This document shows, piece after piece, positions 1-64,000 of a stretch of DNA of 64,000 nucleotides. Position 1 is the first letter of the stretch. Each line of letters begins with the position of its first letter. A model generated the notes under the pieces. That model ran no database searches and was not told where the DNA came from. It saw only the letters and a program-made list of their open reading frames with translations. This DNA comes from Acidobacteriota bacterium (GTDB lineage: Bacteria; Acidobacteriota; Thermoanaerobaculia; Gp7-AA8). The DNA lies in contig JAJXWV010000057.1 in the NCBI GenBank assembly GCA_021781455.1, positions 1 to 64,000 of the forward strand, in the 5' to 3' direction. Both the position numbers and the translations under genes were made by a program.

Positions 1-423
1 GGCCACCGCCGCGGCCGAGCCGCCCGAGGAGCCGCCCGCGACGCGCGTGAGGTCCCACGGATTTCGCGTCGCGCCGAAGGCGGAGAACTCGGTCGACGAG
101 CCCATGGCGAACTCGTCGAGGTTCGTCTTGCCGACGATTGACGCGCCGAAGCCGCGGAGGCGCTCGACGGCCGTGGCGTCGAACGGAGAGCGGAAGCCGA
201 CGAGGATGCGCGACGCGCAGGTCGTCGGCATGTCGGAGGTCACGATGTTGTCCTTGATCGCGATCGGAATCGCGCCACCACCGCGCGCCAGCGCCTCGTC
301 GACATGAAGAAACGCGTGCACGTCGCCGTCGCGCCTGCGAATCGCTTCCAGAGACGCGTCCACGTACTCGCGCGGCGATAGCTGGTCGCGGGCTTCGGTG
401 AACGGGAGATCGAGGATTTCCAT
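1..423 (-). CDS. gatA: Aspartyl/glutamyl-tRNA amidotransferase subunit A (5' part, runs off window)
   Basis: GatA is the amidase subunit of GatCAB, which converts Glu-tRNA(Gln) and/or Asp-tRNA(Asn) to the amidated form in the cytoplasm. The visible 141 codons start with MEILDLPF and contain the amidase-signature elements: the catalytic lysine in AIKDN (about residue 56) and the glycine/serine-rich [12 protein letters not shown] block with the cis-Ser, cut by the window edge. The nucleophilic serine region lies outside. gatC lies directly upstream, separated only by a repeat element, which is the usual gatC-gatA order. Identification is firm; only the 3' end is missing. Confidence 0.95.
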
Positions 424-430
424 AGTTGAA

Positions 431-497
431 AGTCCCGAGTCCTGAGTCCTGCGGGGGCCCAGGGCGGCTCAGGACTCAGGACTCAGCACTCAGGACT
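431..497. repeat. Inverted copy of a GAGTCCT heptamer repeat between gatC and gatA
   Basis: The left arm (431-450) consists of GAGTCCT-type heptamers and the right arm (469-497) of the complementary AGGACTC units, so the stretch can fold as a hairpin. It contains the gatC stop codon and lies in the gatA leader. A second, longer copy is at 3076-3161. Confidence 0.8.
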
Positions 498-774
498 AAA
501 TGACCGGCGGCACGACGAAGAACCCGTCGCTCCATGCGGGAGCATTCTTCTCGACGAGCTCGCGATCGGTCGACGATTGCAGGATGTCTTCGCGCATCGG
601 CGTTGGAGAACCGGCGGCGTGCTCCTCGAATCCCTCGATGTCGACCTCGCGCAGCTGGTCGATGTAGCTCAGGATCTTCGTCATCTCGGCGGCCATGCGA
701 TCGAGCCCTGCCTCGTCGAATTCCAGATGCGCCAGATCGGCGATGCGGCGCGCTTCGTCGCGAGTGATATTCAT
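496..774 (-). CDS. gatC: Aspartyl/glutamyl-tRNA amidotransferase subunit C
   Basis: This 92-residue protein is the small GatC subunit that wraps around GatA and stabilises the GatCAB amidotransferase. It shows the family pattern: an N-terminal ITRDEARRIADLAHLEF helix, a central helix ending ILSYIDQLREVD, and a C-terminal PTPMRED segment followed by an extended tail with NAPAWSDGFFVVPPVI. Length is typical. It lies just upstream of gatA in the same orientation, so the two are probably co-transcribed. The stop codon falls inside a dispersed heptamer repeat. Confidence 0.95.
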   Translation of the reverse strand: MNITRDEARRIADLAHLEFDEAGLDRMAAEMTKILSYIDQLREVDIEGFEEHAAGSPTPMREDILQSSTDRELVEKNAPAWSDGFFVVPPVI

Positions 775-789
775 GATTTGAGTCTATCT

Positions 790-905
790 CGGAGTGCGGG
801 CGTCCCGCCCGCACCCGCCGGGCGTCCCGCCCGGCGGTCTTGTTGCGGCGCAGAAAACGGCCGGGCAAGATGCCCGGCCGGTGCGGGCGGGACGCCCGCA
901 CTCCG
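790..905. repeat. 116-bp palindromic element with perfect 26-bp arms (family B)
   Basis: Positions 790-815 and 880-905 are perfect 26-nt inverted repeats (core GTGCGGGCGTCCCGCCCGCAC). Two further internal palindromes lie between them, at 815-837 and 858-880. The element ends four bases from the stop of the HD-GYP gene and precedes gatC, so it could act as a terminator-like hairpin. Partial copies occur at 12320 and 27130. Confidence 0.9.
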
Positions 906-908
906 GTG

Positions 909-2663
909 CTACCGCGTCGTCACTGGCGCCGGAGCGCTGCGCATCATCTCTACGAACTTTTTCGCAAGATCCCCGTCGAACTGCGTTCCGGCGCCACGGT
1001 AAATCGTCGCCAGCGCCACTTCCGGCGTGTCCACCGGCTGGTACGACTCGGGGCTGATCATCGTCTCGTACGCGTCGCAGATCTGCACGATGCGCGCGGC
1101 CAGCGGGATCTCCTCGCCGCGCAGCTCGTTGGGATACCCGCGGCCGTCCATCCGCTCGTGATGAGCGAGCACGCCCCGGGCGACCTCGGGGCCGAGCAAC
1201 GGCTCGACCATCGCCGCTCCGACGAAGACATGCTCGTGCAGGATGTTCAGCTCCTCGTCCGACAGCCCGCGCTTGCGGTACAGGCGCTCGTAGTCGAGCA
1301 CGCGCATGCCGACGTCGTGCACGATCGCCGTCAGCCTGACCGTCTCGGCGACAGCAGGCAGAAGGCCGAGGACGCGGAGGAACTGGTCGACGCGCGAGAC
1401 GACGAGATCGGTGTGGCGCTTGAGCACCGGGAACTTCGTGAAGTCCGGCTCGAGCAGCTTCTCGGCGGCGCGCGTGCGCACCCGTTGCAGCGCAGTGCGG
1501 GTCAGCGAGGCTTCCACGACCAGCTGCAGCTCGTCGAGGTTCGCCGCCAGCGTCTCGTGCGCAGCGCGGTCCGGCGCTTCGTTGAAGCCGATCGTCAGGT
1601 ACATCCCCTTCAGGTTTCCGACGATCACCGGCGCGGTGAAGACTTTCTGGATGTCCGACGAAGCGATGGGCGGCGTCAACAGTCCGAGCGGCGTCTGCGC
1701 GTTGGTTCTCACCGATCCGGCCGGCTCACCGCGCTTGGCCAGCCAGCCGCTGAGCTTCGACTGCAGGAAGTTGAGCGTCTCGCCGGTGAGGGTCGACTTC
1801 GAGACGATCTCCTGAATCCCCCCCATGTGGCCGAACGCGCTGAGGGAGACCACCACGACGCCGTTGATGGTGAGCATCTTCCGCAGCACTTCGCGCGCGG
1901 CGACGAGCTCGCCTTCCCCGATCGATTCCGCAGTCGGCGAGGCGAAGCGGCTCACCGCGGTGTGTGCCTCCATGATCAGCGACGCCATCGAGGTCGACGC
2001 CTCGCGTGGCAACGGCGCAGGAGGCGGAGTCTTGACCGCAGGATGTGGCGCGGTGCGCTCCGGCGGCGTGGCCGGCATCGGCGGCAGCGGCACGGTCTGC
2101 GCGATCGTCGGCGCGTTCTGCGTCTCGGCGGCAGCTTTCGCCGTGCCGTTCAACGACGGCGACGTGACCGTGACCGTGACCTGATCGTCCGCGTCGCTGA
2201 GCGTGATGAAGCGCTGGCCGAAGACGTTCTTGTTCGTAAACAGCGCCAGGATCCGGTCGGCGATCCGCTGGATCTTCGGGATGTCGTTCTGATCGAACGG
2301 CAGTTTGGCGGCCTTGTCGCGGCTGTCGATGACGCCGACCAGCTGCCCGCGAAAGTACATCGGCGCCGCAAGCATCCGGTCCGTCCCCGCGTCATAGAGG
2401 CGCTCGGAGAAGCGCGGCTCGGAGGTCAGGCCGTTCACGAAGAACGGCGTGCGCCCCTTCATGCAGCGGTCGATCAGCGCGTCGTTCTCGTCGGCTGCCT
2501 GGCGCACTCCGCCCGTGCGGAAGCCGAAGTCCGTGACCAGCTCGAACCGTGAGGCGCCGTCAAACAGGTAGAGCGCTGCCTTCGTTGCCCGGATTTCCAC
2601 CGCGCAGTCGTACAGGATCTCCTTGAGTTTCGGCCGAAGCTCCTCTACCTCGGGACGCACCAC
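909..2663 (-). CDS. GAF domain - linker - HD-GYP domain protein
   Basis: This 584-residue protein is a likely cyclic-di-GMP phosphodiesterase or related metal-dependent phosphohydrolase. The N-terminal ~150 residues form a GAF-like sensor domain. A proline/alanine-rich linker (about 185-235) follows, then a poorly characterised middle domain (about 240-390) that may be a second GAF. The C-terminal HD-GYP domain shows a RHTDLVV helix, AIVHDVG (the HD pair), ILHEH, AHHERMDGRGYP (the GYP signature) and CDAYETM. Metal ligands appear intact, so activity is plausible. The start is GTG (GTGGTGCGTCCC) without an obvious Shine-Dalgarno, so the N-terminus is uncertain. The 3' end abuts a strong palindrome. 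Confidence 0.85.
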   Translation of the reverse strand: MVRPEVEELRPKLKEILYDCAVEIRATKAALYLFDGASRFELVTDFGFRTGGVRQAADENDALIDRCMKGRTPFFVNGLTSEPRFSERLYDAGTDRMLAAPMYFRGQLVGVIDSRDKAAKLPFDQNDIPKIQRIADRILALFTNKNVFGQRFITLSDADDQVTVTVTSPSLNGTAKAAAETQNAPTIAQTVPLPPMPATPPERTAPHPAVKTPPPAPLPREASTSMASLIMEAHTAVSRFASPTAESIGEGELVAAREVLRKMLTINGVVVVSLSAFGHMGGIQEIVSKSTLTGETLNFLQSKLSGWLAKRGEPAGSVRTNAQTPLGLLTPPIASSDIQKVFTAPVIVGNLKGMYLTIGFNEAPDRAAHETLAANLDELQLVVEASLTRTALQRVRTRAAEKLLEPDFTKFPVLKRHTDLVVSRVDQFLRVLGLLPAVAETVRLTAIVHDVGMRVLDYERLYRKRGLSDEELNILHEHVFVGAAMVEPLLGPEVARGVLAHHERMDGRGYPNELRGEEIPLAARIVQICDAYETMISPESYQPVDTPEVALATIYRGAGTQFDGDLAKKFVEMMRSAPAPVTTR

Positions 2664-2742
2664 GGCAATTGTAAGGCGGGAGGCAGGCAGGTCCGTTCCG
2701 GAAAGACGGACAGTGATCGGGGAGTGCTTGATCGCGGGCTCG

Positions 2743-2838
2743 CCCCCTCATCCGCCTTCGGCACCTTCTCCCCGTTCCGTGTGGGGCAGGCTTTCCAGCC
2801 TGCCCTCCGAGGACAGGCTGGAAAGCCTGTCCCACACG
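2743..2838. repeat. Composite of two dispersed repeats (families F and C)
   Basis: Positions 2743-2773 carry the CCCCTCATCCGCCTTCGGCA repeat that recurs inside a coding region at 20678-20735. Positions 2778-2838 form a long inverted repeat around GTGTGGGGCAGGCTTTCC, with related copies at 8668, 9993 and 13527. It fills the gap between the selenoprotein gene and the HD-GYP gene, and the hairpin could terminate transcription of the former. Confidence 0.8.
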
Positions 2839-2844
2839 AGGGAA

Positions 2845-3072
2845 CTAACCCCGCATCGTGCGCAGCTTGTCGAGGATTTCCTTCTCGGTCGGAAACCGCC
2901 CTTCGTCGTGCTTCGAGAACACGCGCTTCTCGTCGACGGTCACGTTGAAGACCCCGCCGCTCCCGCGCACGATCTCGCTCTCGATTCCGAGCTCTTTCTT
3001 GATCTCAGCCGCCAGACTGGAGGCTCTCGGCAGGTAGTTTCAAACGCCGCAGTAATCGATGCGAATGTGCAT
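2845..3072 (-). CDS. SelW/Rdx-family selenoprotein (in-frame TGA read as selenocysteine)
   Basis: Read through one TGA (3042-3040), this frame gives a complete 75-residue Rdx/SelW-like thioredoxin-fold protein. It opens MHIRIDYCGVU, so the TGA falls exactly at the redox CxxU position (Cys8, Sec11). It is followed by the family's NYLPRA segment, GGVFNVTVDEKRVFSK and GRFPTEKEI. Length and motif order match SelW-like proteins, which are thiol/selenol redox proteins of poorly defined substrate. A hairpin with a GUC loop lies 23 nt after the TGA. An AGGA Shine-Dalgarno, supplied by the upstream heptamer repeat, sits 6 nt before the ATG. The alternative is a nonsense mutation in a CxxC homologue. 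The hairpin, the exact Sec position and the intact downstream frame argue against this. Confidence 0.85.
3007..3025 (-). promoter_or_regulatory. Candidate bacterial SECIS hairpin of the SelW-like gene
   Basis: On the mRNA strand, AGCC pairs with GGCU and CCA with UGG across a single mismatch, closing a GUC apical loop. The loop guanosine is 23 nt downstream of the UGA, within the spacing expected for SelB-dependent SECIS elements. The apex (CAGUCUG) resembles the classical Escherichia coli formate dehydrogenase SECIS apex (CAGGUCUG). Function is inferred from structure and position. Confidence 0.65.
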
Positions 3073-3075
3073 GTT

Positions 3076-3161
3076 GAGTCCTGAGTCCTGAGTCCTGAGT
3101 CCTGAGTCCTGGGTCCTGATTGCTGAGTCCCGGTCCCACTCAGCACTCAGCACTCAGCACT
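3076..3161. repeat. GAGTCCT heptamer array with inverted ACTCAGC units (family A)
   Basis: Six near-perfect GAGTCCT units (3076-3117) are followed by three ACTCAGC-type units (3139-3161). On the minus strand the array lies in the leader of the selenoprotein gene and provides its AGGA ribosome-binding site. It separates that gene from the PP2C gene. Confidence 0.85.
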
Positions 3162-3164
3162 TCG

Positions 3165-3935
3165 TCACACAGCCTGGATCAGCACCGCCGTGATGTTGTC
3201 CATGCCGCCGTGCTCGTTGGCGGTGTCGATCAGCTCCTGACACGCCTTCTCCAGGTTGCCGTCGTTCGTCATGACCAGGCGAAGGATGTCGTCTTCCGAA
3301 ACCATGCCAGTCAGGCCGTCGGAGCAGAGGAGGAACATGTCGCCGTGCTTCAGCTCGACCTCGGACGCGTCCGGGTTGACCTGGAGCGCGCCGCCGAGGG
3401 CTCGGGTGATGACGTTGCGCAACGGGTGCTTCTCCGCTTCGGCCTCGGTCAGCATGCCGGCCTGCACCTGCTCGAAGACCCAGGAGTGGTCGCTGGTGAT
3501 CCGGGAGAGCTTGCTGTCACGGATGAGGTAGACGCGCGAATCGCCGACGTGCGCAACCGACATCGTGTCGGCGTCGGCGAAGCAGGCCACGATGGTCGTG
3601 CCCATGCCGCGCAGCCGCGCGTCCTTGCGCATCGCCTCGAGCACGCGCGTGTTGGCCAGGCGCACCGCGGCCATCAGCTTGTTCGTGGAGCGCTTGTAGT
3701 GCTCGTCGTAGGCGTGCGGCCAGGTGCCGTCGTCTTCCTTGGTATTGAGGATGAACTCGGAGATCGAGTCGACGGCGATGCGCGAGGCGATCTCGCCGGC
3801 AGCGTGGCCGCCCATCCCGTCCGCGACGAGGAACAGCCGGGCGTCGCTCTCCACGAGAAACGAATCCTCGTTGTGCTGACGCTGCCGGCCAACATGAGTG
3901 AGACCGTATGCCTTCAGCTCCATCCCCCGTTTCAC
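3165..3935 (-). CDS. PP2C-family (PPM) serine/threonine protein phosphatase
   Basis: This 256-residue stand-alone PPM catalytic domain removes phosphate from Ser/Thr residues using a two-metal centre. Metal and catalytic motifs are present in order: RQHNEDS (about 18-25), VADGMGGHAAGE, AHVGDSRVY, LLCSDGLTGMV and GGMDNITAVL. The GTG start shown overlaps the upstream DnaJ stop as GTGA. An ATG four codons later (3923), with AAGGGG upstream, is an equally good start and fits the family's MELKAYGLTHVG opening. It is the last gene of the rodZ - HEAT-like - DnaJ/TPR operon. A partner kinase is not visible here. Confidence 0.92.
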   Translation of the reverse strand: MKRGMELKAYGLTHVGRQRQHNEDSFLVESDARLFLVADGMGGHAAGEIASRIAVDSISEFILNTKEDDGTWPHAYDEHYKRSTNKLMAAVRLANTRVLEAMRKDARLRGMGTTIVACFADADTMSVAHVGDSRVYLIRDSKLSRITSDHSWVFEQVQAGMLTEAEAEKHPLRNVITRALGGALQVNPDASEVELKHGDMFLLCSDGLTGMVSEDDILRLVMTNDGNLEKACQELIDTANEHGGMDNITAVLIQAV

Positions 3936-4576
3936 CCCTTCTTGAACAGGGTGAACCCCTTACCCGCCTCTGGCCGTCCTTGCCGCAGTTCCGCGAGCGC
4001 TGCCTGGAGCTCGAGGTTGTCGCGATCCCACTTGAGCGCCTCGTCGAGGTATCGCTCTGCTTTGGCGTTGAGTCCTGCGCGCTTGCAGATCAGGCCGGCG
4101 TCCTTGAGATAGGCCGGATTGACCGGATCCCGCTGCACGGCGCTCTCGATGGCCTGCACGGCCTGGCGCGTCATCGACGGAATCCGCGCTGCTGCCAGCG
4201 CGAGATAGTGAAATGCCTTCGCGTCCTGGTTGTGCTTGACCGCCAGGTCGAAGTTCTCGTACGCCGCCAGGAAGTCCTTGGCCCTGAAGGCGTCGATACC
4301 CTTCTTCATGTAGGCCTTGGCGATCTGGGCGAAGTCGACCGTGCCGCTGTTCGATCCGCCGGAGATCTCCGAATCGTGCTGCTTGCGGCGGGCGGGGTTG
4401 GTCAGGACGTTGACGGCTTCGGTCAGGGTCTGGAAGTGGCGTTCCGCTTCCGCCTTGTCGTCTCCCTTGTACCGGTCGGGATGATTCTCGCGAGCGAGCT
4501 GGCGAAAACGATCACGGATCTGCTGATCGCTCGCCGAGCGCTCCACGCCGAGAACGTCGTAGTAATTGATTTTCAT
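3932..4576 (-). CDS. J-domain protein with C-terminal TPR-like repeats
   Basis: Residues 1-65 form a DnaJ domain (NYYDVLGV opening, HPDRYKGD carrying the essential HPD tripeptide), which stimulates DnaK ATPase activity. The rest (about 95-205) consists of helical TPR-like repeats. There is no Gly/Phe region, zinc finger or DnaJ C-terminal substrate domain, so this is a class III J-protein that probably recruits Hsp70 to a particular client. It is translationally coupled to the PP2C gene (4-nt overlap) and lies 6 nt after the HEAT-like gene. Confidence 0.9.
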   Translation of the reverse strand: MKINYYDVLGVERSASDQQIRDRFRQLARENHPDRYKGDDKAEAERHFQTLTEAVNVLTNPARRKQHDSEISGGSNSGTVDFAQIAKAYMKKGIDAFRAKDFLAAYENFDLAVKHNQDAKAFHYLALAAARIPSMTRQAVQAIESAVQRDPVNPAYLKDAGLICKRAGLNAKAERYLDEALKWDRDNLELQAALAELRQGRPEAGKGFTLFKKG

Positions 4577-4582
4577 TCGGGC

Positions 4583-5674
4583 TCAGGCGTTCTTCTGGCG
4601 GGCCTGATAGAACCTGCGGGCCGTCGTGCGGACGATTTCAGCGACGCCCTTGTCGTCCTTCAAACCTTTCAAATCACGCAAGGTTAAACGATTGATCAGC
4701 GGCAGGACAACCCCCACCGGAGTGCGCGGATTCCTCGCCAGTGCCAGGACCACAGGGTACTTCGCCATCCACTCGCGCCGCAGTGAGATCAGCCGGAGCA
4801 CCTCCTGGTCGACCTCACGCATGCCGGAGATGTTCTCCACCTCCGTCATGGTCATGCGGGGATTGCGCATGGTCGAGGAGCAGACCAGCCGGTTGCGCTC
4901 GCGGATCAGGATCGAGCGCACCGTCTTGTCTCCGCGGAATGCCAGCAGGACCTTCTCGCCCACCGTCATCTGGGTGATCTGCGCCCAGATCGACTGCGCC
5001 TTCTCGTCCTTCTTCTCCTGCTCGGGAAGCTCCGGCAGCGGATGGTCCGGCTGAGGCTCTGCCTCGGCCGCGGCGAGGAGGTCGGCGATGGCTTCCATCG
5101 GCGCCTCGTCCTCGGATGCCTCGAGGTCGAACTTCGCAATGGCGGCCTGCAGCCGCGCCTTCTTGTCGAAGAACTCCTCGCGCACTTCCATCGCCCGGCG
5201 GCGGTTGTCGGGCGAGAGGCGCGGATTCTCGAGCAGCGCGTCGAGGATCTGCGGCGCACGGATGATGCGCGACTGGTTCGTGACGATGATGTCCTGCACG
5301 TGCGCCTCGGCGCGCCGCGCCAGCTCCGCCACCGAGCTGTCAAGAAAGCTCTTGTTCCGGACCAGCGACTCCAGCACGAAATTGTCGTTCGTCGCCCGCG
5401 CCAGCAGGTCGAGGTTCGTCGCGGAGTTGCTCTCGTTCTCGGCGAAGGCGACCACCACGCGCGAAGGAGTGTCGCTGAGCGTCTGCCGCGCGGTCGTGGC
5501 CACCTCATCGTCCGTCGAGGCGCAGAGATACGCGATCACCGCCACCACTTCGCCCTGCTCGATCGGCAGGAAGCCGCGGGCGAAGTTCAGCAGGATGTCA
5601 TGCGGGTACGCGCCGGTCTCGATGAGGCCGATGACCGAAGTGGCGTTGAGGTCCAGGGGTGTTGAACTGCTCAT
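4583..5674 (-). CDS. HEAT/leucine-rich-variant-like helical repeat protein, function unknown
   Basis: This is a 363-residue soluble, mostly helical protein. An N-terminal helical-repeat segment carries ENPRLSPDNRRRA. An acidic, proline-containing linker (about 195-230) follows, then a C-terminal repeat region with FRGDKTVRSILIRERNRLV, LARNPRTPVGVVLPLINRL and LRDLKGL. The 'ALxxNPxTPxxxAxxxLxxLxxxDLR' pattern recurs in the 249-residue protein at 10479-11228, suggesting distant homology. It overlaps rodZ by an ATGA and precedes the J-domain gene, so it probably works with that operon. I do not recognise a defined function. Confidence 0.8.
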   Translation of the reverse strand: MSSSTPLDLNATSVIGLIETGAYPHDILLNFARGFLPIEQGEVVAVIAYLCASTDDEVATTARQTLSDTPSRVVVAFAENESNSATNLDLLARATNDNFVLESLVRNKSFLDSSVAELARRAEAHVQDIIVTNQSRIIRAPQILDALLENPRLSPDNRRRAMEVREEFFDKKARLQAAIAKFDLEASEDEAPMEAIADLLAAAEAEPQPDHPLPELPEQEKKDEKAQSIWAQITQMTVGEKVLLAFRGDKTVRSILIRERNRLVCSSTMRNPRMTMTEVENISGMREVDQEVLRLISLRREWMAKYPVVLALARNPRTPVGVVLPLINRLTLRDLKGLKDDKGVAEIVRTTARRFYQARQKNA

Positions 5675-6537
5675 GTGGAAGTCCGGGTCGTCTGTGTTTC
5701 GTCGGCCCCGTCCATGACCGGCGGCGGCAGGGTGCTACGGTCGAAGATTCGATCGTGAAGGACCTTGCCGTCCGGTCCGAGGGGCGGCTGCTCGATTCCA
5801 TTGAACGTCACCTTCACGCCCGCCGCATTCCCGATGGTCTTGAACGTGAAATTGTCCTGCGCTTCGAAGGTGCGCTGGTCACCCTTCCTGAGCTCGTCGT
5901 TGATGACCGTCTTTCCGTCGACCTGCAGCGTGACCCAGGAATTTTCGACGAGGTCGAGGGTGAGGTGGAGGTTGTTGTCGGCCGGCTGGGTGGCCGTGGC
6001 GGTCGCGGCGGCGACGGCGGCTGGCCGCGGAGCGCGCGGCGCGACGACGGCACGCGCGGCAGCTTCGTTCTCCACCCGGGCGTTCTTGTGCCGCCAGGCA
6101 AACCAGAGGGCGACCGCGAGGACGGCCACGATGACGAGGAACAGCCAGACGTTGCGATCGACGCGCGCGTAGACGGGCGGAATGCCGCGCTTGATCGGCG
6201 GAGGAGGAGGGATGACCGGCTGCGGCTGAGTCAGCCGGTCGAGGTGAAGGCTCTGCTCGATCCGGTCATCGCCGGCGGCCGCGAAGTTGTACCGGTTCAC
6301 CATGTCCTCGGCGTTGAGGCCGAGGTAGCGGGCGTACTCGCGGACGAACCCGCGCGTGAACACGGGCGCGGGGAGCGTCTTGTGGTCGTTGCGTTCGATC
6401 GCCTCGAGGAATCGCTTGCTGATCTTGGTCGCGTCGGCAATTTCCTTCAGGGAAATGCCTCGAATCTCGCGTTCCCGCCGCAGCTCTTCGCCGAACGAGG
6501 CGAGCTCCGAATGGCTCTGCGGATCGTTGTCCGGCAT
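5671..6537 (-). CDS. rodZ: RodZ-like cytoskeletal/morphology protein
   Basis: This 288-residue bitopic protein has an N-terminal RodZ-type helix-turn-helix (about 10-85, with LRREREIRGISLKEIADAT and FVREYARYLGL) that in characterised homologues binds MreB. A proline-rich segment (PPPPP) and one transmembrane helix (about 128-150, NVWLFLVIVAVLAVALWFAW) follow, then an alanine-rich spacer and a C-terminal beta domain of the DUF4115 type ending near 265. It is first in the operon with the HEAT-like, DnaJ and PP2C genes. Its upstream region carries a striking 8-bp tandem array that may affect expression. Confidence 0.88.
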   Translation of the reverse strand: MPDNDPQSHSELASFGEELRREREIRGISLKEIADATKISKRFLEAIERNDHKTLPAPVFTRGFVREYARYLGLNAEDMVNRYNFAAAGDDRIEQSLHLDRLTQPQPVIPPPPPIKRGIPPVYARVDRNVWLFLVIVAVLAVALWFAWRHKNARVENEAAARAVVAPRAPRPAAVAAATATATQPADNNLHLTLDLVENSWVTLQVDGKTVINDELRKGDQRTFEAQDNFTFKTIGNAAGVKVTFNGIEQPPLGPDGKVLHDRIFDRSTLPPPVMDGADETQTTRTST

Positions 6538-6583
6538 CTGGGGGCATTGTAGTCAATTCGGGTGGGTGGTGCGGTGGGTACCG

Positions 6584-6728
6584 GGTTGCGCGGTTACGCG
6601 GTTACGCGGTTGCGCGGTTGCGCGGTTGCGCGGTTGCGCGGTTACGCGGTGGCGCGGTTGCGCGGTTACGCGGTGGCGCGGTTACGCGGTTGCGCGGTTG
6701 CGCGGTTACGCGGTGGCGCGGTGGCTCG
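6584..6728. repeat. 8-bp tandem array, unit GCGGTTRC, about 18 copies
   Basis: About 145 bp consist of the units GCGGTTAC, GCGGTTGC and GCGGTGGC in mixed order with no interruption. The array ends about 45 bp upstream of the rodZ start codon. Apparent reading frames through it (RLRGYAV-type) are low-complexity artefacts. Confidence 0.95.
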
Positions 6729-6742
6729 GTTGTTGCGCGGTG

Positions 6743-6852
6743 GTGTCATCCTGAGCCGGCGGAGCGTCGAGCGGCACTGCGGCGCTTCGCAAATCGCGGA
6801 AGCGGAGCGCGGCGAAGGACCCCAGCCCCCGTAGGCCCGGCCCGGGTGGTGG
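6743..6852. repeat. Dispersed repeat family D, copy 1
   Basis: It begins GTCATCCTGAGCCGGCGG and ends with the GTAGGCCCGGCCCGGGYGGTGG block. Other full or partial copies are at 10056, 10321, 13579 and 13704. GTCATCCTGAGC...GAAGGATC elements of this kind are widespread non-coding repeats in several phyla. Confidence 0.85.
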
Positions 6853-6930
6853 CTCGCAAATCCGCGCGGGACGGGGTTCTGCGAACCACGTGACGGCCGG
6901 CGGACGTGCAGACGGCATAAAATGCAGTCG

Positions 6931-7404
6931 ATGGACGACGATCTGAAGAAGCTGCTCGAGACGATGCGTGAGGAGAACTCTGCAGCGCATCACGAAACTC
7001 GTGCTCAGGTCGCGGCGCTGGACGCAAAGCTCGACTCCACCGCCGAACGCCTAGATACGAAGATCGACTCCACCGCCGAACGCCTCGACGCAAAGCTCGA
7101 CTCCACCGCCGAACGCCTCGATGCGAAGATCGACTCCACCGCCGAGAATCTTCGCCGTCATTTCGATGTGACCACTGAAGCAACGAACAGCAATATCCGC
7201 CTGGTCGCCGAATCTGTCACCCAGCTGACCGACGAGATGCGACGCGGGTTTGCCGCTGCCGATAAGAAGTTCGACACGACCACAGCGGAAACTCAGGCCA
7301 TGATCAAGTTCTCCCACGCCAACCTTGACCGCCGCCTCATCACGCTCGAGGAAACCGTCGCCGACCTCCAGACCCGTGTGGAGCGTCTCGAAACCACGCA
7401 CTAG
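6931..7404 (+). CDS. Coiled-coil protein, window paralogue family copy 1
   Basis: This 157-residue, highly charged, wholly helical protein of unknown function belongs to a family with copies at 8751 and 9424. Shared features are an N-terminal MDDDLKKLLETMREE..AAH block, a central LVAESVTQL segment, and the C-terminal TQAMIKFSHAxLDRRL...ADLQTRVERLE leucine-zipper-like coil. Copy 1 alone has four tandem 11-residue units (DSTAERLDxKx), encoded by a 33-bp repeat. The start is set by alignment with copy 2; an ATG three codons earlier is possible. It has no signal peptide or membrane segment. Its stop overlaps that of the convergent lhgO. Confidence 0.75.
   Translation: MDDDLKKLLETMREENSAAHHETRAQVAALDAKLDSTAERLDTKIDSTAERLDAKLDSTAERLDAKIDSTAENLRRHFDVTTEATNSNIRLVAESVTQLTDEMRRGFAAADKKFDTTTAETQAMIKFSHANLDRRLITLEETVADLQTRVERLETTH
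7021..7152 (+). repeat. 33-bp tandem repeat (4 units) inside the coiled-coil gene
   Basis: The four units each encode an 11-residue hendecad, D-x-K-[LI]-D-S-T-A-E-x-L. They differ only at a few synonymous or conservative positions, indicating recent in-frame expansion that lengthens the coil. Confidence 0.9.
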
Positions 7405-8591
7405 CCCAATCCCGCCCTCTCCACCACCACCTCCGCAATCGCCAGCGACGCCGTCGCCGCCGGTGAAGGCGCGTTCAAGACATTCGTCACGCGATCCCGC
7501 CGCGAGATCATGAAGTCGTCGACCATCGCGCCGTCCGTCGACACCGCCATCGCCCGCACGCCGGCCGAAGACGCAACCAGATCCGAAGACCGCAGCTCCG
7601 GCATCAGCTTCTGCGCCGAGTGAACGAACGCCGTCTTCACGAACGATCGCCACTGCTCCCCGAAACCCATCCGCCAGTGCTTCCACGCCATTCGCCGGAA
7701 TCCTCGGAACGCGAAGATTTCCCGCAGGTCGCGAAGGCTGATGATGCCGCGCGTGTACCCCTCCCGCGCGAACGCCAGCACCGCGTTGGGGCCGCAGTGC
7801 ACGTGCTCGTCGAAGCCGCGCGTGAAGTGGACGCCGAGGAATGGGAAGGCGGGATCGGGAACAGGATAGATGAGCGTGCGGCAGAGCTCGGGCCGCCGCA
7901 GCGTGTAGTACTCGCCGCGGAACGGAACGATCTCGACCGGTGCCTCATCGCCCGTGAGCCGCGCCACGCGATCGCTCTGCAGCCCCGCGCAATTGATGAG
8001 GAACTTGCCGCTGACCCGCCCGGCCGTGGTCGCGACGTGTACGCCGTCGGTATTCGATTCGACCTTCACGACCGCGGCGCTGGTGACGATGTCACTCCCC
8101 TTCTCGCGAATGCGCGCCACGAGCCGGTCGCAAACGCCCTTGAAATCGGCGACGCCGGTATCGCGCACGTGAATGCCGGAGAGTCCTCCGCAATGCGGCT
8201 CGAGCTCGCGCAATTCATCGCGATTGATGGCGACGCAGTCGACCCCATTCGCCTTCCCCCGCTCGACGAGCCCCGCGAGCGCCGCCGCCTCGCGATCATT
8301 GACCGCCGCGATCACCTTCCCGCAGCGCTTCCACCTCACGCCCTCGCTCTCGCAGAACTCCTCCATCTGCTTCCGCCCCTTGACGCAGAGCGCGGCCTTG
8401 AGCGATCCCGGCTTGTAGTAGATCCCGGAGTGCAAGACCCCGGAGTTGCGCCCCGACTGATGCGAGCAGACGCTCGCTTCCTTCTCGAGCACGATGACAT
8501 TCCGCGCCCGCTGCTGCGTCGCCAATCGATACGCGACCGCCAGCCCCACGATCCCGCCGCCCACCACGATCACATCCGCCGATCTGTCCAT
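7401..8591 (-). CDS. lhgO: L-2-hydroxyglutarate oxidase/dehydrogenase (FAD-dependent)
   Basis: This 396-residue DAO-family flavoenzyme oxidises L-2-hydroxyglutarate to 2-oxoglutarate, in known homologues feeding electrons to the membrane quinone pool. The FAD-binding Rossmann motif VVGGGIVGLAVAYRLA is at residues 9-24. HQSGRNSGVLHSGIYY (about 44-59), PFRGEYYTL and the LGVHFTRGFD motif are characteristic of the LhgO subgroup. Length is typical. It is a single gene, convergent with the coiled-coil gene and adjacent to repeat elements, with no obvious metabolic partner nearby. Confidence 0.92.
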   Translation of the reverse strand: MDRSADVIVVGGGIVGLAVAYRLATQQRARNVIVLEKEASVCSHQSGRNSGVLHSGIYYKPGSLKAALCVKGRKQMEEFCESEGVRWKRCGKVIAAVNDREAAALAGLVERGKANGVDCVAINRDELRELEPHCGGLSGIHVRDTGVADFKGVCDRLVARIREKGSDIVTSAAVVKVESNTDGVHVATTAGRVSGKFLINCAGLQSDRVARLTGDEAPVEIVPFRGEYYTLRRPELCRTLIYPVPDPAFPFLGVHFTRGFDEHVHCGPNAVLAFAREGYTRGIISLRDLREIFAFRGFRRMAWKHWRMGFGEQWRSFVKTAFVHSAQKLMPELRSSDLVASSAGVRAMAVSTDGAMVDDFMISRRDRVTNVLNAPSPAATASLAIAEVVVERAGLG

Positions 8592-8667
8592 GGATTCAGC
8601 CTATCGAAGAACGGCTCGGATTCGCACGCACCGATGTCACTTCCCCCCTCCCGTCACTCTGCCCCGG

Positions 8668-8725
8668 CGGTGTAGGGCAGGCTTTCCAGCCTGCCCTCTT
8701 TGGCGGCCTTGAAAGCAGTCCGGGC
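8668..8725. repeat. Dispersed repeat family C (GGGCAGGCTTTCCAGCCTGCC), copy 2
   Basis: It carries the palindromic core GGCAGGCTTTCCAGCCTGCC with the same flanks as the copies at 2778, 9993 and 13527. It lies between the start of lhgO and the second coiled-coil gene. Confidence 0.85.
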
Positions 8726-8750
8726 CCATTGGCAGCATTACAATGAAGCG

Positions 8751-9173
8751 ATGGATGACGACGATCTGAGAGGTCTGCTCGACGCGATGCGCCAGGAAAC
8801 CTCGGCCGCGCACGAGGACACTCGCCGTCATTTCGACGCGCTCGAAAACAATGTGGAACGCGTCGAAAACAAACTCGATGCGACGGCCGACGAACTGCAC
8901 CGCCACTTCGACGTCGTAACGGAAAGCACGAAACACGACATCCGACTCGTCGCCGAATCGGTAACGCAGCTCACCGAGGAAGTCCGGCGCGCGTTTACCG
9001 CGCTCGACACGAAAATCGACCGTACCGCCACCGAGACACAGGCGATGATCAAGTTCTCTCACGCCGAGCTCGACCGCCGCGTGAGTACTCTTGAGGAGAG
9101 CCAGCGCACCGTCCATGACAGCGTGGCCGATCTTCAAACCCGCGTCGAGCGCCTCGAATCCGGCACGCACTGA
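8751..9173 (+). CDS. Coiled-coil protein, window paralogue family copy 2
   Basis: This 140-residue charged helical protein shares the MDDDDLRGLLDAMRQE start, the LVAESVTQL centre and the QAMIKFSHAELDRRVSTLEES...LQTRVERLE C-terminus with copies 1 and 3. It lacks the hendecad expansion of copy 1. An in-frame upstream extension is possible, but the shared N-terminus and the AATGAAGCG ribosome-binding context favour this start. It is predicted cytoplasmic and its function is unknown. Confidence 0.75.
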   Translation: MDDDDLRGLLDAMRQETSAAHEDTRRHFDALENNVERVENKLDATADELHRHFDVVTESTKHDIRLVAESVTQLTEEVRRAFTALDTKIDRTATETQAMIKFSHAELDRRVSTLEESQRTVHDSVADLQTRVERLESGTH

Positions 9174-9175
9174 CC

Positions 9176-9322
9176 TTCCGTACGACGGCTACGTCGTGGC
9201 GTGTGCGCGCAGGCATCACTCGCCGCTTGTTAGTTTGGACCGTGGAATGCTCGCCGCCGCACGAAATGTACACTCAGAAGCAGACCGAATCTCCTCTCGA
9301 TGTCCCCGGTGTCCGGACTGAT
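9176..9322 (+). pseudogene. Remnant of a PIN-domain (VapC-like) toxin C-terminus
   Basis: The frame running out of the coiled-coil gene encodes PYDGYVVACARRHHSPLVSL followed by DRGMLAAARN. This matches the C-terminal PIN-domain pattern 'YDAxxVAxAxxxxxPLVTLDxxLxxAA' with the last acidic metal ligand (the D of SLD). No N-terminal half or start codon is present, so it is a truncated relic. Assignment rests on this short motif only. Confidence 0.45.
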
Positions 9323-9423
9323 CTCGCGGGCGAAGAGATCGTTCGCTTCATCCGAAACTCGCGAACGAAGGCGCGCTGAGTGGGGACCGCCTTGATGCTC
9401 GCAGTCACTCTCTCGAGGGAAGG

Positions 9424-9771
9424 TCAGTGCGTGCCGGATTCCAGCCGCTGGACGCGTGTCTGAAGGTCCGCGACCGTTTCTTCCAGCGTGTTGTGGCTCT
9501 CTTCGAGTGTGCTCAAGCGGCGGTCCAGCTCGGCGTGAGAGAACTTGATCATCGCCTGGGTTTCCGCGAATCCACGACTCATTTCCTGGCGGATGGCGTT
9601 TGCCTCGCGCTGCAGCTCTTCGCTCACGTGCGCGACGGACTCGGCGACGAGGCGGACCTCGTGTTTCGTCGCCTCCATCGCGACCTCAAAATGGCGGCGA
9701 GTGCCCTCGTGCGCCGCCGAGTTCTCCTGGCGCATCGAGTCCAGCAATCGCTTCAGCTCGTCGTCGACCAT
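9424..9771 (-). CDS. Coiled-coil protein, window paralogue family copy 3
   Basis: This 115-residue copy keeps the MVDDELKRLLDSMRQENSAA start, LVAESVAHVSEEL and the QAMIKFSHAELDRRLSTLEES...VADLQTRVQRLESGTH end. It is the shortest, lacking the middle spacer. It is inverted relative to copies 1 and 2. The conserved 3' end is duplicated again as a remnant at 12454-12558. Function is unknown; the uniform heptad character suggests oligomerisation. Confidence 0.75.
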   Translation of the reverse strand: MVDDELKRLLDSMRQENSAAHEGTRRHFEVAMEATKHEVRLVAESVAHVSEELQREANAIRQEMSRGFAETQAMIKFSHAELDRRLSTLEESHNTLEETVADLQTRVQRLESGTH

Positions 9772-9842
9772 GGCTTCATTTTAGACCGAATGAACGCGTC
9801 CACACGACAGCCTGGCTCTCGCGCAAATCGCGACCAGCATGT

Positions 9843-10108
9843 TCCCCTCTCCCGGCGGGAGAGGGCGATCTCGCGAGATCGAACGGCCCACACGATGTGG
9901 GTGAGGGGCTCGCCACTCGCGCTGACATTCGAGATCCCGCGAGCGCCACGCCCCTCACCGGTTCGCGCGAAGCCTGCGTCAGAGATCGTCGCCGGTGTGG
10001 GGCAGGCTTTCCAGCCTGCCCTCCTTGGCGGCCTGGAAAGCCAGCGTCACACCGGGGGAGCGCGGCGAAGGATCTCCCGCCCCTTAGGCCCGGCCCGGGC
10101 GGTGGATC
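9843..10108. repeat. Repeat cluster: CCCTCTCCCGGCGGGAGAGGG element, family C and family D copies
   Basis: This part of the roughly 400-bp gene-free stretch between the coiled-coil gene and the HEAT-like fragment is almost wholly repeat-derived. It holds a CCCTCTCCC/GGGAGAGGG palindrome with GTGAGGGGC arms (9843-9960), a family C copy (about 9993-10054), and the second half of a family D copy (10056-10108). I see no coding signal. Confidence 0.75.
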
Positions 10109-10171
10109 AATCGATGACACCCGATCCCCCTCATCGGTTCACAAATCATCAATCTCAAATCATCAATCCAA

Positions 10172-10316
10172 TCACTCCACCCTCTTCCGCTCCTGCGAGT
10201 TCTCCTCCAACCTCTCGATGCACCTCCGCAGATAGATCGACGTCGACGGATTCGTATAGATCTTCCGCAGGTCGCGATGAGGCAGGTACCGCAACTGTGC
10301 CGCCGCCGTCGCCCGA
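10172..10316 (-). pseudogene. Duplicated C-terminal fragment of the HEAT-like protein
   Basis: About 48 codons (RATAAAQLRYLPHRDLRKIY, then TNPSTSIYLRRCIERLEENS to the stop) closely match the C-terminus of the intact gene ending at 10479, including the downstream ATCAATCTCAAATC tail. It has no start or N-terminal part. A family D element separates it from the complete gene, consistent with a local tandem duplication. Confidence 0.8.
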
Positions 10317-10320
10317 GGTC

Positions 10321-10421
10321 GTGTCATCCTGAGCCGGCGGCGCCGCGGGGGTGGTGGGTGGGCGGAAGCGGCAAAGCGCGGCGAAGGATCCCCCGCCCCG
10401 TAGGCCCGGCCCGGGCGGTGG
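10321..10421. repeat. Dispersed repeat family D, copy 3
   Basis: It runs from GTCATCCTGAGCCGGCGG to GGCCCGGCCCGGGCGGTGG, followed by a short AT-richer tail (TCATCAATCATCAATCTC). The tail is shared with the 3' flanks of the neighbouring HEAT-like gene copies. Confidence 0.85.
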
Positions 10422-10478
10422 ATCAATCGACGACGACTGATCCGACTCATCGGTTCATCAATCATCAATCTCAAATCC

Positions 10479-11228
10479 TCAATCCAATCCCTCCACTCGC
10501 TTCCGCTCCCGCGAGTTCTCCTCGATCCTCTCGATGCATCTCCGCAGATAGATCGACGTCGAAGGATTCGCAAAGATCTTACGCAGGTCGCGACGAGGCA
10601 GGTACCGCAACTGCGCCGCCGCTGTCGCCCGCGGCGTGAGCGGATTGAGCACCAGCGCCTTCCGGATCGCATACCGCGACGACCACTTCATGTCCGACCC
10701 GAGCAGCACCAGCTTCTCCGGCGTCGCCCGTGTCGACGAAGCGAGGTGCAGCAGATCATCCTCGCGGAGCCGCTGGTTGACGAGCAGCGCCTCGAACACG
10801 CGCGGATCGTTGTCGAACAGGAACACCTTGATGAGCGCCGACGAGCAGCGCCGCGCCGAAGCGATCCGCTCGCCGGCCGTCAGCTCCCCCGCCCGCGCCA
10901 CGAGCTGCGTGTCGATGGCCCGCCGCACCGGAGCCGGCACCGTGACCTCGACCGACAGCCGCACCAGATCGAACCAGTAGAGGTAGTGGACGAATTTGAC
11001 CGCATACGCCATCGGCGTCAGCCGATGGGCGACCATCCGCAGCCGCACCGAGTAGTACGCCGCGAGCCGCTCCACCTGGGCCATCTTCTGGATGAGCGCC
11101 GGCGTGATGTACGGATTCTCGAGCACCGCCAGCGCCTCTTCCTCTGTGAGCGCCCGCACATTCTCCGAGACGAACCCGACCAGATCGTCCCGTGAAACCG
11201 ACTTCAGGCCATACCGGCTGCTCGCCAT
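10479..11228 (-). CDS. HEAT-like helical repeat protein (complete copy), function unknown
   Basis: This 249-residue soluble all-helical protein opens MASSRYGLKSVSRDDLVGFV. It contains repeats of about 40-45 residues with the pattern ENPYITPALIQKMA, VNQRLREDDLLHLA, LNPLTPRATAAAQLRYLP and RDLRKIFANPSTS. The pattern also occurs in the rodZ-operon protein at 4583. It is transcribed divergently from a Uma2 gene with 57 bp between starts. Two degenerate copies of its 5' end and one of its 3' end lie nearby. No catalytic motif is visible, so a protein-interaction scaffold is the most one can say. Confidence 0.78.
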   Translation of the reverse strand: MASSRYGLKSVSRDDLVGFVSENVRALTEEEALAVLENPYITPALIQKMAQVERLAAYYSVRLRMVAHRLTPMAYAVKFVHYLYWFDLVRLSVEVTVPAPVRRAIDTQLVARAGELTAGERIASARRCSSALIKVFLFDNDPRVFEALLVNQRLREDDLLHLASSTRATPEKLVLLGSDMKWSSRYAIRKALVLNPLTPRATAAAQLRYLPRRDLRKIFANPSTSIYLRRCIERIEENSRERKRVEGLD

Positions 11229-11285
11229 CGCGCAAGTGAGTTATTGTAGCTGTCGGCAACGCTCGCGTCGGATTGAGATTGCGCC

Positions 11286-11843
11286 ATGGCCAAGCCCGTG
11301 CAGAAACCCGCGATTTACGAGGATCTGATGAAGGTCCCCGATCATCTCGTTGCGGAGATCATCGACGGGGAGCTCTTCACGAACCCGCGGCCGGCGATGC
11401 GTCACGCGCGCGCCTCGTCAGCTCTCGGGGGAAGACTCGCGCCCCCTTTCGATTTCGGCGAAGGCGGTCCGGGCGGTTGGTGGATCATCGACGAGCCGGA
11501 GCTCCATCTGGGTCGGGACATCCTCGTTCCTGATCTCGGCGGCTGGCGCCGGGAACGGATGCCTGTCTATCCCGACGCCGCGTATTGCGAGCTCCCCCCG
11601 GACTGGGTCTGCGAGGTCGTTTCCCCGTCGACGGGCAGGCTCGACCGCGTCCTCAAGATGCCAAGGTACGCCGCCAACGGTGTGGCGCACCTGTGGCTCA
11701 TCGACCCGGCGCTGAAAACCCTCGAGGTCTACCGTCTCGAGAATGCGCGGTGGCTCCTTCTGGCCAGCCACGGTGAGGACGAAATCGTGCGCGCGGAACC
11801 CTTCGACGCGGTCGATCTGCCTCTCGCGACGCTGTGGACGTAG
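11286..11843 (+). CDS. Uma2-family (DUF820, PD-(D/E)XK fold) protein, copy 1
   Basis: This 185-residue Uma2-family protein has a predicted restriction-endonuclease-like fold. Visible elements are EIIDGELF near the start, WWIIDEPELHLG with DILVPDLGGWRRER (candidate acidic metal ligands), the VCEVVSPSTGRLDRVLKM block carrying the E-x-x and S-P-S-T signature, and HLWLIDPALKTLEVYRLE. Family members are numerous in cyanobacteria and other environmental bacteria and their function is unsettled. It is divergent from the HEAT-like gene and nearly duplicated at 12919. Confidence 0.88.
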   Translation: MAKPVQKPAIYEDLMKVPDHLVAEIIDGELFTNPRPAMRHARASSALGGRLAPPFDFGEGGPGGWWIIDEPELHLGRDILVPDLGGWRRERMPVYPDAAYCELPPDWVCEVVSPSTGRLDRVLKMPRYAANGVAHLWLIDPALKTLEVYRLENARWLLLASHGEDEIVRAEPFDAVDLPLATLWT

Positions 11844-11948
11844 GCCGCACTCTCTCGTCACGTCCTGGAGCCGCGCGCGCCATGATGAACCGCGAGCACC
11901 ACGGGGTCGGTGGTTGGGTGGAGCGAAAGGGGACGGCGAAAACGCAGG

Positions 11949-12233
11949 TCACCGAGTGCCAAGCTCGCGCTTCACCCGAACGAAAATCGTTTCCTCGAAC
12001 GCCACCCGCTCTTCGATCACTCGCCTGATCCACGCGTCGGCACTTCTCTCTCGATGTAACTTCGCGACAAAGGCTACTCGGGCCGCCAGCTCACCCGGAA
12101 TCTGAAGGGCGGCGGACTTCGCCCTGCGCACTCGTGTGGGTTTTTCCCACGCCTTCTCGTTTTCGGCGTCTGCGATGACCCGCTGGTCAATCTCCTCTTC
12201 CGAGCTCATTCGCCTCGCACTTCGTTTCGTCAT
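11949..12233 (-). CDS. Ribbon-helix-helix (CopG/BrnA-type) antitoxin-like protein
   Basis: This 94-residue basic protein has an N-terminal SSEEEIDQRVIADAEN segment and a C-terminal strand-helix-helix unit (KSAALQIPGELAARVAFVAK, then RSADAWIRRVIEERVAF). This resembles RHH domains of CopG-antitoxin family proteins. Its ATG overlaps the stop of an upstream frame as ATGA. That frame (ending MFIPAGFIMEIIAGWPI) shows no recognisable toxin and runs into a repeat, so a partner gene may have been lost. Assignment is by pattern only. Confidence 0.55.
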   Translation of the reverse strand: MTKRSARRMSSEEEIDQRVIADAENEKAWEKPTRVRRAKSAALQIPGELAARVAFVAKLHRERSADAWIRRVIEERVAFEETIFVRVKRELGTR

Positions 12234-12319
12234 ATCGGCCAGCCCGCGATGATCTCCATAATAAAGCCCGCAGGAATGAACATTCTCCCGACATCGTACA
12301 GATCATCCGAGCTCCGCGA

Positions 12320-12368
12320 AGGAGTGCGGGCGTCTCGCCCGCACCCGCCGGGCGTCCCGCCCGGCGGA
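12320..12368. repeat. Family B palindromic element, half copy
   Basis: It matches the left half of the 790-905 element (GGAGTGCGGGCGTCTCGCCC and the CCGCCGGGCGTCCCGCCCGG palindrome) but lacks the right arm. The rest of the gap between the antitoxin-like gene and the coiled-coil remnant (12234-12453) shows nothing recognisable. Confidence 0.85.
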
Positions 12369-12453
12369 ACGATCTCGCGCTACCCGTGTTCAATGTTCAA
12401 TTTCAACATTCGTCCTCTATCATCGGTCGCAGCAGCCTCGGCGCGAGGGGAAG

Positions 12454-12558
12454 TCAGTGCGTGCCGGATTCGAGCCGCTGGACGCGCGTTTGGAGGTCCG
12501 CGACGGTTTCTTCGAGCGCGTGGTGGCTCTCTTCGAGTATGTTCACGCGACGGTCCAG
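12454..12558 (-). pseudogene. C-terminal remnant of the coiled-coil protein family
   Basis: This encodes only the last ~35 residues (LDRRVNILEESHHALEETVA, DLQTRVQRLESGTH), nearly identical to copy 3 at 9424, including the nucleotides just beyond the stop. The 5' side is replaced by the AT-richer tail of the HEAT-like gene, so it was left by a recombination or deletion. Confidence 0.8.
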
Positions 12559-12601
12559 TAACCAGATTTATGATCTCGGATATCTCAAATCATCAATCCA
12601 A

Positions 12602-12832
12602 TCACCGCCACGCCATCGGCGTGAGCCGATGCGCGACCATCCGCAGCCGCACCGAGTAATACGCCGCCAGCCGCTCGACATGCGCGATCTTCTGAATGAT
12701 GGCCGGCGTGACGTACGGATTCTCGAGGACCGCGAGCGCCTCTTCCTCGGTAAGCGCCCACACATTCTCCGAGACGAACTCGACGAGATCGTCCCGTGAA
12801 ACCGACTTCAGGCCATACCGGCTGCTCGCCAT
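12602..12832 (-). pseudogene. N-terminal fragment of the HEAT-like protein (copy 2, internal deletion)
   Basis: The first ~75 codons (MASSRYGLKSVSRDDLVEFV to VAHRLTPMAWR) match the intact copy. The frame then jumps directly to the AATCCAATC tail that normally follows the gene's 3' end, so the remaining two thirds have been deleted. It keeps its divergent arrangement with the second Uma2 gene. Confidence 0.85.
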
Positions 12833-12918
12833 CGCGCAATTGAATTATTGTAGCTGCCGGCAGCGCTTACGCCGGATTGAGGTCGTCGAGCGGCGGACCC
12901 CGCGCGCGAATTCGCACC

Positions 12919-13476
12919 ATGGCCAAGCCCGTGCAGAAACCTGCGACGTACGAGGATCTGATGAAGGTCCCGGATCATCTCGTGGCGGAGATCATCGACG
13001 GGGAGCTTTTCACGAACCCGCGGCCGGGGAGTCCTCATGCGCGCGCCTCGTCAGCTCTGGGAGGAAAACTGGCGCCGCCATTCGATTTCGGCGAAGGCGG
13101 TCCGGGCGGTTGGTGGATCATCGACGAGCCGGAGCTACACTTCGGCAGCGACATTCTCGTCCCGGACCTCGCCGGATGGCGCCGCGAGCGCATGCCTGTG
13201 TATCCGGATGCGCCTTACTTTGAGCTCGCGCCGGACTGGGTCTGCGAGGTCGTTTCCCCGTCGACGGGGAGGCTCGATCGCGTCCTGAAGATGCCAAAGT
13301 ACGCCACCAACGGCGTGGCGCAGTTGCGGCTCATCGACCCTGCGCTGAAAACACTCGAGGTCTACCGTCTCGAGAATGCGCGGTGGCTCCTTCTGGCCAG
13401 CCACGGTGAGGACGAAATCGTGCGCGCGGAACCCTTCGATGCGGTCGATTTGCCTCTCGCGACGTTGTGGACGTAG
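12919..13476 (+). CDS. Uma2-family (DUF820) protein, copy 2
   Basis: This 185-residue protein is a close paralogue of the gene at 11286, with the same MAKPVQKPA start, EIIDGELF, WWIIDEPEL, DILVPDLAGWRRERM and VCEVVSPSTGRLDRVLKM motifs; most differences are conservative. The frame is intact, unlike the partner HEAT-like copy, suggesting continued selection or a very recent duplication. The start is chosen by alignment with copy 1; an in-frame upstream ATG at 12877 is unlikely. Confidence 0.87.
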   Translation: MAKPVQKPATYEDLMKVPDHLVAEIIDGELFTNPRPGSPHARASSALGGKLAPPFDFGEGGPGGWWIIDEPELHFGSDILVPDLAGWRRERMPVYPDAPYFELAPDWVCEVVSPSTGRLDRVLKMPKYATNGVAQLRLIDPALKTLEVYRLENARWLLLASHGEDEIVRAEPFDAVDLPLATLWT

Positions 13477-13526
13477 TGCCGTACTCTCGTCACATCCGGG
13501 AGCCGCGGTCGTGTCATTCTGAGCGG

Positions 13527-13806
13527 CGGTGTGGGGCAGGCTTTCCAGCCTGCCCTCCTTGGCGGAGTCGCGAACACCCCTCCCGTCACTCTGAGCCGGC
13601 GAAGCCGCGGGCAAGGCGGTTGGGTGGAGCGGCGCAGCGCGGCGAAGAATCTCAAAATTGCAGGATTGCGGAGTCCCGAAAGTGCCGCCGCTGCGCAGCG
13701 TGCGTGTCATCCTGAGCCGGCGGAACCGCGGGGGTGGTGGGTGGGCGGCAGCGGTGGAGCGCGGCGAAGGATCCCCCGCCCCGTAGGCCCGGCCCGGGCG
13801 GTGGAT
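13527..13806. repeat. Repeat cluster (family C, then two family D copies)
   Basis: The gene-free stretch after the second Uma2 gene contains a family C copy (13527-13566), a diverged family D copy (13579-13653, GTCACTCTGAGC...GAAGAATCT) and a full family D copy (13704-13806). The latter is followed by GATTCATGGGTCTTCAG-type short direct repeats to about 13880. No gene is visible. Confidence 0.8.
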
Positions 13807-13920
13807 CGATCGACGACACCTGATGAACCGATTCATCGGTTCATCAATCATGGGTCTTCAGGATTCATGGGTCTTCAGGATTCGCAGTGGTCCGAAGAAA
13901 TGTCGAAAAACGCCACTCCA

Positions 13921-14013
13921 GCCGCGGAGCGGCGACATCTATGTAGCCCAATGCGTCAGCGTTGGGAAGATCGGTACGCGATCCAGCGTTCGAGCCGCGG
14001 AGCGGCGACATCT
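13921..14013. repeat. Direct repeat of GCCGCGGAGCGGCGACATCT
   Basis: Two perfect 20-bp copies (13921-13940 and 13994-14013) flank a 53-bp spacer. The second copy marks the exact point where homology to the HEAT-like gene ends, so insertion of this element probably broke that copy. Confidence 0.8.
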
Positions 14014-14348
14014 CCGAGAGACACGAGCTGCGTGTCGATGGCACGCCGCACCGGAGCCGGCACCGTGACCTCGACCGACAGCCGCACGAGGTCGAACCAG
14101 TAGAGGCAGTGGACGAATTTGACGGCAAACGCCTGCGGCGTGAGCCGATGAGGGACCATGCGCAGCCGAACCAATTAGTACGCCGCGAGCCGCTCCACCC
14201 GGGCGAGTCTCTGGATGATGGCCGGCGTGATTTACGGATTCTCGAGGACCGCTAGCGCTTCTTGCTCGGTGAGCGCCCGCACATGCTCCGAGAACCCGAT
14301 GAGATCGTCTTCTGAAATCGATTTCAGGCAATACCGGCTGCTCGCCAT
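14014..14348 (-). pseudogene. Decayed N-terminal half of the HEAT-like protein (copy 3)
   Basis: The sequence aligns with the first ~110 codons of the intact gene (MASSRYCLKSISEDDLIGF through VRRAIDTQLV). It carries two in-frame stop codons (TAA replacing the TAC of ENPYITP, and TAA after LAAY) and a 3-nt deletion. It is truncated at a 20-bp repeat. Its former divergent partner has been replaced by the polysaccharide locus. Confidence 0.85.
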
Positions 14349-14363
14349 CGCGCAAATGAGTTA

Positions 14364-14392
14364 TTGTAGCTGCCGACAACGCTTATTATAAT
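14364..14392 (+). promoter_or_regulatory. Candidate sigma70-type promoter for the polysaccharide dehydratase gene
   Basis: TTGTAG (14364-14369), a 17-bp spacer and a perfect TATAAT (14387-14392) point toward the gene starting at 14455. The -35 element lies in sequence conserved in all three HEAT-like gene leaders. The -10 is unique to this copy. Confidence 0.55.
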
Positions 14393-14454
14393 TTTCGCTT
14401 TCCGAGCTCAACGCACGTAGTTTGTGGGGTGTGTGAGGCGGAAGGTTCCTGACT

Positions 14455-16407
14455 ATGGATGCAGGTACGTCAACATTCGAGCAGATCGTGACGAGGCTCG
14501 CGCGAGCACGCGTGATCCTCCTCTTCGGGCTGCACGCAGTCGTCTTCACGGCCTGTTTTGTGTTTGCAAACCTCGTTCGTTTCGAGTTCGCGCTTCCCTC
14601 CGGCTATCGCGCGACTCTGATGGCGACGCTTCCCGTAGTGGTCGGCGTACAGCTTCTCTTCGGGTTCTTCTTCCGCTTTTACCAGGGATGGTGGAGATAC
14701 GTCGGAATCAATGACGTGATCCGCCTCGTGTTCGGAATCTCCGCCGCTTCGATCTCCCTCGGCGTTTTTTCATATATCGGCCGAGCCATGCACATGGCGC
14801 TTCCGTTCATGGCCTCCTCCCGCGGCGCTCTCGTCGTCGACTGGGCATTTGCGCTGCTTACCCTTTTCGGCGCGCGCGTTCTCGTCCGCATCGGCCGCGA
14901 TCGCTTCCGAAATGGCAGAGAGATTCCGGAGACGAAGAAGCGTGTCCTGATCATCGGCGCCGGAGATGCGGGAGAGACGCTGGCCAGAGAAATCGAACAT
15001 CGGCCGCACCTGGGCCTGACGGCTGTCGGCTTCGTCGACGACCAGCGGGCGAAGTGGGGATCGCACATTCGCGGTATTGCCATTCATGGGCCGATCAGGG
15101 CAATCGCGCGCATTGCCGCTGAGAAGCAGGCCCAGGAAGCTCTGATCGCAATCCCCAACGCCAGCGGCCGGCGCATGCGCGAGATCGTTCACCAGCTTGC
15201 GGCGGCGGGTCTCCCTTTCCGCACCATTCCGGGACTCGATCAGCTGGCCACCGGCAAGGCCCAGATGGCGAACCTCCGGCCGGTGGATGCGGACGACCTG
15301 ATCCGCCGCGAGGAAATCGTGATCAGCGACGGCTCAGTGCGCGATCTCTTCCGCGGCCGGCGGGTCGTTGTCACCGGCGCAGGCGGGAGCATCGGCTCCG
15401 AGCTGGTGATGCAGGTCCTCAAGTACGAACCTTCGGAGCTGCATCTCTTCGAGCGTTCTGAGCTCGCTCTTTACCAGTGCTGCCAGCGCGTCACCGCGGC
15501 TTCTCCCGAGATGAGCCCGCGTGTAGTTCCGCATCTCGTCGACTGCGCCGATGCAGACAAGCTGGTGACGACTATTCGCCCAGCGATCGTGGTCCACGCG
15601 GCGGCTCACAAACACGTGCCGCTGGGTGAACGGAATCGCGCCGAATACGTTCGCAACAACTGCGTCGTAGCTCGCTCTTTCGCAGAGGTTTGTGCGGCGG
15701 CGGACGTCGAGCATTTCGTGCTCATTTCGACCGATAAGGCGATCAGTCCGATCAGCGCGATGGGCGCGAGCAAACGGGCGGCTGAGATTGCGCTGCTGGA
15801 GCTCGCCGAAACCACGAACCTCCGCGTCACGGTAGTCCGTTTCGGCAACGTGATCGGCTCCTCCGGAAGCGTCGTTCCTCTCTTCCTCGATCAGATCGCG
15901 GCCGGCGGTCCGGTGACCGTCACACATCCGGATGCCAAGAGGTATTTCCTTCGTTCCTCGGAGGCGATCTCACTGATCCTTCAGGCCGTCGCCATCGGCG
16001 AGCCGGGGCGCGTTTACATGCTCGACATGGGCGAGCCGATCCGCATTGCCGAGCTCGCACGAGACCTGATCCACCTCTCGAACCGTTCTCTCGACGAGAT
16101 CCCGATCGTCTACACAGGACTCCGTCCGGGTGAAAAGGTCGAGGAGACGATCAGCGGCGCTGGTGAAACTGTCTCGCCGACGCAGCATCCGCACGTTCGG
16201 ATGATCAGGACCGTCCAGCCGGATGCAGCAACCGCCGCCGCCTGGTATCGCCGCGTCAAGGCCGCAGCGGGCGTCGACTCGGCCGCACTCGGCGCGATCC
16301 TCAAAGAGCTCATTCCTGAGTACGGCACTGCGACACCAGACGTCCCGACGCTTCGCCCGAAGCTCGCTCCTGTCAGCGACCTTCGGCCCGCAGAAGGCGT
16401 AGGCTGA
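14455..16407 (+). CDS. FlaA1/CapD/WbpM-type nucleotide-sugar 4,6-dehydratase, membrane-bound
   Basis: This 650-residue protein has about four N-terminal transmembrane helices (about 15-125). A CoA-binding/Rossmann-like domain follows (IIGAGDAGETLARE), then the C-terminal extended-SDR catalytic domain (TGAGGSIGSELVMQ; LISTDKAISP; AMGASKRAAE). As in WbpM-type enzymes, a Met replaces the usual catalytic Tyr in the MGASK motif. Known members convert UDP-GlcNAc to a 4-keto-6-deoxy intermediate for O-antigen or capsule. It is the first gene of the surface-polysaccharide region and co-directional with the ligase gene. Confidence 0.9.
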   Translation: MDAGTSTFEQIVTRLARARVILLFGLHAVVFTACFVFANLVRFEFALPSGYRATLMATLPVVVGVQLLFGFFFRFYQGWWRYVGINDVIRLVFGISAASISLGVFSYIGRAMHMALPFMASSRGALVVDWAFALLTLFGARVLVRIGRDRFRNGREIPETKKRVLIIGAGDAGETLAREIEHRPHLGLTAVGFVDDQRAKWGSHIRGIAIHGPIRAIARIAAEKQAQEALIAIPNASGRRMREIVHQLAAAGLPFRTIPGLDQLATGKAQMANLRPVDADDLIRREEIVISDGSVRDLFRGRRVVVTGAGGSIGSELVMQVLKYEPSELHLFERSELALYQCCQRVTAASPEMSPRVVPHLVDCADADKLVTTIRPAIVVHAAAHKHVPLGERNRAEYVRNNCVVARSFAEVCAAADVEHFVLISTDKAISPISAMGASKRAAEIALLELAETTNLRVTVVRFGNVIGSSGSVVPLFLDQIAAGGPVTVTHPDAKRYFLRSSEAISLILQAVAIGEPGRVYMLDMGEPIRIAELARDLIHLSNRSLDEIPIVYTGLRPGEKVEETISGAGETVSPTQHPHVRMIRTVQPDAATAAAWYRRVKAAAGVDSAALGAILKELIPEYGTATPDVPTLRPKLAPVSDLRPAEGVG

Positions 16408-16429
16408 GGCCGGGCGACGGCCCCAGGAC

Positions 16430-18283
16430 ATGACGAAGCGAGCACCCGATCATCCGGTTGACGTGTCATCGCGCCCACGGCTCATCTCAAGAGCATCGTG
16501 GTTCATCATCATCGCTGCGCTGATCATCGTGCCGATCTTTGTCGGCACCGACGGCAAAGACGGCTTCCGGCAGCCGAAGGACGTCCTATTCATCGCCGCC
16601 GCCATCCTGCTCGTGATTGCCGGAGCGCTGGCGACCTTCTGCAAAGTCGCCGCACATGAGGATGGTCATCGCCTGCGAACCGTGCCGGTCATCGCGCTCG
16701 CTGTCGTCTCATGGTCAGCGATCACCACGCTCTTCAGCGCGAACCACCCGTTGAGTCTGAATGCGCTCGTGTGGGTTGCGGCCGCCGCTGCTTTCGCGAT
16801 CGCTGTCGATATCACGGGACGGACGCGGAGCGCAGCGGCGATGGCCTGGTGTCTCATGCCTGCATTGATCAACGCCGCAGTCTTCCTGCTTCAGCGATTC
16901 CACGTGTGGAACCCGATCACCTTCCCGCCAGACGTTCCCGAGCACTTCACGTACACGGCTCTCGTTGGCAATCCTGACGACGTGTCAAGCTTTCTGGTCG
17001 TCCCCGCCATCGTGGCCGTGGCTCTTGCGCTGTCGCAAGGAAAACACAGATGGCTTTGGACCATTGCCACTGCTCCGCTGCTCCTTGCGGTCGCTACCGG
17101 ACAATTGACGGGAATCATTGCCTGCGCCGCTGCTCTGATCGTCATGGGTTTCATGCGCTCGCGCCGGCTCGGTCTGGGCCTCGCAGCCGCGACCCTGGTT
17201 GCTGGATTCGTGCTCGTCGTCGGTTACGCTCCCATTCGCCAGCGCGTCATGAACGTCAGCGCATCGATCAAGCGCCATGACTATGCGGAAGCGTTTTCCG
17301 GCCGCGTTACACCATTTCTCGCCGCAGCAAATATGGCCGTCCGGCACCCGATTTTCGGAGTGGGACCGGGAGCGTTCCGCTGGGAGTTCTTCCCCTACAA
17401 GCTGGAAGTGGAACGCGCGCATCCTCGTCTCGCCCGAGCCTATGCCTCGGCATTCAACTTCGGGGAGGTTCACGACGAATATCTGCAGAGCGTTGCCGAA
17501 ACCGGTGTCGTCGGAGGCTTTCTGCTCGTCATCGCGCTGTTCACCATCGCGCGAAGCTCGTTTCGAGGTACCGACGAGTCCGACCGCGATGCCCTCGTGC
17601 GAACGCTCGCTCTGCCGCTTGGGGTTGCTCTTGCCGTTCTCTTCATGGCGCAGTTCCCGCTTCACGTTTCGGCACCACTGCTGATGCTGATTTTCGTCAG
17701 CGCTCTCTGCGTGAGCTGGGGACCGGCGGCAGAGATGCCCAGTCCAGCGGGTGTCGGTAGAGCGATCAGCGCCGGAATGCCGCGCTGGGCTGCCGCGGTG
17801 ATGACGATCGCAGCCGTAGTCCTCGGCCTCGTCGTCTTCGAGCGGATGTGCTACTGGCCGTATGTCTGCAATGTCCGCAAGAACGACTTGTTTGAGAAGA
17901 CCATGATCATGGCGCAAACCGGGGGAAAGTACCGCCTCGCCCCGATAGCCAGATCGAACCTGCAGGCGCTCGACCGCTGCATCCAGGGCAATCCGCTCGA
18001 CATCGACCTCTACCTGCTCAAAGGAGCGAATTGCCGCGCGCTCGGCCTCAATGAGGAGGCGGCCCGTACCTACGAGACTGCGCTCAAGTACGACCGCCGG
18101 CCGGAGATCTACTATTCGCTCGGCAGTGTCGAGTTGAACTTGAAGCGGCGACCCGAAGCGCTCCAGCACCTCTTGCTCGCGGTGCGCTTCAGCCGTCAGT
18201 ATCTGGAGGACCTTCCGACAGACGTCCAGGCCGAGCTCACGCGGACCCTGCAGCGCGATTTCCCTTACCTCGCAGGAACCTGA
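16430..18283 (+). CDS. O-antigen ligase/polymerase-like (Wzy_C) membrane protein with C-terminal TPRs
   Basis: This 617-residue polytopic protein has about eleven membrane segments over the first ~470 residues. The large periplasmic loop carries the Wzy/WaaL signature HPIFGVGPGAFRWEF and the HDEYLQSVAETGVVG motif. The C-terminus (about 505-610) has two to three TPR-like repeats (LYLLKGANCRALGLNEEAAR; IYYSLGSVELNLKRRPEALQ). Such enzymes join or polymerise undecaprenyl-linked glycan. It starts 22 nt after the dehydratase and ends convergently at a CACAGAG repeat. Ligase versus polymerase cannot be settled here. Confidence 0.85.
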   Translation: MTKRAPDHPVDVSSRPRLISRASWFIIIAALIIVPIFVGTDGKDGFRQPKDVLFIAAAILLVIAGALATFCKVAAHEDGHRLRTVPVIALAVVSWSAITTLFSANHPLSLNALVWVAAAAAFAIAVDITGRTRSAAAMAWCLMPALINAAVFLLQRFHVWNPITFPPDVPEHFTYTALVGNPDDVSSFLVVPAIVAVALALSQGKHRWLWTIATAPLLLAVATGQLTGIIACAAALIVMGFMRSRRLGLGLAAATLVAGFVLVVGYAPIRQRVMNVSASIKRHDYAEAFSGRVTPFLAAANMAVRHPIFGVGPGAFRWEFFPYKLEVERAHPRLARAYASAFNFGEVHDEYLQSVAETGVVGGFLLVIALFTIARSSFRGTDESDRDALVRTLALPLGVALAVLFMAQFPLHVSAPLLMLIFVSALCVSWGPAAEMPSPAGVGRAISAGMPRWAAAVMTIAAVVLGLVVFERMCYWPYVCNVRKNDLFEKTMIMAQTGGKYRLAPIARSNLQALDRCIQGNPLDIDLYLLKGANCRALGLNEEAARTYETALKYDRRPEIYYSLGSVELNLKRRPEALQHLLLAVRFSRQYLEDLPTDVQAELTRTLQRDFPYLAGT

Positions 18284-18289
18284 TCAATC

Positions 18290-18337
18290 ACCACAGAGGT
18301 CACTGGGTTCTCGGTGTTCCGCGTGTCTCTGTGGTGA
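18290..18337. repeat. CACAGAG inverted repeat (family E), copy 1
   Basis: CACCACAGAG and CTCTGTGGTG arms flank a short spacer between convergent genes. The repeat encodes the last residues of the minus-strand sugar transferase. Other copies are at 23238, 23894 and 27914. Confidence 0.85.
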
Positions 18338-18917
18338 AAAAAAGAGACTTGAGGGTCCGCAGCACAATTCGGAGATCGCTGGCGAACGACTGCCGACCGA
18401 GGTATTCGAGCTCCAGGCGGAGTTTGGCGGGCATGATTTCGTTCACGTAGCGCTCGTGCCAGTCGTCGCTCCCGAGCAGCCGCTCCTCGTCCGAATAGGC
18501 GACCGATGCGACGCTCGTGATTCCGGGCCGCATTGTGAGCACTTTTCTTTGCTCTTCCGAGTAGAGGGCCACATACGACTCATCCTCCGGTCGCGGGCCG
18601 ACAATGCTCATCTCGCCGCGGACAACGTTGATCAACTGCGGCAGCTCATCGATCTTGAGGCGCCTCAGTACGCGTCCAAGGCGTGTGACACGAGGATCGT
18701 TCAAACGCGTAATCGCGCCGCCCGCAGTCGCACCTTCTCGCATTGTTCGAAACTTATAGATTGTGAACGGCGTGCCACCAAGGCCAACTCGGCGTCCCCG
18801 AAACAGTACCGGGCCGCGGGACGTGAGCTTGATTGCGACAGCAACCGCAGCGAGAAACGGCGACAGCAGGAGAAGCGCGAGACACGAGGCGACGAGGTCG
18901 AACGCGCGCTTCATCAC
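18300..18917 (-). CDS. Short polyprenyl-phosphate sugar-1-phosphate transferase (PglC-type)
   Basis: This 205-residue monotopic bacterial sugar transferase has one N-terminal membrane helix (about 6-32), RGPVLFRGRRVG, YKFRTM, DELPQLINVVRGEMS and the IVGPRPEDE motif. It transfers a sugar phosphate from a nucleotide sugar to undecaprenyl phosphate, starting repeat-unit synthesis. The last residues (FFTTETRGTPRTQ) are encoded by a CACAGAG repeat, so the natural C-terminus was probably shorter. The ATG two codons on is an alternative start. It follows the aminotransferase gene closely. Confidence 0.9.
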   Translation of the reverse strand: MMKRAFDLVASCLALLLLSPFLAAVAVAIKLTSRGPVLFRGRRVGLGGTPFTIYKFRTMREGATAGGAITRLNDPRVTRLGRVLRRLKIDELPQLINVVRGEMSIVGPRPEDESYVALYSEEQRKVLTMRPGITSVASVAYSDEERLLGSDDWHERYVNEIMPAKLRLELEYLGRQSFASDLRIVLRTLKSLFFTTETRGTPRTQ

Positions 18918-18920
18918 TGA

Positions 18921-20099
18921 TCAGGCGGAAAACTGGCGCCCTGTGTCCAAAACGGCGGCAATGACTTTCTGGATCTCCCTGTCGGTCATCAACGAGTAGA
19001 TCGGCAGAGAGACCTCTCGTTGGTACTCGGCAAAGCTGACCGGAAAGTCCTCCGGCCGGTAACCAAACCGCTCTCGGTAAAACGGGTGCAGGTGCAGAGG
19101 AATGAAATGAACGCTCGTGCCGATGCCGCGCGCGCGGAGCTCGTCGATGAACTGGCTGCGGTCGATCCGAAAGCGAGCGAGGTTCAGGCGCAGCGGATAG
19201 AGATGCCAAGCGTGCGCTTCAGGATCGCCGAACGATGGAATCTCATAATGCGCATTCTGCCCTAATGCGCCGTTGTACAGCATCGCGATTTCCTGACGCC
19301 GGTCGCGCATTCGACGAACCTTCCGCAGCTGCACGAGGCCTAGCGCCGCCGCGAGGTCCGTCATGTTGTACTTGAATCCCGGAGCAACCACCTCGTAGAA
19401 CCACGAGCCCTCGGCCCGGTAGCGTTTCCACGCATCACGATTGATCCCATGGAGAGCCATGATCCGGCAACGCTCCGCGTGCGCGTCGTCGTCGGTGCAG
19501 AGCATTCCCCCTTCACCAGTCGTGATGGTCTTCGTCGCATAGAAACTGAAGCATGTGAAATCGCTGGCGGAGCCGATCAACCTGCCGCCATAGCGCGTCG
19601 GAATGGCGTGCGCGGCATCCTCGATCACGGCGATTCCGGCGCGCCGTGCGATCGCACTGATGCGCTCCAGATCGGCAGCGAGTCCCCCGAAGTGCACCGG
19701 GATAATCGCTCTCGTTCTCGCGGACATGGCGCGCTCGACAGCGGCAGGATCGATATTGAGCGTTCGAGCGTCGACGTCGACGAGAACCGGCTTCGCACCG
19801 AAGTACAGGACGACCTCGGCAGTGGCGGTAAACGTATATGCCGGAACGATGACTTCGTCGTCGCGCCCAAGGCCGATCGCCTCGAGCGCAAGATGAAGCG
19901 CTGCGGTTCCGGAATTCAGAGCGACCGCGTGCCGGGCACCGACAAATGCGGCGAACTCCCGCTCGAAATCATGCGCACGCTCACCGGTCGTCAACCAGCC
20001 CGACTCGAGCACCTCGCGAACGGCGTCAATCTCCTCGCGTCCGATGTCGGGTCGGGCGAATGCCACAAACGGCTCGTCAAAGCTCACGTCGGTACTCAT
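18921..20099 (-). CDS. DegT/DnrJ/EryC1-family PLP sugar aminotransferase
   Basis: This 392-residue fold-type I aminotransferase acts on nucleotide 3- or 4-keto sugars. Motifs include GWLTTGERAHDFE, NSGTAALHLAL, VIEDAAHAI (PLP-binding Asp) and the Schiff-base lysine in FSFYATKTITTGEGG. A substrate-loop GFKYNMTDLAAALG segment follows. The FlaA1-type 4,6-dehydratase nearby could supply a 4-keto substrate, which would make this a 4-aminotransferase; that link is inference. It overlaps the upstream glycosyltransferase-GNAT gene by 23 nt. Confidence 0.9.
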   Translation of the reverse strand: MSTDVSFDEPFVAFARPDIGREEIDAVREVLESGWLTTGERAHDFEREFAAFVGARHAVALNSGTAALHLALEAIGLGRDDEVIVPAYTFTATAEVVLYFGAKPVLVDVDARTLNIDPAAVERAMSARTRAIIPVHFGGLAADLERISAIARRAGIAVIEDAAHAIPTRYGGRLIGSASDFTCFSFYATKTITTGEGGMLCTDDDAHAERCRIMALHGINRDAWKRYRAEGSWFYEVVAPGFKYNMTDLAAALGLVQLRKVRRMRDRRQEIAMLYNGALGQNAHYEIPSFGDPEAHAWHLYPLRLNLARFRIDRSQFIDELRARGIGTSVHFIPLHLHPFYRERFGYRPEDFPVSFAEYQREVSLPIYSLMTDREIQKVIAAVLDTGRQFSA

Positions 20100-21918
20100 C
20101 CAGGCGCCGCCCCTCGGCAGTCGTAAAGGTTCGACTCTTTGCGAATCCCGCCATTTCGTAGAAGCGCTTCACACCCTCATTGTCGACGGCGTCGGTGGTC
20201 AACCACAAGGATTGCTGCTGCGCCTCGGCAATTCGCGCGACGAACCCATCGAGTAGAGTACGGCCAATCCCGTGATGCTGCTCGCCCGGCGCAACTGCAA
20301 TAGACATGAGTTCGGCTCCGTTCGGCTCAGAGCCGCTGCCGGTTCGTTGAACGGCCCTTCGCATGACTCGAAAAAGCGTAGCCGGTTTTCGCAAAAACAC
20401 GGGCAGGAGCCTCAGGCCGATTGCGATCGACCGCCTGACGAACAGCCGGCGATAGAAGGCTTTCGATACGGTTGATCCAGCCGCGAAGCCGACAATACGG
20501 TCGCCAATGACAGCGACGATCGCGACCCCCTCCGGCCAGTCGACGAGAGAACCATAGAACTCCCCGAGAAAGCCTCGGCCAAGCGTAGAAAGAAAGAAAT
20601 TCGGGAACGCAGCCTCGTGCACTGCGACGACATCGGCGAGATCTCGCCGTATCATCGGCCGGACTTCGATCGACTCTGCCCCCTCATCCGCCTTCGGCAC
20701 ATTCTCCTCCGCTGCGGCGGGGGAGAAGGATCTCGAATCAACAACTGACTCCACGGCGGCTGCGTAGCGCTCGTATAAAGCCGCGGAGTCAAATTGATCG
20801 GCGGCGGCGCGCGCTGCGATGGCCATCGCTTTGAGCTTTTCACGATCGCCGGCGAGGAGCCGGACGACTGCCGTGAGCGAAGCCGCGTCTCCGGCACGGT
20901 ACTGCAGGCCAGCGCCCGCAGTCTCGAGCACCTGCAGCGCTTCACCGCTAAGCGACGTCACGACGGGAAGTCCTGCTGCCAGGTAGTCGAACAGTTTCAA
21001 AGGCAACGCGACGGTCGACGACGCAATGTAAGGCGCGAGAGCGATGTCCGCAGCCCCGTACAGACGCGGAAGCTCTGCCTCGCTCACGTGACCAACCATC
21101 GTGACATTCGTCAGCCCCGAGCTCCCGATCCGATTGCGCAGGCGCTCTTCGGCGGGGCCGCGGCCGGCGATCACGAAATCGATTCCCTCATGGCGCAGCA
21201 TGCTCGCGGCCTCGAGCACCGTATCGAGGTCGTATGCCTCACCGAGCGACCCGGCATAGATGACGCGAATGCGCTTCGAATCTCGCTCCGACACGACGGC
21301 GAGCGCCCGAACGTCCACGCCGATCGGAATCGTCGTCGAACGGACGCTCGACGACCCAGTGATCGCGCGGCGGTAGGTCTCCGCGACGGCAATCACGAGA
21401 TCTGCTGCATCGACGTTTCGCCGCCTCAATCTGAAGAGAGGCAACGCCGCGATTCTCACGAAAGGGCGCGCCAGGGCGGGCGCCGCCTTCACGAACAGCT
21501 CCGGCCAGAGATCGAGACAATCGATAAGCAGAGGGGCGTCGAAGTGCCCCGCCAGCCGGCGGCCGGCTGCACCGCAGAACTGCGGCGGATCGGCGGCGAT
21601 GATCAGATCCGGACGGTCGAGTCTCTTCGCTCGATCGAAGACCCGCCTCGAGAACATGAGCTCGAACCAGAGCCGCCCTGCTCCGACGTTCCGCGAATAC
21701 GAGGGCGTCGGCACCAGCTCGATCGTGAATCGCTCGCCTGCCGAGTGGGAGGCCCAGTCATGCGAGCGGAATTCTTTCGTCTGGTGCGCGAACGCGGCCG
21801 TCCACCACCTCACGTTGTGGCCGCGTTTCGCGAGAGCACGGCCGACGAGGGTGAACCGGTAATCGCGCCATCCCTCACCTGGAATCGGCCCATACGGATT
21901 GACGAGCCAGATGTCCAC
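20077..21918 (-). CDS. Fused GT4 glycosyltransferase - GNAT acetyltransferase
   Basis: Residues 1-390 form a GT-B glycosyltransferase (N-terminal NPYGPIPGEGWRDYR, IPIGVDV, RVIYAGSLGEAYDL, APYIASSTVALPLKLFDYLA), transferring a sugar from a nucleotide donor. Residues ~418-613 form a GNAT N-acetyltransferase (LMSIAVAPGEQHHGIGRTLL acetyl-CoA loop, VKRFYEMAGF). The join, residues ~395-415, is encoded by a dispersed repeat (20678-20735). In FdtC-like pathways an aminotransferase and an N-acetyltransferase act on the same sugar, and here an aminotransferase lies directly downstream. A fusion formed by repeat insertion, rather than an ancestral two-domain enzyme, is the likely origin. Confidence 0.85.
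   Translation of the reverse strand: MDIWLVNPYGPIPGEGWRDYRFTLVGRALAKRGHNVRWWTAAFAHQTKEFRSHDWASHSAGERFTIELVPTPSYSRNVGAGRLWFELMFSRRVFDRAKRLDRPDLIIAADPPQFCGAAGRRLAGHFDAPLLIDCLDLWPELFVKAAPALARPFVRIAALPLFRLRRRNVDAADLVIAVAETYRRAITGSSSVRSTTIPIGVDVRALAVVSERDSKRIRVIYAGSLGEAYDLDTVLEAASMLRHEGIDFVIAGRGPAEERLRNRIGSSGLTNVTMVGHVSEAELPRLYGAADIALAPYIASSTVALPLKLFDYLAAGLPVVTSLSGEALQVLETAGAGLQYRAGDAASLTAVVRLLAGDREKLKAMAIAARAAADQFDSAALYERYAAAVESVVDSRSFSPAAAEENVPKADEGAESIEVRPMIRRDLADVVAVHEAAFPNFFLSTLGRGFLGEFYGSLVDWPEGVAIVAVIGDRIVGFAAGSTVSKAFYRRLFVRRSIAIGLRLLPVFLRKPATLFRVMRRAVQRTGSGSEPNGAELMSIAVAPGEQHHGIGRTLLDGFVARIAEAQQQSLWLTTDAVDNEGVKRFYEMAGFAKSRTFTTAEGRRLDEYRREL
20678..20735. repeat. Dispersed repeat (family F) inside the GT4-GNAT coding region
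   Basis: The + strand CCCCTCATCCGCCTTCGGCA with a TTCTCC continuation matches the non-coding copy at 2743-2773 almost exactly. Its internal GGGGGAGAAGGATCTCG arm is typical of such elements. Read on the minus strand it is in frame and encodes the low-complexity linker SPAAAEENVPKADEG. Confidence 0.85.
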
Positions 21919-21924
21919 CGGTCG

Positions 21925-22947
21925 TCACTCCTCGGATTCGACAGCGGGCGGTGACCAGCGGAAAGCGAACGCGGACACTGTCCCGCCGATGATCACCGGC
22001 AGCACCGCCACGGCGTAGAGGACAAACGCGTAACTGAGGGCCGTCGTCTTGTCGATGCCAAACAGCGACAGCGCGAGCACGACCAGGTAGTGGAACAGGC
22101 CGATCTTGCCGGGAAGCGACGGGGGCGCCGCTCCAATCCGAAGAACGACTGCTAGAAAGAGCGCTGCGATCGGACCGAGGCGCAAACCCATGGCAAGGAA
22201 GACGAGATAGTTCGTCAGAATCGAGACGACAAGCACAGCCGCGGAGAGTATCCAGATGAGAAGGCCGCGACGCCAGTCGCGCAGCGACCGCAACGCACTC
22301 AATGCTGCCTCGGCAAACCGAACGACCCTTCTCGCCCACCGGCTCGGCAGCCGGAGTGCGGCGCGTTCGATGAGGTGAAGAATGCCGTCATGCCAGAAGG
22401 TCAGCGCCAGCGTGGCGACGACGAGCACGGCGGCCGTCCAGACGAACGCTACACCCGAGCGAGCCATCCACTCCGGCAGAGACATGGCCACCACGAGCAG
22501 ACCGATCGACACAGCAAACATCGCCAGGTCGGCCACCTTTTCGACGACGATCGTGGCCATCACGTGCGCCTTGCTCAGGCCTTCGCGCCGTCCCACCAGA
22601 TACATCCGTGCGAGCTCACCGACACGACCAGGAAGAGCCGTATTGACCGTCTGTCCGATCAGAATCGCGCCGGCCAGCGGCATCCATTCGCGATCGCGGT
22701 GTTCAGGGGCGAACAATAGCGACCATCGAATGACGCTCAGAATGAGACTCAGCAGAACCGATCCGAGCGCAACGAGGGCCATCGCGGGATCGGTGTGCAG
22801 AAGCGCCGCACCGACGGAACGCCAATCGACTCCGCGCACAGCGAGAAGCAGCGCCGCGCTGCCGATGAGCGCACCGATCACAATGTGCGGCGTCGCGCTG
22901 CGAACGCGGGAACGCCAGTCGAACTGTTCTACGGTTGCAGATTCCAT
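21925..22947 (-). CDS. Lysylphosphatidylglycerol-synthase-TM/UPF0104-family membrane protein
   Basis: This 340-residue protein has eight or nine membrane helices. It carries the family's conserved TALPGRVGELARMYLV (about 105-120) and the C-terminal PPSLPGKIGLFHYLVVLAL motif. The family includes the flippase half of MprF and AglD-like proteins in polysaccharide loci, where lipid or polyprenol-linked substrate translocation has been proposed. The soluble synthase domain of MprF is absent. It overlaps the small membrane-protein gene upstream. Confidence 0.85.
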   Translation of the reverse strand: MESATVEQFDWRSRVRSATPHIVIGALIGSAALLLAVRGVDWRSVGAALLHTDPAMALVALGSVLLSLILSVIRWSLLFAPEHRDREWMPLAGAILIGQTVNTALPGRVGELARMYLVGRREGLSKAHVMATIVVEKVADLAMFAVSIGLLVVAMSLPEWMARSGVAFVWTAAVLVVATLALTFWHDGILHLIERAALRLPSRWARRVVRFAEAALSALRSLRDWRRGLLIWILSAAVLVVSILTNYLVFLAMGLRLGPIAALFLAVVLRIGAAPPSLPGKIGLFHYLVVLALSLFGIDKTTALSYAFVLYAVAVLPVIIGGTVSAFAFRWSPPAVESEE

Positions 22948-23234
22948 CGAATGCTATGGAGACCCCGCCACGCTCGAGCGAGGGCAAAGAGCGCCAGCAG
23001 GGCCCACGCGATCACCTCCCACCACCGGCCCGAAGTCGCAAATCCAATACAGAACAGTGACCCGCCGATTCCAGACGAGAGAACCCATCCGCGCCGCTGG
23101 AATACTTCCGCTCGGGGCGTAACGCCGGTCGCCGCGAGCCAGTGATAGTAGCTCCACGCTGCCAGCACGATCGCCGCCCCGACGATCCAGATTGCATTCC
23201 GACCGACGAGCCACCAATCAATCACGAGAGACAC
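22929..23234 (-). CDS. Small membrane protein of unknown function
   Basis: This 101-residue protein has three predicted membrane helices (about 10-28, 50-65 and 72-90) separated by short basic loops with VTPRAEVFQRRGW. I recognise no family. Its 3' end overlaps the UPF0104-type gene by 19 nt, so the two are probably co-translated and may act together. Upstream it abuts a CACAGAG repeat. Confidence 0.6.
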   Translation of the reverse strand: MSLVIDWWLVGRNAIWIVGAAIVLAAWSYYHWLAATGVTPRAEVFQRRGWVLSSGIGGSLFCIGFATSGRWWEVIAWALLALFALARAWRGLHSIRWNLQP

Positions 23235-23237
23235 CTC

Positions 23238-23292
23238 ACCACAGAGGCACAGAGATCACAGAAATCTCTGTGCACTCTGTGTCTCTGTGGTT
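23238..23292. repeat. CACAGAG inverted repeat (family E), copy 2
   Basis: ACCACAGAGGCACAGAGATC and its complement flank a 10-nt loop. It lies between the GxxExxY pseudogene and the small membrane-protein gene and could form a long hairpin in transcripts of either strand. Confidence 0.85.
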
Positions 23293-23300
23293 CAAAGTAG

Positions 23301-23665
23301 TTAAAGAATCATTCTCCGAATCCCGCACTTGAGCGCCGGGACGTTGAAGTTGATCAGCAGCCCGAGCTTCCATTGACCGAGCTTCATGTATGTCAGCAAC
23401 TGCGCCTCGTGAATCGGCTCGAGAGCAGAAACAGCTTTATCTCGACCGCGACCGAAGAAGCCACGAGGAGATCGACCCGATAGGAGCAGTCGACCCTCAC
23501 TCCCTTGTAGTCGACCGGAAGTGGAAGCTGCCTGGCGTATGGCATGTGCCGCAGACTCAGCTCCCTGCAGAAGCACTACTCATACGCCGACTCCAGGAGT
23601 CCCGGCCCGAGCGCCCGATGCACCTCGATCGCCGCCCCGATGACCTGCCCCGTAACCTCGTTCAT
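23301..23665 (-). pseudogene. GxxExxY-family protein, broken by an amber codon and a frameshift
   Basis: The N-terminal frame starts [20 protein letters not shown] and reaches the family signature [12 protein letters not shown] (23578-23576) follows in place of a sense codon, and CFCRELSLR and [15 protein letters not shown] continue in the same frame. The conserved C-terminus ([29 protein letters not shown]) lies in another frame, so a frameshift has also occurred near 23430. Together they reconstruct a full-length family member of unknown function. Such genes often sit in polysaccharide loci flanked by repeats, as here. Confidence 0.85.
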
Positions 23666-23765
23666 CCCCCGAGGATCCCTCGGTCGCCCAGGAATCGCAA
23701 CTTATGCACCACAGAGACACAGCGCAGGCTCGCTGCGCTCGCCCGCAACCGAAGATGGCCGCATA

Positions 23766-23831
23766 GGTCCCCTCGCCCCGCGGCGCGATGCACCAACCGC
23801 TCGGATCGAAGGTCCGCGGGGCGAGGGGACC
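23766..23831. repeat. Perfect 18-bp inverted repeat
   Basis: GGTCCCCTCGCCCCGCGG (23766-23783) and its exact complement (23814-23831) enclose a 30-bp spacer. The surrounding stretch between the GxxExxY pseudogene and the polymerase gene has no recognisable coding content. It does have partial CACAGAG repeats at 23702 and 23894. Confidence 0.9.
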
Positions 23832-23893
23832 GGTCGCACTGTCACCTGCGCAAGGAAATCTGCGCACCACGCGAAGAATCATCTGCTTAGTAG

Positions 23894-23958
23894 TACAGAG
23901 AGCACAGAGTTTCTGAGAGGTCTCTTCATACCTCTGTGATCTCTGTGCCTCTGTGGTG
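23894..23958. repeat. CACAGAG repeat (family E), copy 3, encoding a protein tail
   Basis: The element overlaps the 3' end of the polymerase gene and encodes its HHRGTEITEV tail. Arms are TACAGAGAGCACAGAG and CTCTGTGCCTCTGTGGTG. Confidence 0.85.
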
Positions 23959-25251
23959 AGCTCCGTCTCCACCCCGCGTAGAGTCGTACACCGCCACGAT
24001 CAACGCCAGCGCGATCCAGAAGAAGATTCCGACTTTGGCCCCGAGCGCGATCGTGTCAGCAGTCCCGAAGACGAAGTACGCGATCATGCCGGCCGCGAGC
24101 CCGCTGACGATTCGTCTCTGATCAGGATCCGTACTGCGGTGGATGGTTATCGTGAGCAATCCCGCCGCGCCGAACCAGAGCGCGAGATATGCGATCAGTC
24201 CTGGGAGACCGAGGTCGAGTGCAGCCTGCAGCAAGTGGTTGTGCGCATGGGCTATGTCCGTGTCGGGCGAACTGAGAAACGTCGGATAAAACACCGGCAT
24301 GACCTTGCGGAACGCGTTCATCCCCATTCCTGTGATGGGGAAATCCTCGATCCCGTAGATCGCCCGTGACCACAGTTCCATCCGGCCGGCGGTGTCTTCC
24401 CGAATCCCGCTGCCTGCGGCCCGGCTCAGAAGGGGTTCCAGCCGCGTCCACGACGTCGCGAGCACAACTGCCGCAACGAGAACAACTCCAAGGAGCGCGA
24501 AACGAGATCGACGGCTGTTCCAGATCGCCCAGGCGCCGAGACCAACGGCCAATGCGATCCACCCGCTTCGCGACTGCGTCAGCAGCAACGTGCCGCCGAT
24601 GATCAGCAGGGCGATAACGTGCAGCAGACGCCGCAGCAAGGTCGTATTTGCTCTGGAAGCAACCACAAACGCGAGTTGCAGAGGAATGAACATCACGAGC
24701 GCGCCGGCGACAGCGTTCGGCTGGAATCCCTCTGCCTGTCCGGGCACGCCACGGATGACGGCGGGAAGTCTCGCCGTGATTTTCTCCACAACGGGGACCT
24801 TCCCGATCCAGTTCGTTCCCAGCAATCCGACAATCGCCAACGCAGTTCCCGCCGCGATGAACAGGTCGAGAGCGATGTCGGTTCGAAAGCCTCCTCGTAT
24901 TGCGGCGACGACGCCGAAGAACACAGCGATCCCGAGGATGACGCCGAGGACTTTTGCGGCACTGAATTCGATATCGAACGTCGCCCAGAGGCTGACCAGG
25001 ACCATCACAGTCATCAAGGCGAGAGCACCATTCAGAGGAGTTAGAGGCAGCGGATCGAGTCGGCGTATGAGAGCGATGACCCAGACGACCACAAGCAGAA
25101 GGATCAGCAATAGAACAGGCCGCCCGAGCGGCGGGAAGAGAAACAGCGGCGACAGCAGCGCGACCCATAACAACTGCCACCGCACAACAAAAGCGGCTGC
25201 CTTGTGGGCAGCCGCCGTCGAGCTCTCTACTGGAGTTTCCGACAGGTTCAC
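23926..25251 (-). CDS. O-antigen polymerase/ligase-like (Wzy_C) membrane protein
   Basis: This 441-residue protein has about eleven membrane segments. The central TQSRSGWIALAVG and the periplasmic loop FPITGMGMNAFRKV with HAHNHLLQAALDLGLPG are the Wzy/WaaL signature. It would polymerise or ligate lipid-linked glycan in the periplasm. The GTG start overlaps the transaldolase stop (GTGA). The C-terminal tail GAHHRGTEITEV derives from a CACAGAG repeat. It closes the heptose sub-operon. Confidence 0.85.
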   Translation of the reverse strand: MNLSETPVESSTAAAHKAAAFVVRWQLLWVALLSPLFLFPPLGRPVLLLILLLVVVWVIALIRRLDPLPLTPLNGALALMTVMVLVSLWATFDIEFSAAKVLGVILGIAVFFGVVAAIRGGFRTDIALDLFIAAGTALAIVGLLGTNWIGKVPVVEKITARLPAVIRGVPGQAEGFQPNAVAGALVMFIPLQLAFVVASRANTTLLRRLLHVIALLIIGGTLLLTQSRSGWIALAVGLGAWAIWNSRRSRFALLGVVLVAAVVLATSWTRLEPLLSRAAGSGIREDTAGRMELWSRAIYGIEDFPITGMGMNAFRKVMPVFYPTFLSSPDTDIAHAHNHLLQAALDLGLPGLIAYLALWFGAAGLLTITIHRSTDPDQRRIVSGLAAGMIAYFVFGTADTIALGAKVGIFFWIALALIVAVYDSTRGGDGAHHRGTEITEV

Positions 25252-25985
25252 CGGTTTACACTAGCATTCTGGAGCTTGTATCCCGCCTGCGTCGCGTCGT
25301 TGAAGAACATCTTCACCGTGTCGAGCGAATACTCTCCCAGGTCCTTTCCGATGAGATCAAGCTTCTTGAGGATGTCGTTCGTTGCCGTGATGATGTGGCA
25401 GCCGACCGAATCGGCCTGGAAGACGTTCAGAAGCTCGCGAGGGCTCGCCCAGATCAACTCGGCAGTCGGCACATCGGCAAGGATCCGAACAGCCTCGGCC
25501 ATGATCGGCACCGGGTCGACGCCCGTGTCCGCGATACGACCGGCGAACACCGAGACACAACTCGGCGCCCCTCCGCGGAGACTCTCGGCGACGTGCCGTA
25601 CCTGATCCAGCGGCATCATGGCCGTAACATTCACCTTCACCCCGGCATGCGAGAGCCTCTTCACTAGTGCATAAGCCGGTTCGCGCTTCGTGTTCGTGAC
25701 CGGAATCTTCACGTACACGTTGTCGCCCCACTTGGCGATCTCTTTAGCATGCAGCTCCATCTCGTCGAAGTCGTCAGAAAAGACCTCGAACGAGATCGGT
25801 TTGTCGGGAATCGCAGCCAGGATCTCCTCGGCGAACCCACGGTAGTCGCTCACTCCCGCCTTACGCATGAGAGTGGGATTCGTCGTGAACCCCTTGACGA
25901 AAGGCTTGCGGTACATCTCCAGCATTCCGGCCTTGTCCGCTCCGTCAGCAAAGAGCTTCACCTTGAGATCGCTGAGCTTTTTCAT
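25248..25985 (-). CDS. Transaldolase-family (fructose-6-phosphate aldolase-like) enzyme
   Basis: This 245-residue TIM-barrel transaldolase of the short type has an LFADGADK start, VKGFTTNPTLMRKA, the Schiff-base lysine in VYVKIPVTN, VNVTAMM and SVFAGRIADTG. Family members interconvert ketose phosphates, including sedoheptulose 7-phosphate. It sits directly between gmhB and a polymerase with 4-nt overlaps, so it may supply the C7 precursor for the GDP-heptose pathway or make another unusual sugar. That role is inferred from context; the fold assignment is firm. Confidence 0.85.
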   Translation of the reverse strand: MKKLSDLKVKLFADGADKAGMLEMYRKPFVKGFTTNPTLMRKAGVSDYRGFAEEILAAIPDKPISFEVFSDDFDEMELHAKEIAKWGDNVYVKIPVTNTKREPAYALVKRLSHAGVKVNVTAMMPLDQVRHVAESLRGGAPSCVSVFAGRIADTGVDPVPIMAEAVRILADVPTAELIWASPRELLNVFQADSVGCHIITATNDILKKLDLIGKDLGEYSLDTVKMFFNDATQAGYKLQNASVNR

Positions 25986-26524
25986 CGTTTCTCCGTTTCA
26001 ATGCGCTGCAGGATGACGTCCGCCGCTTCCGTAAGAGACCGCACCTCGAGGTACGGCGGCTCCGGCTTCCGTTCCGAGTAGTCGTAGTCGATGAAGAGCG
26101 CCGTACAGCCGGCGCGCTGCCCCGCCTCGATGTCGCGCCACCGGTCTCCGACCATGAACGACTTCGTCAGATCGATCCGGTGCCGCGCTGCAGCCTCGAG
26201 AAGGCTGCCGGGATTCGGCTTACGGCAGAAGCAGTGGGCACTGTCGTCGTGATAGCAGGCGAGGATGTCATCGACCGGCAGCTCTGAAGCGAGGCGCTCG
26301 TGGATCGCCTCCACTGCTGCACGTTTCTGTGTCCCGCGCGCGACATCAGGCTGATTCGTCACCACGATCAGCATCAGTCCTGCGTCGCGCAGCCGGCAGA
26401 GCGCCTTGGGAGCGTCGTCGACGATCTCCAGCTCTCGAACAGAAGCGGGAGGATACGGCTTGCCGTCGCGCACGATGGCGCGGTTGACGACCCCGTCGCG
26501 ATCAAGAAACACGGCTCGGTTCAA
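25982..26524 (-). CDS. gmhB: D-glycero-D-manno-heptose 1,7-bisphosphate 7-phosphatase
   Basis: This 180-residue HAD hydrolase of the HisB-N/GmhB type has the nucleophile motif FLDRDGVVN (DxD) at 7-15 and VVTNQPDVARG. It also has CYHDDSAHCFCRKPNPG (zinc-binding loop cysteines and the catalytic Lys) and MVGDRWRDIEAGQRAG. GmhB removes the 7-phosphate of the heptose bisphosphate before nucleotide activation. The gene overlaps gmhA and the transaldolase and lies in order with hddA and hddC. Confidence 0.9.
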   Translation of the reverse strand: MNRAVFLDRDGVVNRAIVRDGKPYPPASVRELEIVDDAPKALCRLRDAGLMLIVVTNQPDVARGTQKRAAVEAIHERLASELPVDDILACYHDDSAHCFCRKPNPGSLLEAAARHRIDLTKSFMVGDRWRDIEAGQRAGCTALFIDYDYSERKPEPPYLEVRSLTEAADVILQRIETEKR

Positions 26525-27128
26525 CCGTCGACTCCCATTTGGTCTGCTTCGCCTTCAGTGAGGGATGCGACACCAGAAGATGCCAGATCACCGCCTGGAA
26601 CGCCTCTGAATGCGGCGTAATCGTTTCGGGATTCACAGTCGGGACGATGACGCAGGCATCCGCGACCTTCGCGGTATACCCACCATCCCGTCCGACGACG
26701 CCGACCACCTGCGCGCCCACCTGCTTCGCATGCTGGAGCGCGCGCACGAGATTCGGGCTCACATTCTTCTCGAGATTCCCGCCGCCGACCGAGAAGATGA
26801 AGATCATGTCGTTCTTTGAAAGGCGGCTCGTCTTGAGCCACTCGACGAACACGGTCTCCCACCCTTCATCGTTTGTGCGAGCGGTCAGCTCCGACACATT
26901 GTCCGTTGGTGCATAGGCCTCGATGCCGACGATCTTCCGGAAGTCATTGACCGCATGCGAGCAGTTACCGGCACTTCCCCCGACACCGAGAAAGAACAGC
27001 CGGCCCTGCCGCTCGCGCAATGACCTCAGAAGCTCCGCAATTCGCTCGATCGCATCCGCATCGATCTTCGAAATCACTTCACTCGCTTCTGCAAGGTGCT
27101 GTTCTGCGTATGTCATTGGTTCGCCCAT
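26502..27128 (-). CDS. gmhA: Sedoheptulose 7-phosphate isomerase-like SIS protein
   Basis: This 208-residue SIS-domain phosphosugar isomerase has LFFLGVGGSAGNCSHAVND at about 40-58, FIFSVGGGNLEKNVS and VVGVVGRDGGYT. GmhA converts sedoheptulose 7-phosphate to D-glycero-D-manno-heptose 7-phosphate, the first committed step of ADP- or GDP-heptose synthesis. Placement between hddC and gmhB supports the assignment. A MTYAEQHL start four codons later is also possible. The 5' end abuts a family B palindrome. Confidence 0.9.
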   Translation of the reverse strand: MGEPMTYAEQHLAEASEVISKIDADAIERIAELLRSLRERQGRLFFLGVGGSAGNCSHAVNDFRKIVGIEAYAPTDNVSELTARTNDEGWETVFVEWLKTSRLSKNDMIFIFSVGGGNLEKNVSPNLVRALQHAKQVGAQVVGVVGRDGGYTAKVADACVIVPTVNPETITPHSEAFQAVIWHLLVSHPSLKAKQTKWESTVEPSRVS

Positions 27129-27129
27129 A

Positions 27130-27176
27130 GGAGTGCGGGTGTCTCGCCCGCCTCCGCCGGGCGTCCCGCCCGGCGG
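27130..27176. repeat. Family B palindromic element, half copy
   Basis: GGAGTGCGGGTGTCTCGCCC and the palindrome CCGCCGGGCGTCCCGCCCGG lie between hddC and gmhA, the only sizeable gap in the heptose sub-operon. This is the same half element as at 12320. Confidence 0.85.
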
Positions 27177-27198
27177 TTCGATGTCGTGCGCTGGAAAC

Positions 27199-27906
27199 TC
27201 ATTTAGACGCCTTCTTCAAGAGATATTCGCTCGTCTCCGCCAGCCCTTCCGGCGATCCAATTTCGAAAAACCGTTGCTTCACCTCGAATGCCGCGAGCTC
27301 GTGCCGAGCCAGCAAATCCTGGTAGAGGGCTGAAAGATCGAACGGTTGGCCGGCAGGGTAACCGGAAAATGCCTGAGCTCGCAACATACCGAGCCCCCAA
27401 TCGATGTAACGCATCTCCGGAGTGCGGTTCACCTTGTCATAACAAACAATCCGACTGTCGCGGAGCTCGACATTGCTACTGTCCCAGGCCCCGCGATTTT
27501 CGAAGACAGTCATCAGGCCGAGCCTGCCGGAACGGAGGAACTCCCATTGAACGGCTGCATAGTCGCACTCGAGATACGAATCGCCGTACATGACGAAGAA
27601 GGCCTCACCCAAAAGAGGGAGAGCGCGTTGAAGTGCACCGCCGGTACCGAGGAGGTCCGGCCCGTCATGGCTGTAGCCAATTCGCATGCCAAACGCCGAG
27701 CCATCGCCGAGGACCTCTTCGATGAGTTCGCCCAGATACCCGACGCAGAAGACGACGTCGCGCAGGCCGTTCCTCCGGAGTAGCTCCACCTGCTGAACGG
27801 CAAATGGTTTCCCAGCGACCTCCAGCAACGACTTCGGCACCCTCTCGGTCGCCGGCCGCATCCGTGTCGCCAACCCCCCCGCCAGAATCGCCACTGAAAG
27901 ACCCAT
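27199..27906 (-). CDS. hddC: Heptose 1-phosphate guanylyltransferase-like nucleotidyltransferase
   Basis: This 235-residue NTP-transferase has AILAGGLATRMRP (nucleotide-binding loop) and ERVPKSLLEVAGKPF. It also has LLGTGGALQRALP and VMYGDSYLECD (metal-binding Asp). HddC activates D-glycero-alpha-D-manno-heptose 1-phosphate with GTP to give GDP-heptose. The HddC assignment relies on its GmhA/GmhB/HddA neighbours, since related enzymes use hexose 1-phosphates. The ATG used lies just outside a CACAGAG repeat; an upstream GTG within the repeat is unlikely. Confidence 0.83.
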   Translation of the reverse strand: MGLSVAILAGGLATRMRPATERVPKSLLEVAGKPFAVQQVELLRRNGLRDVVFCVGYLGELIEEVLGDGSAFGMRIGYSHDGPDLLGTGGALQRALPLLGEAFFVMYGDSYLECDYAAVQWEFLRSGRLGLMTVFENRGAWDSSNVELRDSRIVCYDKVNRTPEMRYIDWGLGMLRAQAFSGYPAGQPFDLSALYQDLLARHELAAFEVKQRFFEIGSPEGLAETSEYLLKKASK

Positions 27907-27913
27907 GATTGAA

Positions 27914-27970
27914 ACCACAGAGCACAGAGATCTTTTTGCTTTCTATGTTTTTCTCAGTGCCTCTGTGGTG
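27914..27970. repeat. CACAGAG repeat (family E), copy 4
   Basis: ACCACAGAGCACAGAG and CTCAGTGCCTCTGTGGT arms surround an AT-rich loop in the gap between hddA and hddC. It could form a hairpin in the operon transcript. Confidence 0.85.
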
Positions 27971-27978
27971 ACTCCCCG

Positions 27979-28959
27979 TCATGACAACAGAATCTTCGTC
28001 CCCTCGAAGTCGAAGCGGAACCGCACTTCTTCCAGCCCCGCGCGGCACATTGCATGCCGCAGCCGATTCCGATCCTCGGCATAGAACATCAGGAACCCGC
28101 CGCCCCCGGCGCCGACGAGCTTGCCGCCAATCGCGCCGTTGTTCATTCCGAGCTCGTACCATTCGTCAATCTGAGGATTCGACATCCCTCCGCTGCGGCG
28201 CTTCTTGTGTTCCCAGTGCTCGTGCATGAGCGCGCCGAACTCCCTGATCTTGCCCGTGACCAGAGCTCGCTCACTACGGACCGCGAGCTCCTTGACGTAA
28301 TGCAGATTCGCGATCATGTCCGAATCGCCGCTCTGACTCCGTACCTTCTGATCCTTCAGGATGCTGCCCGCACTGCGCGAAAACCCGCTGAAAAACAGCA
28401 GCAGGTTGTCTTCGAGGTCAGCCATCGTCTCGAACGGAATGGCTAGCGGCTCTGCGTCGACAGACTCGTCCGGGTTGAATCGAAAGCAAGTAATCCCCCC
28501 ATACGCGGCGATGTACTGATCCTGCTTCCCGATCGGCTCATTGAGACGATCGATCTCAATCTCACAAGCCAGCCGCGCCAGATCGCTCGAGCGAATCGTC
28601 CGCCGCCGGTGCGCATAGAGCGCCTTCAGCAGCGCCGTCGTAAAGCTGCCGGACGATCCCAGACCCGTTCCGGCCGGAATGTCGGCCAACGTGGTGATCT
28701 CGACCTGCGGCGTGCGGAACTCGAGCATCCGGATGGCCTCACGGATGATCGGGTGCTCGATCTCCTGCGGCTCGCGGACATGCTCGAGTTGTGAGTACTT
28801 GAGAAAAATACCTTCTACGAACGGCCGCATCACGGTGACATAGACGTACTTGTCGATTGCGGCCGCTACGAGAAATCCGCCGTGATCGCGGTAATAGGAC
28901 GGCAGGTCGGTGCCACCGCCACCGAGTGTGATCCTCAGCGGGCTACGAGCGATGATCAT
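27979..28959 (-). CDS. hddA: D-glycero-alpha-D-manno-heptose 7-phosphate kinase-like GHMP kinase
   Basis: This 326-residue GHMP-family kinase has the N-terminal PLRITLGGGGTDLPSYY substrate motif, the phosphate-binding loop IPAGTGLGSSGSFTTALL (about 92-110) and the C-terminal KLVGAGGGGFLMFY motif. HddA phosphorylates heptose 7-phosphate at C1 in the GDP-heptose pathway. The GGGGTDLPSYY opening is typical of HddA relatives. The gene overlaps the upstream Gfo/Idh gene by 17 nt. Confidence 0.9.
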   Translation of the reverse strand: MIIARSPLRITLGGGGTDLPSYYRDHGGFLVAAAIDKYVYVTVMRPFVEGIFLKYSQLEHVREPQEIEHPIIREAIRMLEFRTPQVEITTLADIPAGTGLGSSGSFTTALLKALYAHRRRTIRSSDLARLACEIEIDRLNEPIGKQDQYIAAYGGITCFRFNPDESVDAEPLAIPFETMADLEDNLLLFFSGFSRSAGSILKDQKVRSQSGDSDMIANLHYVKELAVRSERALVTGKIREFGALMHEHWEHKKRRSGGMSNPQIDEWYELGMNNGAIGGKLVGAGGGGFLMFYAEDRNRLRHAMCRAGLEEVRFRFDFEGTKILLS

Positions 28960-29929
28960 ATCCGGACGCCTTATAGATCTTTTCTACGACTTCGAGCGCA
29001 GCACGCGCCTCCGCCAGGCCTGCCGAAGGCGTGCGCTTCTCATCGATGTCCTCGAGGAATTCCGCGAATTCGAGAGCCCACGAGTTGTCGCCACGCGGAA
29101 ACTCCCACGCGGTGGTCTCCGGCGGGCCCATCTCCGGCAGCATGCGATAGAAGGTCAGTTTCTCTACACCGTAACTGCCGCCCAACCCGTCGATGGCGAG
29201 TTTCCCGGTCTGCCCGTAGATTTCGAGCGAAAAGACATTCTTCCACTCCGTACAGCTCACATGCAGAAACGCGGTCTTGTCTTCTGCGGTCCGTAGAAGA
29301 AGAAAAGCATTGTCGTCGACTGGCATATCCCAGAAGTACGTCGCGGCATGTCCTTCGACTTTCGTGAAATCGCCAAGAAACCACCGCGAGAGGTCGATGA
29401 CGTGAACCCCCTGATCGATCAGCTCGCCGCCGCCGGAGAGCTCCGGATTCGCGCGCCACTCCTTGTCATAGCCGATGCGCCCGCCGTGGCCGTAACGAGC
29501 GCGAATGAACATCAGATCGCCGACGTCTCCTCGGTCGACGATCTCGCGCGCCTTGAGCAAAGCCGGATGATAACGGTGATTGAACCCGACACGGACGCGA
29601 ACGTCATGCCTTGCTGCCGCATTAATGAGTCGATCGATCTCGCCGACGCATCTGCCGGCGGGCTTCTCAATCAAGATGTGTTTGTCGGCATCGATTGCGC
29701 CAAGAGCGACTTGCGCCAAAGACTCGTTTGTTGTCGCGACGACGACAACATCGACGTCCTTGCGCTGCACGGCCTCGCGCCAGTCGGAGCAGGAAGCAAC
29801 TCCGGTGGTTTGTGCTAGAGCCTCGGCACGATCAGCCTTCGCATCACAGGCAACCGTAAGCTGACCTGAGGCGAGCGCCTTTGCTCGCTTCTGCCCGATG
29901 AGCCCGCAGCCGATGATGGCGACGCGCAT
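28943..29929 (-). CDS. Gfo/Idh/MocA-family oxidoreductase
   Basis: This 328-residue NAD(P)-dependent dehydrogenase has the N-terminal Rossmann motif VAIIGCGLIGQKRA, IEKPAGR (the conserved E-K-P) and a C-terminal substrate domain with GGGELIDQGVHVIDLSRWF, including the usual catalytic His. It probably oxidises or reduces a sugar or nucleotide sugar in the heptose branch. The start was chosen because its ATG overlaps the SDR stop as TGATG. A longer in-frame form to 30043 would have an unrelated N-terminus. Confidence 0.85.
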   Translation of the reverse strand: MRVAIIGCGLIGQKRAKALASGQLTVACDAKADRAEALAQTTGVASCSDWREAVQRKDVDVVVVATTNESLAQVALGAIDADKHILIEKPAGRCVGEIDRLINAAARHDVRVRVGFNHRYHPALLKAREIVDRGDVGDLMFIRARYGHGGRIGYDKEWRANPELSGGGELIDQGVHVIDLSRWFLGDFTKVEGHAATYFWDMPVDDNAFLLLRTAEDKTAFLHVSCTEWKNVFSLEIYGQTGKLAIDGLGGSYGVEKLTFYRMLPEMGPPETTAWEFPRGDNSWALEFAEFLEDIDEKRTPSAGLAEARAALEVVEKIYKASGYDHRS

Positions 29930-30804
29930 CAATCCACACCCCACTTCAGCCCGCGATCCTTCGGCACGATGCGGCGCAACGTGTAGATGTCCGTTTTCTG
30001 CAGGTCGGTTGCGTGCTGATTGAACTCCGGCCACGGATCCCACACGGCGCTGATCAGCTTGCCAGTGACCCCGTCACTTGCCGCCGATCCGAGAAAGACA
30101 GCCAGCTCAGCACCGCGATCGAGACCTGCTCCGCCGCTCTCCTTCTGCTTCAGCGAACGGTCGTAGAAGTTCTTGCCGACCCGCTCAGGACCCGCCTCGA
30201 GCACCTCGTCCAGCAGACGCGTATTCAGCGCGCCGGGCGCGATCGAATTCACGTCGATCGAATACTCACGCACTTCCTCGGCCAGCGTCTCTGCGAATCG
30301 AACGATCGCCGCCTTCGAGACGGCATAGGCACTGATGCGCGGCAATGGATTGGTCGCGCCGCCTCCGGAGAGCTGAACGATCTTCCCGTAGCGGTTCTTC
30401 TTGAAATGCGGCAGCAGAGTGCGGCAGAGCATCACCGATCCGAGGAGATTGATTTCGATGGCACGAACCCATGCGGCCCAGTCGATCTCTTCGATCGTAC
30501 CGAGCGGGCCGTAGATGCCGGCGTTGTTGACGAGGATGTCGATGCGGCCGAACTCCTCGAGCGCGCGATTGACGAGGCGCTGGACGTCCGATTCTTGAGC
30601 GACGTCGGCGACTTCACTAATGACGCGATTGCGCTCTGGCGCCAAAGTTTCGAGGTCGCGGTGCGTTTCGGCCAGAGCCCCAACGTCGCGACCGCAGATC
30701 GCGACACGCGCGCCGGCCGCGACGTACGCACGCGCGATCGCCCGACCGAGGCCCTGGCTCGCGCCCGTGATGACTGCTGCACGTCCGGACAGGTCATACG
30801 ACAT
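29929..30804 (-). CDS. Short-chain dehydrogenase/reductase with extended C-terminus
   Basis: This 291-residue classical SDR has TGASQGLGRAIA (cofactor loop), NNAGIYG, and the catalytic triad Ser (QLSGGG), Tyr and Lys in YAVSKAA. The C-terminal ~45 residues (SAVWDPWPEF, DIYTLRRIVPKDRG) go beyond a minimal SDR and may shape a specific substrate pocket. It is linked by TGATG overlaps to both neighbours (nucleotide-sugar dehydrogenase and Gfo/Idh). A sugar-modifying reductase or epimerase step on the heptose is a reasonable inference, but the substrate is unknown. Confidence 0.85.
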   Translation of the reverse strand: MSYDLSGRAAVITGASQGLGRAIARAYVAAGARVAICGRDVGALAETHRDLETLAPERNRVISEVADVAQESDVQRLVNRALEEFGRIDILVNNAGIYGPLGTIEEIDWAAWVRAIEINLLGSVMLCRTLLPHFKKNRYGKIVQLSGGGATNPLPRISAYAVSKAAIVRFAETLAEEVREYSIDVNSIAPGALNTRLLDEVLEAGPERVGKNFYDRSLKQKESGGAGLDRGAELAVFLGSAASDGVTGKLISAVWDPWPEFNQHATDLQKTDIYTLRRIVPKDRGLKWGVD

Positions 30805-32096
30805 CAGACAGCCTTTCCAACCGTGGCGTATGTGATTCGCGGATTGTCTTCGAGCTGCTTCGCCAGGAAACGGTTCGCATCGAGAACCAATCTTCCGTCG
30901 AGCGCCTCGACCATCGCTGCCCCGTCGATCTGGCGGTATTCCGGCCATTCGGTCATGACGACGAGCGCGACTGCATCTTTGAGGGCCGCGATCGGATCAG
31001 ATGCGAGGCAGATCGAAGCAGCCAGATCGGAGGGCAGCGCCTTTACCGCCGGATCGTGCGCGATCACTTTCGCGCCGCCTTGCGCGAGCGCTCGACACAG
31101 CTCGACTGCCGACGAACGCCGCAACGTGTCCGTCCCCGGCTTGTACGTGAGGCCCCAGACGGCGATGCGCTGGCCGCGAAGCTCTCCGAGCAATTCCTGC
31201 AGTCGTCGCTTCGCCCAGCCACGGTGAGCGTCGTTGCTCGACTTGATTCCGTCGATGAGGTTCGTCGGTACTCCAGCCTTGCGACCCGTCGCGGATAGAA
31301 AAACAACATCGCGAGCGAGTGTTCCGCCAGCGAAAGCGCCGCCGGGACCGAGATAAGCGCCTGGTCCGATCCGTATCTCGGATTTCAGGCCGCGCTCGAC
31401 TTCTTTGGCATCCGCGCCGACATGCTCGCAGATCGTGGCGATCTCGTTGATGAATGCCACGGAGGTCGCGAGGAACGCATTGAGAGCATGCTTCGTCATC
31501 TCCGCCGACTCAACGGACATCCATTCGATCCGGCTCGTGAACGGCGCAAGCAACTGCTCGATGCTCGCACGATCCGACTCTTTGCGGACGCCGACGACGA
31601 CTCGATCCGGGTTTGTGAAAACCTCTATCGCTTTGCCGAGGCGGAGATTTTCCGGCGAATAGACAAACGAGAGATCAGTTCGGCCGGCCGACGCCGCCGC
31701 CTGCTCCAGCCTCTTGGTCGAGCCGACCGGTACCTGTGACGAGATCAATACGAGCGCCCCCCGATGCATTCGCGGCAGCAACCGCTCGACCGAGCGAATG
31801 ACGAAATCGACGTCGGCGCGATCGTCGTCATCAACGGGCGTATCGAAAGCGACCCAGACGACCTCGGCATCGCCGAGTGCGAGCGTTGCATCGGACGTGA
31901 ACCGCAACCTGCCGGCACCGGTGGCTTCCCTGAGGAGCTCCGGCAGCCCCGGCTCGGAAATCGGCGGCTCAGCGTTCTCAAGGCGTGAGGTCGTTTCGAG
32001 GTTCGCGTCATAGCCAACCACCTCGTGTCCGCGGGAAGCGAGACACGCGGCGGTCACGGTTCCGAGGTGCCACAGGCCGACTACGCAGACCTTCAC
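30804..32096 (-). CDS. UDP-glucose/GDP-mannose dehydrogenase family protein lacking the catalytic Cys
   Basis: This 430-residue protein has all three family domains: N-terminal Rossmann (VKVCVVGLWHLGTVTAACLA), helical central domain (SAEMTKHALNAFLATSVAFI) and C-terminal UDP-binding domain (VWGLTYKPGTDTLRRSSAVE). At the position of the nucleophilic Cys (family GFGGSCFPKD) it has AFAGGTLARD, with Thr259. PEFLREG is also changed to PENLRLG. Two-step oxidation to a uronic acid by the standard thioester route is therefore doubtful. The GTG start gives a 4-nt GTGA overlap with the epimerase and begins exactly at the Rossmann strand. Confidence 0.82.
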   Translation of the reverse strand: MKVCVVGLWHLGTVTAACLASRGHEVVGYDANLETTSRLENAEPPISEPGLPELLREATGAGRLRFTSDATLALGDAEVVWVAFDTPVDDDDRADVDFVIRSVERLLPRMHRGALVLISSQVPVGSTKRLEQAAASAGRTDLSFVYSPENLRLGKAIEVFTNPDRVVVGVRKESDRASIEQLLAPFTSRIEWMSVESAEMTKHALNAFLATSVAFINEIATICEHVGADAKEVERGLKSEIRIGPGAYLGPGGAFAGGTLARDVVFLSATGRKAGVPTNLIDGIKSSNDAHRGWAKRRLQELLGELRGQRIAVWGLTYKPGTDTLRRSSAVELCRALAQGGAKVIAHDPAVKALPSDLAASICLASDPIAALKDAVALVVMTEWPEYRQIDGAAMVEALDGRLVLDANRFLAKQLEDNPRITYATVGKAV

Positions 32097-33049
32097 GTGC
32101 GCGACTCCAGAAGCCATTGACTCGATTTCAGGTAATCGAGCGTACGGATGATCCCTTCGCGGATCGACAGCTTCGGTCTCCAGCCGAGCGCGCGGATCTT
32201 CGTACAGTCAAGAAAGATGAATGGGCTGTCGCCGACCCAGCCGCGCTCACCGCCCGTGTAGGCAAGCCTGGGCTTGACACCGAGATGGCTGGTGATCCAG
32301 CCGATCGAGTCGTTCACCTGGCAATACTCATCGGTGCCCAGATTGAAAATCTGCGCTCTCTTCGCGGGGTGCTGTATCGCCAGAAGGATCGCGTCGATGC
32401 AGTCCTGCACGTACAGATACGACTTCCTCTGCAGCCCATTGCCGAGAACCTGCAAATCGTTCGGGTTCTCACGCAACCGCCTGCAAAAATCGAACACGTG
32501 TCCGTGCGAATACCGCTCGCCGAGGATCGAGACGAAGCGCAAGATGAACCCTTCGAAACCGAATCCCTCGCAATACGCCTGAATCAGCCCTTCACAGGCG
32601 AGCTTCGAAGCGCCATACAGCGACGTCTGAACTGGGAATGCAACGTCCTCGGGCGTGGGATGCACCTCGGGCTCGCCGTAGACCGATCCCGTGGACGAGA
32701 ACGCGATCCGTTCGATGCCGTTCGCGCGCATCGCCTCGAGCACGTTGAACGTTGCGATCGTGTTCTGCTCGAGATCTTTCCGGGGATGTTCGAGACCGAA
32801 GCGAACGTCAGCGTTCGCTGCGAAGTGGAAAACCGTATCACAGCCGCGCATCGCTTCCGTGAGGCGCGCCAAGTCGAGTACGTCGCCCCGGCAAAGCCGA
32901 AACGCATGGCGGGGTCGTGCGTATTCGAGAAACCGCTCCTGCCCGGTGGAGAAATCGTCGTACCCGACGACCTCATGCCCGTCCGAGAGGAGGCGGTCGG
33001 AGAGATTACTGCCGATGAACCCGGCGGCGCCGGTGATGAATGCCTTCAT
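32093..33049 (-). CDS. NAD-dependent nucleotide-sugar epimerase/dehydratase (extended SDR)
   Basis: This 318-residue extended SDR has the N-terminal FITGAAGFIGSNLSDRL cofactor loop, HFAANADVRFG, the Ser of AFSSTGSVYGE and the YGASK Tyr/Lys pair, with QRKSYLYVQDCIDA in the substrate domain. Such enzymes epimerise or dehydrate UDP- or GDP-hexoses. The intact SxnYxxxK triad suggests activity. The gene is coupled to the nucleotide-sugar dehydrogenase variant. Exact substrate cannot be read from sequence. Confidence 0.88.
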   Translation of the reverse strand: MKAFITGAAGFIGSNLSDRLLSDGHEVVGYDDFSTGQERFLEYARPRHAFRLCRGDVLDLARLTEAMRGCDTVFHFAANADVRFGLEHPRKDLEQNTIATFNVLEAMRANGIERIAFSSTGSVYGEPEVHPTPEDVAFPVQTSLYGASKLACEGLIQAYCEGFGFEGFILRFVSILGERYSHGHVFDFCRRLRENPNDLQVLGNGLQRKSYLYVQDCIDAILLAIQHPAKRAQIFNLGTDEYCQVNDSIGWITSHLGVKPRLAYTGGERGWVGDSPFIFLDCTKIRALGWRPKLSIREGIIRTLDYLKSSQWLLESRT

Positions 33050-33109
33050 GCTTTCTTGGCCAAGATCAGCGCTCTTTCCAAGGAACGGGAAAAGCGGCGC
33101 GGCACGTTA

Positions 33110-34594
33110 TCACGACCCTGTGCCCGCCACGACTGCCCATGCTGTCCGCACAAGAATCTTGAAATCGAGCCACAACGACCAGTTGTCGATGTACTCGAGG
33201 TCCATCTTCACCCATTCGTCGAAGTTCGAGATCTTGTTGCGACCGCGTACCTGCCAGAGGCACGTCATACCGGGTCGGATGCTCAGCTTTCTCTTGTGCC
33301 AGAACCCGTATCCCTCGAGCTCATGAGGAAAAGCAGGCCGCGGACCGACCAGCGACATGTCACCTCTGAGAACGCTCCAGAGTTGCGGGAGCTCGTTGAG
33401 ACTGTACTTGCGGAGGAAGCGTCCGAGCGGCGTCACGCGCGGATCGTTCCTGATCTTAAATACCGGCCCAGTCATCTCGTTCTTGTCGAGAAGCTCCTTC
33501 CGGCGCTCGTCCGCATCGGAGTACATCGTCGTGAACTTGTATCCCGTGAACCGGGCACCGTTCCGCCCGACAACATTCCATCGGTAAAAGACCTCCGATT
33601 TTCGGTCCGTCAACTTGATCATGATCGCTACAATGAGAAACAACGGTGATAGTAGTGCCAGCAGGGTTCCTGAGACAACGATGTCCAGGACGCGCTTGAA
33701 AAAGAGCGCGTCCGAATCGAAGTGGGGCGGCGCAAGGACGACAGCCGGAAGATGGAGGATTTGAAAAGGATAGAGAGTCCTCAGAGTGCGTGTTTTCCCG
33801 AAGAGGAGGTCCTGAGGAACGATGCGAAGAAGCACACCGAGTGCGTCACAGTCTTCGATGACCTTGCGCAACCATTCCGTCGCGTTGTCCGACTGCACCG
33901 CTACGACTTCATGCACAGGCCGGCGGATGAGGATGTCACCGAGTTCTGAAATGCCGCCGAGACATTCGACCTGTTGATCATCGAGTTTTCGCCGCGTCTC
34001 CGCCTCGGTTTCCTTGGCGAGATAGCCTTCGATGCGGTACTCCTTGAGCGATACGCTGTCGTGGAAGTGCGCAAGCAGCATCAGGATCGCGTCGGGTCGA
34101 CCGACGAGCAGCACGTGCTTCGCGTACTGGCCGGCGTCGCGCCGTTGGACCATGTATGACCGCAGTGCGAGCCGGAGAGTGCAAAGGCCGAAGAAACTGA
34201 CGACTGTAAAGGCATATATGAACAGCCGACTGATGTCTCCGCGCTGAAGTGTGAATTGCACAAAAGCGAGCAGTGCCGACGAAAACAGCGGAGCTCCGAA
34301 CGTGGCCACGATAATCCGTGTAAGCGATTGCTCCAGCAGGGGCGCATGCGCGTTAAACACCGAGAGAAAAAACACCGTTGCCGGTGCACCGAGGGCAAGA
34401 ATCCACGACATGTGTCTGATCGACGGAAGCGCAGCCATTCCGGCAAATGAAGCGTGCAGCCGGAGCGCAATTGACATGAGCCGGGGGCTTATGCCTATCC
34501 ACCGATAGACCTCAGGCCACACGGCGTACGTCAAAGCAAACGCGATCGCTATAACCGCAAGATCGGAAAGCCAGAAAAAGCGTCGAGGGATCAT
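33110..34594 (-). CDS. Long polyprenyl glycosylphosphotransferase (WcaJ/WbaP-type)
   Basis: This 494-residue protein has five N-terminal membrane helices (about 5-145). A central Rossmann-like (CoA-binding-type) domain follows (VLLVGRPDAILMLLA). The C-terminal sugar-transferase domain begins with a further membrane hairpin (about 300) and has YRWNVVGRNGARF, YKFTTM, LNELPQLWSVLRGDMS and LVGPRP. It would attach the first sugar phosphate of a repeat unit to undecaprenyl phosphate. The cytoplasmic DELPQ motif is NELPQ here. It is the second of three such initiating enzymes in the window. Confidence 0.92.
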   Translation of the reverse strand: MIPRRFFWLSDLAVIAIAFALTYAVWPEVYRWIGISPRLMSIALRLHASFAGMAALPSIRHMSWILALGAPATVFFLSVFNAHAPLLEQSLTRIIVATFGAPLFSSALLAFVQFTLQRGDISRLFIYAFTVVSFFGLCTLRLALRSYMVQRRDAGQYAKHVLLVGRPDAILMLLAHFHDSVSLKEYRIEGYLAKETEAETRRKLDDQQVECLGGISELGDILIRRPVHEVVAVQSDNATEWLRKVIEDCDALGVLLRIVPQDLLFGKTRTLRTLYPFQILHLPAVVLAPPHFDSDALFFKRVLDIVVSGTLLALLSPLFLIVAIMIKLTDRKSEVFYRWNVVGRNGARFTGYKFTTMYSDADERRKELLDKNEMTGPVFKIRNDPRVTPLGRFLRKYSLNELPQLWSVLRGDMSLVGPRPAFPHELEGYGFWHKRKLSIRPGMTCLWQVRGRNKISNFDEWVKMDLEYIDNWSLWLDFKILVRTAWAVVAGTGS

Positions 34595-34617
34595 CCGTTG
34601 TCGATATCGCGGTTAGT

Positions 34618-35784
34618 TCAGACTGGGTCAAGCCGGGATGACCGTGCTGTGGCCGAAGACGCGTTGCGCTCCTCGTTCGCCAACTCCGCTTCCAGAACGT
34701 CGCAAATGCGTTGAGCGGCCATGCCGTCCCAGAGCGGCGGCGGCGTATGTACGACGTGTCGCTCTCCACCGATGATAGCCAGACACTCGCGAACGATTCT
34801 CTGCGGATCATCGCCTACGAGCTGATTTGCTCCCCCAGCCAGCGTCGACGGCCGCTCCGTGTTGTGCCGAAGAGTCAGGCAGGGAACGCGAAGGATTGTC
34901 GCTTCTTCCTGAATGCCGCCGGAATCAGTAAGGATTGCACCGGCCGAGCGCATTGTGCCGAGAAACTCCAGATATCCGAGCGGGTCGACCAGCCGGATCA
35001 ACGGCCGACTCGCGAGTTGTTCAGCTACGCCGAATTCACTCAAGCGCGCCGCAGTCCTCGGATGCACTGGAAAAACGATCGGAATGTCATGATCGGCAAG
35101 CTTGAGGAAAGCTGTTACAAACCGGCGGAGGTTCTGCGGATCATCGACATTGGCGGGTCGGTGCAAGGTCACGACGACATACCGGCCGCGCGGGATTCCC
35201 AGCCTCGCCGGCATGTCCAGAGCGAAAGCGCGCTCGCTGTGCTTCAACAGCGTGTCGATCATCGTGTTCCCCACGAGGAAGATCGTTCCTGGGGCAACGC
35301 CCTCGCTGCGCAGGTTCTTAACGCCCGATTCTTCCGTGACGAAGAGAAAATCGGACACGGCATCCGTGAGAATGCGGTTGACCTCCTCGGGCATTGTCCG
35401 ATCGAAGCTGCGCAGACCTGCCTCGACGTGAGCGAGCTTCACGCCGAGCTTGCTCGTCACGAGCGCGGCGGCGAGTGTCGAGTTCACGTCTCCGAAAACG
35501 ATGACGAGATCGGGACGCTCGCCGGCGAACCGCTCTTCGAGCGCGACCATGATCCTCGCCGTCTGTACCGCGGCGCTCCCGGAGCCGACGCCGAGGTTCA
35601 CCAAGGGCTCAGGCATCCCGAGCTGACGGAAGAACAAATCGGACATCTTCTCGTCGTAGTGCTGTCCGGTGTGGACGACTTCGATCCGCCAATCAGAATG
35701 ACGGCGACGAATCTCGTCGACAACCGGCGCCGCTTTCATGAAGTTCGGCCTTGCGCCAACGATGATCTGAATCAGGGGAATCAC
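34618..35784 (-). CDS. wecB: UDP-N-acetylglucosamine 2-epimerase (non-hydrolysing type)
   Basis: This 388-residue GT-B-fold epimerase has GARPNFMKAAPVV, HTGQHYDEKMSD, FGDVNSTLAAAL, HVEAGLRSFDRTMPEEVNR, THRPANVDD-type VTLHRPANVD and TDSGGIQEEA. It interconverts UDP-GlcNAc and UDP-ManNAc, or acts on a UDP-diacetamido-uronic acid (WbpI-like), given the WbpB/E/D-like genes just upstream. The GTG start overlaps the Nudix stop as GTGA and places the first strand at residue 4; longer in-frame starts are out of register with the family. Confidence 0.9.
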   Translation of the reverse strand: MIPLIQIIVGARPNFMKAAPVVDEIRRRHSDWRIEVVHTGQHYDEKMSDLFFRQLGMPEPLVNLGVGSGSAAVQTARIMVALEERFAGERPDLVIVFGDVNSTLAAALVTSKLGVKLAHVEAGLRSFDRTMPEEVNRILTDAVSDFLFVTEESGVKNLRSEGVAPGTIFLVGNTMIDTLLKHSERAFALDMPARLGIPRGRYVVVTLHRPANVDDPQNLRRFVTAFLKLADHDIPIVFPVHPRTAARLSEFGVAEQLASRPLIRLVDPLGYLEFLGTMRSAGAILTDSGGIQEEATILRVPCLTLRHNTERPSTLAGGANQLVGDDPQRIVRECLAIIGGERHVVHTPPPLWDGMAAQRICDVLEAELANEERNASSATARSSRLDPV

Positions 35785-36275
35785 AATCGACCGTTCTCCT
35801 CTACAGCCGCGGCAATCGCACGCCCCTGAAAGGGCGCAACGTCGTACGGAATCCTGCGGGCATCGACCCAATCCACACCAACGATCTCGTGCGACGTGCG
35901 CACCTCACCGCTGATGAGACGGCAGCGGAACGCGAGGCCAAGGTGGCGCGGCGCAATACTTCGCGCAACAGCCGGGACGATGTCACACATGACAAGCCGC
36001 TCCACGGCAATTTTGAGATTCAGTTCCTCAGCGAGCTCACGTTCAACCGTTTTGGCGGGGTTTTCTCCCGGTTCGACCCAGCCGCCAGGAAGGCCCCACG
36101 AGAAATCGGTACGGTATGCGTGCTGTGCGATGAGAACCTTACCTTCCGCGTTCACCACGACTCCGACAGCCCCGACAAATTGTGGCCGAGCGACAGCGCG
36201 CACGGCAATTCGAAGGAGGATCCGCCCAACAAAAAATCGTGCTGCAAATTGAACGATGCGACCGATGGCCTTCAA
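35781..36275 (-). CDS. NUDIX hydrolase
   Basis: This protein of about 164 residues has a complete Nudix box, GGWVEPGENPAKTVERELAE with ELNL, which binds the metal and hydrolyses a nucleoside diphosphate linked to another moiety. A short amphipathic N-terminal segment (FAARFFVGRILLRIAVRAVA) precedes the domain. I place the start at TTG (36275), which overlaps the upstream stop as TTGA, like neighbouring junctions. A GTG or ATG farther upstream would give up to 186 residues. It might recycle nucleotide sugars, but the substrate is unknown. Confidence 0.8.
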   Translation of the reverse strand: MKAIGRIVQFAARFFVGRILLRIAVRAVARPQFVGAVGVVVNAEGKVLIAQHAYRTDFSWGLPGGWVEPGENPAKTVERELAEELNLKIAVERLVMCDIVPAVARSIAPRHLGLAFRCRLISGEVRTSHEIVGVDWVDARRIPYDVAPFQGRAIAAAVEENGRL

Positions 36276-37000
36276 GACATGAACCCCGCGCTCCACTGCC
36301 GACTCACTCGCGCGTAGTCTTCCGGCGTGTCGATCCACCATAGACCTTCAGAGTCGCCCATCGTGTAGCCATACAGTTTCTCACCACCGGCAACCAACGC
36401 GGGAAACACGTGAAAGCCGAGATCCGCGAATCCATCGTCCGGCACATATTCCAGGACCGCGGGTTCGAGCACCATCATGCCGGCACTGATCCAGTGACTG
36501 GGCGCTTCTTCGGGTTTCGGTTTCTCAATGAAGCGTGTGATGCGCATGTCGCGCTGCAGTTCGACCGCGCTGTGCTTTGTAACATCATCGCGCCAGAAGA
36601 GGGCGATCGTGGCGATGCCGCGATGCTCCTCGTGCGCGCGCGCCAGCGCCGCGAAATCGCAGGTCGTGAGATTGTCGCCATACGCCACGAAGAATGGCTC
36701 GTCGAGCATTCCGCCGAACACGCGCAGCGCACCGGCCGTGCCGAAGGGCTCGGGCTCGATCGAGTAGCACATGGCGACGCCGAAACGCGAGCCGTCACCG
36801 AAGTGATGTTGCACGGCATCGGGATGTTGGTACAGGTTCATCCCGATCTGCTCGACACCAGCGGCGGCGAGCTGAAGGATGGTGTGCTCGACGAGCGGCC
36901 GTCCGCCGATTTCGAGCATCGGCTTCGGACGATCGCTGGTGAGCGCGGCGAGACGCGTTGCTTTCCCGCCGCAGAGGACCATCGCCTTTCGCACGCGCAT
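36272..37000 (-). CDS. Sugar-1-phosphate nucleotidyltransferase
   Basis: This 242-residue NTP-transferase fold protein has AMVLCGGKATRLAALTSDRP with KPMLEIGGRPLVEH, GTAGALRVFGGM and VAYGDNLTTCD (metal Asp). It makes an NDP-sugar; the short GCGGKATRL-type loop resembles HddC and mannose-1-phosphate guanylyltransferase relatives more than RmlA. It is coupled to the sugar-phosphate transferase gene by a TGATG overlap, which defines the start. Confidence 0.87.
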   Translation of the reverse strand: MRVRKAMVLCGGKATRLAALTSDRPKPMLEIGGRPLVEHTILQLAAAGVEQIGMNLYQHPDAVQHHFGDGSRFGVAMCYSIEPEPFGTAGALRVFGGMLDEPFFVAYGDNLTTCDFAALARAHEEHRGIATIALFWRDDVTKHSAVELQRDMRITRFIEKPKPEEAPSHWISAGMMVLEPAVLEYVPDDGFADLGFHVFPALVAGGEKLYGYTMGDSEGLWWIDTPEDYARVSRQWSAGFMS

Positions 37001-37674
37001 CAGTACGCGCCCCGCCCCGTCAGCATCACCCATGGAGTGCGCAGCATGATCGAGACATCGAGCGCCAGCGAGCGCCGTGCGACGTAGTCGAGATCAATAT
37101 CGATCATTTTGTCGAACGAGACCTGGCTGCGTGCCAGCACCTGATAAAGCCCCGTGATGCCCGGACGGACGGCGAGGCGTTGCCGGGCGCGGCCGTCGTA
37201 ACGCTCGTATTCATAGCTCACCGGCGGCCGCGGGCCGACGATTGACATCTCGCCGCACAAGACGTTGATGAATTGTGGCAGCTCATCGAGGCCAGTTTTG
37301 CGTAGGACCCGTCCAATCGTCGTCACCCGCGGATCGCGGACGATCTTGTAGACGGCGCCTTCTCTCTCGTCGGTCGCGAGGGATTGGCCCGCGACGAACT
37401 TCGCGATCGCCTCACGATGAGTGGCGTCGGTGGCGTCGCTGCGCATGGTCCGGAACTTGTAGAGCGTGAACTTTCCGCCATTCCTGCCGATCGCTTCCGT
37501 CTGCCGAAACAAGATCGGCCCACGCGACGTCACCCGGATCGCGATCCCGATCGCAATCCAGAGCGGAGACGTCATCGCGATGATCGCGCCCGAAATCGTG
37601 ACATCGAGCACGCGCTTGATCACGTCGTACGCCCGCCGGCCGCCAGTCGCCGCCGGGACCTCAGAGATTGTCAT
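37000..37674 (-). CDS. Short polyprenyl-phosphate sugar-1-phosphate transferase
   Basis: This 224-residue PglC-type enzyme has one N-terminal membrane hairpin (about 20-45), [42 protein letters not shown] and IVGPRPP. An insertion (about 90-110) after the FRTM motif distinguishes it from the transferase at 18300. It sits next to the acetyltransferase and WbpB/E-like genes, so it probably initiates the repeat unit that contains the acetamido-uronic acid. The start is chosen at MTISEV, giving a 14-nt overlap. Confidence 0.9.
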
Positions 37675-38137
37675 TGATCGTACGAAGCACGCGCGCCGGA
37701 TTGCCCACCACCACGGTGCGGTCCGGCACGTCGTGCGTGACGACGGCGCCGGCACCGACCATGGCGCGCGCGCCGACCGTAACCCCGCCGAGGATGGTCG
37801 CGTTCGAGCCGATCGAGGCGCCGCGCCTGATCAGCACCTTCTCGGCAACGAATTCCGAGATATCGGGTGCAAGTTCGGTCCGCGGAAACGAATCGTTGAC
37901 GAACATCACACCGTGGCCGATGAAAACGTCGTCTTCGATGGTCACTCCTTCGCAGATGAAGGCGTGGCTCTGAACTTTGACTCTCTCGCCGATGACGGCG
38001 CCGCGCTGAATCTCGACGAAGGGGCCGACGCGCGAATGCGCCCCGATGCTGCAGCCGTAGAGGTTGACGAAGTCGGCAATGCGCACGTCATCGCCGAGTG
38101 TCACATCTGGCGCGATCCGCTGCCATCGCTCAGTCAT
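37661..38137 (-). CDS. WbpD/WlbB-like hexapeptide-repeat N-acetyltransferase
   Basis: This 158-residue left-handed beta-helix acetyltransferase has repeated [LIV]GxxxxxG hexapeptides from about residue 13 to 140, the catalytic-type region VMFVNDSFPR, and a C-terminal GVTVGARAMVGAGAVVTHDV segment. WbpD homologues acetylate the 3-amino group of UDP-2-acetamido-3-amino-glucuronate. It is placed directly after the Gfo/Idh and aminotransferase genes, which together form the WbpB-WbpE-WbpD order. Confidence 0.85.
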   Translation of the reverse strand: MTERWQRIAPDVTLGDDVRIADFVNLYGCSIGAHSRVGPFVEIQRGAVIGERVKVQSHAFICEGVTIEDDVFIGHGVMFVNDSFPRTELAPDISEFVAEKVLIRRGASIGSNATILGGVTVGARAMVGAGAVVTHDVPDRTVVVGNPARVLRTINDNL

Positions 38138-39152
38138 TCACGGCCTCCAATTCGATCCACTTGCCGTCGGCAGCGAGAGATCTCTGGCACGCTTCGATGA
38201 TCTCGACCGCCAGCATGGCGTCGGACGCGGAGGTACGTGGCCGTTCGCGCGTCTCGACGCAGTGAATGAAGTGCTCGCATTCCGCGCGGAGCGGCTCCCC
38301 ACGCTCGACCGCCTGCGGCTCCGCTCCGTCGTCCAACCACTTCCATCGCGGGCGGCCGCGCGGATCGCGCTCTTCGCTCTGCTCGTAGCGGCGCCGGTAG
38401 AGCACCAGCTTCGGGTCGGCGAATTCGTCGAGGCGCACGACCGCGTCCGATCCGACCACCGTCAACTGCCGCGCTTTCTCGAGCGCGTACCAGCTCGCGT
38501 AACACTCCGCCACCGTGCCGTCGCCGAAGTCGAAACAGGCGAAGACGACGTCTTCCAGCTCGCTCAGATAGCCGCGGCCGATCGCCAAAACGCGTTGCGG
38601 CCGTCGACCGACGACCGCGGGGATGATATAGGCGTCGTGGATCAGCGCGTCCCACACGATATTCGTATCGAGCCGCGCGGTGCCGCCCATACTCGTTCGG
38701 GTCACTGTGATGTAGCGAATGTCGCCAACGCGGCCGCCCCGCAGCAGTTCCAGCAGCGCCTGCACCGACCGGTCATAGAGAAAGAGGTGGCCAACCATAA
38801 CGATGCGCTTCGCCTTCTCGCCGGCCCGAACGAGCGCGGCGGCGTCGGCAGCCGACGTCGCCAGCGGTTTTTCGACGAACACGTCTTTGCCGGCGTCGAG
38901 ACAGCGCTCGACAATCGCGCGGTGCGTCTCGGCTGGCGTGGCGACGGCCACGGCGAGGATGCGCCGGTCACGGAGAAGCTCATCGAGCGACCGCGTAACG
39001 TGCAAGCCTGGAACGGCCGCGACGGCGGCGGCGAGATTTCGCTGATCGAGGTCGCACACGGACAGCAGCTCGCCACCCGACGCCGCAGAGAAATTACGAA
39101 CGAGATTCTTTCCCCAGTAGCCGACCCCGATCAGACCGATGCCGACCGTCAT
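38130..39152 (-). CDS. WbpB/WlbA-like Gfo/Idh/MocA oxidoreductase
   Basis: This 340-residue NAD-dependent dehydrogenase has [16 protein letters not shown] at the N-terminus, [10 protein letters not shown] and a C-terminal domain with [11 protein letters not shown]. WbpB-type enzymes oxidise C3 of UDP-GlcNAcA to the 3-keto sugar for the following aminotransferase. Its ATG overlaps the aminotransferase stop as ATGA. A frame extension far upstream overlaps that gene and is discarded. Assignment to the WbpB step rests on gene order. Confidence 0.85.
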
Positions 39153-40276
39153 CGCAGCGCTGCCTTCAGCCGCTCCACGACGCGATCGACCTGCTCCTCG
39201 GTCATCTCCGGGAACATCGGCAGCGAGAGTATGCGCGGGCCGAGCGCGTGCGAGGCCGGGAAGTCCTCCGGCTTGTGCCCGAGGTGGGCGTAGGCCGGCT
39301 GCTCGTGAAGAGGAATTGGATAGTGAATGCCAGTCTCGATGCCGTCGGCCTCGAGCCTCTTCTGCACTTCGTCGCGGTTGGGCACCTGAACGACGTACAG
39401 GTGATACACAGCCTCGACGGTGTCGGGGCAGTACGGCGTGACCAGGTTCGGCACGCTCTTGAGTTTTTCGTCGTACCACTTCGCCACGCGGCGGCGGTTC
39501 CTGTTCCAGCCATCCAGGTGCGGCAGCTTCACGCCGAGGACCGCCGCCTGGAGGTTGTCGAGCCGGTGACAGGCGCCCACCCTGAGGTGAATGTACTTCT
39601 GCCGCTGTCCATGATTCCGCAGCAGGCGAACTTCGTCGGCCAGCGCGTCGTCGTTCGTTACGACCGCTCCGGCGTCACCGTACGCGCCGAGATTCTTGCC
39701 AGGATAGAAGCTGAAACAGGCGGCGTCGCCGAACGTGCCCGTCTTGCGGCCTTTGTAGAGCGCACCGTGGGACTGCGCGCAGTCTTCAATGACGCGCAGC
39801 CCGTGTTTGCGGGCCACGGCCATGATCGGATCCATGTCTGCCGGCTGTCCGTAGAGGTGGACCGGCATGATGCCCTTCGTTCTCGGCGTGATTGCCTTTT
39901 CGAGCTGTGAGGCATCCATGTTGTACGTCTTCGGATCGCAGTCGACCCAGCGTACTTCCGCACCCGCCAGCGAGATGGCTTCACATGTCGCGATATAGGT
40001 GTTCGCGACGGTGAGAACCTCGTCGCCGGCTGCGATCCCGCACCCGCGCAGCGCCATCTCCAACGCATCGGTGCCGGAGCAGACGCCGACGGCGTGTTTG
40101 ACTCCGATGTATGCGGCGAAGGCATTTTCAAATTTAGTTGTCTCGGGACCGAGAATGAAGGCGGCCCGGTCGAGCACGCTCTGGATGGCCTCGTCCATAT
40201 CCGGCTTCAAGGCGCGGTACTGGGCCTTCAGGTCCACGAATGGAATTGTTGTGGGAACAGCTGTCGCAGTAGTCAA
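39149..40276 (-). CDS. WbpE/WlbC-like DegT-family aminotransferase
   Basis: This 375-residue PLP enzyme has [52 protein letters not shown] and the Schiff-base lysine in [16 protein letters not shown]. These motifs match WbpE-type aminotransferases that aminate UDP-3-keto-glucuronate derivatives. Flanking WbpB-like and WbpD-like genes support the same pathway. It is joined by 4-nt overlaps to both the Gfo/Idh gene and the DUF354 gene. Confidence 0.88.
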
Positions 40277-41292
40277 CTCGATCTCCTTGTTTCCAGGATT
40301 CCGTCGACGATCTCGCCGACGAGTGAGGTGTTGATCATTGGATTGCGCGCGGAGTTTCGCGAAACTCGAATCCGCGAGATGTGCGCGTCTTCACTGATGT
40401 GTGTCATACGCCCTGTGTCGATGAGATGCCGATCGACAGCGGCGAGACGTCCTTTGAATAACGAGTACGTCGGCGTGCCTAGAACTGCGGCCTCGCGGTT
40501 CATTGTGCCGCCGCCGCTGATGACGAGGTCGGCGTGATAGAGAAGGTTCGGCCCGTCGAGCGCATTCGGCGGAATCCAGACGTTTGCGTAGCCTCGCTGC
40601 CGCACGGACTCCGCCTGCGACGCCACTCTCGGCAGCAGAATGATGAAGGCCCGTTCATGTGACACAGCATGTTCGAGCACCTTCTCGAACAACGGGTTGT
40701 GGAAACCGTGATAGAGACCCCATTCCCCCGGCGGGCGCATCACCACGATGATCCGATCCGACGGCACTGCAATCGAATCGAGGTAGCCGGACGAGGGCTG
40801 AAAATCGGCGAGGTACATTTGCTCCTTCAGACCGTCGTAGTACATGGCCTTGGTGGCTCCGCCGAATTTCTTGACCGATGCTTCCGGAAAGTACCTCGGT
40901 ACGATCACCCGTTGTGCCAATCGAAAGCAGACGTGGTTCGCTGGCTGAAACTCGTAGTCCATCAGCGTGACAAACGGCATGAAGAGCGCCCGCGCTGCAA
41001 GCGCCTGGGCATAAGAGTTATGGCTCACCGCCAGATCGCACTTCTCCCGGCGGGCGATGCGCGCCAGCGCCCACGAGCGCTCCAGAACCCGGTAGGCAAT
41101 CGCAGCGAGCTTCTTCCCTCCATGGCGGCCCACCGGCGTGTGCGTGAGGCCGAACTGATCGGCAAGCTGCGTCGTCTGCGCAAAAGGGCGGGACGTGATG
41201 AAGATGTCATGCCCGCGGCGTTTCAATTCATCAATGACAGGCCGAAAGAACAGCACCTGCGGCGAATTCGCAAGATCGATCCAGATCTTCAT
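40273..41292 (-). CDS. DUF354-family GT-B-like protein
   Basis: This 339-residue protein starts [20 protein letters not shown]. It has the family's [13 protein letters not shown] region, [13 protein letters not shown] and the C-terminal [20 protein letters not shown] segment. DUF354 proteins resemble GT-B glycosyltransferases and UDP-GlcNAc epimerases and are common in archaeal and some bacterial glycan loci. A glycosyltransferase role is likely but unproven. The gene is translationally coupled to the aminotransferase downstream. Confidence 0.82.
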
Positions 41293-41295
41293 GGT

Positions 41296-43221
41296 TCAGC
41301 TGGCGGAGGCGACACGAGAGAGCACGACGGTGTCCGGCGCGCGCGTGACCTTGCTCGAATTGCGGAACACGTTTCGTAAGGCCTCGAGTTGCACGAGAAG
41401 AAAGATCTGCCGCCAGCGGTTCGCACGCTTGTCTCTGTGGCTCCGGAAGAGCTCCTCGACCGGATCGCGGTGCATGAACGTGTCGACGACCCCGCCGGCG
41501 CGCAGGACGAGGTCGCGCATGTCTGTGCCGAGGCGATCGCGCATCCACGCCTCGAGCGGAACCTCGAAACCGAGTTTCGGTCCGTTGAGGACCTCCTGCG
41601 GGACAATGCGGGCGAGCGCGCGCTTGAGCAGCCGTTTCGGCTTGTGCCCGCGCATTTTGACACTCGCGGGAATCGATTCCGCGAAGCGCATTAGGTCCAT
41701 GTCGAGCATCGGCACGCGCGACTCGACGGACGCCGCCATCGACATCTTGTCGCCGAAGATGAGGAGATTGTCTGCGAGGCCGCAACGGACGTCGATGCGC
41801 AGGAGCTGATCGAGCGCCGGCATCTGCGCGATATCAGCGCCCCAGCGCGCAAGGACGTCCTCGCCCGCCTCCGGCAGAACGTCGCTCCGAAACAATGCCG
41901 CGCGCTGCTCGGGCGAAAAGACCTCGTAAATGCGCTCGAATCTGCGAATCGGATTTCGTTCTGCAAGCGCATACGCACCGCGACGCCAGCGCAGCCGAGC
42001 GTGTGAAGCCCCCAGAAGCTTCGGCACGACAGACTCGGTGACGGCTCGCGGCAGGCGCCGGTACATCTCGCCGTAGCTTTCGCCCACATACCGCGCGTAT
42101 CCGCCGAACGGCTCGTCCGCACCCTGCCCCGTCAGAACGACTTTGACCGACTGCCGCGCCAGCTTACAGACGAAATACATGAGCAGCGCCGACGGCGTAC
42201 ACGGCTCTTCAAGGTGCCAGTACGACGGCTCGAGAAAATCCATGTACTCCGTCATTCCGACTTGGACATCTTCGTGCTGCGTGCCCAAGCGTTTCGCGGT
42301 CCTGCGCGCTGCATCGACTTCATTGACGCGATCGATTTCCGACGACCCGCGGAGGCCGACTGTGAAGGTCCGAACGCGCTCGGAGTGGCGCGCCATCAGC
42401 GTCACGACGGCGGTCGAGTCGACGCCGCCGCTCAGGAGCGCACCGATCGGGACGTCACTCATCATCTGCCGCTCGACAGCGGTTTCGATGCGATGCGCCA
42501 GCTCGCGCGCGAGATCTTCTTCGGAAATGCCCGACAACAGCGTCGTGTCCGCAACCGAATACTTCTCCTGCGGTCCCGCGCCGTTCGGCGTCACAACCAG
42601 GCGATGTCCCGCGGCGAGCTTCTTCACCGGCCCGAACAGCGTCAGCGGCGCCGGCAGAAATCCATAGCGAAGCGCGGTGTCGATCGCCTCGGCGGTGAAC
42701 GATCCATCGATTCCAGGGACCTGAAGGATGGCCTTGACTTCCGAAGCGAATACGAACCGCCCCCGTTCGTCGGCGTAGTACATCGGCTTCACGCCGAAAT
42801 GGTCGCGAGCGACGAGCAGGCGCTTCCGCCTGCTGTCCCACAGGCCGAAGGCAAAGATACCGTTGAGCTTGAGGACGACGTCGTCTCCCCACTCCTCATA
42901 CCCGTGAACGATGACTTCCGTGTCCGTCCGCGTGCGGAAGGTGTGGCCGCGCTTTTCCAGATCGGCGACGAGGTCCTTGAAGTTGTAGATCTCGCCGTTG
43001 AACGTGATCCAGACGCTGCCGTCCTCGTTGGTGAGCGGCTGTTTCCCACCGGTTACGTCGATGATGCTCAATCGCCGATGACCCAACCCGACTTCGCCAT
43101 CGAAGTAAGAACCTTCTCCGTCGGGGCCGCGGTGCGCGATCGAGTCGGTCATCGCCTGGACGACGTCACGGTCCGGAGGAGCCCCGGAACCGTAATTGTA
43201 GATACCGCAAACGCCGCACAT
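41296..43221 (-). CDS. asnB: Asparagine synthase (glutamine-hydrolysing)-type amidotransferase, copy 1
   Basis: This 641-residue AsnB-type enzyme has the N-terminal glutaminase nucleophile Cys2 (MCGVCGIYNYG), HRGPDGEG and FNGEIYNFKDL. The C-terminal synthetase PP-loop is ALLSGGVDSTAVVTL (about 255-270), followed by TGQGADEPFGGY. It transfers glutamine nitrogen to an activated carboxylate. In polysaccharide loci, AsnB-type proteins such as WbpS amidate uronic-acid carboxyls, a plausible role here beside the WbpB/E/D-like genes. Copies 2 and 3 are at 50532 and 56946 and are only moderately similar. Confidence 0.9.
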   Translation of the reverse strand: MCGVCGIYNYGSGAPPDRDVVQAMTDSIAHRGPDGEGSYFDGEVGLGHRRLSIIDVTGGKQPLTNEDGSVWITFNGEIYNFKDLVADLEKRGHTFRTRTDTEVIVHGYEEWGDDVVLKLNGIFAFGLWDSRRKRLLVARDHFGVKPMYYADERGRFVFASEVKAILQVPGIDGSFTAEAIDTALRYGFLPAPLTLFGPVKKLAAGHRLVVTPNGAGPQEKYSVADTTLLSGISEEDLARELAHRIETAVERQMMSDVPIGALLSGGVDSTAVVTLMARHSERVRTFTVGLRGSSEIDRVNEVDAARRTAKRLGTQHEDVQVGMTEYMDFLEPSYWHLEEPCTPSALLMYFVCKLARQSVKVVLTGQGADEPFGGYARYVGESYGEMYRRLPRAVTESVVPKLLGASHARLRWRRGAYALAERNPIRRFERIYEVFSPEQRAALFRSDVLPEAGEDVLARWGADIAQMPALDQLLRIDVRCGLADNLLIFGDKMSMAASVESRVPMLDMDLMRFAESIPASVKMRGHKPKRLLKRALARIVPQEVLNGPKLGFEVPLEAWMRDRLGTDMRDLVLRAGGVVDTFMHRDPVEELFRSHRDKRANRWRQIFLLVQLEALRNVFRNSSKVTRAPDTVVLSRVASAS

Positions 43222-43368
43222 CGTCTAATCCCTCAATTTCATTTCGTTTGCACGGCAGCCAGTGTTGATGCTCGCGCCGTGCTGCGCCAGGTCTGATGTC
43301 ACGAACAACTTGCCTGGTCCCGCACGGTTCGTCGCCAAGAGCGAAATTGCGTAATGCAACCGAACCGT

Positions 43369-45774
43369 TTAGTGCACATAGCCGAGGGCGCGCAATCGTC
43401 GGACGTTTTCGCGCGCCGCTTCGGAGTCCCCGAGAGAGTCCGTACCCGGACAGCAACCACTGTAATAGATCGCCACAGTTCCTCGCTTGAATTTCCGGGT
43501 GCGTAGATCAGATGGCGCGATAAACACTTCGTGCGGTGCAGCTCGCAGAGGATTGCGCGAGCGGTGCCCAGTCCCGACCACAATCATTCGGTCGTCGAGT
43601 GGCTGACCGTCCTTGAGCACCTCGACTTCGATTCGCTGATCTTTCTTCGCAGTATCAAAAACGACGTCAGCGGATCCGGAACTGATCCGGATCGGGAGAT
43701 GCATCTCCGTAGCCATCTTCAGGCTGCTCGTGTCATGCGATAAGAGTGCGACAAAGGGCGCGCGGAATTCGACGCGACCGCGGCCCGGGAGCGTATGTAG
43801 CTCGAGAGTCGGCACGCCGTTCGCCGCTGCATATCCCCACACAGGCGTCCATTGATCCCGCGGGCCGTGGCCTGTCAGCACGGCATCGGCCACAGAGGGA
43901 CCACTCCAGCTAAGCTGAATTTTGAAGCTCCGAGCGCCTCCGGTGACCCGCGCCCACGCGCCGAACGCAACGATTGAGTTGTCCGGAAGTGACTGCGATG
44001 CCGTGCCGGCGAACTTCACCGGCTCGTCTGACTTGATGACCGCGTCCTGCTGGACGTTCCCGAGAATCGACCGGCGCTGCATCTCCGGCAGGTCGATTCC
44101 GGACTCCGGATTGAAGTAGTTGACAGAAAGACGCTTCAGCGGCTGGCCCGACTTCAATCGCACCTCATAATTCGCACGACTGCTATCGTCCTCTAGCCGT
44201 ACATGCCAGCCCGACTCGCCACGAAGCACTTCACGGTCGAGAATCGTCCGCAACCGATTGACCTCTTCCGGATGATTGAACGAGAAGTCAACAGTCTCGG
44301 TAGGATCGAGTGACGTGTTGACCAGAGTTTCGCCGCCGTAATGAGCTCTGGAGTAATACGTGACCAGGCTATCGGGATTGATGCGAACAAGCTTCCAGGG
44401 GCCGCTTCTCACGGACTTGACTCCGCACACGAAGTCTCCTTCCGAAATCGAGGCGGCTCGTTCGCGCAGTCGTCTCGAGTCGAACAGGTTGATTCCGCGC
44501 ATATCCCGCGGCGCCTCGATACCCACCGATGCAAGGATTGTCGGCGCCACGTCGATCAGCATCGCGTCATCACCGATCCTGACATCTCGTGGAACGCCAG
44601 GGCCGCTGATGATGAGCGGTATCCGCGTGATCGGCTCGCGCGGCGGATTCTCAGAACCATGCAGCCATGCGATGTCGACGCCGTCTTCGAGAAAGTTCTC
44701 GCCGTGATCGGCAAGGACCACCACGATCGTGTTGTCGAGAAGTCCGTTGACCCGCAACGCGTTAACGACATGCTCGACGTTTCTGTCGGAAAAACGAACA
44801 GTCGCATCGTATGCGTCCCGGATGTATTGCAGCTCATCCGGATGCTCGGCGGCTCTTGACTTGTTCCATTTGTACGAGTGAGCGAATTGATTAAGAAAAC
44901 GCTTCGCGTTCTTTTGGTCGATCAACCCGGCGCCATATTCCGGAGCAGCTTCATAAGGTCCGTGAGCCCCGAGCAGATGTAAGTGTGCAAAAAAGGGCCG
45001 TGACGCCGTGGGTGACAACCAGTCCTCGAACGCTCTGACGGTGTTCACGTCGAGCTGGCGGACGAATTCCGGCGTGAGCGTCTCGAGGTTCGCGTCATGC
45101 GGGCCTGCATCGAAGGTTGTTGATGAGTACCAATCACCGATAACGCGATCGAACCCGCGTTGCCAGCCATAGCCGACGTAAAAAGATCCGGGCCATATGA
45201 GGCCGGTAAACGCAACCGTATGGTAACCAGCCCGATGCAAGATAGAGGGCAGGTCAGGCGCACATGCGGGAAGCTGGTCAACGGGAGGAACGGTGGAGAC
45301 GTTCGCGTGCTCGGTGACGTAGCTCGAGGTGAGGAGAGAGGGCACCGCAGTGCGTGTCCAGAGGCCCTGCGTATACGCGGCGGTGAACGTCACTCCGCGG
45401 TGCGCAAATTCGCGGAGAAACGGCGTGGTGTTCCGACCGTATCCATATACGGATAGTCGATCCGCGCGAACTGTGTCCAGAAGAATTACGACCACGTTAG
45501 GTTGCGCAGCCTTGCCGTGCGAAACCGCGAGTTCCCGCGGCTTCGCATGACGCATGGCCCGGACGGCATGATCTGCCGGCCCTTTGTTGTCACAGGCCAA
45601 AAGAACGGCTGCCGTGATCAGGATGACGACACTAAAGCGCTGTTTGCAAATTCGTCTGATGATTGCGCTGCGCGGGTGGACAGGCGGGTGCGGAATCGAC
45701 ATCGAGTGGTTACCTGATGACCATCCAGATGGAAGTGCCAATTCTGATGCGGGGTCATTTGTTTGCAGAGTCAT
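43369..45774 (-). CDS. Lipoprotein-like sulfatase/alkaline-phosphatase-superfamily enzyme
   Basis: This is an ~801-residue protein. The N-terminus has a lipoprotein-type signal ending LITAAVLLAC (Cys61, or Cys37 if the start is the ATG at 45702). The sulfatase fold follows, with VVVILLDTVRADRLSVYGYG (metal Asp), YTQGLWTRTAVPSLLTS at the nucleophile region, VLADHGENF and GINLFDSRR. The formylglycine C/S-x-P-x-R motif is absent (TRTAVPS instead), so classical sulfatase activity is doubtful. The C-terminal ~280 residues form an uncharacterised beta-rich extension. The ATG at 45774 overlaps the polymerase stop (ATGA). Confidence 0.8.
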   Translation of the reverse strand: MTLQTNDPASELALPSGWSSGNHSMSIPHPPVHPRSAIIRRICKQRFSVVILITAAVLLACDNKGPADHAVRAMRHAKPRELAVSHGKAAQPNVVVILLDTVRADRLSVYGYGRNTTPFLREFAHRGVTFTAAYTQGLWTRTAVPSLLTSSYVTEHANVSTVPPVDQLPACAPDLPSILHRAGYHTVAFTGLIWPGSFYVGYGWQRGFDRVIGDWYSSTTFDAGPHDANLETLTPEFVRQLDVNTVRAFEDWLSPTASRPFFAHLHLLGAHGPYEAAPEYGAGLIDQKNAKRFLNQFAHSYKWNKSRAAEHPDELQYIRDAYDATVRFSDRNVEHVVNALRVNGLLDNTIVVVLADHGENFLEDGVDIAWLHGSENPPREPITRIPLIISGPGVPRDVRIGDDAMLIDVAPTILASVGIEAPRDMRGINLFDSRRLRERAASISEGDFVCGVKSVRSGPWKLVRINPDSLVTYYSRAHYGGETLVNTSLDPTETVDFSFNHPEEVNRLRTILDREVLRGESGWHVRLEDDSSRANYEVRLKSGQPLKRLSVNYFNPESGIDLPEMQRRSILGNVQQDAVIKSDEPVKFAGTASQSLPDNSIVAFGAWARVTGGARSFKIQLSWSGPSVADAVLTGHGPRDQWTPVWGYAAANGVPTLELHTLPGRGRVEFRAPFVALLSHDTSSLKMATEMHLPIRISSGSADVVFDTAKKDQRIEVEVLKDGQPLDDRMIVVGTGHRSRNPLRAAPHEVFIAPSDLRTRKFKRGTVAIYYSGCCPGTDSLGDSEAARENVRRLRALGYVH

Positions 45775-47405
45775 GATCGGCTCAGTCTTCGACTGACTCC
45801 CCGAACGACTCCGCCGTTCCGGTTCCATCCGCCGCTCCGAAAGACCGGCACGGACGCTGAAACAGCGTCGCGCGTCGGCTCTGTCAACCTGCGCTCCAGC
45901 TGCAGCCTTCGTTGGTACGCCACCGCGGCCGTCAGCCAGAACGGCAGGCTGTACGCGTCGAGCCGCCACACCGAGATATACCACGGAGCCAGGAGGACGA
46001 AGAATGCGCACTGTGCCTCGAATACCGCCGCGATGATGACGTCATGCCGATCACCTCGGCGCAGCTGCCGGCCGGTTCCGCGCCAGAGGAGGAGCACCGG
46101 TATCAGATAGACGACGAGCCCGCCGAAGCCAAACTCCATGACCGATCTGAAGGTCTGAGACTCGCGGCAGGAGACGCCGCGATAATTCAATTCTTTGCAC
46201 ACCACACCAGCACCAACGGCATCGGTAGTCGAAACATCGTCGAAGTGGGCCGTCATGAGGCCGCCTTGCGCCGACTCGGGGCCGTATCCCCACAGCAGCC
46301 GAAACGGATCCGTCGCCAGGAGTGGAATTGCGTAATAGAACACTGTCAACCGGCCCAGGGAGCCATCCCTCACCGTAGCAGGATCGGTGTAATAGTCCGC
46401 ATCCGTATACCGGGGCAGAGCCTTCGTCATGAATCCGCGCACTGCCGGAATGTCCACCGCAGCCGCCACGACACACGCAACCAGCAAAATAATTGCCCCG
46501 GCGAGCCTCACCGCCGCCGGGCCGAGGCGACGCCAGCCAAAGTGCCTGAGGATAACCCAGGCGATCACAATCGGCAGAAACACCACGCCTGCCTCGATAT
46601 CGCCGAGTAACACGGGAACGAGCAGAATCGCCGCGCCGAGGAGCGGCAGCCAGCCTCTTTTGGTGAGCCAAACCGCGATCAACATGAATTGGCTGGCGAG
46701 AACTACCGCGAGCAGGGGACCGTTCTGCCCCATCGTTCCGACGAGAAAATCGCTGCTCTTGCCGGCCACGAGAAACTGATATAGAGCGACAGGCACCTGA
46801 AGCAGAGTCAGTCCCACCATCAACCAGAGGATCCGGCGTAGAAAGCGCGTCGACAGCCGCAGATTCACGAGAGCGACGAAGAACAGTGGATACCGCAGAT
46901 TCGTCGCCAGAGAGAGCACCGCGTCACGCCCTGTAGAATGGTTGAAGAATGCGGACGCAAGCACAAATGCGGTGAAGAGCCCATACAGGGTGAGAATTCG
47001 GCCACCGCGTAAGGGCGCCGCGTGCGTCAAGTGCCACATAAACGCGCTGAGAATCACGAGCGCGATTCCGACAGTCGGCACGTAGCGGCCCCAGAACATC
47101 AGCTGCGGAATCTCGTTTCGATTACCGAAGAACAACAGCAGCACCGTCGCTACGACAGCCGCTTTCGGTGCCATCATCACCGTGCTCAGAACGAGCACGA
47201 TCGCCGCCACCACAACGAGAGTGATGACGGAGGTGTCGATGCCCAATCTCGCGAAAACAACTGCCGACACGAGCACCACGGCCGTAATCGCAATGGCCGG
47301 GGCGATACGGCCGACCGCATTCCTGCGCTGATCGTCTCGCGCGTTGTCATCCATTCCGGTAGCGATCGCCATCAATCCATCCATGTGCGGTTGCAGCGCT
47401 GCCAC
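45771..47405 (-). CDS. O-antigen polymerase/ligase-like membrane protein
   Basis: This 544-residue protein has about eleven to twelve membrane helices and a long extracytoplasmic loop (about 320-420, with LLWGYGPESAQGG) of the Wzy/WaaL type. The N-terminus has several possible ATGs (residues 1, 8, 12 and 18); the first membrane helix begins near 35. It is coupled to the sulfatase-fold gene and lies about 180 bp from the carbamoyltransferase. That gap has no recognised element. Assignment is by topology; the Wzy_C signature is weaker than in the other two copies. Confidence 0.72.
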   Translation of the reverse strand: MAALQPHMDGLMAIATGMDDNARDDQRRNAVGRIAPAIAITAVVLVSAVVFARLGIDTSVITLVVVAAIVLVLSTVMMAPKAAVVATVLLLFFGNRNEIPQLMFWGRYVPTVGIALVILSAFMWHLTHAAPLRGGRILTLYGLFTAFVLASAFFNHSTGRDAVLSLATNLRYPLFFVALVNLRLSTRFLRRILWLMVGLTLLQVPVALYQFLVAGKSSDFLVGTMGQNGPLLAVVLASQFMLIAVWLTKRGWLPLLGAAILLVPVLLGDIEAGVVFLPIVIAWVILRHFGWRRLGPAAVRLAGAIILLVACVVAAAVDIPAVRGFMTKALPRYTDADYYTDPATVRDGSLGRLTVFYYAIPLLATDPFRLLWGYGPESAQGGLMTAHFDDVSTTDAVGAGVVCKELNYRGVSCRESQTFRSVMEFGFGGLVVYLIPVLLLWRGTGRQLRRGDRHDVIIAAVFEAQCAFFVLLAPWYISVWRLDAYSLPFWLTAAVAYQRRLQLERRLTEPTRDAVSASVPVFRSGGWNRNGGVVRGVSRRLSRS

Positions 47406-47585
47406 TCTTTGCGATTCGGCGCTGCCCTTCGAAATCGGTCGACGCCCATCGTGACTGGAGGTACGACGCTCTTCGACCAGGGCGTCTCGAGCCCGGCTCG
47501 GGCAGCAGAGCTAAGGCCCGCCCGCGAATTTCTGGATGGTCGGCTGCGCAGGCTCCATCGGGCGCGAGCCGACCGTAAAGGCGCT

Positions 47586-49295
47586 CTACTGCGCCGTTTT
47601 CGAGATCATGAAGTTGCCCACGGCGAGGTGCTGCAGCCCCGACCGATCGAACACGTCGAGCGCATCGTCGGCTGTCATCACGATCGGGAATCCGTGGAGA
47701 TTAAAAGAAGTGTTGAGGAGCACGCCCCGCCCGGTCCGGCGTTCGAATTCCTTCAGAACGCGGTGAAAGTCGGGATTCCACCCCTCCCTGACGACCTCCG
47801 GACGTGCGGAGCGGTCGTACGGATGCAGAGCGGCCTGCAACTCCGGCGCGCGCTCCGTGGTGTCGAACGACAGAATCATGTAAGGCGCGAAGATCTTCTT
47901 GGGATTTCGCAGATAGTCGCCTGAGCGCTCTTCCAGGATGGCCGGGGCGAACGGCATCCAGAAATCGCGGCTCTTGATCATGTCGTTGATGATGCGGATC
48001 ACCTCGGGCCGGGTCGGGTCAGCGAGGATGGAACGGTTGCCCAGCGCGCGTGCGCCGAACTCCATGCGCCCCTTGCATCGGGCCACGATCTCGCCGCGCG
48101 CAAGGAGTGCGCCGACTTCGGCCTCGATGTCGCTGTGCTCGACGCAATCCCACGGCCGGCCGGGATACTTCTGCAGCGCCGCCTCCACGTCTGACCGGTC
48201 CACTTCGGGCCCGAAATAGAACGGGCCCAGGGGCTCGGCACGAGGCTCGCTCTTCCGCTTCTGCTCGTAGGTCCACAGCGCGGCGCCCATGGCGTTCGTC
48301 TCGTCGCCCGGCGAGGGGAAGATGAAGAGATCATCGAGTTCCGGCAACTCCATGATCAGCTTGTTGGCCTTGACGTTCATGAACGTGCCGCCGCTCAAGG
48401 CGACCTTGCGCAGGCCGGTCTGCCTCATGCAGTTGCGCACCCAGGTCACGAGCATGTCCTCGGTGAATTGCTGCAGGCCTGCCGAGATCGAGTCGAATCT
48501 CTGTCTCTCGAAGAGGTGCGAGAAGAAGCGATAGCTGTAGTACGTCTCGGGACAGCCGTCGGTGCGGTGCCAGGTCAGGCCGCCGTTGCCGTCGAATTGC
48601 ATCAACGGCCTCAGAAGCGAGTAGACCTTGTCGCGCCCCTTCTCGTGCGCGTAAGGCGCCATGCCCATCAGCTTGAACTCGTGCTCGAGCGGGACCATCC
48701 CCATGATGAAGGTGGTCATCGCGTAAATATTTCCGATGGACTCTGAATCCGGCACTTTGGCCAGCCGCTTGATCGTGCCGCCGTTGCCGCGGCTGACGGT
48801 GGCACAGAGGAAATCACCACCACCGTCGTTCGTCAGCACCAGTACGTCCTCGTCCATCTTCCCCCAGCCGAAGTAAGCGGCCGAGGCATGGGCCAGGTGA
48901 TGCTCGACAAAATGGACCTTCTGGGGATCGATGCCGGCGCGCGCGACTCCCTGCAGCCGCTCGTTGCGGCGCTTCTTCAGGTACATGGCCTTCGCGGGCG
49001 TGAGCTTCAGCATCCGCCGCAAGCTCGTGGCAAAGCTCTGGGTGTTACTGTACTCTTCCATCACCTGCTCGCGATTGTGCGGACGGGGCATGTGCCGGCC
49101 GTTGAGCGCGACCCAGTCGACTTCTTCGGGTTTCGTGTTCGTCACATCGAGTACCCAGCGGATCGCCTGATCCGGAACGCCGCACCAATTCTTCACACGT
49201 ACGATCCGCTCCTGCTCGATCGCCGCCGTAATGCGACCGTCCTCGATCATGCATGCGGACGCATTGTGGCCATCGTGTATACCGAGAACCTTCAT
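47586..49295 (-). CDS. NodU/CmcH-type carbamoyltransferase
   Basis: This 569-residue protein starts MKVLGIHDGHNASACMIEDG. The N-terminal Kae1-like domain carries HHLAHASAAYFGW (metal-binding His) and NDGGGDF. LALSGGTFMN-type KVALSGGTFMNVKAN follows. The C-terminal YrdC-like domain has GRMEFGARALGNRSILADP and LNTSFNLHG. Such enzymes transfer a carbamoyl group from carbamoyl phosphate, through carbamoyl-AMP, to hydroxyls of sugars or natural products. It probably decorates the polysaccharide. Its ATG overlaps the glycosyltransferase stop (ATGA). Confidence 0.92.
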   Translation of the reverse strand: MKVLGIHDGHNASACMIEDGRITAAIEQERIVRVKNWCGVPDQAIRWVLDVTNTKPEEVDWVALNGRHMPRPHNREQVMEEYSNTQSFATSLRRMLKLTPAKAMYLKKRRNERLQGVARAGIDPQKVHFVEHHLAHASAAYFGWGKMDEDVLVLTNDGGGDFLCATVSRGNGGTIKRLAKVPDSESIGNIYAMTTFIMGMVPLEHEFKLMGMAPYAHEKGRDKVYSLLRPLMQFDGNGGLTWHRTDGCPETYYSYRFFSHLFERQRFDSISAGLQQFTEDMLVTWVRNCMRQTGLRKVALSGGTFMNVKANKLIMELPELDDLFIFPSPGDETNAMGAALWTYEQKRKSEPRAEPLGPFYFGPEVDRSDVEAALQKYPGRPWDCVEHSDIEAEVGALLARGEIVARCKGRMEFGARALGNRSILADPTRPEVIRIINDMIKSRDFWMPFAPAILEERSGDYLRNPKKIFAPYMILSFDTTERAPELQAALHPYDRSARPEVVREGWNPDFHRVLKEFERRTGRGVLLNTSFNLHGFPIVMTADDALDVFDRSGLQHLAVGNFMISKTAQ

Positions 49296-50314
49296 ATGAT
49301 CTCCGTTCCGGCGCGGCCTTTGACACCACGACGTCCGTCTATGGCGGCGCGATAAATTGACAGTAATTGGTGGGCAACGAGGGTGCTGTCGTAACGAAGG
49401 GCGCGCTCGCGTCCGTTCGATCGTACGCCTCTGTCCAGTATCTCGCGCAGTCGCGAGCCTAGGACCTCTGGCGAGCGGCCGCTGATCGCGACGCATTGCG
49501 CGGTGCCTTCCACCACGGAGGCCACGTCGCCGACATTCACGCTCACGATCGGCAGATTGCACGCCATCGCTTCTTTGATTGCGTTAGGCGAGCCCTCCGA
49601 CTTCGAGGTGAAGAGAAGAGCATCGACAGCATTGAGATACAAAGGTACGTCGGAATGTGGAACGCCGTCCAGGACCAGCAGCTCCATGTCGCTCCGGCCG
49701 GCCGCGGCGACGCTAAAGGCCGCGACGGCGAGCGGGTAATCCTTTTCGGGTCGCGACGGCCACGATGGGAAGAGGACGTAACGTTTTTCCTCGCTCAATT
49801 CCAGTCGTTGTCGCGCCTCGGCCCGAGGAAGCGGCTTGAACATCGCCAGATCGACGCCGTTCGGCAGTACGTGCACCGAATCCCGCCGCCACACGGCGCT
49901 GCGCATGACATCGCTCTTGACGATGACCTGGTCGGCGATCAGCGCCGTTGCCTGCGTTAGCACGTACGTGAACGCCGCCTGAATTGGCGCGCCTGCATCC
50001 GTATACTGCGAAACATGAACGTCGCCTCCGGTCAGAGACATCACGACCGGCACGCTGCGCTGACAAAGAGCGATCGCGCCGTTGTAGGAGAAATGAGCGT
50101 GAACGAGATCCGCCTTCGAAGCCCGCACGAATCGCCTGAAGCTTCCAACCGACTGCGGATACTTCCAGATCCGCCGTCCCTGGACAAAGAACGGAAGCAC
50201 CTCCACGCCGAGGCGTCGCAGTGATTCTTCCTGGGCCGCGACGAACGCGCTCGTTGTCGGCGGATCCTCGGAAATGTAACCCTGAAGGGATATGACGCGA
50301 GGGAACTCTCTCAT
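49292..50314 (-). CDS. GT4-family glycosyltransferase
   Basis: This 340-residue GT-B enzyme has VISLQGYISEDPPTTSAF, ADLVHAHFSYNGAIA, SLTGGDVHVSQY, VLPNGVDLAMFKPL and the donor-site TSKSEGSPNAIKEAMA. The start is uncertain. The ATG used begins at the first family strand, but the frame stays open upstream to 50431 where a TTG overlaps a short upstream ORF. It is followed by the carbamoyltransferase with a 4-nt overlap. Confidence 0.87.
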   Translation of the reverse strand: MREFPRVISLQGYISEDPPTTSAFVAAQEESLRRLGVEVLPFFVQGRRIWKYPQSVGSFRRFVRASKADLVHAHFSYNGAIALCQRSVPVVMSLTGGDVHVSQYTDAGAPIQAAFTYVLTQATALIADQVIVKSDVMRSAVWRRDSVHVLPNGVDLAMFKPLPRAEARQRLELSEEKRYVLFPSWPSRPEKDYPLAVAAFSVAAAGRSDMELLVLDGVPHSDVPLYLNAVDALLFTSKSEGSPNAIKEAMACNLPIVSVNVGDVASVVEGTAQCVAISGRSPEVLGSRLREILDRGVRSNGRERALRYDSTLVAHQLLSIYRAAIDGRRGVKGRAGTEII

Positions 50315-50427
50315 TCGCTCAGCGGGCACCACTTCCGCAACGGGCGCTGCATCGGGAACTGCCGGCTCGACCGGGCCGCCCCTGCTGAGCGGCCGGCTTC
50401 CTCGTCCGCCGCGCCAGACAGCGGCCC

Positions 50428-50532
50428 TCAAGACGCAGCAACCTCAAGGTCGCGCGAGTCGCCCAACTGCGGCGGCATGCCCTGCATGACCGGGCGTCCA
50501 CTCACTTCGATCATTACGAAAGACTCACCCAT
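50428..50532 (-). CDS. Possible 34-residue peptide coupled to asnB copy 2
   Basis: The ATG overlaps the asnB stop as TAATG. The frame encodes MGESFVMIEVSGRPVMQGMP and 14 more residues, and its stop overlaps a potential TTG start of the glycosyltransferase frame (TTGA). There is no recognisable domain. It could be a real coupling peptide, a remnant of a gene, or chance. Confidence 0.35.
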   Translation of the reverse strand: MGESFVMIEVSGRPVMQGMPPQLGDSRDLEVAAS

Positions 50533-52472
50533 TACGAGAGATTCACCGCCGCGACGGCGTGCCGACCGGTGTCGGAGAAGGCGTGGCTGACGATGTAGGC
50601 ATCGTACCAAGCGCCATAGTTCAGAAGAAGCCAGATCAGCGAACTGTGATCGCACCGTTTGTGGCGATGCTCCGACACGATGGCGCGCACGGCGGCGCGA
50701 TCGAAGAAATCCGGCAGCGAAGGCTTGTCGCCGGCAAGATAGTCATTGACCATCTCGTTCAGACCGCCCCGCAGCCATTCGCGCAACGGCACCGAAAAAC
50801 CCTGCTTCGGCTTCCGCAGTGTCTGGGCCGGCAGCTTTGGACCCGCTACACGTCGGAGAAGGGCCTTTGTCTCGGCGCCTCGGAGCTTCAGCTCTGCAGG
50901 AATGCGGCTCACGAATTCGATGAGCTCGTGGTCGAGCAGAGGCGAACGTACTTCCAGTGAATGCGCCATGCTCATACGATCGACTTTGACCAGCATGTCA
51001 TCGAGGAGCCGGAAACGCAGGTCCGCGTATTGCGCGCGGGTGACCGCGGGAAGCGAGCTTTGCAGAGCTTCCACGGCATCAGCAGGGATACTGTTCAAGC
51101 CAGCTAGCTGGAGCGACGGCGCGACGCGGCGCAGATTGGCGGTACTGGTGAGCGATGATTTCCGCAAATACAGCTCCGGAACGCTCTGCGCGCTGTCTCG
51201 GAGAACCCTGGCTATTTTTTCGAGGCCGTAACGACCGAATGGCGAAAATCTGGCCAGAGTGGCCGCGCCTGCTGTAGTGAGTGCAATGAATGGCCAAGGG
51301 AGATTCCTGTAACGGTCGGCGAACTGAAAACCGCGATAGGACGTGTAGCCAGCAAAGACCTCGTCGCCTCCGTCGCCGCTCAGGATGACGGTGACGTGCT
51401 CGCGTGCGAGGCGCGACACGTGGTACGTCGGTAATGCGGAGGAATCGCCGAAAGGCTCATCGAACGAATGAATCAAGGCGTGCAGAGTCTCTGTCAGCGT
51501 CCCGCTCAGTTGTGCCTCAGTCAGTCGCAACTCGTGGTGCTCGGTCCCGAGATGTCGCGCCACGCGGGCCGCATCGGCCGATTCGTCCCACGCTGGGCGA
51601 TCGAAGCCGATGGTGAACGTTTTCAGGGGTTGCACTCCACAACACTTCATGTACGCGGCCACTGCGCTCGAATCGAGGCCGCCACTGAGGAAGACGCCCA
51701 GAGGAACGTCGCTGATGAGCCGCAAACGAACGGCTTCGGTGAGCCGCTCCTCCAGTTCTTCGGCCCACGACTCGGTCGTTCGCCCCGGGAGAGGAGTTAT
51801 GTCGAGACTCCAGTACCGCTCGATTCGAGTTTCATTGCGGGAGAGTACGAGTGTGTGCGCCGCGGGCAGCTTGCGGATGCGCGCGAACATCGTTTCCGGC
51901 TCGGGAACGAAACCAAAGCGCATGTACGGGCCGATGGCATGTTCATTAGGCTCCGCCAGTGCCGGCTCGGCGGCGAGAAGAGCCTTGATCTCCGAGGCGA
52001 AGAGGAAGCGGTGTCCGATGTGTGCGTAAAAGAGAGGCTTCTTGCCAATGCGATCGCGGGCGATCAGCAAGGATTGACGGCCTTCATCCCAGAGCGCGAG
52101 AGCGAACATTCCCCGAAGAGAGTTGGCCACATGTTCGCCTCTCTCCTCGTACTCATGGGCGATGACTTCGGTGTCGCTGTGGGTAGCAAAGACATGACCC
52201 CGCTGCTCGAGAGCCTCACGCAACTGGCGGAAGTTGTAGATCTCGCCGTTCTGGATCACGTGAACGGTCTGTGATTCATTTGCGATTGGCTGCTTACCTC
52301 CGAACAGATCGATCACGGAGAGCCTTCGCATTCCAAGGGCGATGCCGTTGCGGACGTAAAAGCCCTCGTCATCGGGGCCGCGATGGATGATTGTGGCTGC
52401 CATGCGGCGAACGATCGGTTCGAGATCTGCCGCAGCGAGACGACTGTCGACGATTCCGACTATTCCGCACAT
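50532..52472 (-). CDS. asnB: Asparagine synthase-type amidotransferase, copy 2
   Basis: This 646-residue protein has glutaminase Cys2 (MCGIVGIVDSR), HRGPDDEGFYV and NGEIYNFRQLR. The synthetase PP-loop is FLSGGLDSSAVAAY with a LSGDGGDEVFAGYTSY motif. All catalytic elements are present. It differs from copy 1 in the C-terminal half (RVAGPKLPAQTLRKPKQGFS), so it may recognise a different carboxylate. It lies upstream of the GT4 and carbamoyltransferase genes. Confidence 0.9.
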   Translation of the reverse strand: MCGIVGIVDSRLAAADLEPIVRRMAATIIHRGPDDEGFYVRNGIALGMRRLSVIDLFGGKQPIANESQTVHVIQNGEIYNFRQLREALEQRGHVFATHSDTEVIAHEYEERGEHVANSLRGMFALALWDEGRQSLLIARDRIGKKPLFYAHIGHRFLFASEIKALLAAEPALAEPNEHAIGPYMRFGFVPEPETMFARIRKLPAAHTLVLSRNETRIERYWSLDITPLPGRTTESWAEELEERLTEAVRLRLISDVPLGVFLSGGLDSSAVAAYMKCCGVQPLKTFTIGFDRPAWDESADAARVARHLGTEHHELRLTEAQLSGTLTETLHALIHSFDEPFGDSSALPTYHVSRLAREHVTVILSGDGGDEVFAGYTSYRGFQFADRYRNLPWPFIALTTAGAATLARFSPFGRYGLEKIARVLRDSAQSVPELYLRKSSLTSTANLRRVAPSLQLAGLNSIPADAVEALQSSLPAVTRAQYADLRFRLLDDMLVKVDRMSMAHSLEVRSPLLDHELIEFVSRIPAELKLRGAETKALLRRVAGPKLPAQTLRKPKQGFSVPLREWLRGGLNEMVNDYLAGDKPSLPDFFDRAAVRAIVSEHRHKRCDHSSLIWLLLNYGAWYDAYIVSHAFSDTGRHAVAAVNLS

Positions 52473-52574
52473 GTCTGGTGCGCGCGTCTCCTGACCGGTT
52501 TATCAGCAGTGTTTGACATTGGCAGATCGAAAAATCGCCACCTGTGAGAGGTCAAGGCCTGACCGCCCGCTTGG

Positions 52575-53474
52575 TCATCGGCCGCCGGCTTCCAGTTGCC
52601 TCTTGGCGATTCTCAACGGCTCGTATCCGGGGTCTCGCGCCAGAGCATCGTTCACGATTCGGCGCGCGGCGGTGACATCGTTCGTCGCGCTGAATGTCTG
52701 CGCCAGCAGACGCGCAGTTTCCGCGCGGCGGTGATAAAAATCCGGCATGCGCGCGGCGACGGCCAGCAGTTGCCGCGCCGCGGTGACGTTCTCTTTTTGC
52801 ATCTCGATTTCCGCCAACGCCACCGCGGACATCCAACCGTATCCTCCGCTCGAATCAGTGGGATCCACCGAGAGCGCCGAACGATAAGCGGCACCGGCGC
52901 CGTCGGCATCACCTTTCACAGCCGCGGATCGGCCAATCCTGTACCACGCTTCTGCGCGGCTGGTCTTGTCGAGAAACGATTTGCCTTTCGTGTTCGCAGC
53001 AGCCCGGTACGCCGCGGTAGAGAGCCGACTGTTTGCATCACAGGTCGACTGCGCCAGAGCGCGGGCGAGGCGGACGTAGCCGATCGCACTGTCGTGCGAA
53101 GTTTGCGCCGATATTCGCAATGCCGCGGCGGCGACATCGCATCGCGACGACAGAGCGACCGCGGACACAACCAACAACTGGTCAACGCGCAGAGCCGAAG
53201 TGGCCGCGGGCGACCTGGACAGTGCTCGCATCACCGCTTGTTCCGTCGCTGGCCGCGAGTCGGCGGCGAAAGCAGCCAGCGTCGGCCACCACCCGCGCGG
53301 CGGCACCGCTTCGCTGAGGAAAGGCAGACGCGCGCGATCATGCCCGAGCGCCTGCTCCACCACCTGAATCGCCGACGCATTCGAAACGACCACGCCTCGC
53401 AAATGGCCATCGACGATGATTATCGCCGCAACCACCGCCATGACAGTCGCTGTGCGACCGCGTGCGCTCAGCAT
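52575..53474 (-). CDS. TPR-like repeat protein with N-terminal membrane anchor or signal
   Basis: This ~299-residue protein has one N-terminal hydrophobic segment (TATVMAVVAAIIIVDG) and then an alpha-helical solenoid with at least three TPR-like units near the C-terminus (AWYRIGRSAAVKGDADGAGA, TARLLAQTFSATNDVTAARR). It is predicted to be anchored in the membrane, with the repeats outside. Similar TPR proteins help assemble export or polymerase complexes. No family is recognised. The start overlaps the GT4 stop by 7 nt. Confidence 0.7.
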   Translation of the reverse strand: MLSARGRTATVMAVVAAIIIVDGHLRGVVVSNASAIQVVEQALGHDRARLPFLSEAVPPRGWWPTLAAFAADSRPATEQAVMRALSRSPAATSALRVDQLLVVSAVALSSRCDVAAAALRISAQTSHDSAIGYVRLARALAQSTCDANSRLSTAAYRAAANTKGKSFLDKTSRAEAWYRIGRSAAVKGDADGAGAAYRSALSVDPTDSSGGYGWMSAVALAEIEMQKENVTAARQLLAVAARMPDFYHRRAETARLLAQTFSATNDVTAARRIVNDALARDPGYEPLRIAKRQLEAGGR

Positions 53475-54619
53475 GCCGCTTTCACCCACAGCTGAACGAA
53501 CCGCTCCGCAATGTCAGACATCATGAAATGTGCTTCGATTCGCCGCCGCGCCGCTTCGGCCATGGCGACGCGTTTGACATCGTCGTTTCTCAACCGCTCG
53601 ATCGCAAACGCGAGCGCATGCGGATCGCTGGGGGGGATGATCAGACCATCGACGCCGGAGGTGATCAGCTCCGGAGTTCCGCCGACGCTGGTGGCAATGA
53701 CCGCTTTGCGACAACTCATGGCCTCCAGTACGGCGTTCGGGCAATGTTCGCTGTCCCGAGTGGTGGCCGAAATCGCGACGTCGAAGGCTTTAACCTTCGA
53801 CAGAGACGGAACGCATCGGCCGAGAAAGGCGACCCGTGACGCGACCCCGAGCTCATGGGCAAGTGCGACCAGACGCTCGCGCTCCGAGCCGTCCCCGACG
53901 AGGACGCAACGCACAGCGTCGGGCGAGGACAGCCCGGCAAAAGCGCGAAGGACGACGTCAATGCCCTTGTACCAGTGAAGGTTCGCACACACACCGACGA
54001 CGAAGACATCTTCCGGCCACCCGAGATCCCTGCGCAGCGGCGCAACGGGAGTGTTGTCGATGAGCGCGAGGTCGACTCCGTTCGGGATTACCTCGATTTT
54101 CGAGACGGGACAGCCGAGCTCGGCGAGCAATCGGCCGCCGAACGCTGAATTCGCACAGAACCGATCGGCCACTCGAAAGGTGAGCAATCTCTCCGCCGCT
54201 GCAGCCCACCAGCGACGGCCCAAACTACGATCACCGCGCTCGGAGCAGATGATGGCGGGCTGCCGCATCATCGCTCCCGCCGCCGCGGCGCAGAGATCGG
54301 CGGTCCAAAGAAACGAGTGGGCGACGTCCACCTCGAAACTCCTGAACACACTCGCCAACCAACGAATCGTCCCGACACGGTGTTTTGGATAGGGGCCTTC
54401 CACAACAGTGATGCCGCGCGGCAGTGAAGATACGACTTCATATCGTCCTGACGAGCAGAGGACAACGATGAGCGGCTCGATGCGTTCGTCCATCACGAGC
54501 GACGTGGCCAACTTGACGACGTGGTGTTCGGCACCTCCCACTGCAAGGGTCGGAACGACCAGCGCAACTCGCAAGCGCCTCGTGAGATTCATCGTTTCGG
54601 AGATGTCGTGAAGCAGCAT
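53468..54619 (-). CDS. GT4-family glycosyltransferase
   Basis: This 383-residue protein has RVALVVPTLAVGGAEHHVVK at the N-terminus, EVIPNGVDLALIDNT, VCANLHWYKGIDVVL, FLGRCVPS and the donor-site SEHCPNAVLEAMSCRKAVIA. This is a retaining GT-B enzyme transferring a sugar from a nucleotide donor. The ATG at 54592 (MNLTRRLRVAL) is an alternative start, and neither has a strong Shine-Dalgarno. The 294 bp upstream, to the hydrolase gene, contain nothing I can identify. Confidence 0.88.
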   Translation of the reverse strand: MLLHDISETMNLTRRLRVALVVPTLAVGGAEHHVVKLATSLVMDERIEPLIVVLCSSGRYEVVSSLPRGITVVEGPYPKHRVGTIRWLASVFRSFEVDVAHSFLWTADLCAAAAGAMMRQPAIICSERGDRSLGRRWWAAAAERLLTFRVADRFCANSAFGGRLLAELGCPVSKIEVIPNGVDLALIDNTPVAPLRRDLGWPEDVFVVGVCANLHWYKGIDVVLRAFAGLSSPDAVRCVLVGDGSERERLVALAHELGVASRVAFLGRCVPSLSKVKAFDVAISATTRDSEHCPNAVLEAMSCRKAVIATSVGGTPELITSGVDGLIIPPSDPHALAFAIERLRNDDVKRVAMAEAARRRIEAHFMMSDIAERFVQLWVKAAC

Positions 54620-54913
54620 AGATCACAACGCCCGGTGGGTCTCCGTCGCTCGCGCAGGCGCGGCGCGCATGACGAGGAGGCTCTACACGCCGCGGTTGTT
54701 CGCGGCGCGCACGTGAAGAAAAACATGTTGGCTGCGATCTGTCGGCGCACTCCGCCATACCGGAAAGTTGAGGACGAGTGTCGACTTGGGATGCCCACTA
54801 CGGACGCGGGCCACCCGAAAAGAGACAATTTACGAGGTAGAACAGGCCCGCAAAGTTGAATTGGGCCATCCGAATTCGCATCAGCAAACCCATGCAGCTG
54901 CTCCGGACGTGAT

Positions 54914-56923
54914 TCACACACCGCCGCGGATCGCTCTTCGCCTTGATCCCGGCGGAAAAATCGTGAGTATTGCGCGGGAAGTTCGACCCAGGATTGCGCC
55001 ACTGGCATGCTTGAGCGCAAGATAAACGGTTCGCTCGGACTGATTCGTCGGATTAGCAAATACAGGTAACGTAAACGATTTCTCAATATCTCCGGGCTCA
55101 AACGTCAATGTACCAGCCACCGGCGTAAAATCGACGTCGGCAGTCGCGGTTCCGGCCGTCGCCGCATAATCGACGCTCAGCCGTACGGGAGATGGCGCGT
55201 CCAGCTTGACATTGATCGTCGCCACACGCTCATTTTCCATGACCTTGTAAGCGGACGACGCGAATTCAAGAGTTAATGACTTCAGGAACCGGTCCAATGC
55301 AATCTTTCCGTCCGCACTGATTGCATGAAGTGTCGACGTCGGATCGACATACACACTGATGTGCTTCTGCAGCAGAAGCGTTCCATCAGTCAAATACTTA
55401 ACGAAGTCAACACCGGGATCTCCCCAGACGCCCTCTACCAGCCCGTAATAATAAAAGGATCCGACGGAACCCGCCGCCCGCATTAGATCTTCATAAGGCG
55501 CGACGTCATAGAGGTTAGGAACTTGCTGTTCGTAATCGCTAACAAGCCCGCCGCCGCTCTTCTTCAAGCGGAGCGACTTTGGAAGCCCGCTCACGAGAGG
55601 GACGGCAATGCTGACGCGGGGGTCGAGAGCCGAATAGAGAAAACTGGTCCAGCCCCCCCCCGACGTCCCCATCATGAGCAACGTCAGCTCGTTCTTTCCG
55701 GCATCCTCTTCGATCATGTCGGTTACCGTCTTAACTGGTATCAGGAAAAGCGACAATGGGCTGTCCTGTCCATCGTCGAATAGTCCGATGGACGAGTGAT
55801 CCTTCAGCGCGCCGGTCCGATCATTCGAGTTCGATCCCACGAGAGGCATGTCCATGGCGATGACCTGCCAGCCCCTCTGAAGGAGCCAGTCGATGTTGTC
55901 GGGTTCAAGTGTCTCGACCGATCGGATCCAATCTCCATGGCCGCCGTGGTAGATGGCATACCGTCCAGGAATCGGATCACTGGGAATGAACCATGTCACG
56001 CGACTGGTCAACAGAGGAGCGTAGCTGATGTCATACGAGCGTGCCGTCACGAAGGAGGTCACCGATCCGGTATAGGCCGGCGCCGAGGAAATTTGCACTG
56101 GAAAATAGAGCGGATCATCGAAAGGGTTTCGGCCGGGCCAAATCGCACGGCGAGCGATGGATCGCGTCACATTCGGCTGTCTGAGCTCCGACGGAGGACT
56201 GAAGAGATTTGCAACGGATCTATCCAGGAGGAATTGAAATGGCAGGGTGCCGGTCCACCCGGCGACGTTGTCTGACGTGTAGACGCAATTGGGAGCATCC
56301 TCGTTCCATTCGGTAACCGCCTTCCCCCGACACTTCAGGTCCCACGGATTCACAAGGTTTGCCTGCATCCAGCTCGTGAACGCAGCCTGCGAACAGAAAA
56401 CTACGACGGGCGGATCAAACGATATCGTGTCGTAAGACGAACACTCGTCTCGCAACCGTGGAGTTTGCGTTTCTATTGAACTGCTGATCGAATCCGTTCT
56501 CCCTGCGTCAGCCACAACCTTGAACTCATACGCGATCCCGTTGTCCAGATTTGTTATGGCGTGACGCAAGCGCGGCCCAACGTCTGCGTTCTCCCAGTTT
56601 TCGGTTCCTGCTTTCCGCCAATACACCGTGTAGCCCAGGGAACCGTCAACAGGATTCCAAGTAAGAAATACCTCCCCATCCTGCGGAGCCGTATTAACAA
56701 CCAGTTGTGCCGCCGGCTCCACGGCGAGGGCGACCCCCGTGGCTCCTCGGTCAGATCGCAGGGAGCTTTTAGCCCCGAGCAGAGCACCTCCTGCGCGGAC
56801 GGTCGGGTCAGTCATGTTTTGTGACCCACCGATTGCCGTTGCAGGCATGGCCCACACGAGTATCAATACCCACACCGGAAACGAAACTACCTGTCGGCAA
56901 AGTTGTGTTGTGCGTCTCTTCAT
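54914..56923 (-). CDS. Secreted FN3 - alpha/beta-hydrolase - Calx-beta protein
   Basis: This ~669-residue protein has a signal peptide (MKRRTTQLCRQVVSFPVWVL, cleavage after MPATA). A fibronectin type III domain (about 75-155, FLTWNPVDGSLGYTVYWRKA) follows, then an alpha/beta-hydrolase-like domain (about 270-545) with nucleophile elbow MMGTSGGGWTSFLY, IPGRYAIYHGGHGDW and a likely catalytic His in STLHAISADGK. The C-terminal Calx-beta domain (about 560-655, TADVDFTPVAGTLTFEPGD) usually binds calcium. The substrate could be the extracellular glycan or its esters. It lies between asnB copy 3 and a GT4 gene in the same direction. Confidence 0.78.
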   Translation of the reverse strand: MKRRTTQLCRQVVSFPVWVLILVWAMPATAIGGSQNMTDPTVRAGGALLGAKSSLRSDRGATGVALAVEPAAQLVVNTAPQDGEVFLTWNPVDGSLGYTVYWRKAGTENWENADVGPRLRHAITNLDNGIAYEFKVVADAGRTDSISSSIETQTPRLRDECSSYDTISFDPPVVVFCSQAAFTSWMQANLVNPWDLKCRGKAVTEWNEDAPNCVYTSDNVAGWTGTLPFQFLLDRSVANLFSPPSELRQPNVTRSIARRAIWPGRNPFDDPLYFPVQISSAPAYTGSVTSFVTARSYDISYAPLLTSRVTWFIPSDPIPGRYAIYHGGHGDWIRSVETLEPDNIDWLLQRGWQVIAMDMPLVGSNSNDRTGALKDHSSIGLFDDGQDSPLSLFLIPVKTVTDMIEEDAGKNELTLLMMGTSGGGWTSFLYSALDPRVSIAVPLVSGLPKSLRLKKSGGGLVSDYEQQVPNLYDVAPYEDLMRAAGSVGSFYYYGLVEGVWGDPGVDFVKYLTDGTLLLQKHISVYVDPTSTLHAISADGKIALDRFLKSLTLEFASSAYKVMENERVATINVKLDAPSPVRLSVDYAATAGTATADVDFTPVAGTLTFEPGDIEKSFTLPVFANPTNQSERTVYLALKHASGAILGRTSRAILTIFPPGSRRRAIRGGV

Positions 56924-56945
56924 ATCGCGCGCGCCAAGAACGGCT

Positions 56946-58826
56946 CTACCTCCCGAGGTATAGTTGCGCCCACGTTTCAAACATCAAAATCATCCAGATC
57001 ACTGTTTGTAAGCGCCGGTTGCCGCGCGTATGGTTTCGCAGCAGCAATCTAAGGGCATCGTGACGCCACACACCTCTTCTGCCCACCGACGGATCGAATA
57101 GGACCTCCGCTGCATATTCGTACAAATCGTCGCGGAACCAGGCCCGCAACGGTACTCCGAACCCCATCTTCGGCCGATCGAGAACCGTGTCGGGGATCAG
57201 GCCGCGTAGTGCGCGCTTGAAGATGAATTTTCCGCTTCCGTCACGCAGTCGATAATCGGACGGAATGCCTGCTGCCAATTCCATGAAACGATGATCTAGA
57301 AGAGGACATCGCGCCTCCAAAGAGTGAGCCATCGTGGCACGATCGACCTTGACGAGGATGTCCTCGGGGAGGTACGTCATCGCGTCGACGTACTGCAAGC
57401 GCGACAGATCATCGAGTCCCTCGCTGCGCCTCATGAATTGTTCGAGAATAGCAGTGCTTCCCACGCCCGCCTGCTGCAAAGCGTCGCACGTCAACAGTTC
57501 AGGAACCATTTCCGAAGGAACCTGCCGCATCCGGGAAATGTAACGTTCCTCCGCGGTCAATTGGTAACGTCGTGTGAGAGCATGGCCCTTGACTCCAACT
57601 GGAATCAACGCCGAGGGAAGCGCAAGAATCGACCGACGAAGCGCGAGCGGGATCATATCTACATATCTCTCACGCAGCGCTTCTGAGTACCGGTCGTATC
57701 CGCCGAACGCTTCGTCCCCGCCATCGCCAGACAAAACGACGGTGACATGCCGCTTGGCCATTTCAGCAACGTAGTACGTTGGAATGGCCGATGAATCGCC
57801 GAACGGCTCATCAAAGTGCAACGCCAGCCGCGGCATGAGCTCGCGCACCGCATCGGGCTCCACGATCCATTCGTGATGTTCGGTGCCGAAGCGTTCCGCC
57901 ACCTCGCGAGCCCATCGCAGCTCATTGAAACGCTCATCGCGAAAGCCTATCGAGAAAGTCTTTACGGGATGATCCGACAACTCCGCCATCGTAGCGACGA
58001 CTGCGCTCGAGTCGACGCCGCCGCTCAGGAAAGCGCCGAGCGGCACGTCGCTGCTGAGACGGTCCCTTACGACCGTCTTGAGAAGAGCACGTATCTGAGT
58101 TATCCAATCGCCTTCCGTATAGCTGCCGTTGTTACGAAATGCCGGCAGCCAATCCCAGTAACGGCGAACATTCGAGACGCCGCGCTCGAGAACGAGAAAG
58201 TGTCCCGCCGGAAGTTTGCGGATGCCCTTGAAGATCGTGCGAGGCGACGGCACGTACCCCAGCGCCAGGTACTCACCCAGTGCCTCGTAGTCAATTTCCC
58301 GCGGCACCGATGGATCGGCGAGAATCGCCTTCAGTTCGGACGCGAAAAGAAATCGCCGACCATCATCGTAGTAATACAACGGCTTTTTCCCGACTCGATC
58401 GCGGGACAGTGTCAGCCTCGAAATCCTGGCATCCCAAATTGCGAGAGCAAACATGCCATTCAAGTCGGCAATGCACTCGGCGCCTCTATCTTCGTAGTTA
58501 TGTACGATGACTTCGGCGTCGCTGCGAGAGCGAAATTTATGACCTGCGCTCTCGAGACTCCGACGCAAATCCCGAAAGTTGTAGATTTCGCCATTGAAGA
58601 CGACCCAGATCGCGCCATCCTCGTTGCACATTGGCTGATGACCGGCTGGGGAGAGGTCGATGATCGACAATCTCCGGAAGGCCAAGCCCAGGCCGCACAC
58701 GTCATCGAAGTGCTCACCGCTGTCGTCGGGTCCGCGATGAGAGAGAGTATCGCTCATACCGCGCAACGACGCGCGATCGACAGAAGCTTTGCTACCGTAA
58801 TTCCATATACCGGAAATGCCGCACAT
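56946..58826 (-). CDS. asnB: Asparagine synthase-type amidotransferase, copy 3
   Basis: This 626-residue protein's start is fixed by the required N-terminal Cys (MCGISGIWNYG). HRGPDDSGEHF, FNGEIYNFRDLR, the PP-loop AFLSGGVDSSAVVAT and LSGDGGDEAFGGYDRY are intact. It is closer to copy 2 than to copy 1 in the synthetase half. It is embedded between a methyltransferase gene (5 nt away) and the secreted hydrolase gene. A role in amidating a glycan uronic acid is inferred. Confidence 0.9.
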   Translation of the reverse strand: MCGISGIWNYGSKASVDRASLRGMSDTLSHRGPDDSGEHFDDVCGLGLAFRRLSIIDLSPAGHQPMCNEDGAIWVVFNGEIYNFRDLRRSLESAGHKFRSRSDAEVIVHNYEDRGAECIADLNGMFALAIWDARISRLTLSRDRVGKKPLYYYDDGRRFLFASELKAILADPSVPREIDYEALGEYLALGYVPSPRTIFKGIRKLPAGHFLVLERGVSNVRRYWDWLPAFRNNGSYTEGDWITQIRALLKTVVRDRLSSDVPLGAFLSGGVDSSAVVATMAELSDHPVKTFSIGFRDERFNELRWAREVAERFGTEHHEWIVEPDAVRELMPRLALHFDEPFGDSSAIPTYYVAEMAKRHVTVVLSGDGGDEAFGGYDRYSEALRERYVDMIPLALRRSILALPSALIPVGVKGHALTRRYQLTAEERYISRMRQVPSEMVPELLTCDALQQAGVGSTAILEQFMRRSEGLDDLSRLQYVDAMTYLPEDILVKVDRATMAHSLEARCPLLDHRFMELAAGIPSDYRLRDGSGKFIFKRALRGLIPDTVLDRPKMGFGVPLRAWFRDDLYEYAAEVLFDPSVGRRGVWRHDALRLLLRNHTRGNRRLQTVIWMILMFETWAQLYLGR

Positions 58827-58831
58827 ACCGT

Positions 58832-59611
58832 TCAGTTCGCTTTTTCGGCAACGACAACCACGAAAGATGACCAACTTTCGGATTGCGGCCGCACGTTGCT
58901 CAATCGACGCAAAGTCGCGTGAAGTCGCTCCATCGCGCCGAGGCCTTTGCCTAGCAAACGCTGTAATGGCAGCCGGCTGATGTTGATCATCGAGAGGTCC
59001 AAAAAGCCGAAATACGCGGCCGTTCGCACCGTCAGGCCGTTGGCGACGTGCGACTGCGCTAGTAAGTCCTTATCGAGAGGAACATGGAAGGCGTAGACCT
59101 TGTGATCGACCACTTTCTGCAAATATCCCATGGCTCCGGTCATGTTCGGAACCAGCGTGATGATGAGACCACCCGGTGCGAGGCAGGCGGCGAACCGCCC
59201 CACGATTTCGGCGGTGTTGTCGAAGTGCTCCACGACTCCGAGCGAGAGCACTACGTCATAGCTCGCCATGAACTCGGCCCTCAAATTGTTGAAGTCGCAG
59301 CAGTAGATCTGTCCCGCAGAGCCCGTCGCGGCCAAATTGGCTTCCGCCATACGGCATCCCTGTTCGGAGTAATCGACTCCGGCGACGCGGTAGTTCCGGT
59401 TGACCGCGAAATACGGAAGCCACGTCGAATTGCCACAGCCCATCTCCAGCAAACGAACCGGCCGCTCCCCTGTCGCGTTTCGGAGATGAGGGTCGATGAC
59501 CCGCAGAAATTCATCAGCAAAATACGAACGCCTCGGATCAGCGACGGCGCGCCGAGGCCGCACTACCGGTCGGTACCGGGCGTCCCAGTACGCTTTCGTG
59601 GTCAAGCGCAT
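58832..59611 (-). CDS. Class I SAM-dependent methyltransferase
   Basis: This 259-residue Rossmann-like methyltransferase has motif I LLEMGCGNSTWLPYF (about 50-64), the acidic end of strand beta2 in VAGVDYSEQG, YDVVLSLGVVEHFDN and LAPGGLIITLVPN. It would methylate a sugar hydroxyl or carboxyl. It is located between the acyltransferase gene and asnB copy 3 in the same operon. Substrate is not readable from sequence. Confidence 0.87.
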   Translation of the reverse strand: MRLTTKAYWDARYRPVVRPRRAVADPRRSYFADEFLRVIDPHLRNATGERPVRLLEMGCGNSTWLPYFAVNRNYRVAGVDYSEQGCRMAEANLAATGSAGQIYCCDFNNLRAEFMASYDVVLSLGVVEHFDNTAEIVGRFAACLAPGGLIITLVPNMTGAMGYLQKVVDHKVYAFHVPLDKDLLAQSHVANGLTVRTAAYFGFLDLSMINISRLPLQRLLGKGLGAMERLHATLRRLSNVRPQSESWSSFVVVVAEKAN

Positions 59612-59618
59612 ACGCTAC

Positions 59619-60233
59619 CTACTTTCGTTTAGACTGCCCGCGCACGCGAATGACTCTGGCGGGCACGCCCCCGACGACAGCATCCCGAGGGACACTTCTA
59701 TTGACGACAGCACCGGCGGCAATCACAGCGCCCCTCTCAATCTGCACGCCATCGAGTATGCTGCAGTTGCACCCGATCCAGACGTCATCTGCAATTCGAA
59801 CGCCTTCTTTCCGGACCTGCTGTTGCATCATCGGAACCGTCAAGTCGTCGATGCCGTGGTTTGCCGGAATGATGACCGTATGCGTGGCGATTCCCACGTC
59901 GCTTCCGATCTCCAAGCCACCGACACCGTATAAGACACAATAAGGATTGATGGTCGTTCTGTCGCCTATGACGATGCTGCCGCCCAGAGCATCGAGTAGC
60001 GCGCCGTCGTGAACAAAAGAATTCTCACCGAGCGCTACACGCTGCCAGCAGATCAATTTGGCCCGGCCGATGGTCGTCCCGCGTCCGATGGAGAGTCTGA
60101 ATGGGTACTGAATGTCTACGTGGAGCGATACGTTCGCCCGCCAGCGCAAACCGAGGTAAAGCGCCACCAGAAAGCGAGGACCGGGGCGGCGAAGGATCCT
60201 ACGTTGGACCGCCCGAAAAAGGTCAGATATCAA
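59619..60233 (-). CDS. WcaF/NodL-type hexapeptide acyltransferase
   Basis: This 204-residue protein has a basic N-terminus. A left-handed beta-helix follows (about 55-190) with repeated [LIV]GxxxxI hexads, the catalytic-type ANHGIDDLTVPM loop with conserved His, VWIGCNCSILDGVQIERGAV and a GGVPARVIR end. Related enzymes acetylate sugar hydroxyls in exopolysaccharides. It overlaps the flippase stop by 11 nt. Confidence 0.87.
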   Translation of the reverse strand: MISDLFRAVQRRILRRPGPRFLVALYLGLRWRANVSLHVDIQYPFRLSIGRGTTIGRAKLICWQRVALGENSFVHDGALLDALGGSIVIGDRTTINPYCVLYGVGGLEIGSDVGIATHTVIIPANHGIDDLTVPMMQQQVRKEGVRIADDVWIGCNCSILDGVQIERGAVIAAGAVVNRSVPRDAVVGGVPARVIRVRGQSKRK

Positions 60234-61785
60234 TGGCGAGATCTTTCTTACGACCGAGCTTGGCTAAACGTTCCCAAAGAGCGCGCGAGACGTACCGTGC
60301 TGAATCGAGGCGCAATATCCAGCTTATAACAACGTACAGTGCCGAAGCGCTACCAATCTGAAAGAATAGAAGCCAAACCGGCGACAGCGACTGCGGTGTC
60401 CCTTGTAGTAGCCGCGCAAATGCCCACATGCCGACGAACGCCGTTCCTATCTTTGCCACATTCTTCCAGAACCAGCTTTCCGTCACAGGCGTGACGTGCC
60501 GGCGGACTCGCCACATCAACAAGAGCGTTGTCCACAATGTCATTCCCGAATAGGCAAGCGCGAAACCGACCGCACCGAACCGAAACAACAAAACATTGAG
60601 CAGAATCTTGACCATCGGATTCATTATTCCCAATATCCCGATGGTCCAACTGTCCTGAAACGCATTGACGACGCGGACGATGATATTGCCGACTACAGCG
60701 GCAGCGATGCTCAGGCTGTAAGCCATCAATGTTTGACCGGTGAGTTCGACTGCGCCGAGGTCGAACACCCCATGACCGAATAGCAGCCGCACGACGGGAA
60801 CTCCGAACAGCCCGAGAATAACGGTCGCAGGCAAGGCAATGAACAGGGAGAGGCCCGTTGTTTTGAGAAAATCGCCGCGCAACGAGGTGATGTCGCCACG
60901 GTTAGCCTGCTCGGCGAAGAACGGGAATACCGCGGTCTGAACAGAAGCGAAGATCGCCATGATGAGCGTCAGCAGTCTTTCGGCGTACCCGAGAGCCGAA
61001 ATGCTCCCTGTCGGCAATCCAGATGCCATCGCTCGATCAATGATTGGCACGAGACCGGTGCCCACGATCCCCAGGATGAGCGGCCCACTCAATCGAATCG
61101 CATTAGCGACCTGGCTGCGTTCCCACCGCAAGGACAAATGCATACCGATTCCGAGCCGGCGCACGAGAACCAGAGCGATGAAGAGTTGCGCTCCCCATCC
61201 TACGGTTAGACCGACTGCAAATGAGTAGACACCAAACCGGTGGCTGAAGAACCAGACCGTCAGCGCGGGTGCAATGGATGAAATTGCTGGAAGAATCCCG
61301 TTCGCCCAAAACTGCTGCTCCGCCACGAGAAACGCACCGGCCACCCCGAAGAAAGCGAGAAAGCCCGCCAACGGCAGCATCATCCATGTCAACCGCATGA
61401 CGAGTTGAACTTGCGCGCCATCGAAGCCGGATCCCATCGTGCGGCTGACCCACGGAACCGCAATCGCCAGCGCGGCGCTCACGATGATCACCACGACGAG
61501 CAAGGCGCCGAACACCTCATTACAGAATCTTTGCCTGCGGTCGGCGCCCTCCTTCTTTGCAGAAAGGTACGCAGGGACAAGCAGGATCTGCAGGACACCG
61601 GAGAAAGTGCTACCAATGAATAGCGGGATCGAATACGCCACCAGGAATGCGTCCATCTCTCGACCTGCGCCGAGCCTTGCGCTGACAGCGTATTCCCGGA
61701 GATACCAGAACAGGTACAGAAATACCGACGCAAACGTGACAATGCCGGACGCTCTAAGAATGCCTCGCTGGTTGTCCGTACTCAT
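60223..61785 (-). CDS. MurJ/MviN-like flippase (MOP superfamily)
   Basis: This ~520-residue polytopic protein has 13-14 membrane helices and MurJ-like features: LGAGREMDAFLVAYSIPLFI at the first helices, the FAEQANRGD loop and LLFGHGVFDLGAVELT. It would flip lipid-linked oligosaccharide or lipid II across the membrane. In a polysaccharide locus with Wzy-type genes it probably acts as the Wzx. The start MSTDNQRG is preferred to an upstream in-frame GTG/ATG. Confidence 0.85.
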   Translation of the reverse strand: MSTDNQRGILRASGIVTFASVFLYLFWYLREYAVSARLGAGREMDAFLVAYSIPLFIGSTFSGVLQILLVPAYLSAKKEGADRRQRFCNEVFGALLVVVIIVSAALAIAVPWVSRTMGSGFDGAQVQLVMRLTWMMLPLAGFLAFFGVAGAFLVAEQQFWANGILPAISSIAPALTVWFFSHRFGVYSFAVGLTVGWGAQLFIALVLVRRLGIGMHLSLRWERSQVANAIRLSGPLILGIVGTGLVPIIDRAMASGLPTGSISALGYAERLLTLIMAIFASVQTAVFPFFAEQANRGDITSLRGDFLKTTGLSLFIALPATVILGLFGVPVVRLLFGHGVFDLGAVELTGQTLMAYSLSIAAAVVGNIIVRVVNAFQDSWTIGILGIMNPMVKILLNVLLFRFGAVGFALAYSGMTLWTTLLLMWRVRRHVTPVTESWFWKNVAKIGTAFVGMWAFARLLQGTPQSLSPVWLLFFQIGSASALYVVISWILRLDSARYVSRALWERLAKLGRKKDLAIDI

Positions 61786-62060
61786 GGCCGCGCTACTCGC
61801 TCGCCCAGCAGTGTCACGAATTTCTCGAACCAAAGATCTCGCACTTGATGATGTTCAACAGCCGTCAAGTCCGTTGAAAACATCTCTTCGCCGCGCCGCG
61901 GTACGCAGAGAGGACGAACGCCCCACTCGATGCCTGCTCGCCGAACGGATCTTCCTCTGCAGGAAAGATGTGGGCGACGACGCCAGCCTCACGCGATGCT
62001 CACCGGACCGGTCGGGCTGACAGAACTACTCCACAGTAGCGGGGGCATCGTTCTCTGTCG
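61786..62060. other. Gap upstream of the flippase gene with weak coding remnants
   Basis: On the minus strand a 33-codon frame (MFSTDLTAVEHHQVRDLWFE to VARP) ends with an ATGA overlap on the flippase start. The same frame is open upstream without a start (IEWGVRPLCVPRRGEE). A 12-codon frame (MTTENDAPATVE) overlaps the methyltransferase stop. These look like pieces of a decayed gene, but no family is recognised. Confidence 0.3.
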
Positions 62061-62843
62061 TCATGTCACCGCCTTTGCCATATCTCGTGCGTGGTTCTTT
62101 GCCAGCACAAAAAGTACTGAAGAGGGAAGCCCGGCCCGTGCCAGCCACTGGTTAGGGGGAAAGAGGGGCATTTCGGGCGGCGAATATGTCAGCAGCGCGA
62201 TCGTCCTCAAACATGAGAAACCGTTCTCGAGAAAGAGGCGCTCCCATGATGAGATCCGAAATTCTATGAATTCTTTGGTATGCGATGGCGCGGTCCCATG
62301 GATCCGCGGCAAAAAATGATTCATGAATGACCGTTGCGGAACAACGGCCGACGACTCCGCCGGAAGTTCCGCAAGATGCGCTTTTTGCAGGATTCTTCGG
62401 CCGACCGCCACCACCTTCAGCGGGTAATAGACAGCCACGGAGAGCAATTTCCAGATGTGAGTGGGTAACACATGAAGGAACAAGGCGTCCTCCGCCGACA
62501 CACGGCGCATTTCCTCGAACGCCAATTGGCGTTGCTCGATGTGCTCGATAACATTGGAAGAATAAATGAGATCGAAAGAGCGGTCCGCGTATGGCATTCG
62601 CTCCGCTGATGCCATCAAGAAACGTCGCGGCGGCGCGTCGCTCGAGTGTCGAACAACGTCGAAAGGAAACACTTTGCCGATCGCCCCGAGATGCGGCGAT
62701 TGAAAGCCATCGCCGGCGCCGATCTCGAGGATGCGCCGGAACCGGGCTCGATGCTGGATTACCTCCCGAAGCACGAGATCCATCTCCCGAGCGCGGATGC
62801 GATGAGCAAGGCGAATATCGAACGGCAGGGACTTGGCCATCAT
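62061..62843 (-). CDS. Class I SAM-dependent methyltransferase (Methyltransf_11-like)
   Basis: This 260-residue protein has motif I ILEIGAGDGFQSPHL (about 38-52), ERMPYADRSFDLIYSSNVIE with the following HIE motif, and a less typical C-terminal half with LHVLPTHIWKLLS and FMNHFLPRIHG. The C-terminal part may bind a lipid or glycan acceptor. It lies 4 nt downstream of the beta-propeller gene and so is probably co-transcribed. Substrate is unknown. Confidence 0.85.
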   Translation of the reverse strand: MMAKSLPFDIRLAHRIRAREMDLVLREVIQHRARFRRILEIGAGDGFQSPHLGAIGKVFPFDVVRHSSDAPPRRFLMASAERMPYADRSFDLIYSSNVIEHIEQRQLAFEEMRRVSAEDALFLHVLPTHIWKLLSVAVYYPLKVVAVGRRILQKAHLAELPAESSAVVPQRSFMNHFLPRIHGTAPSHTKEFIEFRISSWERLFLENGFSCLRTIALLTYSPPEMPLFPPNQWLARAGLPSSVLFVLAKNHARDMAKAVT

Positions 62844-62847
62844 GGCA

Positions 62848-64000
62848 TCACTGAATGGAGTAACGATAGACGGCTGGGCCGCTTATGTAATAGATGTTAT
62901 CGCCGCGCATCGCGAAACCGCCGGTGATCTTCTCGGGTGCGGGAATCACATCCGCCTTTCCCGTTTTCGGGTCCATGGCAAAAATCCCCTCATCGGCCAG
63001 TCCCCAAATGCGCCGATCGGGGCCAACCGCCACACTGTTGCGGATGACGTCACTGTGGAGGGGGAGTTGCCCGCGCTTCGTTATGCTGCGACTCTTTGGA
63101 TCGAAGAGGAAGAACACTCGTCCCGCCACCCCGAACACTTCCCCACTAGGCAGCGTCAGAAAGTCCGTGAGCGCCGCGGCCCCCGGAACCGGAACCGTTT
63201 CGAATTCCGTGCGCGTCGTCTGCGGGTTCCACACGAATAACCGGGCCGAAGTCTCGATCGCGTGGCTGCCGCCTCCGCCGGTGACGCGGGTGCCACCGAG
63301 GATGCGATGCTCCCATGTCGCCAGAGTGACGATGCTTTCATTCGCGACGATGTGGTCGAACTGCTGTGCAACACCCGAAGCGACGTTCCACCTCGTCAGC
63401 GTGCCGTCGAGACTTCCGTATCCGGGAACCGCGCCGACCCAGACGTTTCCGTCGGCTCCGGCGATCATCGCCGCAGGACGCCACGCTGGTCCTGTGCCGC
63501 TGACAGTGCTGCTGATCTTTACGAACTGCGGATTGCCCGCTTCGACACCTCGCAGGACGTCGAACGCCATGAGCGGGGCGGTCCCGCCGTACGCCGCCAT
63601 CAAAATGTAGTTCTTCCACGGGAGGAACGAATACACCTCACCGCTCCCGAGCTCGCCAAGCTCGACAATGCCGTTCCGGTCGTCCACTCGGATGAAATGG
63701 ATCGGCATCGAGGTACTGGCGTAGACCTCGCCGTCGGGTCCGGGGCCGAGCCGGAAGAGAGGCAATTCCTCCGAGGGCACGGCAATGGGATGCCGTTCGG
63801 TGACAGCACGCTTGGTATCGACAATTTCCAGGGTCGCCCCCCGTACGGCGATCCTCCGGCCGTCCGAAAGATTCCTCAATTCGCGTGCCGGCGAGACTTC
63901 GTTCGTCGGCTCAGCCGACCACCCTGACAGTCGAAAGTACTGGCCGCCCGCTTTCGCATAGACGTTCCCGTCCATGCCGCGAAACAGAGTGACGACGCCG
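62848..64000 (-). CDS. Beta-propeller (NHL/Vgb-like) protein, 5' end beyond window
   Basis: At least 383 residues are visible and the frame is open to the window edge. The sequence shows repeated ~45-55-residue blade motifs such as GPGPDGEVYAST, AGADGNVWVGAVPG, VGPDRRIWGLADEGIFAMDP and MRGDNIYYIS, the pattern of NHL/SMP-30-like six- or seven-blade propellers. No signal peptide can be seen because the N-terminus is missing. It may be an extracytoplasmic scaffold or a lyase-like protein. It directly precedes the methyltransferase gene. Confidence 0.75.
   Translation of the reverse strand, partial: GVVTLFRGMDGNVYAKAGGQYFRLSGWSAEPTNEVSPARELRNLSDGRRIAVRGATLEIVDTKRAVTERHPIAVPSEELPLFRLGPGPDGEVYASTSMPIHFIRVDDRNGIVELGELGSGEVYSFLPWKNYILMAAYGGTAPLMAFDVLRGVEAGNPQFVKISSTVSGTGPAWRPAAMIAGADGNVWVGAVPGYGSLDGTLTRWNVASGVAQQFDHIVANESIVTLATWEHRILGGTRVTGGGGSHAIETSARLFVWNPQTTRTEFETVPVPGAAALTDFLTLPSGEVFGVAGRVFFLFDPKSRSITKRGQLPLHSDVIRNSVAVGPDRRIWGLADEGIFAMDPKTGKADVIPAPEKITGGFAMRGDNIYYISGPAVYRYSIQ

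Follow-up and report, generated by a model that had tools for sequence, protein, structure and literature searches.

The bacterial SelW-like selenoproteins (PF10262 Rdx, TIGR02174 CXXU_selWTH, NF041051 SelTWH_Campy) are the closest described counterparts of the gene reported here, and they are small single-domain proteins with a CxxU motif and a SECIS element just after the UGA codon. The bacterial SECIS is located in the coding region, in contrast to that of eukaryotes, which is located in the 3′ UTR. To our knowledge, no cellular function has been established for the bacterial SelW-like proteins. As the preliminary description of this locus recognized, such proteins are not new, and they have been in the literature since 2005-2006. 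SelW-like selenoproteins are reported from marine bacteria of the Sargasso Sea (PMC1088965), and with 427 sequences they are the most numerous selenoprotein family in the marine bacteria of the GOS data (PMC2398784), while CxxU Rdx proteins are listed among the prokaryotic selenoproteins (PMC9312934). A 2006 table lists four acidobacterial selenoproteins, which belong to three families (PMC1794560), and three selenoproteins are known in Occallatibacter riparius (PMC12013277). A literature search of partial coverage found no published description of the gene in Thermoanaerobaculia.

Reading frame, family and predicted fold

The window, by which we mean the whole 64,000-nucleotide stretch of DNA that was analyzed, carries a selW-like (Rdx) gene on its minus strand at positions 2845..3072, with an ATG start at 3072 and 75 codons followed by a TAG stop. 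With TGA translated as U, the product of 3072-2845 is MHIRIDYCGVUNYLPRASSLAAEIKKELGIESEIVRGSGGVFNVTVDEKRVFSKHDEGRFPTEKEILDKLRTMRG. The sole internal TGA of the frame (3040..3042, minus strand) lies at residue 11 in the CxxU motif, is conserved in homologues and is read here as selenocysteine (Sec). A 75-codon frame with exactly one TGA at the CxxU position had been claimed beforehand; translation bears this out and assigns it to the minus strand, where the peptide motifs named at the time (YCGVU, GGVFNVTVDEKRVFSK and GRFPTEKEI) are all present. We put the probability that this is a genuine bacterial SelW/Rdx selenoprotein gene, with Sec at UGA codon 11, at about 97%. The analysis shows the open frame, the family, the predicted fold, the machinery genes, a UGA and a hairpin that are both conserved, and purifying selection.

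When a Cys is placed at residue 11, the protein matches the Pfam family PF10262 (Rdx) with 67.7 bits (gathering score 22.6, E 1e-18), and it also exceeds the cut-offs of two NCBIfam profiles for selW-like proteins, TIGR02174 (57.8 bits, cut-off 34.2) and NF041051 (91.8 bits, cut-off 88). The alignment to the Rdx family that had been suggested as a check hence places the protein within it by all three profiles, and a phmmer search of PDB sequences found SelW-related proteins and MIEN1. The gene is a solid case of those that are lost, as had been pointed out, by ORF callers that stop at TGA, and SelW genes were likewise missed by annotation in epsilon-proteobacteria (PMC4607533). A mechanical ORF of 153 aa overlaps it on the plus strand (2623-3084). 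This is a real gene, and one easy to overlook, for a small redox protein of the SelW/Rdx family that is predicted to contain selenium through the reading of one UGA as Sec.

An AlphaFold2 model built from 41 homologues, with Cys substituted for Sec, has a mean pLDDT of 92.3. It predicts a first beta strand (E3-8) followed by the CxxU motif (C8-x-x-U11), a helix (H14-28), three further strands and a C-terminal helix. The best Foldseek match of the model in the PDB is 2fa8 (E 5.9e-8, TM 0.90), the top matches are the SelW-related proteins 2fa8, 2obk, 2ojl and 3dex, and mouse SelW (2npb) is found at rank 23. The protein is accordingly modeled with a thioredoxin-like fold and is predicted to fold as SelW does.

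A SECIS-type hairpin 3′ of the UGA

The SECIS-type hairpin GCCUCC-AGUCU-GGCGGC (3008..3024, minus strand) has a stem of six positions, which begins 18 nt after the U of the UGA, and a 5-nt loop. In the family it occupies codons +6 to +11 after the TGA with the form GCC-(G/U)CC-[AGUCU]-GG-CGGC. Among 59 sequences placed in one register, 319 of the 354 stem cells are paired (90%). Replacing each codon at random with a synonymous one used in the same genes gives 254.7 ± 5.8 (72%), and none of 1000 draws exceeds 275. In a 47-row alignment 91.1% of the stem cells pair, five of the six pairs are changed on both sides in a compensatory manner, and the covariation score is 0.284, against 0.123 with shuffling and no more than 0.084 when the alignment is slid. 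Every Ser at the loop codon is encoded by AGT (28/28) and every Gly by GGT (18/18), while elsewhere in the same genes these codons have a background use of 7 and 12%, respectively. RNAalifold with a short alignment predicts the upper three pairs alone. The hairpin of the window keeps the AGUCU loop and has one U.C mismatch, which is common to other sequences with Ser there; its energy is unexceptional by itself (13% of the synonymous alternatives fold as well), and its folding in isolation is uninformative. Because of this mismatch and energy, the case for a SECIS is made by the family as a whole, in which covariation and synonymous-codon constraint support a putative SECIS-type hairpin directly 3′ of the UGA.

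Selenocysteine decoding in the source genome

According to the preliminary description, the gene implies that the organism decodes UGA as selenocysteine, and the source genome (4.88 Mb, 90 contigs, listed as 100% complete) does contain the full machinery. Profile searches recover selA (472.6 bits), selB (370.4 bits, above the curated cut-off) and selD (355.1 bits), and a tRNA-Sec with the anticodon UCA scores 71.1 bits, so that all four components proposed for a search are found. Further selenoproteins of the genome were checked via selD and the molybdopterin enzymes. The selD gene itself has an in-frame TGA at the catalytic site, GGUACKLGQ (L043 1468-2538, G000:C30), and a formate dehydrogenase-like gene (L169; G000:C23, around 94915-96102) has one in ARVUHGPT, within the longer motif ARVUHGPTVASLAATFG. 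The strong SECIS-like hairpin 3′ of the latter TGA (−14.9 kcal/mol, z −4.1) has the loop AGUUU, which is of the same kind as the AGUCU of the selW-like gene. Since SelD and the formate dehydrogenase also carry an in-frame TGA, the organism likely has at least three selenoproteins. A genome-wide scan with SECIS model R1 returned the selW-like gene and one weak match (C38:23517, E 0.185), which was rejected as a selenoprotein site and taken as chance as its TGA is out of frame within a long open reading frame. The same scan of the whole genome failed to recover the selD and formate dehydrogenase sites, and it is therefore no selenoprotein census.

These results bear on whether the TGA could be a stop codon that is read through, or a codon reassigned to another residue such as Trp or Cys. 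The frame would be open whatever residue the TGA encodes, but TGA also terminates many homologous Rdx frames, the SelA/SelB/SelD/tRNA-Sec(UCA) set is complete, and two other genes of this genome, those of SelD and formate dehydrogenase, have TGA where Sec is known to occur. We consider readthrough or reassignment highly improbable.

Conservation of the UGA and distribution in Acidobacteriota

The Sec codon is TGA in all 62 of the fetched Sec-type homologues and in all 80 named loci, two sets that partly overlap; one of the two search patterns behind the 80 loci asked for a Cys codon, so the search design left room for Cys forms. Hence the relatives, whose codon at this position had been named as a check, carry TGA there and not random codons, with Cys in a separate related clade. 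The nearest named loci (about 70-82% identity) are from Acidobacteria gp7 and Thermoanaerobaculia MAGs, and other relatives are found in Myxococcota, Planctomycetota, Eisenbacteria, Betaproteobacteria, Zixiibacteriota, Krumholzibacteriia, Gemmatimonadota and one actinobacterial MAG. A search of plasmids returned distant homologues alone. In comparisons with 12 distinct sequences of close relatives, the region 3′ of the TGA has a dN of 0.11-0.29 and a dS of 0.53-0.90, a pattern of purifying selection that persists in the codons downstream of the TGA. A pseudogene, in which a nonsense mutation or a sequencing error has altered the second Cys codon of a CxxC Rdx gene, would give the same picture in a single genome by one TGC/TGT to TGA change. 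But every fetched Sec-type homologue, whether from Acidobacteriota or from one of several other phyla, has TGA at this codon; 3′ of it dN stays well below dS, and the synonymous sites are constrained as a hairpin. As independent genomes share the TGA and the purifying selection, this explanation is already refuted.

Within the phylum, 93 of 297 genomes have a PF10262 match, and 85 of the 297 (counted from tables) have an Rdx copy with one internal TGA. As selB is above the curated cut-off in 194 of the 297 genomes, Sec decoding is common in Acidobacteriota; the claim that it is unusual for the likely phylum of the organism does not hold, and acidobacterial selenoproteins were already tabulated in 2006 (PMC1794560). 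Neither the SelW-like family nor the use of selenocysteine is unusual in Acidobacteriota. The two go together, in that selB is present in 81 of the 85 genomes with a TGA-containing Rdx (Fisher p 2e-13, not corrected for relatedness), and the four that lack it (G039, G080, G127 and G287) are listed as 90, 75, 64 and 75% complete. Six Acidobacteriota genomes (G061, G019, G128, G169, G201 and G295) have a Cys-type Rdx, and these form one clade apart from that of the window with 100/100 support, in a tree built on few columns, many of whose forks are unresolved. The separate Cys clade agrees with a remark made in 2006 that in organisms which use Sec, Cys homologues of the SelW-like selenoproteins are few or absent (PMC1794560). 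In some Acidobacteriota genomes the standard copy is accompanied by another, divergent Rdx paralogue of the Sec type, represented by the loci L049, L061, L064 and L065, which has an insertion ahead of its C-terminal helix.

Genomic context

Upstream of selW on the minus strand are genes for a PP2C-type Ser/Thr phosphatase (3165..3935; PF13672, E 4.2e-20) and a DnaJ-domain/TPR protein (3932..4576; PF00226, E 5.5e-20), which are in conserved order, and the downstream neighbor, also on the minus strand, encodes a protein with GAF and HD domains (909..2663; PF13487, PF01590). The order HEAT-like gene and DnaJ/TPR, PP2C, selW is seen in all 17 loci in which neighbors were found, of which 13 are distinct because four repeat a contig already in the set, and in the 13 distinct close loci PP2C is directly upstream of selW. 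A GAF/HD gene is downstream of selW in six fetched loci, and rodZ is further upstream wherever the fetched stretch extends that far. Searches with the same queries did not detect PP2C/DnaJ neighbors in the more distant lineages. The start codons of the relatives are ATG, GTG or TTG, and several come right after the PP2C stop, which suggests that translation of selW may be coupled to that of PP2C. It is unlikely, on balance, that in Thermoanaerobaculia-like Acidobacteriota the Sec form of the SelW-like protein has a functional tie to the PP2C and DnaJ/TPR proteins encoded next to it and could not be replaced by a Cys form. Such a tie, for which the basis is the gene order in the 13 distinct close loci, might for example provide a redox input to Ser/Thr dephosphorylation.

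Several repeats surround the gene. On the minus strand, the selW start is immediately preceded by eight tandem copies of the heptamer TGAGTCC (3075-3130), and a possible ribosome-binding site, AGGACTCAAC (3073..3082, minus strand), lies immediately 5′ of the ATG at the edge of this repeat. Because the putative Shine-Dalgarno AGGA is at the edge of the heptamer array, slippage could change selW expression. A second array (CACTCAG) is found at 3137-3161, with a similar unit at 468-497. Just 3′ of the selW stop is an inverted repeat (2778-2838) with 30-nt arms that are 93% complementary. Its core, CAGGCTTTCCAGCCTG, is itself a small hairpin and has 147 copies in the genome (73 forward, 74 reverse), while the reversed control never occurs, which is why the inverted repeat looks like a REP-like dispersed element. 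Further along the window, an octamer tandem array of GGTTGCGC (18.6 copies, 6584-6732) is just upstream of rodZ, and a 33-base in-frame repeat (7021-7145) lies within an ORF (6922-7404, plus strand) for an apparent coiled-coil protein. Matches to microRNA families of Rfam in L032 and L001 were rejected, as they are below the gathering score and driven by palindromes.

Relation to described systems

The reading of this gene as a SelW/Rdx-like selenoprotein, first put forward in the preliminary description, is supported by the Rdx family, the sel machinery, the SECIS-type hairpin and the conserved TGA. We propose that when the ribosome arrives at the UGA of codon 11, the SECIS hairpin just 3′ of it would recruit SelB with Sec-tRNA(Sec), and that insertion of selenocysteine would create the CxxU active site of a small thioredoxin-fold protein. 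In the cytosol, this pair of Sec and Cys would most likely serve as a thiol/selenol redox center, with selenenylsulfide and reduced forms. With 85 of the 297 genomes sampled carrying it, the SelW-like selenoprotein is a common one in Acidobacteriota, and no Cys form was seen in this part of the family. The conserved PP2C-DnaJ neighborhood offers a modest lead to the role of the bacterial SelW-like proteins.

Among described systems, mammalian selenoprotein W (2npb) and MIEN1/Rdx12 (2ljk) belong to the same superfamily and share the CxxU/CxxC position but are distant, with 25-34% identity. The CxxC SelW-related structures (2fa8, which is Agrobacterium Atu0228, and 2obk, 2ojl, 2oka, 3dex and 2p0g) have the same fold as the model (query TM-score 0.82-0.92, rmsd 1.0-2.7) and detectable sequence similarity to the selW-like protein, yet they are from organisms of other phyla, and the alignments of 2fa8 and 3dex show Cys at the Sec position. 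The bacterial SelW-like selenoproteins have the same CxxU, the same small single domain and the same placement of the SECIS just after the UGA, and the gene described here differs from them only in its lineage, in Acidobacteriota near Thermoanaerobaculia gp7, and in its PP2C/DnaJ neighborhood.
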